From positions 1 to 31,981 of the IMG/VR virus record IMGVR_UViG_3300045999_005811: a stretch of DNA of 31,981 bases; one strand, given 5' to 3'. The position numbers and the translations under genes were made by a program. This document shows positions 1 to 31,981 of the stretch, one piece after another. The stretch is from a virus. Each line of letters opens with the position of its first letter. Position 1 is the stretch's first letter. Below the pieces are notes generated by a model that saw only the letters and a program-made list of their open reading frames with translations, ran no database searches and had not been told where the DNA came from.

Positions 1-138
1 GTGGTGTCCAAGCTTGGCCCTCGGCCAGGCTACGGTGGCGATCCAGTGTGTACCGAGGCTGCCGAGGAGATCGGTGGGCCTGGTCCGGTGGATGGCTGGG
101 GGGATCGCTCGAGTGGCGCAGAGGAAGGGGGTGAGTGA
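1..138 (+). CDS. C-terminal fragment of an unknown small protein (open at left edge)
   Basis: Frame 1 is open from the first base to a TGA at 136-138 and gives 45 residues rich in Gly, Pro, Glu and Asp. I do not recognise it. The stop overlaps the ATG of the next gene as TGATG, the same junction style as the genes that follow, which is the main reason to believe it is coded. The true start lies outside the window, unless one of the GTG codons at 1 or 4 is used. Function is unknown. Confidence 0.4.
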   Translation: MVSKLGPRPGYGGDPVCTEAAEEIGGPGPVDGWGDRSSGAEEGGE

Positions 139-431
139 TGAGTGAATGGTCCGTTTATGACGATCTGGTCGTGGCTGGCGCGACGATTGAAGAGCAGGCG
201 AAGGAAATCGAGCGGCTGAAAAAGGAAGTGGCTAAGCTGCGGAAGTCGGGCGGGTGGCAGCCGATAGACACGGCACCGCCTGGCGCCGTGCTGTTGTACT
301 ACCCTGCGGAGAATGGCAAAAATGCGCTGAGCGAATGGATCACGATTGGCCTTGGCAGGAGTGACCGCTTTCGCAAGGCGTCTCACTGGTTTCCGATTCC
401 CAAGCCGCCAGCCGTGGAGGGTGAGCCATGA
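138..431 (+). CDS. DUF551-type small phage protein
   Basis: The 97-residue product begins with a charged, probably coiled-coil helix (about residues 10-34, with Glu/Lys/Leu repeats). A compact domain follows that starts W-Q-P-I-D-T-A-P-P and ends S-H-W-F-P-I-P-K-P-P. The paired W-x-P-I-x-T-A-P and H-W-x-P-x-P-x-P-P signatures are what I know from DUF551, a domain common in phage accessory genes with no settled function. The ATG at 138 is preferred over the GTG at 135 because it forms a TGATG overlap with the upstream stop. The 3' end overlaps the next gene as ATGA. The role is unknown; it is probably an early accessory protein. Confidence 0.7.
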   Translation: MSEWSVYDDLVVAGATIEEQAKEIERLKKEVAKLRKSGGWQPIDTAPPGAVLLYYPAENGKNALSEWITIGLGRSDRFRKASHWFPIPKPPAVEGEP

Positions 432-727
432 GCTACCTGGTTTTTGCCGCAGATGACTACTACCCAGAAGGCGGCTGGGGTGACTACCGGGGCACAGCAA
501 AATCGATCGAGGAAGCGAAGCAGATCGCCGAATCCTTGGCAACTGCGCGAGCTAGGCAGAATCGCGAGCCGCTGGAGTGGGCGCAGATCGTGGACGTTCG
601 CAGTAAGGCGATAGTTTTGCGAGGCGAAACGGACGGCTTGGGGTCGCTGGAAAAGCGACTGCAACACGTGAAATGTGGTGGCAATTGGTACAACTGGGAA
701 CCGTTTCTGGAGATAAAACAGCCATGA
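428..727 (+). CDS. Unknown small protein with YPEGGW motif (paralogue of next gene)
   Basis: A 99-residue soluble protein with no membrane segment. It starts M-S-Y-L-V-F-A and carries Y-Y-P-E-G-G-W near residue 12, then a helical stretch, then E-W-A-Q-I-V-D-V-R. The same order (F-Y-P-E-G-G-W, helix, N-W-A-H-I-V-D-A-R) occurs in the next gene, so the two look like tandem duplicates that diverged. The start codon overlaps the previous stop (ATGA at 428-431) and the stop overlaps the next ATG (724-727). I do not recognise a named family. The duplication suggests a small binding domain. Confidence 0.7.
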   Translation: MSYLVFAADDYYPEGGWGDYRGTAKSIEEAKQIAESLATARARQNREPLEWAQIVDVRSKAIVLRGETDGLGSLEKRLQHVKCGGNWYNWEPFLEIKQP

Positions 728-1164
728 CACTTTTGACTATCACCGCCGTTGCCCTGGCCATCGCCGTGCCAGTGGCGCTGATCTGCAGCAGCTTTTACCT
801 GCTCTACTGCCTTGATCGGGAGCTGGCCAAAGCCGAAATCGAGGCCCAAGACCTGCGATCGCAGCTGCGAGAGCTCAATGTCCTGCTCCTGTTCGCTGGG
901 TATGAGTTTTACCCTGAGGGTGGCTGGCTCGATGCAGCCGGATCCTTTGAAACGGTTGAGCAGGCAATCCGCTCCCTCGAGAACATGGCCATCGACATGG
1001 TGTTTGTGAAAGCCAACCCATATAACTGGGCCCACATTGTCGACGCCAGGACTGGTGAAATCGTCTGGGCTGGGGTACTTCGCACTGGAATCAGAAAGGA
1101 GAAAATCCCGGCACCGGGCGATAAGTGGTACGAGATCGACGACAAGCTGAAAGGAACAGCCTGA
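724..1164 (+). CDS. Membrane-anchored protein with YPEGGW domain
   Basis: The 146-residue product starts with a hydrophobic segment (about residues 2-27) that should be a transmembrane or signal-anchor helix. A charged helix follows (residues 28-55), then the YPEGGW domain shared with the upstream protein. The ATG at 724 is chosen because it overlaps the previous stop as ATGA and starts directly at the membrane segment. An upstream in-frame start at 673 would lie inside the previous gene. Function is unknown; the pair suggests a soluble and a membrane-tethered form of one domain. Confidence 0.7.
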   Translation: MTLLTITAVALAIAVPVALICSSFYLLYCLDRELAKAEIEAQDLRSQLRELNVLLLFAGYEFYPEGGWLDAAGSFETVEQAIRSLENMAIDMVFVKANPYNWAHIVDARTGEIVWAGVLRTGIRKEKIPAPGDKWYEIDDKLKGTA

Positions 1165-1379
1165 TGCAATGGACACTTCCAAGCTGCAGGCCGCTTGGCC
1201 TCGATGAAACCATCCAGGTCGGGGACTGGGTGGCCGATTGCCTCGATGGCGATCTGTCGATTGGCACTCCAGGTAAGTGGCAGCCGGCCAATGGTACGCT
1301 CGGCCAGACACCTCGCAGTGCCAGGGTTTTTGCCTGCCGGCCAGTGGCGAGGCCAGATCAGGAGGTGCCCAAAAAATAA
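1164..1379 (+). CDS. Unknown 71-residue protein, last gene of the leftmost operon
   Basis: The ATG at 1164 overlaps the previous TGA as TGATG. The product is 71 residues with two possible beta hairpins around D-D/E-T-I-Q-V-G-D-W and V-F-A-C-R-P-V and a basic end (V-P-K-K). I recognise no family. It closes a run of overlapping genes and is followed by a 227-base non-coding region. Confidence 0.55.
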   Translation: MQWTLPSCRPLGLDETIQVGDWVADCLDGDLSIGTPGKWQPANGTLGQTPRSARVFACRPVARPDQEVPKK

Positions 1380-1421
1380 AAAGCTTGCCATGGGCCTTGG
1401 GATCGCCTATCCTTTGGCTCA

Positions 1422-1504
1422 CGAGACACACGCCCCACCACACCACTGGCAGCCGACGCACTTCTGCATCCCCCTGCCACCCCCACATGTGGTCCTGTGT
1501 CTCG
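1422..1504. repeat. 9-bp inverted repeat CGAGACACA / TGTGTCTCG
   Basis: CGAGACACA at 1422-1430 is complementary to TGTGTCTCG at 1496-1504. The second arm falls inside the loop of the 14-bp repeat (1471-1484/1509-1522), so the two interleave in the order a-b-a'-b'. Related GAGACAC strings also occur just before the start codons at 1607 and 7363. Confidence 0.6.
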
Positions 1505-1522
1505 CCTCGGGGGTGGCAGGGG
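1471..1522. repeat. 14-bp perfect inverted repeat (C-rich/G-rich hairpin)
   Basis: CCCCTGCCACCCCC at 1471-1484 is exactly complementary to GGGGGTGGCAGGGG at 1509-1522, with a 24-base loop. A very stable hairpin is expected in RNA or extruded DNA. No T-run follows, so it is not a textbook intrinsic terminator, although it could stop readthrough from the upstream operon. Confidence 0.75.
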
Positions 1523-1560
1523 CTCTTCGATGTTCCAAGTAGATTTTCAAACCGTCCAAG

Positions 1561-1578
1561 TTGTTTACATGTTTACAG
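1561..1578 (+). promoter_or_regulatory. Tandem GTTTACAT/GTTTACAG motif, copy 1
   Basis: Two 8-base units in direct repeat (1563-1570 and 1571-1578) lie 28 bases before the exonuclease start codon. An 18-base block, TTGTTTACAYGTTTACAG, recurs at 30858-30875 with one base difference and the same orientation. I saw no other tandem copy. It may be an operator, activator site or part of a promoter for the early operon; which one cannot be told from sequence. Confidence 0.5.
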
Positions 1579-1606
1579 TAACGAGTGACCAAAGGAGACA
1601 CACCAC

Positions 1607-2452
1607 ATGCCAAAAATGCCATGGCAATCACACGCAACGACACAAATCGTGCCCTGCACAGTCGCAGAGTACGAGCAGGCCAGGGGCCAATTTATGGGGA
1701 GCCATCTCCTCGATCTGTTTGACCACTCGCCGCGCTCGTGCCAGTGGAAGATGCAGGGCCTGCTGCAGGAGGCCAGCCGGCCAGCCTATGACCTTGGCCG
1801 AGCAATCCACTGTTTCATCCTGGAGGGCCCAACCGAGTTCCATCAGCGGTACGAGATCGCCGAGGGGCCCATCAACGAAAAGACCGGAAAGCCATTTGGA
1901 CGTGACTCCAAGGCCTGGCAGGAGTGGAATGAGCAGCTGCTGGCCCAGGGCCGCCAGGTGATCAACGGGGAGGAATTTACCAGGATGTCCGCGATGGCCG
2001 AGTCGATCGCTGAGACCGACGCCAGCCAGCTGCTGCACATCGGGCTGCGAGAGGTGACCATCCGCGGTGAGCTGCATGGGGTCCGCTGCCAGAGCCGTCT
2101 GGATTTCTTCAACCAGGACGCCGGCTGGATTGTCGATCTCAAGACCTGCGAGGATCTGGATCGGTTCTCCAGGGATTTTTTGCGGTTTGGCTACGATCGC
2201 CAGCTGGCATTCTACCGAGGCATGGTCCAGGGCCTCGGGCTGCCGGTCCAGCCCAGGGTCTATGTGATCGCTGCCGAAAAGTCCGAGCCATTCCGATCCC
2301 ATGTTTTCGAGGTCTCACCTCAGACCCTCGACCTGGCCGCCGAGCAGATCCAGGGATCGCTGCTGACCTATCGGCAGCTCGTGGCCACCATCGGTTTCGA
2401 TCGCCCCTGGCCGCGATCGCTCAAGTTTGGCCGCACCGTCACCCAGCTCTGA
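1607..2452 (+). CDS. PD-(D/E)XK exonuclease, exodeoxyribonuclease VIII/RecE-like
   Basis: A 281-residue nuclease likely to resect double-stranded DNA ends for phage recombination. Visible hallmarks are G-R-A-I-H at residues 64-68 (the conserved helix with the metal-site His), a Glu near 149, R-L-D-F at 165-168, the core D177-L-K179-T and a Y-x-x-Q-L-A-F-Y helix at 196-203. These match the RecE/YqaJ-type and DUF3799 nucleases. GGAG in AAAGGAGACACACCAC supports the ATG at 1607; a second ATG at 1616 is possible. The next genes encode an annealing-type ATPase and an SSB-like protein, the expected recombination partners. Confidence 0.85.
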   Translation: MPKMPWQSHATTQIVPCTVAEYEQARGQFMGSHLLDLFDHSPRSCQWKMQGLLQEASRPAYDLGRAIHCFILEGPTEFHQRYEIAEGPINEKTGKPFGRDSKAWQEWNEQLLAQGRQVINGEEFTRMSAMAESIAETDASQLLHIGLREVTIRGELHGVRCQSRLDFFNQDAGWIVDLKTCEDLDRFSRDFLRFGYDRQLAFYRGMVQGLGLPVQPRVYVIAAEKSEPFRSHVFEVSPQTLDLAAEQIQGSLLTYRQLVATIGFDRPWPRSLKFGRTVTQL

Positions 2453-2460
2453 GGGCCATC

Positions 2461-3189
2461 ATGCTGAATCTACCGACAGGCAAAGTGATCAAGCCGCGCC
2501 GAACATTCGTTTACGGGCCAGGGGGCATTGGCAAAAGCACCTTTGCCGCCCAGGCACCTGGGTGCGTGTTCATCCCAACCGAGGAAGGGGCCAACGATAT
2601 CGAGGTGGCCAAGTTTCCGGTGTGCACCAGCTGGGATCAGCTGATGTGGTGCATTGGCCAGCTGTGCAGCGAACAGCACCAGTATCGGACAGTGACGATC
2701 GATACCGTGGACTGGGCTGAGAAGCTGGTCCACTCTAAGGTGGCCGCAGCCCATGGGGTGGAGCAGATCGGCGATATCAAATATGGGCGAGGGTATCCTC
2801 TGGCCGCGCAGATGTTCCGGGTCCTGCTGCAGGGCCTCGACTGGCTCCGCGACAATCGAGGCATGGGGGTCATTTTGCTGGCCCATGCGAAGGTCGAGAA
2901 ATTCGACGACCCTGAGACGGCCAGTTACGATCGATACTCGCCCAAGCTGCACGACGCTGTGCAGAACATGATCTTTGAATGGGCCGATGAAGTGTTTTTT
3001 GCCAATTACCAGACCGTTGTAAAAGAGGAGGATGGAGGTTTCAAAAAGACGGTCACCAAGGGTGTTGGCACCGGCCTGAGGATTCTCAGAACCACCGGTA
3101 AGCCAGCCGCCAAGGCCAAAAACCGGCTCGGGATGCCGGATCAAATCCCGTTTAGCTATGCAGAGTACGCCAAGTTTCTACCTCAGTAA
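2461..3189 (+). CDS. Sak4/RecA-like recombination ATPase (AAA_24 type)
   Basis: A 242-residue P-loop ATPase. Walker A is G-P-G-G-I-G-K-S-T at residues 19-27, Walker B is T-V-T-I-D at 77-81, and a sensor-like V-I-L-L-A-H follows near residue 140. Length and motif spacing fit the AAA_24 phage family that includes Sak4-type single-strand annealing proteins, which load on SSB-coated DNA. Its place between a PD-(D/E)XK exonuclease and a protein with an SSB-like tail fits that role. A more general RecA-like DNA repair role cannot be excluded. It starts 8 bases after the upstream stop. Confidence 0.8.
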   Translation: MLNLPTGKVIKPRRTFVYGPGGIGKSTFAAQAPGCVFIPTEEGANDIEVAKFPVCTSWDQLMWCIGQLCSEQHQYRTVTIDTVDWAEKLVHSKVAAAHGVEQIGDIKYGRGYPLAAQMFRVLLQGLDWLRDNRGMGVILLAHAKVEKFDDPETASYDRYSPKLHDAVQNMIFEWADEVFFANYQTVVKEEDGGFKKTVTKGVGTGLRILRTTGKPAAKAKNRLGMPDQIPFSYAEYAKFLPQ

Positions 3190-3201
3190 GGAATCGATCA
3201 C

Positions 3202-4041
3202 ATGCCACAAATCAATTTCAATGCCGCCTCCATCCCAGAGAACCGCAGCGCCATTCCATCCGGTGATTACATGGTTTGGATCAATGGATCCAAGCTTGTC
3301 TACGGAGACAGGGACGACCAGCAGCAGCAACAGCCCAATCCCAACGATCCAAAGCAGAGATTGGTCCTCAAAATCGAGATCCTGCAGCCGGAATCGGCGG
3401 CCGGTCAGAGCATCGAGGAAGGCTACTGGATGAAGCACCCCAACCCAAAGGCCGTGGAGGTTAGCAATCGCCTCCTGGCCAATGTCTGCAGGGCCGTGGG
3501 ACAGATGGCGCCGCACCAGTCCGAGCAGCTGCATCAGATCCCGTTTTGGGCCAGGCTGGACGTTAAGGAGCTCGACAGCGGGGCCCTGGTGAACGAGATT
3601 CGAGCAGTCTGGAGCACCCAGAGCCAGGCGCCGCCTTTGATGAAGGCGAGGGCCCAGAAGCCGCAGCAACAGGGCTTTGTGCCAGGTGCCAATGGTTTCA
3701 TGCCACCACCGCAGGCCCAGCAGCCGTGGCAGCAGGCACCACAGCAGGCCCCCATGGCACCGCAGCTGGGCCAGCCAGTGCAGCAGCCGCAGTACCAGGC
3801 CCCGATGGCTCAGCCGCTGCAACAGCACCCACCGCAGGGCTACCAGACCCAGTGGGCCCAGCAGCCTGGCCAGCCGCCGTTTCCTCCGCAGCAGTCATAC
3901 GAGCAGCCAGCTTCAGCAGCTGCACCAGGTCATCCACAGCAGGGAGGATTCAATCCGCCAGTGAAGCAGACCCCACCGCCGTGGGCCCAGGCTCCACAGC
4001 AGCAGCCTGGCCAGCTAGGGCAGAACGACATTCCATTCTAG
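3202..4041 (+). CDS. DUF669-type single-strand DNA-binding-like protein with SSB-type C-terminal tip
   Basis: The 279-residue product has an N-terminal domain (about 1-140) starting with a Phe/Asn-rich strand and P-S-G-D-Y, as in DUF669 proteins. A long Gln/Pro/Ala-rich, low-complexity linker (about 145-272) follows, and the protein ends N-D-I-P-F. Bacterial SSB proteins end D-D-I-P-F or similar, and that tip docks partner proteins. The layout of fold, disordered linker and tip is that of SSB. The likely role is to coat single strands and recruit the recombinase, helicase or host partners. AAGGA upstream supports the ATG. The OB fold is inferred from family and layout, not seen directly. Confidence 0.75.
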   Translation: MPQINFNAASIPENRSAIPSGDYMVWINGSKLVYGDRDDQQQQQPNPNDPKQRLVLKIEILQPESAAGQSIEEGYWMKHPNPKAVEVSNRLLANVCRAVGQMAPHQSEQLHQIPFWARLDVKELDSGALVNEIRAVWSTQSQAPPLMKARAQKPQQQGFVPGANGFMPPPQAQQPWQQAPQQAPMAPQLGQPVQQPQYQAPMAQPLQQHPPQGYQTQWAQQPGQPPFPPQQSYEQPASAAAPGHPQQGGFNPPVKQTPPPWAQAPQQQPGQLGQNDIPF

Positions 4042-4058
4042 TGATCGTTGACGGGACT

Positions 4059-4087
4059 CCATGGCAGGGTCCAGCCGCCTGCCATGG
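4059..4087. repeat. 10-bp perfect inverted repeat between genes
   Basis: CCATGGCAGG (4059-4068) and CCTGCCATGG (4078-4087) form a perfect stem with a 9-base loop in the 88-base gap after the SSB-like gene. No T-run follows, so it may be an RNA processing or attenuation hairpin or a protein site rather than an intrinsic terminator. Confidence 0.65.
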
Positions 4088-4129
4088 CTCACTGTGGCTG
4101 GGAAGAGACACTAAACGAGGACACAGGAC

Positions 4130-5650
4130 ATGAACGCGAAGGAAAGATTGAAGAGGATCATCAGGGCCCAGAACAGCCTGCTAAAGGCCAAGACCCATTT
4201 GCAGCTGGCCCAGAATTCGATTCGAAAGGAGTACGATCTTTGCGTCCGGGAGGCAGCCGCCGCCGATGGGTTTGTTGCCGATTGCGACGAGCGGATCGAG
4301 AGGGCTGGCAGCTGGGATGGAGCCCAGCCGGATGCGTACTTTGGGAAGCTGATCAAGTGGCGACGCTGTGATAGACGGGACTTTGGCCAACTGGTCAGGG
4401 TGTCGACTCAGCCGGTCGCCGACCCTGCCGACATGGAAAAAGCTGTCCTGATCGGCTTGGATTATGGGCCAGATGGCGATATCTCTGGCTACCAGTGCGA
4501 AGGCAGCAAAGGGCAAACGGTCCATTGGCTGGCTGCGTGGACAGAAATGAAGCCAGGAGAGGAGCTGCAGGCTCCGCCAAGTGGCCGCAAGTTTACGCGG
4601 ATCCACATAGAGGGGGTCGACTTCGGGTCGGTCCCGCAAAAATGGGTCCCGGATCAGGGCAAAGTTGGCAGCTGCAGTGGCCAAGGATCTGCCAACGCTC
4701 ACGAGCTGAACGGCAGGCTATGGGATGTGATTGCCGACAAGTGGAAGATCCGCCCGCTGGATGTGGTTGTCCTAAGGCCTCCAGCAGTGTGGGCGAAGTG
4801 GCCAGGCTGGAGCGCACTCCACGACCAGATTTTGACCAATCAGCGAATGGTGATCGATCCAGAGGCACTGGCGATGGTTTCGCCGGATGGCGAAATCGCC
4901 ATACGGATCCTTGGCTTTTGGGTCAATGTCGAATGCTTCCACGTGCTTGCCAAGGATTACCACTGGGAGCCAACCACCTTCGGCAAGGCCATGCTGGCCA
5001 ACCGGCCACCAGCCGAGCCGGCAAAGGAGGCACCAGAGCCAATAACGCTTGACGAGTTTCTCCGCAGTATCAAGCCACCTGAGCCAGCCAAGCCACGTGA
5101 GTCAGGGCCAGAGGTCAACGCAAAGGACCATTTTGCCGGCGCCAACAAAATGGTTGGCGATGAGCCAGCGAAGGAGGCAGTCGACCATCTCGCTGTCCCC
5201 AGGATATCGCCAGGCGAATGGCTTGACATTCGCGATGCATATCGCGACGCAACGCCTGCTGACGTTGGCAAGCTTGTGTATGTTCGAAATGGAGAGCTTG
5301 AGCCATGGATTGAGCTGCGGCTGGCTGAGGTTACCGGTGCCGACTTTCCGTACCGATGCACAAAGGATGGCCTCGATCCAAGCAGGTGGCAGGCATTTCG
5401 ATATGCTTGCATCCGAGACGAGAAACCAGCAAGCTCGCCCATTGGCGAAGGCTATCGACACCCCATGCATATAGACCTAGGAGAGCAGTGCGAATTTTCT
5501 GATGGGTCGACCAACCCAGACGGGTCTTTGGTGTGGGGTATTTTTGCCCGTCTGATGCTCTGCAAAAAAGACTTAGAGAGCAATGCAATCAGGTATTACA
5601 CCGAAGACGGAACTTACTACCATCACTGCCGTGTGAAGGTGGAGGGCTGA
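4130..5650 (+). CDS. Unknown mosaic protein with duplicated module and a cysteine-peptidase-like motif
   Basis: A 506-residue protein of unknown function. The N-terminus (1-60) is helical and charged. Residues about 76-140 and 368-430 look like two copies of one module, each with D-x-x-D/P-x-D-x-G-x-L-V-x-V early and Y-x-C later. Residues 168-196 carry P-Q-K-W-V-P-D-Q-G-K-V-G-S-C-S-G-Q, which resembles the oxyanion-Gln and nucleophile-Cys segment of papain-like peptidases, here Q176 and C182. No His or Asn box in the usual context follows, so peptidase activity is doubtful. A Pro/Glu/Lys-rich linker lies near 292-350. A GAGG precedes the ATG. It lies between recombination and helicase genes, so an early role is expected. 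Confidence 0.7.
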   Translation: MNAKERLKRIIRAQNSLLKAKTHLQLAQNSIRKEYDLCVREAAAADGFVADCDERIERAGSWDGAQPDAYFGKLIKWRRCDRRDFGQLVRVSTQPVADPADMEKAVLIGLDYGPDGDISGYQCEGSKGQTVHWLAAWTEMKPGEELQAPPSGRKFTRIHIEGVDFGSVPQKWVPDQGKVGSCSGQGSANAHELNGRLWDVIADKWKIRPLDVVVLRPPAVWAKWPGWSALHDQILTNQRMVIDPEALAMVSPDGEIAIRILGFWVNVECFHVLAKDYHWEPTTFGKAMLANRPPAEPAKEAPEPITLDEFLRSIKPPEPAKPRESGPEVNAKDHFAGANKMVGDEPAKEAVDHLAVPRISPGEWLDIRDAYRDATPADVGKLVYVRNGELEPWIELRLAEVTGADFPYRCTKDGLDPSRWQAFRYACIRDEKPASSPIGEGYRHPMHIDLGEQCEFSDGSTNPDGSLVWGIFARLMLCKKDLESNAIRYYTEDGTYYHHCRVKVEG

Positions 5651-5652
5651 TC

Positions 5653-7353
5653 ATGGATCCTCGGTGGTACCAGAGCCAGTCAGTCGATTCAGCCTGGCAA
5701 TTCATGCGAGAAAAGCCAGGAAATCCATGCGTGGTCCTGCCGACCGGGGCGGGAAAATCGCTGGTGATCGCCATGATCGCAAGGGATGTCTTGGCATGGA
5801 AGGGTCGCTGTCTGGTTCTGGCCCACCGTAAGGAGCTGTTGCAGCAGAACGCTGAGAAAATCGAAGCCTGTATTCCGGGGCTCCAGGCTGGCATTTACTC
5901 GGCTGGGATTGGTCGCCGCGACTACCTGGCCGACGTCGTGGTCGCTGGGATTCAGTCGGTCTACAAGCAGAAAGCCGCTTACCAGCTCGGCCACCGCGAT
6001 GTGGTGGTGGTCGATGAGGCCCACCTCATCCCCGGCGATGGCGAGGGGATGTATTTCGAACTCTTCGACAACCTCAAGAAGATTAACCCAAACATCCGAT
6101 TCGTTGGGCTGACAGCGACACCTTACCGACTTGATCATGGGATGGTGGTCGGTGAGGGCAGGCTGTTTGCCGAGATCTGCTACGAGGTCCCGCTGCTCGA
6201 GCTGATAAAGCAGGGGTTCCTGTGCCCGCTGACCAGCAAAGAGCCAGGCAACCTGATGCAGGTCGCCGACGTTGGCACCAGGGGTGGCGAATTCATCCAG
6301 TCGCAGCTCGACCGAGCAGCTGCTCAGGATGAGACCGTCCGCCAGGCCGTCGAGGAGCTGCTCAGCTGGTCGGCCGATCGCCGATCGGTGCTGATCTTCA
6401 CCTGCGGCCGTCGCCATGCTGCCCTGGTGGAAGAGCACCTGGCCAAGGCCGTGGGGTCAGCAGCCGTGGGGTATGTCGATGGGACCACCAAGCCAGCCGC
6501 CAGGCAGCGGGTTCTGGACGGTTTCAAGGCTGGTTCGATTCGATTCCTGATCAACATCGACGTGCTGACGACAGGATTCGACGCTCCCAACATCGACTGT
6601 GTAGCTCTTCTGAGGCCAACCCTCAGCCCTGGCCTGCTTTACCAGATGATAGGCCGAGGGTTTCGCCTGCATCCGAGCAAGCAGAATTGCCTGGTGCTGG
6701 ACTTTGCAGGCAACATCGAACGCCATGGGCCAGTCGATCGCCTTAGGCCTCCAAAGACCAAGGGCCTGGGCGCTGGGTCAGGTGGTGAAGCACCAGCCAG
6801 AGCCTGCCCCAAGTGTAAGGAGCTGGTGGCTATCCAGGTGAGGGAATGCCCAGCTTGTGGGTACCAGTGGCCAGAGCCAGAGGCCAGGCACGATGCCAAA
6901 GCGAGCACTCTGCCGGTGCTCTCTGACGGATCGCCGGCAAAGGAGGACGAATGGATCGAGGTGCTGGGCGATCCGGCCTACCTAGTCTATTCGCCACCTG
7001 GCAAAAAGCGATCGCTGAGAGTCATTTACAAGCTGAGGGGCACGAATGCGTTCAGCGAATTCCTCAGCTTGGATCACCCACATGATTCAGCAGCAAAGAA
7101 GCAGGCCGAGCGGTGGTGGCGCCGCCGCAGTGATGTGCCATGTCCAGGATCCTGCTGGGAGGCCTGGCACATTCTCAAGAAATGCCCAGAGGCTGTCGCC
7201 AAGCCAGCCAGAGTCCTGATGCGATGGACGCCTGGCCGGAAGTTTCCAGAAATCGTTGACGTTGAATTCCATCCCAGGGGCCATTTCAGCCTGATCGATC
7301 TCGATGAGGCAAGGACTACCGCGCAGGTTCAGGCCCAACTGTTCCGATCATAG
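5653..7353 (+). CDS. Superfamily 2 DEAD/DEAH-type helicase with zinc motif
   Basis: A 566-residue ATP-dependent helicase. Motif I is P-T-G-A-G-K-S at residues 30-36, motif II D-E-A-H at 121-124, motif III T-A-T at 154-156, and motif VI Q-M-I-G-R-G-F-R at 331-338. Two CxxC pairs at 385-388 and 399-402 (C-P-K-C, C-P-A-C) probably bind zinc. The C-terminal region (about 430-560) has an F-S-E-F-L...W-W pattern seen in other phage helicases of this type. The ATG at 5653 follows a GGAGG overlapping the previous gene end and starts two bases after its stop. The role is replication or recombination. Longer in-frame extension upstream is a shadow of the previous gene. Confidence 0.88.
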   Translation: MDPRWYQSQSVDSAWQFMREKPGNPCVVLPTGAGKSLVIAMIARDVLAWKGRCLVLAHRKELLQQNAEKIEACIPGLQAGIYSAGIGRRDYLADVVVAGIQSVYKQKAAYQLGHRDVVVVDEAHLIPGDGEGMYFELFDNLKKINPNIRFVGLTATPYRLDHGMVVGEGRLFAEICYEVPLLELIKQGFLCPLTSKEPGNLMQVADVGTRGGEFIQSQLDRAAAQDETVRQAVEELLSWSADRRSVLIFTCGRRHAALVEEHLAKAVGSAAVGYVDGTTKPAARQRVLDGFKAGSIRFLINIDVLTTGFDAPNIDCVALLRPTLSPGLLYQMIGRGFRLHPSKQNCLVLDFAGNIERHGPVDRLRPPKTKGLGAGSGGEAPARACPKCKELVAIQVRECPACGYQWPEPEARHDAKASTLPVLSDGSPAKEDEWIEVLGDPAYLVYSPPGKKRSLRVIYKLRGTNAFSEFLSLDHPHDSAAKKQAERWWRRRSDVPCPGSCWEAWHILKKCPEAVAKPARVLMRWTPGRKFPEIVDVEFHPRGHFSLIDLDEARTTAQVQAQLFRS

Positions 7354-7362
7354 AGAGACACC

Positions 7363-9567
7363 ATGCAGATCCCGCAGGCCATGAGGGCAGCCCATCAGTG
7401 GGTGCTGTGGAAGCTCGAGAAACGTGATGGCAAGGCCACCAAGGTGCCGTACCAGGTGAACGGCAGGATGGCCAGCTCGACCGACCCAGCGCACTGGTCC
7501 AGCTTTGATGCTGTCCAGCAGGTCCTCCAGGCCAATCTGGCCACCTACACCGGCTGCGGCTTCGTCTTTGCCCCTGGTGATGACTTCGTTGGGATCGACC
7601 TCGACAACTGTATGGACGCTGACTGGCAGCTCGATGACTGGGCCAAGGATGTGCTGGCCCACCTGCCCAGCTACACCGAGGTGAGCCCCAGTGGCAAAGG
7701 TCTCAAGATCTTTTGCCTCGGCAGGCCGAACATTTCGAAGGGGCGCAGGCTCGACATACCAGGCAAGCCGGGGGCCAGGATCGAGATTTATAGCTCAGGT
7801 CGATATTTCACCGTAACTGGCGACCAGTGGGGATCGGTGGACCAGGTCCAGAACTGCCAGGCTGGAATCGACTGGCTCACCGATGTGGTGATGCCTCCCC
7901 TCGAGCCGGTCGCAGCTGCGAAGCGTGCGCCGCTGCCGAGGCATGAGCCAAGGCCCTACCAACCTGGTCGGCCAGATGCCGAGCAAAGGGCCAGACTCTA
8001 CGCCCAGAGCTATCCCGCCGCCATCAGTGGCCAGGATGGCCATGGGGTGACATTCCGCTTGGCCTGTGTGCTCGTCACAGGTTTTGAGCTGGGAATCGAT
8101 GGGGCCAGATCGATTCTCCAGGAGTGGAACCAGGGCTGCCAGCCACCATGGAGCGATCGAGAACTGGAGCACAAGCTCCGGCAGGCCGAGAATGCTGGCC
8201 GGCTCGAGGGCTCACAGGGATGGATGTTGGAGGAGGAGTCTATTCGCCTCGAGCAATCCGCAGAGCCGCTGAGCCAGACTGAGCTGGATCGCTGGGACGT
8301 TTACCTCGGTGGGCTGATGGCCCAGGCCCAGCAGGAGAGCCACAGCCGGGACTTTCCAGCCCACCTCCTGAAGGTGCCTGGATTCGTTTCCGACGTCGCC
8401 GAATGGATCACCAGCCAGAATCCCCGCAAGAATCGGGTGCTGTCTTTAGTGGCCGCGGTGGCCCTCCAGGGGGCACTGATCGGGGGCAAGTGTAAGGATC
8501 GAGCCGGCAGCCGCTCAAATCTCTATTTTGTGTGCCTGGCCCCATCCGGTGGTGGAAAGCAGGCCCCACAGACCTGCGTGAAAAAGATCCTGAACGCCAT
8601 CGGTGCTGGCCAGCTCTATGGGGGTAAAGTTTCATCCGACTCTGCACTGGCCTCGGACCTCTTGGTCAGCCGCTCCAAGCTGTACCTCTGGGATGAGGTG
8701 GGTAGGTTCATTGCCAAAACCAAGGTGCAGACTGGCGGGGCCCATCTGCATGCGGTCCAGGAGGCTCTGCTCGAGCTCTGGGGCGAGGCTGGCGGGGTAT
8801 GGAAGCAAAAGAGCTACGCTGACTCAAAGAACAACAAAGAGGTTTACCTGCCCTGCTGCAGCTTCCTGGGGATGACGGTGCCAGAGCATTTCTGGGCCGG
8901 CCTCGAGGAGGGCCATCTGCAGGACGGTTTCGCCGCGCGAATGATGGTGATTGACTCGGGGCCAAAGGCCAGATCCGAGGATATCGAGGAGACCAACCCG
9001 CCGATGGGGATCCTCGAGCTGGCCGATTACTGGATGAAGCTGAGCCCAGGAGGCAACCTGGGGAGCCAGTGGCCAGATGCCATCCTCGTACCAGAGTCGC
9101 CGGCAGCCACCGACGCATTCCGCCAGCTGGTGGCCAGGGCCGAGGATGCCGGGACCGATGAAACCGAGAACGCTGTTTGGGCCAGGTGCATCGAGAAGGC
9201 CAGAAGGCTGGCTCTGATCTATGCCTGCAGCCGTGACCATGTGGCGCCGGTGATCGATGACCTGGCCGCCAGGTGGGGAATCGACTTCGCCACCTGGTGC
9301 ACCGAGCGATTCATCGCCGTCGCTAAGGATGAAGTGGCGAGCAGCGATCCAGCCCAGCAAAAGTGGCAGAGGATCCGCAAGATCGTCAATGAATGGACCA
9401 AGCGAAAGCAGCTCTGCAGCCGAACGGCCTTGATTCGAGCCTGCAAATGGACTGCCAAGGACCTCGATAAAATACTCGAGACGATGGTCCAGGCCGGTGT
9501 GATCGAGGCCAAACAGGTGCCGTCTAGCAATGGGAAATTCGTGACGTATTACTCGGTAAAGGGGTAA
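7363..9567 (+). CDS. PrimPol-helicase replication protein
   Basis: A 734-residue fusion. Residues 1-160 fit a prim-pol (AEP-type) domain of the kind found in phage NrS-1-like polymerases: W-V-L-W-K near 13-17, acidic catalytic pair D79-x-D81 in V-G-I-D-L-D-N, S-P-S-G-K-G near 108-113, and E-I-Y-S-S-G-R-Y-F near 141-149. The second half is a P-loop ATPase with A-P-S-G-G-G-K-Q near 393-400 and Walker B-like L-Y-L-W-D-E. The last 60 residues look like a winged helix. The P-loop has Gln where Ser or Thr is usual. With no other DNA polymerase gene in the window, this protein is the best candidate for genome priming and copying. The start follows a weak GAGAGA site. Confidence 0.82.
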   Translation: MQIPQAMRAAHQWVLWKLEKRDGKATKVPYQVNGRMASSTDPAHWSSFDAVQQVLQANLATYTGCGFVFAPGDDFVGIDLDNCMDADWQLDDWAKDVLAHLPSYTEVSPSGKGLKIFCLGRPNISKGRRLDIPGKPGARIEIYSSGRYFTVTGDQWGSVDQVQNCQAGIDWLTDVVMPPLEPVAAAKRAPLPRHEPRPYQPGRPDAEQRARLYAQSYPAAISGQDGHGVTFRLACVLVTGFELGIDGARSILQEWNQGCQPPWSDRELEHKLRQAENAGRLEGSQGWMLEEESIRLEQSAEPLSQTELDRWDVYLGGLMAQAQQESHSRDFPAHLLKVPGFVSDVAEWITSQNPRKNRVLSLVAAVALQGALIGGKCKDRAGSRSNLYFVCLAPSGGGKQAPQTCVKKILNAIGAGQLYGGKVSSDSALASDLLVSRSKLYLWDEVGRFIAKTKVQTGGAHLHAVQEALLELWGEAGGVWKQKSYADSKNNKEVYLPCCSFLGMTVPEHFWAGLEEGHLQDGFAARMMVIDSGPKARSEDIEETNPPMGILELADYWMKLSPGGNLGSQWPDAILVPESPAATDAFRQLVARAEDAGTDETENAVWARCIEKARRLALIYACSRDHVAPVIDDLAARWGIDFATWCTERFIAVAKDEVASSDPAQQKWQRIRKIVNEWTKRKQLCSRTALIRACKWTAKDLDKILETMVQAGVIEAKQVPSSNGKFVTYYSVKG

Positions 9568-9569
9568 CC

Positions 9570-9647
9570 ATGGAGCTGCATGAGCTGGTTGGGATCGCCG
9601 CCGTCCTTGTCTTGATTCTGGCCGTTTATTGGATTGGAGATCTGTGA
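9570..9647 (+). CDS. 25-residue single-pass membrane peptide
   Basis: A very short open frame that starts just after the PrimPol stop, behind AAAGGGG, and ends in a TGATG overlap with the next gene. The peptide is M-E-L-H-E followed by about 17 hydrophobic residues and I-G-D-L, so it should form one membrane helix. The good ribosome site and start-stop coupling argue that it is translated. Its function is unknown; it may simply couple translation of the downstream gene. Confidence 0.5.
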   Translation: MELHELVGIAAVLVLILAVYWIGDL

Positions 9648-10000
9648 TGTTTTACCTGACTGGTCCCTACTCTCACCCCGATCTGGCTGTCCGCTGCCTG
9701 AGGTTCAACCAGATGAACATCATTGCTGGAAAGCTGATGAAGGATGGGTGCCACATTTTCTCGCCCATCAGCCACTGGCACCCAATCGCTGAAGCAGTCT
9801 TTCTGTATACCGATCCCAGGCTCTGGGAATCTTACAACCTTTCCGTGCTCGACAGGTGCACCAGGTTGGTGGTCGCAATGCTTCCTGGCTGGGCCGCGTC
9901 CGAAGAAATCCATTTGGAACTGGAGTTCGCCAAGTCGATCAATCTTCCGATCATCCAGCTCGATCCAGAGCCGTTCTTGGTTGGCTTTGCGGCTACCTGA
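9647..10000 (+). CDS. DUF1937-family protein (nucleoside deoxyribosyltransferase-like fold)
   Basis: A 117-residue protein starting M-F-Y-L-T-G-P-Y-S-H-P, then F-S-P-I-S-H-W-H-P-I near residue 38, and ending with a L-P-G-W-x-x-S-x-E-I-x-x-E segment. This is the DUF1937 pattern, related to nucleoside 2-deoxyribosyltransferases and possibly acting on nucleotides; the reaction is not known. The ATG at 9647 is chosen because it overlaps the previous TGA (TGATG). It is the last + strand gene of the replication module, and its 3' end overlaps the convergent HNH gene by 8 bases. Confidence 0.75.
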   Translation: MFYLTGPYSHPDLAVRCLRFNQMNIIAGKLMKDGCHIFSPISHWHPIAEAVFLYTDPRLWESYNLSVLDRCTRLVVAMLPGWAASEEIHLELEFAKSINLPIIQLDPEPFLVGFAAT

Positions 10001-10445
10001 GGATTGGCCGACCTGCTAGCACCTGGCCAGCATGCTCGATCACTCGCGGATTGTAGGCTCTCCAGCTGGGTCGCTCTGGGGCCCAGGGTCCATCAGGATC
10101 ATGGCCCACTCGGAAATGGTGCTCTCGGCAAAGTGTGATGAGGTTGGACTCCACGAGCTCGAGATCTGGCCGCAGATAGAACGGGATGATGTGGTGAACG
10201 TTCAGCTCGATCCGTCGTCCGCATGCTGCGCAGGCTGGGTTCTTAGCGACGAATGCCGCCCTCGTCTCTGGCCAAAGATCGCTTCGGTCGCCCTCCAGCC
10301 TTGGAGGATAATCGACGGATTCCCGCTGCTCGTATGGTGGCGGTGGGGAGAAGATTGGATTCTTCGTGGCCCAGGAAGTGATCGCCGCCATCGCCACCAC
10401 CACGATGGCAATCATGAGATCGAGGGCCCAGCTATTCTTGAGCAT
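9993..10445 (-). CDS. HNH endonuclease with N-terminal membrane segment
   Basis: A 150-residue protein. Residues about 9-26 are strongly hydrophobic (one membrane helix), then a Pro-rich linker, then an HNH domain: C72-x-x-C75, V-H84-H85-I, N101 and C106-x-x-H109-H110. HNH nucleases often help phage packaging or cos cleavage; a membrane-tethered form is less usual. AAGGAGG ten bases before the ATG at 10445 decides the start, which overlaps the upstream gene by 14 bases. It is the last gene of the late operon, far from the terminase. A shorter form from the internal Met at residue 11 is possible. Confidence 0.8.
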   Translation of the reverse strand: MLKNSWALDLMIAIVVVAMAAITSWATKNPIFSPPPPYEQRESVDYPPRLEGDRSDLWPETRAAFVAKNPACAACGRRIELNVHHIIPFYLRPDLELVESNLITLCREHHFRVGHDPDGPWAPERPSWRAYNPRVIEHAGQVLAGRPILR

Positions 10446-10626
10446 CGAGATCAAGCCTCCTTCGTACCCGCTCCACTGTTGCATTGGTCCTTGCCCTGTA
10501 ATAGCCAACAAACCACTGACGCCTGGCAGGATGACCCTTGGGGAATGGATTGGTGTCGGCGTCGAGCCCTTCCTCCCAGGCAAATTCCCCCTGCTCCTCT
10601 GGATTCAGCAGATCTTCGATTTCCAT
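10432..10626 (-). CDS. Ribosome modulation factor-like small protein
   Basis: A 64-residue basic protein with F-A-W-E-E-G-L-D-A, N-P-F-P-x-G-H-P-A-R-R-x-W-x-x-G-Y-x-x-A-R. The pattern G-x-x-A...N-P-F/Y...W-x-x-G-x-x-x-A is that of RMF-like and CrpP-like small proteins found on phages and plasmids. RMF binds ribosomes, but whether this phage form does is unknown. The start overlaps the upstream stop (TGATG) and the 3' end overlaps the HNH gene. Confidence 0.6.
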   Translation of the reverse strand: MEIEDLLNPEEQGEFAWEEGLDADTNPFPKGHPARRQWFVGYYRARTNATVERVRRRLDLDAQE

Positions 10627-11135
10627 CAGGTTTCAGCCCCCCACCAATCGGCTCGCCCAATGTCCGCAGTCTGGCAGTCCTCCTTGGCTCTCCGGCATGC
10701 CTCGCGGATCAGCGATCGCCATGGATCAAAGGGATCCAGCCAGCTCATGGCACCGGTGGCCACAGCTCGGATCGCTGCCACGATTGTGACGTCCCAGGCA
10801 AACTCTTTGGCGTTGTTTTTGAGCCGGCCAGCCAAGCGATCGATTTCCTCGAGGCACTTTGCCCAGCCAAGTCGATTCATCTCGTTTTGCACCTCCCTGC
10901 ATCTGCAGCCCTTTGGCGGATCGATCCCAAAATGGTGCTTGATCAGCTTGCCCACCCAGTCGCCTGGCCGATCGGCTCGGTTCTCAACGAATGAACGCGA
11001 TGCTGTGCGACGAATCACCTGTTTGAGTGAACTATCCGAAATTACCGGAGAGTTCGCCGGACAGCAGGCGAACTGCGTGACCGGAACTGGTGCGAAATGA
11101 ACAACTCCGCATCGCGGGCAGGTGCTTTCGATCAT
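10626..11135 (-). CDS. Unknown zinc-ribbon protein
   Basis: A 169-residue protein. The N-terminus has C-P-R-C-G and later C-C (residues about 6-28), consistent with a zinc ribbon. The middle has L-I-K-H-H-F-G-I-D-P-P-K-G-C-R-C then N-E-M-N-R-L-G-W-A-K-C, a Cys-containing helical segment that I have seen in other phage proteins of unknown role. The ATG at 11135 forms an ATGA overlap with the upstream stop, which rules out the longer frame from 11231. Function is unknown; late-operon position suggests a virion or regulatory protein. Confidence 0.6.
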   Translation of the reverse strand: MIESTCPRCGVVHFAPVPVTQFACCPANSPVISDSSLKQVIRRTASRSFVENRADRPGDWVGKLIKHHFGIDPPKGCRCREVQNEMNRLGWAKCLEEIDRLAGRLKNNAKEFAWDVTIVAAIRAVATGAMSWLDPFDPWRSLIREACRRAKEDCQTADIGRADWWGAET

Positions 11136-12634
11136 GGTGCGCACGCGATGGTGAGGGTGATTGTGTTGGGTGCTGTTTTGTTGCTGGTTGGTACCGTGAC
11201 GTCGACCGGTGGTGCTGAATCGAGGCAGCATTCAGACCGCCAGATTTGGCACTTGTTGTCAGCCGCTCCTGGTGCTGATCCGGTGTCGCTGCATTGCGTC
11301 AACAGGCAGCCATCAAAGACAGCGGTGATATCTTGGGCAACCTCTGGAGTACCAACAAAATTGATCGAGTGAGCGCCACAAATGGCTGTGCAACTCTTGG
11401 TCAGCGTGCCAGCGTAGAAGGCTCGATATAGCAGGTAGGATCCACAGTCCTCATCGCATCGGGTCGGTTCCATCGCGTTGTTGATGAATTGCCCGTAGCC
11501 GTCAATGACTTCATGGTTGCAGAGAAAAACGGGATCGGTACCAGCAGCATTGAAGGCAGGCAGAACGCCAAACATTGGATCCCGTGAATTTGCCGTCTCA
11601 GTGCGAATCGGAAACGCGTTGAAATCACCCAGGATCTGCGGCTCGCCCCAGTAGTTGACGAAACAGAGAGGATCGCCGTACGGCTTGTCGTTCCACTGGG
11701 TATCGGACACCGTGCCGTCTGGATCGCAAAAGACATCGGGAAACCCGCAGCCTTCATTGAGGCAGTAGGTCGAGGTTGTCAGCTCGTTCCATGTTGGCGT
11801 TGCGTTGCACATCATGTAGCGATAGGAAATGAATTCCTCGTTTGTGGTGCCCAAAAATGGATAGCCGCGCTGGCAATGAAACTGGCCGTAAAAATCTTCG
11901 CCAGAAAGCTCGCCTCCGCAATCCTCAGTGGGAACCTGGCAATCGGAATCGAGCGAGCAATTTGAGTTGTAGTATGAGGTCAGTGAATAGCTTAGGTAAC
12001 GCTCGACGCTCCACCTGGTGTCTCTGGCGATCTTGTACTGAACGTCTTGATTGGCTCCGTTAATGACGAATCGCAGCTCAACGCTATACTCATCCCAGAC
12101 GCGAATTTTGACTTTCGCCGTCAGGTCGTCGAGCTTTTGCGTGAGGATCCAGTATTCATTGAACTGGCAAGGAAACCCAGGCTCACCGATGACTGGATCT
12201 GGATCGAGCTTGATCATCACCCCACACGGAACGCAAACGTCAGCAGGGGTCGGTGGTCCACCAGGACCGCCCCCACCTTCGCCACCACCACCAACTCCTG
12301 GACCGCCGCCACCACCTGGGCCTGGTGGCTCGGTGACGTTGCAGCATCCGTTCTGCTCGCCTGGCCGTGGTCCGTTTAGGAATCCTTGCCAGCAGTCACC
12401 GATCCTCCCGTCGTAGGCATGATCGATATAGTAGTCGAGGAGATCGTATTCCGTTTTGGCAGTGCAATGCGTAAGCAGCAGCAAGCAGCCTGGAATCGCG
12501 TTGATCGCTTTGTTGACCGACCAGGAAACGGTTTCGCTGCCCATCGTTACCGAGATGTTCGAAATGGTCTTAGTACACGGCGAGCATTCACCACCCGCAC
12601 AACACTGACAACCGGCTGCGTGTCTGTTTGGCAT
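11132..12634 (-). CDS. Large cysteine-rich protein with glycine-rich linker (probable distal tail or surface protein)
   Basis: A 500-residue protein with 33 cysteines by my count, many as C-C, C-x-x-C and C-x-C pairs near the N-terminus. A Gly/Pro low-complexity hinge covers about residues 103-129. The C-terminal part is rich in Asn, Asp, Tyr and Thr. Such a protein would be stabilised by disulfides or metal outside the cell. Position downstream of the tape measure and distal tail genes suggests a tail-tip or receptor-binding role (inference). I recognise no family. The start overlaps the upstream stop (TGATG). Confidence 0.65.
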   Translation of the reverse strand: MPNRHAAGCQCCAGGECSPCTKTISNISVTMGSETVSWSVNKAINAIPGCLLLLTHCTAKTEYDLLDYYIDHAYDGRIGDCWQGFLNGPRPGEQNGCCNVTEPPGPGGGGGPGVGGGGEGGGGPGGPPTPADVCVPCGVMIKLDPDPVIGEPGFPCQFNEYWILTQKLDDLTAKVKIRVWDEYSVELRFVINGANQDVQYKIARDTRWSVERYLSYSLTSYYNSNCSLDSDCQVPTEDCGGELSGEDFYGQFHCQRGYPFLGTTNEEFISYRYMMCNATPTWNELTTSTYCLNEGCGFPDVFCDPDGTVSDTQWNDKPYGDPLCFVNYWGEPQILGDFNAFPIRTETANSRDPMFGVLPAFNAAGTDPVFLCNHEVIDGYGQFINNAMEPTRCDEDCGSYLLYRAFYAGTLTKSCTAICGAHSINFVGTPEVAQDITAVFDGCLLTQCSDTGSAPGAADNKCQIWRSECCLDSAPPVDVTVPTSNKTAPNTITLTIACAP

Positions 12635-13002
12635 CAGCTGATTCCACAGTTGAGCAATAGGGTACGGTTTGCCGCCTCGCTTGGTGAAGCATTGCTGATC
12701 ACTCTGAGGAGAGTCGGGCTGGTTGAAGAGGCACCAATCACGCCGCGAAAAGCAGCAGCATCCAATGCCACATGCCTGGCCTCGGCTGTCCCAATCGCGA
12801 CAGTGTACTCCGTGCCTTCCTTGTACAGTCTGCGATAGCTCGCACCCTGATCGTCAGAGACTTCGAATCGCAGGCTCGTGCCAGTCATTGCCGAGGGCAC
12901 CACAATGGACTGGGGGGTCTTGTCCAATGGAATGGTCACAGCAGCACTAGCCACAGCGCCGCTGGAGATCGTAACAGTCACCCGCTCAAGCTTTGTCGCC
13001 AT
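12634..13002 (-). CDS. Unknown beta-rich late protein
   Basis: A 122-residue product starting M-A-T-K-L-E-R-V-T-V-T-I, with alternating polar and hydrophobic strands that suggest a beta sandwich (V-A-I-G-T-A, F-E-V-S-D-D). The ATG at 13002 comes one base after the upstream stop and has a GAGG about 9 bases before it; the frame extends back to 13017 but that would overlap the previous gene. It is probably a small virion protein. No family recognised. Confidence 0.55.
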   Translation of the reverse strand: MATKLERVTVTISSGAVASAAVTIPLDKTPQSIVVPSAMTGTSLRFEVSDDQGASYRRLYKEGTEYTVAIGTAEARHVALDAAAFRGVIGASSTSPTLLRVISNASPSEAANRTLLLNCGIS

Positions 13003-13003
13003 G

Positions 13004-13618
13004 TCAGCAGTCCTCAAAATCTACGAACCATAAACCAGTGTACCATTCCCTCTTGCACTGCACCCAGCGATCGGCAGCGATCGCCGCGTCACTCAGATTG
13101 TAAACGGTCATTGTTTCGCCGGTGGTGGTGATCGTCGTGCCAACCAGCTTGTGGGCTGTCACGCTGCCAGATCCAGCAGTTGTCCCGCTGCGGGCTGTGA
13201 TCCCGCCAGTGTTCACCTTGGCGATCATTCCCCAGCCTGGCCTGGCGTAGACGTCGACAACAATCAGCGTCCCGTCCTGAGTTCTTGTCGCCAGAAAGTA
13301 TTCGTTGTCTTTGATGAATCGATCGCTCAGGTTATAAACCAGCCCAGACACCGGCGTGCTGTTCGGCTCATGTGGCTCCAGGATCCCAGTGGCCTTGTTT
13401 CTGAGTGCGATCTGGGCGTCGCCGGTGGAGAATGCTGGAGTGGCTGCACCATAGCTGCCGGCTGCGATGTCTTCCTCAGCTCGCATCAGCCAAGAAGCCC
13501 CAACGTTGGCCGGGATCCTCCGCTCGGTTGGTGTTGAGTAGGCTGTCACCTGTTCGCGCACCATGCGCTGCACAGCAGCTGCGAGCTCAGGAGTCAGGAC
13601 GGCTGCGCGTCTGGCCAT
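13004..13618 (-). CDS. Probable distal tail protein, helical N-terminus and beta C-terminal domain
   Basis: A 204-residue protein. Residues 1-35 are helical (T-P-E-L-A-A-A-V-Q-R-M-V-R-E-Q) and may attach to the virion; the rest is beta-rich with repeated V-Y-N-L-S-D at two places. The start at 13618 forms a TAATG overlap with the upstream stop and is preferred over the ATG at 13633. It is probably a tail-tip or fibre component by position. No family is certain. Confidence 0.55.
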   Translation of the reverse strand: MARRAAVLTPELAAAVQRMVREQVTAYSTPTERRIPANVGASWLMRAEEDIAAGSYGAATPAFSTGDAQIALRNKATGILEPHEPNSTPVSGLVYNLSDRFIKDNEYFLATRTQDGTLIVVDVYARPGWGMIAKVNTGGITARSGTTAGSGSVTAHKLVGTTITTTGETMTVYNLSDAAIAADRWVQCKREWYTGLWFVDFEDC

Positions 13619-14526
13619 TATGCCCAGCTCCATGGCCCAAGGCCGAGGACGTTGAAATCCACCGCCTGGTACCGGTTGAATGCCGGAGAGATAAATACCG
13701 GAGTGGTGAGACTGGTGTTCTTCCCGCCGGTGCCGTTAAGGTTGCCGGTGACCTGCTGAAAAGCATCGTCGCCAAACGGGATTCGGTTGCCGCTGCCTTT
13801 GGTGCCACCAGACCAATAGAAAGTGCCTTCGTCCAGCAGCTTGATCCTCCAGCCTTCGTTGCCGTTGTACCAGAACTTGAAGCGGTATTCGACCTGCCAA
13901 TACCTCGTCGCGTCCTTCCGCTGCTGCTGCGCGGTGATCTCGGAGCAGAGCACCTGGTTGGCCGACCAGCCCCAGAATGGCTGGCTGTTGACCCTGTTCA
14001 TGTAGCTCTGGATCTGAAGGTGGTCGAAATACAGCTCAGCCCTGCTAATCGTCAAGACTGGGATCGACTCAGGCGTGGTCAGTGGTGGCAACTGCTCGCC
14101 GGCAGAGTTCAGGATCGGCCTCGTCGGGTCCTGGGCATCATAGATCAGTGGCACCTCGATGGTCTCAGCCGACCAGGACCAAACTGGCGTCAGGTCCCAT
14201 GGCTCCTGGTTCATCTCGTTTGGCCGTAGTGCCGTGTTGTCAAAGGTGCATTCGACCTCCCAGACCCCCTGGCCAATCTCCACCGGGCTGCGCCGGTTGC
14301 AGAACGCACCCGGTGCAATGTCGGAGGCAGCACCCAGAGCCGGGACGCCTGGCACCAGTAGCACCTGATCCTCTCTGGCCAGTGCATCTCTGCTGCCAGT
14401 CAGCCCTGGCCCAGTGGTCATCACTACCACATAAACGAGGGAATGCTCGACGTTCACCCGGAAATTGTCCAGGTTGATTGTCTCAGATCCGTTGATCCCG
14501 ATTCGTGGGCCAAAGCACGCGCTCAT
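13618..14526 (-). CDS. Distal tail protein of unknown family
   Basis: A 302-residue protein directly downstream of the tape measure gene, the usual place for distal tail or tail-tip genes in siphoviruses. It has Trp-rich strands such as W-Q-V-E-Y-R-F-K-F-W and W-D-L-T-P-V-W-S-W, indicating a beta-rich fold. The start overlaps the tape measure stop (ATGA) and the stop overlaps the next gene (TAATG). The assignment is from position and composition only. Confidence 0.6.
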   Translation of the reverse strand: MSACFGPRIGINGSETINLDNFRVNVEHSLVYVVVMTTGPGLTGSRDALAREDQVLLVPGVPALGAASDIAPGAFCNRRSPVEIGQGVWEVECTFDNTALRPNEMNQEPWDLTPVWSWSAETIEVPLIYDAQDPTRPILNSAGEQLPPLTTPESIPVLTISRAELYFDHLQIQSYMNRVNSQPFWGWSANQVLCSEITAQQQRKDATRYWQVEYRFKFWYNGNEGWRIKLLDEGTFYWSGGTKGSGNRIPFGDDAFQQVTGNLNGTGGKNTSLTTPVFISPAFNRYQAVDFNVLGLGPWSWA

Positions 14527-16286
14527 ACACCGAACTCCGTCAGTAAAAGCTTTGGATCCCGCAGCACCTTGACGACCTGCTGGAGCAGCTGGGCCTGCTG
14601 CCTCTGGATCACCAGCTGTTGGTTTAGTGCATTCTCTCGAAACTTCTCGATGGCCGCTGTGCTGGTCGCCTCGAGGGCCTGAGGTGTGGCCAGCTGCACC
14701 GTCTTATTGGCTGCCTGCTGCTGGGCATCCAAGGCCGCCTGGCGATCCATTTCCTTGGCCCGCTGCGCCGCATCATCCACCACCGGCTTTTCCTTGGCTG
14801 GCTTGGGTGCTCCAGCTTCGGCAGGCTGGCCGGCTCTCAGATCTTGCAGTTGCTCGAGGTTGGTCAGTGCCACCCGCTGGCCAGCTTCCAGCTGCTTCTG
14901 GACTGCCTCCTGGGACTTATCCACTCCGTCAGCCGCATCCTGCGCCGCCTTGGCCGTCTCCGCCTTGGCTGCTTCCCTGGCCGCCATGATCTGCTCTCGC
15001 TGCTTGTCGAACTTGGCCTTTTGATCCGCGACGAATGCCTGCACATCGGCTACAGCCTTCTCGCCAGCCTTGGGATCCATCAACGTGTCGAAGCCGGCTT
15101 CCACCCGTTTGCGATTCTCTTCCTGCAGTTTGGTTGTCGCTGCGCTCACCTCGTCCACAATGCTGACCAGGTTATCGATCGACTCTTTGCCAAAGACACC
15201 TCGAGCCAGTGGGTTATTGATCATCAGCTTAAACAAGCCCATCAGGTTCAGCATGAGCTGCCTCATGGTTCCCATCAGCATGTTGAAGCTGGTATCCACC
15301 AGAGCAAAAGCTTTGACGATGTATCCGGCTGCCGATGCAGCCAACTCAGAGGCAGTCCCCATGCCACCAAAGGCATTGGTCAGACTGTTCGATGACTGCT
15401 CGGTCCCACTTATACTGATCACGAGCTCACGAAAGTAACCAAGCAGAGCCTCAGCTATCGGCATGAACGCCTGGCCAATGTCCGCCGCCAGATCAGTGAC
15501 GCTCGCCTGGAGCGCCTTCATCCGGTTGGCCCAGCTGTTACCAGATCGCTCGACATCCCCTTGGGCTGCAGTGGTGCCAGCCAAAATGATGTTGTACCTG
15601 GCCATCGCTTTCTGGGCCTCATTGGCCGTGTTGGGATCAAGCCCCTTTTTCAGCAGCTCGGCTTTGACCGCAGTCTCATTAACGATCACCCCAAACCGCT
15701 TCATGGGCTCAGCCTCGCCAGTGAGAGCTGATCGCAGTGCATCGAATGCCTCGATGTCGGTGCTGTTGTGGAAGCTTGCCAGATCGAACGATAGCTGAGC
15801 GAGGGTCTGGGACATTTGAGACGCCTGCTGTGGATCGATTCCCATTGGAATCACTAGGCCCTGTGCATTGGCCATAAACTCCAGAGTTTCCTGCTTTGAT
15901 CGCCCCATCTGCTTGGCAAAGCTTTCGCCCCACTGTTGCATCGTTCCAGCCTGATCGCCGAAGACGACATTGAACTTGTTCATCGTCTCCTGCAGATTGC
16001 TCGCCGAACTGATTGCCTTGGTCATGCCAACCACCGCAGCGCCGCCGATTGCAGCTCCTGCAATCGAGCCATATTTCATGGTGATCTTGGTAAGGTCGGC
16101 AAATTCCTTTTTGGCACTCTTAAAGAACTTGTTCAGCGCCGATGTGTTGGGCGCTGCTTTGACCCCTGCCAGCTTCGTGGCAAAGTTGCGAACGCTTGCC
16201 TGCATTTCGGCAAAGGCCTTGGCAAATTCCTCTTTGCCCTTCACCGACATTTCTACATAGGCCTGGCCAGCCAGCTCTGCACTCAT
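14523..16286 (-). CDS. Tail tape measure protein
   Basis: A 587-residue protein with long helical, Ala/Gln/Lys-rich regions, a Gly/Ala hydrophobic segment at about 74-88, and a tape-measure-like block around residues 95-270 (M-N-K-F-N-V-V-F-G-D, E-A-E-P-M-K-R-F-G-V). The C-terminal half is coiled coil (A-K-A-E-T-A-K-A-A-Q-D-A). It sets tail length and may help DNA entry; at roughly 1.5 angstroms per residue the tail would be near 90 nm. It lies after the tail tube and chaperone genes as in other siphoviruses. Start and stop both use ATGA overlaps. Confidence 0.87.
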   Translation of the reverse strand: MSAELAGQAYVEMSVKGKEEFAKAFAEMQASVRNFATKLAGVKAAPNTSALNKFFKSAKKEFADLTKITMKYGSIAGAAIGGAAVVGMTKAISSASNLQETMNKFNVVFGDQAGTMQQWGESFAKQMGRSKQETLEFMANAQGLVIPMGIDPQQASQMSQTLAQLSFDLASFHNSTDIEAFDALRSALTGEAEPMKRFGVIVNETAVKAELLKKGLDPNTANEAQKAMARYNIILAGTTAAQGDVERSGNSWANRMKALQASVTDLAADIGQAFMPIAEALLGYFRELVISISGTEQSSNSLTNAFGGMGTASELAASAAGYIVKAFALVDTSFNMLMGTMRQLMLNLMGLFKLMINNPLARGVFGKESIDNLVSIVDEVSAATTKLQEENRKRVEAGFDTLMDPKAGEKAVADVQAFVADQKAKFDKQREQIMAAREAAKAETAKAAQDAADGVDKSQEAVQKQLEAGQRVALTNLEQLQDLRAGQPAEAGAPKPAKEKPVVDDAAQRAKEMDRQAALDAQQQAANKTVQLATPQALEATSTAAIEKFRENALNQQLVIQRQQAQLLQQVVKVLRDPKLLLTEFGV

Positions 16287-17011
16287 CGCCTGCCCCTTGT
16301 GGCTTGGTAGTATTCCTTCCAGATTTTCGTCGCCTTGGACTTGTGACGCTGGAAGGCTGGCCGCATGTATGGCCGCTTCGGAATCTTGGCCCTGGTCGAG
16401 GTTCCGCCAATGCTTTCGATGATATCCATCCCAGAGCTGACCTTAGTCAGAGACTGGATTTTCTTGCCTCGGCTTGTGGTGTTGGTCCTCTTCTTCAGGT
16501 CATTCATCGTGGTGATCGTTGGGATCCTTCGGATTCGCACCGTGATCGTTGCGCCGAACTCGTGGAGGTCAGGGACGGTCTTGCCGTTGTACGTCTTGCC
16601 GTTCCTCTGGACCGTACCGATTCGCACCCTGGACCGCTGCCGATCGGTCTTGTAAATGATGTTCCTGAGGCTCATGTAGTCCGACTTGCCTCGATCCTTT
16701 GGAGGTTTTCCAGGAGGTCGTGGCTTGGGCGGTGGGGTGCTTACCAGGATGTTCTGGCGACGCATGTAGGTCTTGCCACTCTGGCTGACTACTGGCACCA
16801 TCACCATCTTTTTGGTGATCTTCCTTGGCCGGCTTGGCTGCCCGATCAGTTTCCTTGCATCCTGCCTGATGATCGCCCCGAATCGATCGAGCGTTTTAGT
16901 GGTCGCCGAATCAGCCCTGCGGATCTGCTTGGACCGCATCCGCTCGATCTCTCTCAGCTTCGCCTTGTTTGGCTTGATCCGAATGTCCAGCAGGCGTTTG
17001 GAGAGTCCCAT
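16283..17011 (-). CDS. Basic minor tail protein, HK97 gp10-like/tail completion type
   Basis: A 242-residue, strongly basic protein. A helical N-terminal part contains F-G-A-I-I-R-Q-D-A-R-K; a P-P-P-K-P-R-P-P-G-K-P-P loop precedes D-L-H-E-F-G-A-T and then P-K-R-P-Y-M-R-P-A-F near the end. The E-F-G-x-T and R-P-Y-M-x-P-A-F pair is typical of HK97 gp10-like and related tail-completion proteins. A GGAG about 11 bases upstream supports the start at 17011. The 5' end overlaps the previous frame by about 100 bases; a shorter start at Met 25 cannot be excluded. Confidence 0.7.
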   Translation of the reverse strand: MGLSKRLLDIRIKPNKAKLREIERMRSKQIRRADSATTKTLDRFGAIIRQDARKLIGQPSRPRKITKKMVMVPVVSQSGKTYMRRQNILVSTPPPKPRPPGKPPKDRGKSDYMSLRNIIYKTDRQRSRVRIGTVQRNGKTYNGKTVPDLHEFGATITVRIRRIPTITTMNDLKKRTNTTSRGKKIQSLTKVSSGMDIIESIGGTSTRAKIPKRPYMRPAFQRHKSKATKIWKEYYQATRGRR

Positions 17012-17147
17012 TCGGCTGCCGCTCCAGAAATACCTTGAGGGATGAGATCGTTCTGCCAGTCAGCCCGATCTGGTTCTTGCCTTTGCGCCGCCGCCGTCCA
17101 CCCTGCATCAGCTCTGGCCTAGCACCATTGGCCATCTCGAGGATCAT
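16911..17147 (-). CDS. Second tail-assembly chaperone frame (gpT-like; start uncertain)
   Basis: The ATG at 17147 overlaps the upstream stop as ATGA and would give 78 residues, rich in Arg/Lys. The same frame stays open back to a GTG at 17267, and the stretch before the ATG, R-L-A-G-V-A-G-I-D-P-R-P-L, resembles the start of second chaperone proteins in other siphoviruses. Expression may therefore come from a -1 ribosomal shift out of the upstream gene, as in lambda gpG-T, or from an internal start. I found no classical slippery heptamer. The last 100 bases overlap the next gene. Confidence 0.5.
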   Translation of the reverse strand: MILEMANGARPELMQGGRRRRKGKNQIGLTGRTISSLKVFLERQPNGTLQTPAGHSDQAKQGEAERDRADAVQADPQG

Positions 17148-17584
17148 CCAGGCCTTGAGTGGTCTGGGATCGATTCCAGCAACTCCTGCAAGTCTGAACA
17201 AATAGACGAAGAAGCTTGTTTCGTCAGGTCCGCCCTGGCTCGCTCGGCCTTCTGGCTCGCGTCCCACAGCAGGGCCAGAAGCTGACCCTGAGCCGGGGAC
17301 TGGTGCACGAAAAAATCAATGTACTCGGCCATCCACTTTTCCCAGGCATCGTTGAGGATCTTGCCATCGAGTCGCTTGGCGAACTCGACAGGCCCCAGAC
17401 CCTTGGCCTTCGCCTGGTCGTGGCAGGTGATCCAGATGACTCCAACCATCTTTTCGACGCCAGATGGCAGGGTTTCTGGGTTGTCCATCAGGTTCAGGCC
17501 GAGCTCTGACTTGATGGAGAGGAAGTGGCCAACCGTGAGATCTAACTCCCATGGTTGGCCGGTCTTGTCTGTGAAGATCCTCAT
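17144..17584 (-). CDS. Tail assembly chaperone (gpG-like)
   Basis: A 146-residue, mostly helical protein starting M-R-I-F-T-D-K-T-G-Q-P-W-E-L-D-L-T-V. It lies between the tail tube gene and the tape measure, where siphoviruses encode the chaperone that coats the tape measure during tail assembly. A GAGGG five bases before the ATG supports the start. The 3' part overlaps a second open frame that fits a gpT-like extension. Confidence 0.72.
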   Translation of the reverse strand: MRIFTDKTGQPWELDLTVGHFLSIKSELGLNLMDNPETLPSGVEKMVGVIWITCHDQAKAKGLGPVEFAKRLDGKILNDAWEKWMAEYIDFFVHQSPAQGQLLALLWDASQKAERARADLTKQASSSICSDLQELLESIPDHSRPG

Positions 17585-17596
17585 GGAACCCTCAGG

Positions 17597-18067
17597 TTAC
17601 GGAACGACGTACCAGCTGGGTGCGACGTGCACCCCCAAAGCGCCACCCGCATTCTTGCATGGACGCAAAGAAACGTCCACCATGATCGCCTCGCCGAGGT
17701 TTTCGTTGAGCGTGAAGCTCTTCACCATGCAGAACGCTCTGAGCCCCTGATTGCCCGTCGAACCAGCACCCGTAATGATCCCGTCCATTACGGCAAATTC
17801 CACCGCAGCCTTGGCGAAGAATGCATCCTCCAGGGCGGTGAAGTCCTGATCCGCTGGATCGTACAGCATCGAGAAATCAATCGTGGCATCGATCATTCCA
17901 TCGACGTATTCCTGGAATCCGTTGCTGGCCCTGGTGGTGACGTCGGTCTCGCCCTTGTCCAAACTCAGCGTCAGATCCTTGACGTTGGCGATCTCGTTCC
18001 ACGTTGGGCTGGCATGGGTGCCGGTGTTCCGGTAGAGCTTGGCATTCTCAGACAGCTTGTGTGCCAT
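17597..18067 (-). CDS. Major tail tube protein
   Basis: A 156-residue protein with the tail-tube pattern: N-terminal Y-R-N-T-G-T-H, then V-K-D-L-T-L-S-L-D-K-G-E-T-D-V-T-T-R, a form often seen in siphovirus tube proteins, and a late G-E-A-I-M-V-D-V-S-L-R-P strand. The ATG at 18067 has AAAGGA upstream and lies two bases after the previous stop; a TTG at 18073 is less likely. It forms the stacked ring tube of the tail. Confidence 0.8.
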   Translation of the reverse strand: MAHKLSENAKLYRNTGTHASPTWNEIANVKDLTLSLDKGETDVTTRASNGFQEYVDGMIDATIDFSMLYDPADQDFTALEDAFFAKAAVEFAVMDGIITGAGSTGNQGLRAFCMVKSFTLNENLGEAIMVDVSLRPCKNAGGALGVHVAPSWYVVP

Positions 18068-18069
18068 GT

Positions 18070-18501
18070 TCAAAATCCTTTGAATCGGATGGTGATGGTG
18101 GTAAACAGCAGCCCGAGCTCACTGACTTTGGCCGCATCGAAGGGAATATCTGTCTCGATCTCGTCTGGTATCTTGCCACCAGGTCGGAAGGTCTCCAGGC
18201 TGGTGGCGATCTCGTCGATCAGCTGCAGGAACTGTCCAGCCTTCGTCTCCTGCTCGGCTGCCGACACATCAGCGCTGTATCTGACCACTACGCCAATGCT
18301 GTAGGTTTTTAGGTGGCTCCCCGACCTGGCCAGCTTCTCCCTGGAGGATGGGCCAGCATAGACCGACACATCCCATCCACTCAGCAGGTCCCGATCGAAC
18401 ACAGGCACCAGCTGCTTGCGCGGAGTGAATGCCTGGCTGTAAGTTCCAGCATCGATGAACGCCACCGCATCGTTGACCAAAGTCTCCTGCACGCCTGGCA
18501 T
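18070..18501 (-). CDS. Head-tail connector/tail terminator-like protein
   Basis: A 143-residue protein in the interval between the capsid and tail tube genes where neck and tail-terminator proteins are encoded. It has P-V-F-D-R-D-L-L-S-G-W-D-V-S-V-Y and a mid-protein V-V-V-R-Y, with T-I-T-I-R-F-K-G-F at the end, giving an alpha/beta look consistent with a tail terminator. The start at 18501 is set by a TGATG overlap; the longer frame to 18558 is a shadow. The exact family is uncertain. Confidence 0.62.
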   Translation of the reverse strand: MPGVQETLVNDAVAFIDAGTYSQAFTPRKQLVPVFDRDLLSGWDVSVYAGPSSREKLARSGSHLKTYSIGVVVRYSADVSAAEQETKAGQFLQLIDEIATSLETFRPGGKIPDEIETDIPFDAAKVSELGLLFTTITIRFKGF

Positions 18502-18866
18502 CACATCTCCCTGGTATGGATCCTGATGATCACCTGGCTCGGGTCGGTGTACTTCCACTGAGCCTCAGTCCCTGTGGTCAGCACAGCGTAGGTCTTGCTG
18601 CCCTCCTGAATCCTGTCCCCCCTCCTCGGCAGCGTCTGGGATCCGCCCAGCACCAAGTCAGCGACGCGCACAAGATAGTCCCTGGATTTAATCTGCTCGA
18701 TGACCATCCCGTCCTGGGTGATCTCGTGATCAGATCGGCCAGTGACCACCTTCGAGAGAGCCACCGACTGGCTTGCCGATGGCCTCTCGTAGGTGATGTT
18801 CACGCCATGGACCACCTGCAGTGCCCGATAGGCATGCAGGGCCGCTGCCGAAAATGGGGTACTCAT
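18501..18866 (-). CDS. Head completion/connector-like protein
   Basis: A 121-residue protein directly after the capsid gene. It has helix A-A-A-L-H-A-Y-R-A, then V-N-I-T-Y-E-R, then D-Y-L-V-R-V-A-D-L-V-L, P-R-R-G-D-R-I and Y-A-V-L-T. The order of strands ending with a P-x-R-G-D-x-I loop resembles stopper/head completion proteins in other tailed phages. The start overlaps the capsid stop (TAATG). Confidence 0.6.
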   Translation of the reverse strand: MSTPFSAAALHAYRALQVVHGVNITYERPSASQSVALSKVVTGRSDHEITQDGMVIEQIKSRDYLVRVADLVLGGSQTLPRRGDRIQEGSKTYAVLTTGTEAQWKYTDPSQVIIRIHTREM

Positions 18867-19795
18867 TACGTCAGCAGGGTCTCAGTGGAGCTGATGCGAT
18901 CGGTGACGATGATCGGCACATTGAACGCATCGACAGGAAACGGGGCCGGTTGTCCAGTTGGGGTGGTGGCCGTGCGGCTGCGCTGCAGCTGGCCATGACT
19001 TCGCCGATTCATGACGATGTGGGTCGGGCCTCGGCTAGCAGGGAACTTTTCCATTGCCTGGCTGATCAAAGCATCGGTTAGCCCCTTGCCTGAGTCGGCC
19101 GTCAGGTTGGCAATTCGCACCGCACTGTAGGTGGTGCCAAGCTTGACCCCGCACCATCCGTGGATGGCATGGGCCAGCGCCCAGTAGTAGCCTTTGCTCG
19201 ATCCAGGCTTTTGGACTCGCTGCCGATCGCCGATGGTGATGACGCCCTGCTGACCCCATATCAGCTGGATGTCCTCTTCGCCAGTTCGGATCAGCCAGAC
19301 CGAGGAGCCTGTCCCTGCCGTCGTGCCACCAGCATTCACCACTTGAGCATCTGCGATGTTGTTCAGGTAGGACTGGTTCGCCAGGCCTTCAAAGCCGCTG
19401 GCCTGGTTTCCAGTGCCATAAATGACCTGCTCCTCGATTTCGGCCATCCCGGACTGAAGGTGATCAATCGCTTCCAGCCCCATGATGTGATCGACACCGC
19501 GATCGTCGACCAGCGCGGCTGCTTCGTCGATGTCAAACGAAAGGTCGAGGAATTTCAGCGTGTTGGTCACCAGCACGTTAGTGCTTTTGGTGTTCTCAGC
19601 ACCATCGTTTACATCACGAAACCCGACCGACGGATTAGCCGTTTTCTTGTTGTAGGTGAAGGTGTTGGACCGAGTGGTCCTGGCAGCAAGCGCCGCAGTT
19701 AGCGGTGCACTGTCCAGAACCTCGCTAAGGCGAAGGTCCATGTCGACCTTATTGAAAAGCACGACGTCCGCACTGGTCACATAAACGTTTGGCAT
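18866..19795 (-). CDS. Major capsid protein, HK97 fold
   Basis: A 309-residue protein with A-E-I-E-E-Q-V-I-Y-G-T-G-N followed by G-F-E-G-L-A-N, typical of HK97-fold capsid proteins, and a C-terminal A-F-N-V-P-I-I-V-T-D strand. It lies just downstream of the protease/scaffold gene. GGAG nine bases before the ATG supports the start. There is no long N-terminal delta domain, which fits a separate scaffold carried on the protease protein. Confidence 0.87.
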   Translation of the reverse strand: MPNVYVTSADVVLFNKVDMDLRLSEVLDSAPLTAALAARTTRSNTFTYNKKTANPSVGFRDVNDGAENTKSTNVLVTNTLKFLDLSFDIDEAAALVDDRGVDHIMGLEAIDHLQSGMAEIEEQVIYGTGNQASGFEGLANQSYLNNIADAQVVNAGGTTAGTGSSVWLIRTGEEDIQLIWGQQGVITIGDRQRVQKPGSSKGYYWALAHAIHGWCGVKLGTTYSAVRIANLTADSGKGLTDALISQAMEKFPASRGPTHIVMNRRSHGQLQRSRTATTPTGQPAPFPVDAFNVPIIVTDRISSTETLLT

Positions 19796-19840
19796 CTTGT
19801 TTGCTCCGTCAAAGACTTTCTGGAATGGATGGTTTCAACT

Positions 19841-19854
19841 GGCTCTGGAGAGCC
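19841..19854. repeat. Short inverted repeat between protease and capsid genes
   Basis: GGCTCT/AGAGCC separated by two bases lies in the 62-base gap between the protease/scaffold stop and the capsid start. It could be an RNA hairpin that sets mRNA decay or extra capsid expression. There is no T-run, and the two-base loop makes it weak as a hairpin. Confidence 0.35.
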
Positions 19855-19857
19855 GAA

Positions 19858-20931
19858 CTAATTCGCCAGGGCTGCGCCCCACTTGCTGGTCACAGGAGAG
19901 CAGCCTTTTGCCTTGAGCTCTTCCTGCTTCTGCAGGGCTCTTTTCTTTTCCTCGCTGATCTCGATCCGTGGAGCCGAGGAGAACGCCTCTGGTTCTCCAG
20001 CTGCTGCCCGAGTGGCGGCTGCCAGACGGGTTTCGAGGTCTGCCACCTTCGCCGCCAGGTCTGCATTCTCAGCCCGCAGCTCGGTGGTCACCTCGGCAAA
20101 GCAGTCGGTGATCGATCGGCCTTCCAAAAACCACTTGGCCCCGCGATCCCCGAAGGTTTCGAGGTACGGCTTGGCCGCGTCCAGAGTCAGGCCAGCAGGA
20201 GCCGCAGGGGCCGGGGCTGGGGTCTGATCCTGGCCAGCTTTTCCCGCTAGCACGTCGTCCATAATGTCCCTTCCATAATGCTTGGACAAAAAGGAGCACA
20301 TCCTTTCAACCACCTCGCGGGGCTCCCGATCCGAAAAGTGGGTGTTCACAATCCAGCTGGTCAGAGCTGGCAGGCCGGCCATGGTGGTCATATCGAACAG
20401 GCCGCCGCGGGTCGCTGCCGGCTCATCCACAATGTCGATGGCTCGCAGGCCATCCAGTCGCAGTGGAATGACTTCGCCCTCTGGCAAATCTTGGTTCATG
20501 GAGAAATGCAGCCTGGTGGCAGCGCTGACACCGAATGCCTCAGGATCCTCCTCGGCCAGGTCCATCACATAGCTGGCCAGGTCGCCGTTGGGGGTGTCAA
20601 AAGCCGACTCGGCAAGCTGGAGGTCAGCGTAGACCGCATCGCCATCACGCCTAAAATTGGTCCACCGCCCCAGGTACTTCCCAAATCCATCATCCGACAT
20701 GCTTGGGTGGGTGTACCTGGCCTTGGTCCCTTTGTTGTAGGACTTGCCGAAATTGACCACCTGGTCGAGAGTGGTCTCATCGACCTCCCATGGCCGGCTG
20801 TCATTGACGCGGCCGAGCTGCATCACCTTGGCACCGTTGATCCGCCTGGCCTCCCGATCGACTCCAACCATCGGAGCCGCTCGCAGGGTGGCCGTTCGGA
20901 AGCTCTCAGCTACTGATTGAATCGTCGCCAT
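19858..20931 (-). CDS. Prohead protease fused to scaffold-like C-terminal domain
   Basis: A 357-residue protein. Residues 20-185 look like a serine prohead protease: H75 in Y-T-H-P-S-M-S and S136 in A-F-G-V-S-A-A are the likely catalytic pair. The C-terminal part (about 190-357) is low complexity then coiled coil (L-R-A-E-N-A-D-L-A-A-K-V-A-D-L-E) and ends basic, as expected of a scaffold that is later cleaved away. The start at 20931 has GGAGA nine bases upstream; longer forms to 21165 lie inside the portal gene. It overlaps the portal gene by 26 bases. Confidence 0.8.
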   Translation of the reverse strand: MATIQSVAESFRTATLRAAPMVGVDREARRINGAKVMQLGRVNDSRPWEVDETTLDQVVNFGKSYNKGTKARYTHPSMSDDGFGKYLGRWTNFRRDGDAVYADLQLAESAFDTPNGDLASYVMDLAEEDPEAFGVSAATRLHFSMNQDLPEGEVIPLRLDGLRAIDIVDEPAATRGGLFDMTTMAGLPALTSWIVNTHFSDREPREVVERMCSFLSKHYGRDIMDDVLAGKAGQDQTPAPAPAAPAGLTLDAAKPYLETFGDRGAKWFLEGRSITDCFAEVTTELRAENADLAAKVADLETRLAAATRAAAGEPEAFSSAPRIEISEEKKRALQKQEELKAKGCSPVTSKWGAALAN

Positions 20932-22354
20932 TGTCATCGTCTCCATTGTCTTCGTCGTCTTCGTCTGGTTCGTCTGGCTCGTCTTCCGGCTCCATCGATG
21001 GGGCTGGCCCTGGCGGCTGCTCAGTGGTCGCCGCCGACATTCCCATCTCCTCGAGGAACTGCTCCTCCTGGGCAAGCTGGCGGACAACATCCCGCCAATC
21101 GTCGCCGTATCTTTCCCGCCTGATCTCTGACCTGGTGCGCAGTTTGTTCTGAATCGCCAGCACATCGCCTGCGATCTCGTCCTTTGGATTCCACCAGGGC
21201 ATGCCGGCAGGGATCCAGTCCCATTTCAGGTCATCAACGGTGTAGCCTCGAGGCAGCACCAGGGCACCTTCAGCCACCCAGCTCAGAATCTTCCAGACCG
21301 TGATGCGGTCCAGGATCTCGACAATGTCAGCCCGTTTGCTTTTGACGCTCTGCAGATACTGAATCAGTGCAGCGCGGCTGCCAAAGAAGTTGGTGAAACT
21401 CTCATCGTAAAAGCTCCAGGGAATGTCGAGGCTCTTCAGAGCCGCCTGCATGCAGATCGTTAGGAATGCCTGGAACTCCGTGGATGGGTGCCGGGACTCC
21501 AGAAAATCCATCTTGTCGCCTGGGTCCAGCTCGACCTTTACTGGCCCTCGGCCAAGATCGATCTGGTAGCTCGAGCCGACCTCCTCCTCGTCGTCCGAAT
21601 CCGCCATCTCTCGAGTGATGGCAAGAGCAAAGAGCTGGGTGATCTTTGCCTTAGCTCGAGCATAGTCTTTGACTTCCATGCTGTCCTGGAACTCGGCAAT
21701 GGCCGACACAAGTGGGGAGACCCCGCGCACCTGGTCGAATGAGTCCCAGTAGGCCAGCTGCATGACGTTGCCGGCCAGTACCTGCTTTTCTTCCTCATAG
21801 CGTCCATCGCTGTGACGTTTGAAGATCTGAACTGCGGAAATTCCACCGCCCGGATTGAGCCGAATCCCATGCGTCCAGTTGGTGCCACCATTGCCATTGA
21901 TCTGGCTGGTTGGATTTTGGATCCGGTCGCCTTCGATCCCCTGCAGCTTGCCGTTTACCTTCACCAGGAAAACGTCGCCATCGAGCACCCGCCTGGCCTC
22001 TGCCAATCGGATCATGCGCCGGAGCGAATGCCTGGCAGCCACATCGCAATTGATCGGCCTGGACCACCAAGCCATCAGCGACTCGAGCCGCTCGTTGAAA
22101 ACCGGATCCTCAGTGCTTGCCTGGAAGGTGAACGTGGAAACGAAATCGAGGTGCTTTCGCACGGCCCAGGCAGCTACTGAGTAATTTCGCCAGAGCTCGC
22201 GAGCTCCTTCGATCACTCTTTTCCGCTTGGTCGAATCCAGCAGTGCATCGCTGGACTGGATTCTGGTGCCAGGGTCCCGCCGCTGGTTGCCAGCCTCCGC
22301 CGCGATGTATCGACCGAAAAGGCCGCTGAGTCGATCCTGTACCTGTTTGATCAT
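20906..22354 (-). CDS. Portal protein, lambda GpB-like family
   Basis: A 482-residue protein with a basic N-terminal region, S-V-A-A-W-A-V-R-K-H-L-D near residue 70, D-G-D-V-F-L-V-K-V and E-G-D-R-I-Q-N-P, and a very acidic Asp/Glu-rich C-terminus. These are features of the lambda-type portal family. It forms the dodecameric ring that terminase docks on. The start at 22354 overlaps the upstream stop as ATGA, which rules out the longer frame to 22432. Confidence 0.85.
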   Translation of the reverse strand: MIKQVQDRLSGLFGRYIAAEAGNQRRDPGTRIQSSDALLDSTKRKRVIEGARELWRNYSVAAWAVRKHLDFVSTFTFQASTEDPVFNERLESLMAWWSRPINCDVAARHSLRRMIRLAEARRVLDGDVFLVKVNGKLQGIEGDRIQNPTSQINGNGGTNWTHGIRLNPGGGISAVQIFKRHSDGRYEEEKQVLAGNVMQLAYWDSFDQVRGVSPLVSAIAEFQDSMEVKDYARAKAKITQLFALAITREMADSDDEEEVGSSYQIDLGRGPVKVELDPGDKMDFLESRHPSTEFQAFLTICMQAALKSLDIPWSFYDESFTNFFGSRAALIQYLQSVKSKRADIVEILDRITVWKILSWVAEGALVLPRGYTVDDLKWDWIPAGMPWWNPKDEIAGDVLAIQNKLRTRSEIRRERYGDDWRDVVRQLAQEEQFLEEMGMSAATTEQPPGPAPSMEPEDEPDEPDEDDEDNGDDDNGDDSISS

Positions 22355-22587
22355 GGGCCGTGGCTGTTGCTCAGGTTGAAGGTAGAGAATCGGGACTTTG
22401 CGCGAGAGTAGCGAATCACCTGCTTGCGCCACATCTCGAGCTCTTTGACGGCATCAGACCGCTGATACTGCACATAGGCTCCATCGATCGACACCGAGAA
22501 AATGCCAGCCCCAGTGGATAGCTGCTCTTCAAAGACAGCCACCATCTTTTTGGCATGCTCATACTTTTGGATTCTTTGGTCGTGCAT
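22351..22587 (-). CDS. gpW-like head-tail joining protein
   Basis: A 78-residue protein between terminase and portal, the place of lambda gpW. It has an N-terminal helix, G-A-G-I-F-S-V-S-I-D-G-A-Y-V-Q-Y, then a helix L-E-M-W-R-K-Q-V; the beta hairpin flanked by helices is the gpW pattern. It would bind under the portal to hold DNA in the head. The gap to the upstream gene is 25 bases. Confidence 0.7.
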   Translation of the reverse strand: MHDQRIQKYEHAKKMVAVFEEQLSTGAGIFSVSIDGAYVQYQRSDAVKELEMWRKQVIRYSRAKSRFSTFNLSNSHGP

Positions 22588-22612
22588 GCTGGCATGATAT
22601 CCGGGCTAGGCT

Positions 22613-22864
22613 TTAATCCTGGCCCTGAATCTGTGGACTTAGTCCAGGATCTGGAGTAATTGGCCAGACCTCTCGCAGCGTAAATGGGTTCTCGCAGCCT
22701 TTGCATTTGACGTGAAAAAGCTTGATCCGGTTGCCATCATGTTCAAATTCGTGATATGCGCCGGATTGCTTTAACACTCCAGCTGCTTGGCTGCAGTGTG
22801 GGCACACCGGCATGGTAATCGTTGCCCTCAGCTTGGGCTGGTCGGTTCGCTTCTTGGTGCTCAT
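22613..22864 (-). CDS. Small zinc-ribbon protein
   Basis: An 83-residue product with C-P-H-C near residue 21 and C-K-G-C near residue 55, giving a four-Cys zinc ribbon with F-x-V-K-C. It sits between the terminase and gpW-like genes. The start at 22864 is an ATGA overlap with the terminase stop. A DNA or RNA binding role, for example a Com-like regulator or packaging helper, is possible; nothing closer can be said. Confidence 0.65.
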   Translation of the reverse strand: MSTKKRTDQPKLRATITMPVCPHCSQAAGVLKQSGAYHEFEHDGNRIKLFHVKCKGCENPFTLREVWPITPDPGLSPQIQGQD

Positions 22865-25005
22865 AGATATTCCACCCTCCTTGATCGTTTTGGCTTTATT
22901 CCCTGCGATGGAATCGGTTGCTCTGGAATTGGTACTCCAGCTGGAGAGCCTTCGATGGATCCGACAGCAGCCCGAGATTTCCTGATCTTTCGGCCAGACT
23001 CGCCCTCGAGCCTGCAGCCTTCGACGCTGGCCGCCACACAGCAGCCGACCAGGCAATCGAACCAGTGGTTGTCTGGACGGTCTGGCTTGTGCTTCCACTC
23101 GTCGACCGTGCGACCTTTGCCCTCGGTTCGAACTGGGTACTCCGCTCTCAGGTGCTTGGCCAAGGTCGCATGCTCGTGCGCCTCGCCCTTGTGCAACACC
23201 AGGCTGCCGCTGGTGCCTGGTTCGGTCGCCAGCCTGGAATGCAAAAATGACTTCCAAAAATTGGTATCGAAAAGCACATGCCGGATCGGAATGTCTTTGG
23301 CTCGATCGATTCGCCAGTGCTGGCCAGTGGCTCTGCCGAACTTTTTGACGTGCTGCGCGTTTAGCGGCTCGCTGCTGGCAGTAATCCCTCTGCCGTGACT
23401 CGGAAAAAGAATCGACCGGTGTAGGCTGGTCCGGCAGAACTCATGGACCAGGTTCCTCGACTGGCCCCAGTTGGCATCGATCATGATCCTGCTGAATGGC
23501 ACCTCGGTGCCGGTTGCGCTTTTCCACTGCTTGGTGGCCAGGTGGTTCACCAGGTCCTTGAGCCCCTTTGTCAGCCTGACCTCGAGCGAATCGGCAGGGT
23601 AGAGTTTCGAAAGGGTCTTTCTCGCTGTCGACAGTTTGAAGTTGTTGCCTCGCTGCTGTGGCCATGCTCCGTACTCGACCACCGTCCCAGTGAAGTCCGA
23701 TCGCCAGGCAACCACCGACCAAAACAACATTTCCTTTTGCACGTCGATGAAACCGACAAGCTTGTCGGTGTGCTCCTGCAGCTGCCCTTTGGCAGTGATC
23801 CCAACCCGCTCGCAGATCTCCTTCTCGCCGAGGATCGAATCGTCTGCCTGCTTTTCCATGGGGTGGTTTTGATATTCAGCCCAAAAGCTCTCTTCGTCTC
23901 GAAAGTAAAGATTCATTGCGTTCTGGATCGCTGACAGCTCATCTGGGTTGAATCGCTCAGACCAGGACGCCTCGCAGCCCGAATCCATCGCCGCCTGATT
24001 CTCTCGGTAGAACTCTGTCGCCTCTGTCCCTTCGCCACCATTCCTCAGGCTGGCCTTTTTGATCTCGTAGTATTCCTGCCACAAATCCATGTTCGATGGC
24101 ATGCCGTACAGCAGCTGCGTGCGCTCGCCGTGCCACTCAGGCGACTGCTGCCGATCCAGGGCAGTATCTGCGAGGTCGCCTTTCCTGATGACCGTGCAGG
24201 GCATGACTCCAGCGATCTTCACTCCTGGGCCAGAGAGCCCGAGCACATCGCCGTTGATTGTCGCGATCCGGTTGTCGGTCTGCAGGCTGGAGTGGGCAGA
24301 CTCGCGCGTCTGGGGGTCGTCTGGGATGACGTAGTCTGGCCGCAGCACTTCGCCGTTGGGGGTGGTGTACTGCTGGCCTCGAACGTCGCCGGTGATCCCG
24401 CAAACCGAGACCACCGATCCGCTGGCCTTGGATCCTGGGATCGTCGGCAGGATCAGAAGATTGGACAGCCACTGGATCCCGGTCGGCTCGCCTTGGTATG
24501 TCTGGCCTCCTGCTCGAGCGGCTCGCCCTTCAAGCTGCCGGATCGGAAAGCAGACTTCTGGGAAGTCCTCCAGCAGGAGGCTGTTGAATCGCAGCTCGGA
24601 CTTGATCGAGGAAAGCAGCTTCTCCGCCTTGCCTTCCGTGGCACCGATCAGGCAGGCCCATCGCCGATACCCGTAGAGGAGCGACCACAGGGCAGCTGTC
24701 ACCGCCAGTGTGGTCTTGCCGCTGCCTCGAGGCATGGCCAGAGCGAACAAGCCACCGTGCCTGACGGTGACCTCGATCCGATCTATCACTCGCAAATGAT
24801 CCTTGGACCATCCCAGGGAAAAGGCTGCTGGCCGATAGGTCTCACAGAAGAGCCGGAATGATTCAGCACACTTCTTGCGCCGCTTAGGATTCTCGATTTC
24901 TGGCAGCTGGCCAATGTCCGTTCCGGCTGCACGGAGCGATCGCATCCGCTCCGCCATCTTTTGCCTGTGCTGCTCGTAGCTCTTTTTGTCCAGCTTGGCT
25001 GGCAT
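22861..25005 (-). CDS. Terminase large subunit
   Basis: A 714-residue packaging motor. The ATPase has P-R-G-S-G-K-T-T at residues 92-99 and a Walker B-like D-Y-V-I-P-D-D near 224-230. The nuclease half has V-G-F-I-D-V-Q, I-M-I-D-A-N and a final D-N-H-W-F-D that could hold metal ligands. Length and layout suggest the GpA-like group. The start at 25005 overlaps the upstream stop (TGATG), so the frame to 25269 is a shadow. No separate small subunit was recognised; the zinc-ribbon or gpW-like neighbours may assist. Confidence 0.85.
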   Translation of the reverse strand: MPAKLDKKSYEQHRQKMAERMRSLRAAGTDIGQLPEIENPKRRKKCAESFRLFCETYRPAAFSLGWSKDHLRVIDRIEVTVRHGGLFALAMPRGSGKTTLAVTAALWSLLYGYRRWACLIGATEGKAEKLLSSIKSELRFNSLLLEDFPEVCFPIRQLEGRAARAGGQTYQGEPTGIQWLSNLLILPTIPGSKASGSVVSVCGITGDVRGQQYTTPNGEVLRPDYVIPDDPQTRESAHSSLQTDNRIATINGDVLGLSGPGVKIAGVMPCTVIRKGDLADTALDRQQSPEWHGERTQLLYGMPSNMDLWQEYYEIKKASLRNGGEGTEATEFYRENQAAMDSGCEASWSERFNPDELSAIQNAMNLYFRDEESFWAEYQNHPMEKQADDSILGEKEICERVGITAKGQLQEHTDKLVGFIDVQKEMLFWSVVAWRSDFTGTVVEYGAWPQQRGNNFKLSTARKTLSKLYPADSLEVRLTKGLKDLVNHLATKQWKSATGTEVPFSRIMIDANWGQSRNLVHEFCRTSLHRSILFPSHGRGITASSEPLNAQHVKKFGRATGQHWRIDRAKDIPIRHVLFDTNFWKSFLHSRLATEPGTSGSLVLHKGEAHEHATLAKHLRAEYPVRTEGKGRTVDEWKHKPDRPDNHWFDCLVGCCVAASVEGCRLEGESGRKIRKSRAAVGSIEGSPAGVPIPEQPIPSQGIKPKRSRRVEYL

Positions 25006-26867
25006 CAGGGGGCCCCGAGGAGGCTGTTGAGCTCGAGGGTACCGGTGGCATCCTCGGGGATCGTGACGTACACCACCTGGCCAGTGCCGCGCTGGCAGGC
25101 GTACCGAACGCCAGGCGTCAGGTCGGTGAACTGGGCCACTCCAGCCCCGTTGCTGGTGGTCGTCCGGATTCCAGTATCGATGGCCAGGCCGGTCGATCCA
25201 TGGGGCACCGCGGTGGCCTGCATCGACATTGTGACGCCAGACTCTGGCAGACCGTTCACCCCGAGGCACAACCAGTACCCAGTGACCCCACCTGGTCCGC
25301 TGGGTGTGATCGAGATCGCCGTCATCGTGTAGGTCTGGGTCTGGTTCGCACTGACCACCAGCACCGCGCCGCCAAAGGTTGCATTCGGGGATCCGATACC
25401 AACCACCCAGCTGCCATCGTCCACGTTGAACGTGATCTGCCCAGAGACGTTGGTCGAGCCGACGTAGGTTTCAGCCGCCTTGGTCAGCCGAACCCTGGCA
25501 CCCTCCACCGGTGCTCCAGCCAGGAGGACCGTGATCGTCACCGTTCGTGCGCCAGCTCCGGTTCCACCACCGCCGCCGCCCGTTGGGGCTAGGCTCAGTG
25601 CGCTGGCCGTCCACTTGGCATTCGGTGTGCCGCTGCCGGTGATCATCGTGACTAGGTCGACCAGGACCGACAGGGCCGCCACAGCATTGGCCACCTCAGT
25701 GGCTGCTGAGGAATCTAGGGCCACATTCGTGATGACGCCTTGCTGCATCTGGTGCACGTCCGCAGCGATGTGGCCGCTGCCCGCTCCGGTCACCTTCACC
25801 GTCCTGTTGTTGCTGTCGCTGATCAGGATCCGATCGCCAAATGAGCCGCTGGCGTACCCCGCGCTCGGCAGAGCATTGAGGACAGCATCCCGATTCTGGT
25901 TGGCCGTTGGGATGTCTCCAACCGCAGCTGGCAGGGCTGGCAGATTGTCGGTCTTTGCTTTGATCGCCTGGAGGACCGTGAGGCTGTCGTAGTCCACCAC
26001 CGCCCCAATCCACTCACTGTATCTGGCTTCGCCACTGACGGTGCCAGAGATTGTCACCCGCAAGCTCTCCGCTGCGTGTGTGCTGTCCACAGTGTAGGTA
26101 AAAGTGTACCGGCCAGTCGCTGGATTGGAGACCGCCGACAGGTTGGCCGATCGGCTTGTGCCAGCTGCATTGGCTGCCGCGATGGTTGGGCTGGCATCGA
26201 GGTTGACTAGCTTGTCTTCGTCGTCTCTGACGATGACAGTAAAAGCATAAACCAGGCTGCCAGACTCCGGGATCTCCATGAGAGGAGATGCATAGACGTT
26301 GACCTTGGCCGAAAGATTGTTGAGCCCCTGGACGGCCGACAGGATCGAGGCAGCCGTTGCTTCCTTGGCCAGGATGGTGGACGCCTCGATCTGGGCCAGG
26401 GTCGGCTTTATGTCTACGCTTGCCTGAGTGGCTCGAGTTTGGACCGTGGACTCTTTGGCCAAGATTGTCGATGCTTCGATTTGGGCCAATGTCGGAATCG
26501 CACCGGCCAGGCCAGTGATCGCACCAGTTGCCGTTGGCAGTCCTCCAGTGCTGTTGGTTGCATTGGCCACCAGTGCATCATAGACACTCGGCAGCAGGAC
26601 CATCAAAGCCCGAACGCCCATGCTGTGGGCAGTGTTGCCTGAGTAGATCGTGAGCCTGCCAACGGTGTCCGTGTTGCCCGTAGTCAATGCGATTCGGTAG
26701 TAGCCGTTCCCATCATGCGTGACGGTTGCACCAGACAGCGTTGCCGTAGACCCTTCTTTCCCAATCCTGAAATCACCCACAACTGCAGTTGTCACCGCTG
26801 CGCCAGTGGAATCAAGTACCGGTCCAACCAAAACAGTAGCGGCTGTGGATTGTCTTAGTAGGTGCAT
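25005..26867 (-). CDS. Adhesin or tail-fibre-like protein with beta-sandwich domains
   Basis: A 620-residue protein rich in Ala, Thr, Ser, Val and Gly. The N-terminal 110 residues (V-L-V-G-P-V-L-D-S-T-G-A-A-V to P-S-V-Y-D-A-L-V) form a beta domain I associate with phage surface proteins. A helical repeat P-T-L-A-Q-I-E-A-S-T-I-L-A-K-E occurs twice, near residues 124-139 and 155-169. A Gly-rich hinge near 440 leads to a carboxypeptidase regulatory-like sandwich (V-E-G-A-R-V-R-L-T-K), then another beta domain. The likely role is receptor binding. Its place just before the terminase is unusual. The start overlaps the upstream stop (TGATG). Confidence 0.65.
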   Translation of the reverse strand: MHLLRQSTAATVLVGPVLDSTGAAVTTAVVGDFRIGKEGSTATLSGATVTHDGNGYYRIALTTGNTDTVGRLTIYSGNTAHSMGVRALMVLLPSVYDALVANATNSTGGLPTATGAITGLAGAIPTLAQIEASTILAKESTVQTRATQASVDIKPTLAQIEASTILAKEATAASILSAVQGLNNLSAKVNVYASPLMEIPESGSLVYAFTVIVRDDEDKLVNLDASPTIAAANAAGTSRSANLSAVSNPATGRYTFTYTVDSTHAAESLRVTISGTVSGEARYSEWIGAVVDYDSLTVLQAIKAKTDNLPALPAAVGDIPTANQNRDAVLNALPSAGYASGSFGDRILISDSNNRTVKVTGAGSGHIAADVHQMQQGVITNVALDSSAATEVANAVAALSVLVDLVTMITGSGTPNAKWTASALSLAPTGGGGGGTGAGARTVTITVLLAGAPVEGARVRLTKAAETYVGSTNVSGQITFNVDDGSWVVGIGSPNATFGGAVLVVSANQTQTYTMTAISITPSGPGGVTGYWLCLGVNGLPESGVTMSMQATAVPHGSTGLAIDTGIRTTTSNGAGVAQFTDLTPGVRYACQRGTGQVVYVTIPEDATGTLELNSLLGAP

Positions 26868-27643
26868 CAGTTGTAATCTCCACAAAGAATCCTGCGCCGC
26901 CTGCTGCCGGTCGCCGCTGTTTGCGCGAAACTATACCGCCGCCTGCGTCTTTGGTATAAGCCGCCAGGCCCGATCTGATATAGCTCGGCGGCTTCGGTTG
27001 CGGTTATGATCCCGCGAAAAACAATCTGCTCGAACCACTGGCAGGTGCTTCCAGTTCCAGAAGCAAAAAACGTACCTCGTTTTGCCCAGGACCAATTTTG
27101 GGTGGGCGCTGTGTTTGATGTATAGGTTGTGGTCTGAGCGTTCGCACCGTTTACAAAAATCCCATGCGCCTTAGTTGTCTGCGAATCAGAAAACGTCTGA
27201 ACAAAGCAGATTGCATCCGCTATGGCGCTTGCGCTTGACCCGAAATCATGCGCCAACTGAGCAGTAGCAGAGCCCGCAATCCTTGACGCAATCTGACCCA
27301 AATTTCCACCGACGCCGTAAAGCAACTCAACACCAGATGCTCCGGTCGCATTGCTGGTGCTGTATGGAAAATGAATCACTGCTGTCAAAAGCCGAAACCA
27401 CGAGACAATAGAAAAATCTGTTCCAGAAAAATCATTGCTTCCAAAATCAACCCAATCATCAACACCGTCAAAAGTTAAACTTCTGCCAGACCTGCCCCGA
27501 AACGAATGCCCAACCCAGTCTGTTGCTGGGTCCATGCCGGTTAAAGTTCCGTCCCTGTGGTATGCAGATTGGTCAATGACCCTCAGCCCTGTTGGCCCCA
27601 TCCAAGGAGCCCAAGCACGAAGTATGTTGTCGCCAATCGCCAC
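26867..27643 (-). CDS. LamG/concanavalin-like lectin-fold virion protein
   Basis: A 258-residue protein with W-A-P-W-M-G-P-T-G near the start, G-R-S-L-T-F-D-G-V-D-D-W-V-D-F, typical of LamG-type lectin folds, and a C-terminal Y-Q-R-R-R-R-R-Y tail. It probably binds sugars on the host or decorates the virion. Translation starts with GTG overlapping the previous TAG (TAGTG). Bases here are visibly more A/T-rich than the flanking genes, hinting at separate origin. Confidence 0.68.
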   Translation of the reverse strand: MAIGDNILRAWAPWMGPTGLRVIDQSAYHRDGTLTGMDPATDWVGHSFRGRSGRSLTFDGVDDWVDFGSNDFSGTDFSIVSWFRLLTAVIHFPYSTSNATGASGVELLYGVGGNLGQIASRIAGSATAQLAHDFGSSASAIADAICFVQTFSDSQTTKAHGIFVNGANAQTTTYTSNTAPTQNWSWAKRGTFFASGTGSTCQWFEQIVFRGIITATEAAELYQIGPGGLYQRRRRRYSFAQTAATGSRRRRILCGDYN

Positions 27644-28143
27644 TATTGCACCTGCGGGTAGACACCCTGGATTCTGAACTCATGGTTTCCAGAAGTTGCA
27701 TTTAATGCGACGCCAGTATTGTGCGTAATAAACAGAACGCATTGGGATGGAAGGCATCCACCAAAAACCTGGCGCAGGCTAACCCCGGAAAAATGATATG
27801 TTCGATCTGAAGAATTGTTTGTTGACATGATTGCTACAGGTCGGCAAATAACATTTTTAATATCTGCGGAAGTGATTGTTTCTGAGGATGAAGTTCCATC
27901 AAAAACATCAGGCCAAGCATTGCCATCCCACGCCACAGCCCACACCTCGATCTGTCTTCCGGCAGTCGGAGTCGATCCAGTAGTTATTTTGCCAGACAGC
28001 ATATAATCATCGTAACCGTTTGTTCGGTTATCAATGACACTGGTCTCTACCCCAGCGAGTAAGTTGGCATCACTTGCCAGAGATGCAACAGCTGCCGTAA
28101 GTGTCGCTGAGTTTGCGTATTTGAGCAGGATGTCATTGGGCAT
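27643..28143 (-). CDS. Virion-associated beta-rich protein of phage origin
   Basis: A 166-residue protein with the pattern I-D-N-R-T-N-G-Y-D-D-Y-M-L-S-G-K-I-T-T-G, I-E-V-W-A-V-A-W-D-G, and G-V-A-L-N-A-T-S-G-N-H-E. I associate this pattern with a widespread phage virion family of unknown role, and a jelly-roll fold is plausible. Like the LamG gene after it, it is A/T-richer than its neighbours. AGGAAG before the ATG supports the start. Confidence 0.6.
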   Translation of the reverse strand: MPNDILLKYANSATLTAAVASLASDANLLAGVETSVIDNRTNGYDDYMLSGKITTGSTPTAGRQIEVWAVAWDGNAWPDVFDGTSSSETITSADIKNVICRPVAIMSTNNSSDRTYHFSGVSLRQVFGGCLPSQCVLFITHNTGVALNATSGNHEFRIQGVYPQVQ

Positions 28144-28146
28144 GGT

Positions 28147-28572
28147 TTACTTCCTGGCGTTTTGAATCAAGCCAATACCAACCTCGCCAATACCTTCATG
28201 ATCGACCCATCGCACCGTTTGGGTCGCCATGGCATCGAGCTCACCGGCCACCTGTTCGGTTGCGAATCCGCAGGCCACCAGCCCCTGGAGCATCTGCCTG
28301 GTTTCCGGCATGTCCATGTCCACCGTGTCCAGCTTGCTGGAGGTGATGTAGGACAAAATGTTGATCGCCATTTCCTGGCATGCATTGGCTGGATCTTTGC
28401 TCGCTAGCTCAAGCTTTGCTCTGTACTGACGCTGGCTGGCGTGGGCGATCACTCGCCAGAGCTCCACCGGTCGCCTGACTTCCACCACCTTGTTCATGAT
28501 GGCATCGGCTGCCTGCTGGTCGCTGAGCCCCTGATACTCTGGCTTGGCCAGCTCTTCTCTAAGCTTTTGCAT
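28147..28572 (-). CDS. Unknown helical late protein
   Basis: A 141-residue, mostly helical protein: M-Q-K-L-R-E-E-L-A, Y-Q-G-L-S-D-Q-Q-A-A-D-A-I, then V-R-R-P-V-E-L-W-R. This pattern occurs in short proteins of many phages without known function. The ATG at 28572 is chosen; a GTG at 28581 is also possible. It overlaps the upstream gene by 14 bases. Confidence 0.6.
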   Translation of the reverse strand: MQKLREELAKPEYQGLSDQQAADAIMNKVVEVRRPVELWRVIAHASQRQYRAKLELASKDPANACQEMAINILSYITSSKLDTVDMDMPETRQMLQGLVACGFATEQVAGELDAMATQTVRWVDHEGIGEVGIGLIQNARK

Positions 28573-28792
28573 CGGGCTCACCGCTCTTTCTTTGCGCCAC
28601 TTCCTTGATCGAAATCCAAAGCCGTTCGCGATCCTCTCGGCATTCTTTGAGATCTGCCTTGATCGCCTCGGTGTTTGATTGCACCTGTTTGTAGAGGTGG
28701 ATCACAACGCCAGATAGGACGCTCAATCCACCCAGCAAGATGCCAACAAGGCTGGTGTCGACGGCAGCAATCAGGGTTGGCATCGTGATCAT
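28559..28792 (-). CDS. Single-TM protein with coiled coil, holin- or spanin-like
   Basis: A 77-residue protein with a hydrophobic segment at about residues 13-33 and a charged helix (I-K-A-D-L-K-E-C-R-E-D-R-E-R) after it. Its place directly after the peptidase gene suggests a role in lysis such as holin, antiholin or spanin. The start overlaps the upstream stop (ATGA). Confidence 0.6.
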   Translation of the reverse strand: MITMPTLIAAVDTSLVGILLGGLSVLSGVVIHLYKQVQSNTEAIKADLKECREDRERLWISIKEVAQRKSGEPDAKA

Positions 28793-29613
28793 GTAATCGC
28801 TCCAGGTGTGTCACCATCAGCAAAGTTGGTGGATCGGATCAGGTAAAAGGCGTGATATTCAATGGTCGTTTGCAAATGGCTTGCCCATGTGATCCAGTTG
28901 TGGCCGCGATCCCCAAACCCCAGGCCCCATGTGTTGGCCGATTCGAATTCATAGCCGCCGGACGGAGAGATCCGAATATCGTGGACCAGCACAGCATGAT
29001 TGCCCGGTCCCCTGGCTGGAGGGCTCACGCCTCGACCATCGAGTCGCCCATAGGACTGGGTGGCATGCACAGCAACCACGCCACAGAATCCAGCAGCCAA
29101 GCCGCTGGCTAGTTCGTCTTCGGTCTCGACGCGGTAGCATTCGTGGGCGCGGTTGCGCACCATCGAATTCACCGCCTCCCTGGAAAGCTGTCGCTGAGTC
29201 AGGAACTTGGCGAGCGGGACATATTGCTCCTCAGGCACTCCATTGTTTTTGAGGGCGTGCATGCCATCATCCAGCATGGAGCCCTGGTCCCTGCCTCCGT
29301 TAATCAGCGCGTAAAGACCTTCGCCAGATAGTCGGCGTCTCTTGATCCCGCGAGCCACCTGAGTCCGCTCGAGAGCGTGAGCAGCTGCTTGGCCGTTGCA
29401 GCTGCCGACGTTGCCTTGATTGCGGATCCATTCTTCCGGCCTGAACAGCCTAGAGCCTGCCACGCGCTTCGGATCGGTGACTATCTTGGCGATCTGGTCC
29501 CGGGTGAACATCGGCCCGTTGTCGCCGTACGTTGGAAATGTCTGCGGCTTGAATGACGGAAGCAGCAGGCCAGTCCCGAACTCCTGGCCGTCGACAATGA
29601 TGATCTCGCTCAT
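28789..29613 (-). CDS. Papain-fold (C1-type) cysteine peptidase, possible endolysin
   Basis: A 274-residue protein with all the papain-type landmarks: oxyanion Q66 and nucleophile C72 in W-I-R-N-Q-G-N-V-G-S-C-N-G-Q, H206 in G-N-H-A-V-L-V-H-D, and N227 in S-A-N-T-W-G, followed by a W-x-T-W strand. C1-fold enzymes cut peptide bonds; here, amid membrane and signal-anchor lysis genes, wall-peptide or host-envelope cleavage is likely. No muramidase or amidase gene was recognised, so this may be the main lysin. There is no clear signal peptide, so a holin would be needed. The start overlaps the upstream stop (ATGA). Confidence 0.78.
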   Translation of the reverse strand: MSEIIIVDGQEFGTGLLLPSFKPQTFPTYGDNGPMFTRDQIAKIVTDPKRVAGSRLFRPEEWIRNQGNVGSCNGQAAAHALERTQVARGIKRRRLSGEGLYALINGGRDQGSMLDDGMHALKNNGVPEEQYVPLAKFLTQRQLSREAVNSMVRNRAHECYRVETEDELASGLAAGFCGVVAVHATQSYGRLDGRGVSPPARGPGNHAVLVHDIRISPSGGYEFESANTWGLGFGDRGHNWITWASHLQTTIEYHAFYLIRSTNFADGDTPGAIT

Positions 29614-30005
29614 AGGCCAGCGTACCTCTTTGTGAGTCGGTCAATCTCCTCGGTGGACTCAGGCAGCGGGCCCTGGTAAAGCACCTTGCTGCGGTCGCCT
29701 GGGGTCTGGATCAGGAGCCCTGGAAGCTTGCCGCCGAGGGCCTTCACCTGGCTGGCTGCTTCTTCCTGGTCCTTGTCGTAGATGATCCAGTTGAGGCCCT
29801 TATCACGCAGCGATTGCCAGTAGGCCGCATTGGTAACGATCTTGGTGATCTCGGGCGTACGCTGGCTGGTCTCCTCGACCACAACCACCCAGGCTCCCTG
29901 GATCGGATCGACTGGCCTGATTGGTTCCACGCGTCCCATGTCACTGCTGGAGAACAGCAGAAATAGGACGACGATCAAAGGAGCCCACTTGTCGAATGCT
30001 TTCAT
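29610..30005 (-). CDS. Signal-anchored lysis-cassette protein of unknown function
   Basis: A 131-residue protein with an N-terminal hydrophobic segment (about residues 8-20, a signal peptide or anchor), then an alpha/beta domain with E-E-T-S-Q-R-T-P-E, W-I-I-Y-D-K-D-Q, and K-L-P-G-L-L-I-Q, which may be thioredoxin-like in shape but lacks a CxxC pair. It is probably outside the cytoplasm. The ATG at 30005 forms a TGATG overlap with the upstream stop. Confidence 0.6.
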   Translation of the reverse strand: MKAFDKWAPLIVVLFLLFSSSDMGRVEPIRPVDPIQGAWVVVVEETSQRTPEITKIVTNAAYWQSLRDKGLNWIIYDKDQEEAASQVKALGGKLPGLLIQTPGDRSKVLYQGPLPESTEEIDRLTKRYAGL

Positions 30006-30301
30006 CACTTACCCCAGATCGCGGCGACGATCTCCGCCAGCTTTGGCTTTGCCGATTCGTTCTTTTGCTGGTCCAGGTAGCTGGCCAGGGTGTCTGCGGC
30101 CTGCATGGCCTGCAGCCGGCTGATCGAACCAACCGGCATCGGTGGAGGCTCTGGCGGCTCCGGGGGCACTGGTGGCAGTGGGCTGGGGTCTGGCTGGGGC
30201 TGTGGCTGATTGCCACCGCCAAGAATATTTCTCCACGCCCAATAGGCGCCGATCAATAATGCCCCCGCTCTCCAGGGATTGTTGATGACATCATCCCACA
30301 T
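30005..30301 (-). CDS. Membrane protein with proline-rich linker
   Basis: A 98-residue protein: a hydrophobic N-terminal segment (about residues 10-27, W-R-A-G-A-L-L-I-G-A-Y-W-A-W), a Pro/Gln-rich linker (about 31-56), and a C-terminal helix (about 60-98). The layout of anchor, spacer and helix suggests an envelope-spanning lysis or adhesion role. It overlaps the upstream gene by 11 bases. Confidence 0.6.
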   Translation of the reverse strand: MWDDVINNPWRAGALLIGAYWAWRNILGGGNQPQPQPDPSPLPPVPPEPPEPPPMPVGSISRLQAMQAADTLASYLDQQKNESAKPKLAEIVAAIWGK

Positions 30302-30578
30302 CGTTTTCCTCCTCCTGCCATGGCTCGCCGAGCTGCGGCTCGTCGGCTGGGTCGTCTTCCTTACGCTCTCGCCACCAGAGCCAAAGTTTGATCACCAGCT
30401 GAACCAGCATCAGGATGGTTGCAGGGTCAAGGCCGACAAGCTGCGGGTCGCTCTGGGCGAGAGTTTCGAATTCAACTTTGCAGCGCTCGACGTCGCGATA
30501 CTGTCGCCACAGCTGGGCAGCGAGCTGCCTCGCGCGTCGCTTGGCTCTGAGCCTTTCGAGTGGTCCATCCATGGTCAT
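30291..30578 (-). CDS. Small helical protein with amphipathic or membrane segment
   Basis: A 95-residue protein with a basic N-terminal helix (L-E-R-L-R-A-K-R-R-A-R-Q), a hydrophobic stretch near residues 57-72 (I-L-M-L-V-Q-L-V-I-K-L-W-L-W-W), and an acidic end. The start at 30578 is set by an ATGA overlap; the longer frame to 30716 is a shadow. Role in lysis is inferred from neighbours only. Confidence 0.55.
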   Translation of the reverse strand: MTMDGPLERLRAKRRARQLAAQLWRQYRDVERCKVEFETLAQSDPQLVGLDPATILMLVQLVIKLWLWWRERKEDDPADEPQLGEPWQEEENDVG

Positions 30579-30760
30579 CGCTCCGATGACCGGAGGGATT
30601 CGCCAACGATCCACGAGCCGACAAGCAGCACCACCTGGGTGATCTGCTCCTCGGTCAACGGGATGGCCATGGTCTCCTTCAGGATTACGACGGCCACGCC
30701 AGCGGCCGCGATCCAAAGCCGCCGAGATCGGAAAAGAGAATCCAGCTTGCCTCTCATCAT
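30575..30760 (-). CDS. Holin-like small membrane protein, first gene of the late operon
   Basis: A 61-residue protein: basic N-terminus (M-M-R-G-K-L-D-S-L-F-R-S-R-R), hydrophobic segment at about 15-27, then E-E-Q-I-T-Q and a second hydrophobic stretch V-V-L-L-V-G-S-W-I-V-G near 42-52, ending S-S-E-R. Two short membrane stretches and charged ends fit class II holins. GAGG six bases before the ATG at 30760 supports the start; the longer frame to 31228 passes through the tRNA-like region and is a shadow. It heads the late transcript. Confidence 0.6.
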   Translation of the reverse strand: MMRGKLDSLFRSRRLWIAAAGVAVVILKETMAIPLTEEQITQVVLLVGSWIVGESLRSSER

Positions 30761-30857
30761 GCTCGCCTCAGATTGGTGGTGGTTGGCAATGGTCCTTGAG
30801 AACGCCCCCAGTATACGGCCGCGGACAGGACAATCCAGAAATCGATCGGAATAAATC

Positions 30858-30875
30858 TTGTTTACACGTTTACAG
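30858..30875 (+). promoter_or_regulatory. Tandem GTTTACAC/GTTTACAG motif, copy 2
   Basis: The block matches 1561-1578 with one base change (C for T at the eighth unit base), in the same + orientation. It lies 18 bases before the tRNA-like element and about 100 bases upstream of the late operon start. It may be a shared operator or promoter element coordinating early and right-end transcription. Confidence 0.5.
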
Positions 30876-30893
30876 GCCGATACCATGGAGACT

Positions 30894-31001
30894 GGATCGG
30901 TAGTGTAGAGGAAACACGGGAGCATTCGGGGGACCGAGCCATTTGGATCAGCAATGAGCCGTGGTGTGTGTCTTATCGCAGGTTCGATTCCTGCCCGATC
31001 C
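30894..31001 (+). tRNA. tRNA-like element with a long insert in the anticodon region (identity unassigned)
   Basis: The acceptor stem is perfect over 7 bp (GGATCGG 30894-30900 with CCGATCC 30995-31001). T8 and A9 follow, then a D-arm GTGT-AGAGGAA-ACAC with A14, G15, G18-G19 and A21. The T-arm is GCAGG-TTCGATT-CCTGC. Between the D and T arms lie 60 bases instead of about 22. If a 5-base variable loop TTATC is assumed (C48 can pair G15), the anticodon stem GGAGC/GTGTC is poor (two Watson-Crick, two G-U, one mismatch) and about 37 bases are extra at the usual intron site 37/38; the anticodon would then read TCG (Arg). The middle also folds into two short GNRA-loop hairpins (30925-30938 and 30945-30960). 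No CCA is encoded. It could be an intron-bearing, degenerate or non-translating tRNA mimic. Confidence 0.5.
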
Positions 31002-31039
31002 TTTTGGTTTTTGGTTTTGATGGCGATGGAGTAGATGCG

Positions 31040-31147
31040 ATGTGTGATTTTCTCGATTGGCTTTGGCGGTGGCTCTTTCCTCCGAGCGACGAAGGAAGCG
31101 GAACGGGGAAAGAGTATCCGCCGACGGAGTACGATTTCTTCCCATAA
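31040..31147 (+). CDS. Candidate 35-residue Trp-rich peptide
   Basis: ATG at 31040 with GGAG eight bases upstream opens a 35-codon frame ending TAA at 31145-31147. The peptide has a Trp/Leu-rich amphipathic first half (F-L-D-W-L-W-R-W-L-F-P-P) and an acidic second half (E-Y-P-P-T-E-Y-D-F-F-P). It may sit on a membrane. The good ribosome site and distinct composition argue for coding; there is no family match to cite. Confidence 0.4.
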   Translation: MCDFLDWLWRWLFPPSDEGSGTGKEYPPTEYDFFP

Positions 31148-31367
31148 CGAGCTACCTGTTGGCGAGAGATGGAAGGGGATCGACATGGCTCTCTCGCCAG
31201 GGCTCCGGTCAGGTGCGTAGCCGGACAATAAACATGCGCATCAGCATCGGCCTGTGTAACTCTCCAACGCGAACGGGTGACGGTGCCAGGATGGTGGGAC
31301 ATGCCCCTAGGAGGATTCGAGGCCTCCCATCCTGCTGGCGAGACACGCCACACGAAGGGTAAACATC
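31148..31367 (+). promoter_or_regulatory. Leader region with structured hairpin before the right-end genes
   Basis: The 220 bases hold a hairpin at 31285-31339: GCCAG (31285-31289) pairs CTGGC (31335-31339) and GATGG (31290-31294) pairs CCATC (31327-31331), with a three-base bulge, and GAGG (31311-31314) pairs CCTC (31323-31326) inside. The helix ends about 28 bases before the next start codon. It may be a structured leader or attenuator. A 42-codon frame at 31234-31362 has no ribosome site and is not called. Confidence 0.4.
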
Positions 31368-31562
31368 ATGACGATGATTCGGGTGAAGGAGTCGACACGG
31401 CAAAAGCTTCAGCGCCTGGCCGTCCGTCTCCTCGGTACTCCAGGAGTGGAGCCGGCAAAGCACTCAGGGCAGCAGTACGTCCCAGCTGACCAGGTGATCC
31501 GCAGGGCACTGGAGGCCCTCGAGAGCTCACTAGAGCAGCCAAACAGGAGGCCTGCTCCATGA
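31368..31562 (+). CDS. Small ribbon-helix-helix-like protein
   Basis: A 64-residue protein starting M-T-M-I-R-V-K-E-S-T-R-Q-K-L-Q-R-L-A, followed by a loop and V-I-R-R-A-L-E-A-L-E. A short strand (I-R-V-K) then two helices is the ribbon-helix-helix repressor or antitoxin layout. It could bind the repeated operator-like motifs nearby (inference). AAGGG eight bases upstream supports the start. The stop overlaps the next gene as ATGA. Confidence 0.6.
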   Translation: MTMIRVKESTRQKLQRLAVRLLGTPGVEPAKHSGQQYVPADQVIRRALEALESSLEQPNRRPAP

Positions 31563-31888
31563 CATGGCGAGCAGATCGGTGGATCGACATGAGGCCGCAG
31601 CTGTTGGGCATGGCCGTGGAGCCCATTCGAATCGAGGCCGTACCTCAGGCTGACGGCTCGACGATGTACGCAGTGCGCCAGGCCGGGGCATGCCTCAGCC
31701 GTGACGGCCGCTGGTGGGCCGAGCCCACGCCCAGCGAAAAGACGAAGTGGCTGCCACATGGCAGCCAGGCCTTCCGGGCGGCCTGCAGGTTTGGGACATG
31801 GGAGGCCGCGGCGCTCGAAGCCGATCGCCAGCCGGCTGCTGGCAGGTTCTACCCTGGCACCTTGACCAGCCTCTGGCCTATGGACTGA
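31559..31888 (+). CDS. Unknown 109-residue protein
   Basis: It starts in an ATGA overlap with the previous gene. It has I-D-M-R-P-Q-L-L, a mid-region R-D-G-R-W-W-A-E-P-T-P-S and F-G-T-W-E-A-A-A-L-E-A-D. No family recognised. The DG-R-W...F-x-T-W-E-A-A pattern suggests a small beta-alpha binding domain. It is followed 46 bases later by a terminator. Confidence 0.6.
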   Translation: MTWRADRWIDMRPQLLGMAVEPIRIEAVPQADGSTMYAVRQAGACLSRDGRWWAEPTPSEKTKWLPHGSQAFRAACRFGTWEAAALEADRQPAAGRFYPGTLTSLWPMD

Positions 31889-31934
31889 CCTGGCCAGGAC
31901 ACACCCCCCAGGCTAGCGACCCGCCAACCGACAC

Positions 31935-31964
31935 AACGGGGGAAATAAACTCACCCCCGTTTTT
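31935..31964 (+). terminator. Rho-independent terminator
   Basis: AACGGGGG (31935-31942) pairs CCCCCGTT (31954-31961) around an 11-base A-rich loop and runs into TTTTT (31960-31964). Position just after the last + strand gene fits transcription stop for the right-end operon. Confidence 0.8.
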
Positions 31965-31981
31965 GGTGTCTCCGCACGCCC

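Follow-up and report, generated by a model that had tools for sequence, protein, structure and literature searches.

The tRNA-like element at positions 30894–31001 of the window (the whole stretch of DNA analysed here, a 31,981-bp IMG/VR virus record) is confirmed as real, and belongs to an apparently undescribed RNA family, spread over dozens of sequences from uncultured phages, whose members share a tRNA-like frame and have interchangeable middles. Sequence comparison demonstrates the predicted fold, the absence of an anticodon arm and the modular exchange of the centres. With about even confidence, we postulate that the family represents phage-encoded, non-decoding tRNA-like RNAs, which would be processed by the host and act in trans with an exchangeable central domain.

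The 108-nt RNA lies on the plus strand and was assigned, with the Rfam tRNA model and with our model R3 (a covariance model of 11 type-2 members, window excluded), to the second of the two types described below. Its acceptor 5' strand, GGATCGG (30894–30900), is near-invariant in type 2 and forms 7 of 7 pairs with the 3' strand CCGATCC (30995–31001); the next base is T and CCA is not encoded, as is also the case for the real tRNAs of contig L092. T8 and A9 (30901–30902, read from the sequence) are followed by the D arm GTGT-AGAGGAA-ACAC (30903–30917; stem 30903–30906 with 30914–30917), the loop of which bears A14, G15, G18, G19 and A21. The T arm, GCAGG-TTCGATT-CCTGC (30978–30994; stem 30978–30982 with 30990–30994), is conserved in type 2. 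Between the two arms, a variable centre of exactly 60 nt (30918–30977), unalignable between type-2 variants, replaces the anticodon arm. It is predicted to form two hairpins with GNRA loops, TTCGG-GGGA-CCGAG (30925–30938) and GGATCA-GCAA-TGAGCC (30945–30960, with one internal mismatch); both come from a constrained fold, and the one homologue sharing this centre (L025) has an identical sequence. Thus, the element has the 7-bp acceptor stem and the D and T arms with conserved bases of a canonical tRNA, and lacks its anticodon arm (5-bp stem, 7-nt loop, U33 and purine 37).

Under permissive covariance-model searching, the tRNA likeness that a sequence-only reading of this DNA had claimed held up: with lax filters, the Rfam tRNA model scored 41.0 bits over 30894–31002 (gathering cut-off 29; E 3.9e-7). 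ARAGORN, and Rfam at default filters and gathering cut-off, did not detect the element. R3 matched 30893–31002 with 47.4 bits (E 1.9e-9), and when we scanned for T arms with an acceptor stem stacked on them, the window gave two matches, whereas ten shuffled versions of it gave none. The folding energy is ordinary (z -0.59); hence, the support for the element is comparative, not thermodynamic.

The left part of the window carries exonuclease, helicase and primase genes on the plus strand, while tail, portal and other genes occupy the minus strand up to about 30.7 kb. The element lies in the divergent gap beyond these minus-strand genes, and rightward reading frames come after it. A long minus-strand frame (30575–31228) overlaps it; however, we do not regard the element as coding, because the homologues of this frame in the relatives L003 and L009 start at a methionine matching about position 30761. 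Upstream, a possible weak plus-strand promoter, TTGTTT-17-TACCAT (30858–30886), was recognized by eye and is conserved in L003, but did not pass a consensus promoter scan. Directly downstream, a candidate 35-aa ORF, MCDFLDWLWRWLFPPSDEGSGTGKEYPPTEYDFFP, is predicted on the same strand (31040–31147). No antisense match between the centre and the genome of the phage itself exceeded chance, the longest being 11 bases. Just to the left, the window encodes a papain-family (C1) cysteine protease (28789–29613). To the right, a second conserved noncoding stretch (31150–31350; GGCGAGA..CTCGCCAGGGCTCCGG..CCGGACAA..), common to the window and L003, has a counterpart in L085 at about 3260–3400, behind a type-1 element; it is probably another structured RNA. 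A possible second, smaller tRNA-like piece (31287–31334, plus strand), weak and known from the window and L003, would comprise a CAGGATGG:CCATCCTG stem, a small hairpin and a T-arm-like GGAGG-ATTCGAGG-CCTCC; in L003, the candidate piece at the same place contains one G-T pair.

Using the protease gene as a lead, we obtained nine relatives. One record (L002/L025) is identical to the window over the element region, and in L003 both flanks align with the window and the element is absent. L009 holds TCCCGCCTTGGTGTTAATCCAGGAAACACAGTCGGCAGCAATGCCGAAAATTGCGGGTTCAAATCCCGCAGGCGGGA behind a different small gene, with acceptor, D and T arms and with CGGCA-GCAA-TGCCG where the anticodon arm is expected. 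At the place of the L009 element, L006 (726–770) retains only a 5' half, namely the acceptor strand, the D arm and a CCAGCG-GCAG-CGCTGG hairpin, with no T arm. Hence, the element appears to be dispensable in some relatives. A 15-base pattern taken from the acceptor and D arm returned mostly unrelated contigs, which were retained as a background set; none of these unrelated viral contigs appeared in the R3 match list. Pattern scans of IMG/VR then yielded two kinds of relatives, often within one phage. All are metagenomic and mostly fragments; one dubious contig fitting the second pattern (L053) was left out. Since the searches relied on patterns, the family size is a lower bound and the uniformity of the D arm is partly a pattern effect.

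The type-1 pattern, GTGT N{3,12} AGGAAACAC N{20,50} GGTTCRAWTCC, matched 23 viral contigs, where the matches sit in tRNA-like surroundings, none with a normal anticodon arm; in 84,980 prokaryote genomes, it gave two matches, neither tRNA-like. Leaving the D stem free brought in extra members with the stems GATT/AGTC (L051) and GTTT/AAAC (L054). Many type-1 elements have an 8-bp acceptor, short hairpins stand for the anticodon arm, and the acceptor stems covary freely. Across 15 distinct sequences, 88.6% of 255 cells over the acceptor, D and T stems are paired, with compensatory changes at all 8 acceptor pairs, and none of 500 shuffles was as good. The D-arm and T-loop conservation of type 1 is biased, since both are part of the search pattern, which left the outer pairs of the T stem and the whole acceptor stem free. 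In seven contigs (L028, L030, L034, L039, L048, L050 and L055), a conserved 33-aa membrane-protein-like ORF (e.g., MEKEIDWDRWPVTEVVLVVSVFLAVMVMLWLVG) begins 13–16 nt past the type-1 element.

The type-2 pattern, GGATCRGCGGCGTGG N{60,90} AGGTTCRAWTCCT, matched 24 stretches of viral contigs and had no match in a sample of 289 Verrucomicrobiota genomes. Here, the GGATCRG acceptor, the D arm and the T arm are almost fixed, and about ten distinct centres of about 45–85 nt, unalignable with one another, are mounted on this near-constant scaffold. Over 15 sequences, 96.5% of scaffold cells are paired; double changes are few but real (for example, C-G replaces G-C at the first acceptor pair, and A-U replaces G-C at the sixth). 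Compensatory changes in the scaffold were thus seen in both types, whereas the sequence-only reading had named a lack of covariation as a sign of a decayed remnant. The window element fits the type-2 signature in its acceptor and T arm, whereas the other type-2 members have CG at 8–9 and the D arm GCGTG-GTGGGAA-CACGC; as its TA at 8–9 and its GTGT..ACAC D arm are closer to those of type 1, the element seems to stand between the two types. In several type-2 centres, folding places a first predicted hairpin at the position of the anticodon arm and a second beside the T arm, like a long variable arm. One centre hairpin varies in step among a few sequences (L094 GTGGC-GACG-GCCAC, L047 GTAGC-GACG-GCTAC, L109 GTAGT-GACG-GCTAC).

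We searched all these elements for an anticodon arm, defined as a 5-bp stem (four pairs being enough) at about the normal position, closed by a 7-nt loop with U33 and a purine at 37. None of 34 elements (16 type-1 and 18 type-2) had a canonical arm; of 7 ordinary tRNAs, mostly taken from those contigs, 6 did. These results support the earlier idea of a tRNA mimic that lacks an anticodon arm, on a scaffold conserved with compensatory changes: the acceptor, D and T arms with their conserved bases and the missing normal anticodon arm all stood, whereas the option of an insert of about 37 nt at the intron site found no support. The element's length would permit a tRNA with such an intron, spliced to give a normal anticodon arm. 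However, the shortest type-1 relatives (about 71–77 nt) have no insert, only a hairpin such as that of L009, and still lack an anticodon; type 2 exchanges the whole centre, with no constant anticodon-arm halves, and no self-splicing intron family was matched in Rfam. Hence, we regard the intron explanation as very improbable.

Decay of ordinary phage tRNAs, which once decoded and are now losing parts, also has to be considered. Real tRNAs occur on some of the contigs (L092 with Met and Asn, L054, L033), and one element is visibly derived from a tRNA-Asn: the L104 element at 12080–12149 has the D-arm stretch AAGTTATYGCGGTGGAACGCC in common with the tRNA-Asn of L092 (511–582) and carries CCTAG-CTAG-CTAGG in the anticodon-arm position, a comparison in which a direct transition from a tRNA can be seen. 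The half element of L006 would fit such decay as well. Nevertheless, the acceptor and T stems are intact, all 8 acceptor pairs show compensatory changes, near-identical elements occur in different contexts and the same arm is lost in all members, which makes decay improbable. The base after the acceptor varies (A in 12, T in 5, G in 1), and since it is not fixed, aminoacylation is unlikely as a common feature or purpose.

Some contigs hold further odd tRNA-like pieces (L085 870–916 and 1770–1832; L103 8206–8255; L113, G025 35041–35152), among them minimal forms made up of an acceptor, one small hairpin and a T arm; another piece lacks the anticodon arm, whereas its D arm looks normal. Between tRNA-like elements, L084 (4775–4860) and L112 (about 1006–1090) have in common a conserved segment, AGGGATGCAAACGCCT..GAGGTTGCGGTGAGATYCCGC, with a T-loop-like hairpin. 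In three phages, the motif GACAGCCGGAGAGACGGCAA recurs immediately ahead of an element or a gene (L084 at about 5350, L092 at about 485, and L093 on the minus strand).

The elements appear, from sequence comparison, to behave as modular RNA cassettes. Type-2 pairs with the same centre are 87–99% identical over the element, while the 100 nt on each side are mostly 44–56% identical, which is the level of shuffled controls (exceptions are L100/L105 and, more weakly, L093/L096). Since elements with shared centres are alike but their flanks are near random, the RNA seems to be the unit that moves. Conversely, in G015 (L111, L116, L049) GGAGACT before and TTTTGGTTTTTGGTTTTGATGGCGATGGAG after the element are both identical to the window, and the element itself combines the window's acceptor with another D arm and a longer centre, indicating that the centre was exchanged within the scaffold. 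L085 488–605 (in G012, L038/L085) has the window's acceptor and T arm with a different centre. According to the sequence-only reading, relatives holding only scrambled sequence at this place would have marked a decayed remnant, but L003 simply lacks the element and G015 keeps flanks and acceptor around another centre. That shared centres are so alike may, however, be due to recent transfer and not to any constraint acting on them.

Another candidate explanation is an attachment site, at which the phage would integrate by means of a duplicated host tRNA gene end: the T arm and 3' acceptor strand of our elements resemble tRNA 3' ends, as do many attP sites. However, the elements possess a D arm and both acceptor strands, and there are several per phage; G019 (L084), for example, has one type-1 and three type-2-like elements in tandem within about 640 nt. 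In addition, no tyrosine integrase (PF00589) was found in 10 possibly incomplete records, which likewise speaks against an attachment site; we consider this explanation very unlikely.

In the reading as non-decoding RNAs acting in trans, the acceptor, D and T arms form, as the comparison shows, a tRNA-like upper half holding the exchangeable central domain. The L104 element, with the D arm of a tRNA-Asn and another hairpin instead of the anticodon arm, also speaks for this reading. We suggest that transcription would either include the rightward genes or begin near the first base of the RNA. RNase P, RNase Z and the CCA-adding enzyme recognise the acceptor stem and the T/D elbow, not the anticodon; from this known behaviour, host tRNA-processing enzymes would be expected to make the RNA ends, and such RNAs to be excised and stable. 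The stable product may then bind a host factor recognising the upper half of tRNA, with the central domain setting the particular partner of each RNA, and its likeliest job would be to counter, as a decoy, sponge or scaffold, a host factor that binds or attacks tRNAs.

The main competing explanation is a role in cis, in which the elements would punctuate polycistronic phage messages as RNase P/RNase Z cut sites that separate the messages, and everything outside the acceptor, T and D arms, being of no importance, would drift. Many elements start a few nucleotides past a stop codon and have a ribosome-binding site a short distance downstream (in many type-1 elements, the stop codon is on the same strand and 2–15 nt away, and an SD+ATG is often present within about 10–40 nt of the element's end), a placement that a cis role explains as well. 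Neither would punctuation need an anticodon arm, and the minimal forms L085 870–916 and L103 8206–8255 resemble minimal RNase P substrates. On the other hand, the four tandem elements of G019 would be redundant as cutting sites, shared centres are preserved at 81–99% identity within unrelated flanks, and in L093 and L096 a promoter-like site (TTGACA-16-TAGAGT/TAGACT) ends 7 nt before acceptor base 1; these three observations lead us to favour a role in trans. Moreover, a cutting site would not require the near-invariant acceptor sequence of type 2. We therefore consider punctuation a possible but clearly less probable reading than action in trans.

By analogy with laboratory tRNA-scaffold expression cassettes, we tentatively speculate, with less than even confidence, that one host-matured tRNA scaffold might present interchangeable central domains to different partners and so constitute a new class of phage non-coding RNA. 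Decoding is the usual explanation for the tRNAs of phages; a family keeping all but the decoding part would mean that the tRNA fold serves phages for something else. In the literature searched, we found no report of anticodon-less phage tRNAs. Most of the family is missed by standard annotation, as ARAGORN gives nothing or a false anticodon. When elements of both types were compared by BLAST with 50,697 annotated phages, a search that would miss distant members, the matches were only short pieces, mostly of ordinary tRNAs; five of the places were inspected as family candidates and none belongs to it. Two unannotated stretches in named phages may be mentioned here, a tRNA-like gene of Streptomyces phage Heather (L060 2441–2528; Rfam tRNA 51.5 bits) with an enlarged anticodon-arm region, and a tRNA- or tmRNA-like stretch of Vibrio phage Va1 (L059 2448–2532) that ends in CCA and scores 22.3 bits with the tmRNA model, below gathering.

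Among known RNAs, the family resembles canonical tRNA (RF00005) in the acceptor, D arm, T arm and conserved bases, but differs in having neither an anticodon arm nor a fixed discriminator base, so it cannot decode, and in the 108-nt length of the window element. The tRNA-like domain of tmRNA is likewise a tRNA upper half without the anticodon half; however, no tmRNA match was obtained in the window region (Rfam, E up to 10), and an unsystematic look at the centres noticed no tag reading frame. Bacterial Y RNAs (YrlA) offer another case of non-decoding tRNA mimicry, YrlA carrying a Ro/Rsr-binding module; in the window region, Rfam gave no family besides tRNA above chance. The tRNAOther of Bacillus cereus is described as tRNA-like and inactive in translation, with a phenotype upon deletion (PMC3399842); it differs from our family in being chromosomal and single.

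The nearest precedent is species 1 RNA of phage T4 (rnaC, 139 nt), a phage-encoded stable RNA that lies next to tRNA genes. Its ends are acceptor-like, its T arm reads CCGGG-TTCGAAT-CCCGG, and its large centre lacks an anticodon arm. Its match to R3 is marginal (19.4 bits, E 0.017; 18 bits with model R2), its acceptor is less regular and its centre is another one; to our knowledge, no arrays with exchanged centres are known for it. Species 1 RNA is expressed as a late RNA and, although described decades ago, is still without known function (PMC9697503). With dozens of members showing covariation and exchangeable centres, the family described here makes the question of that function testable.
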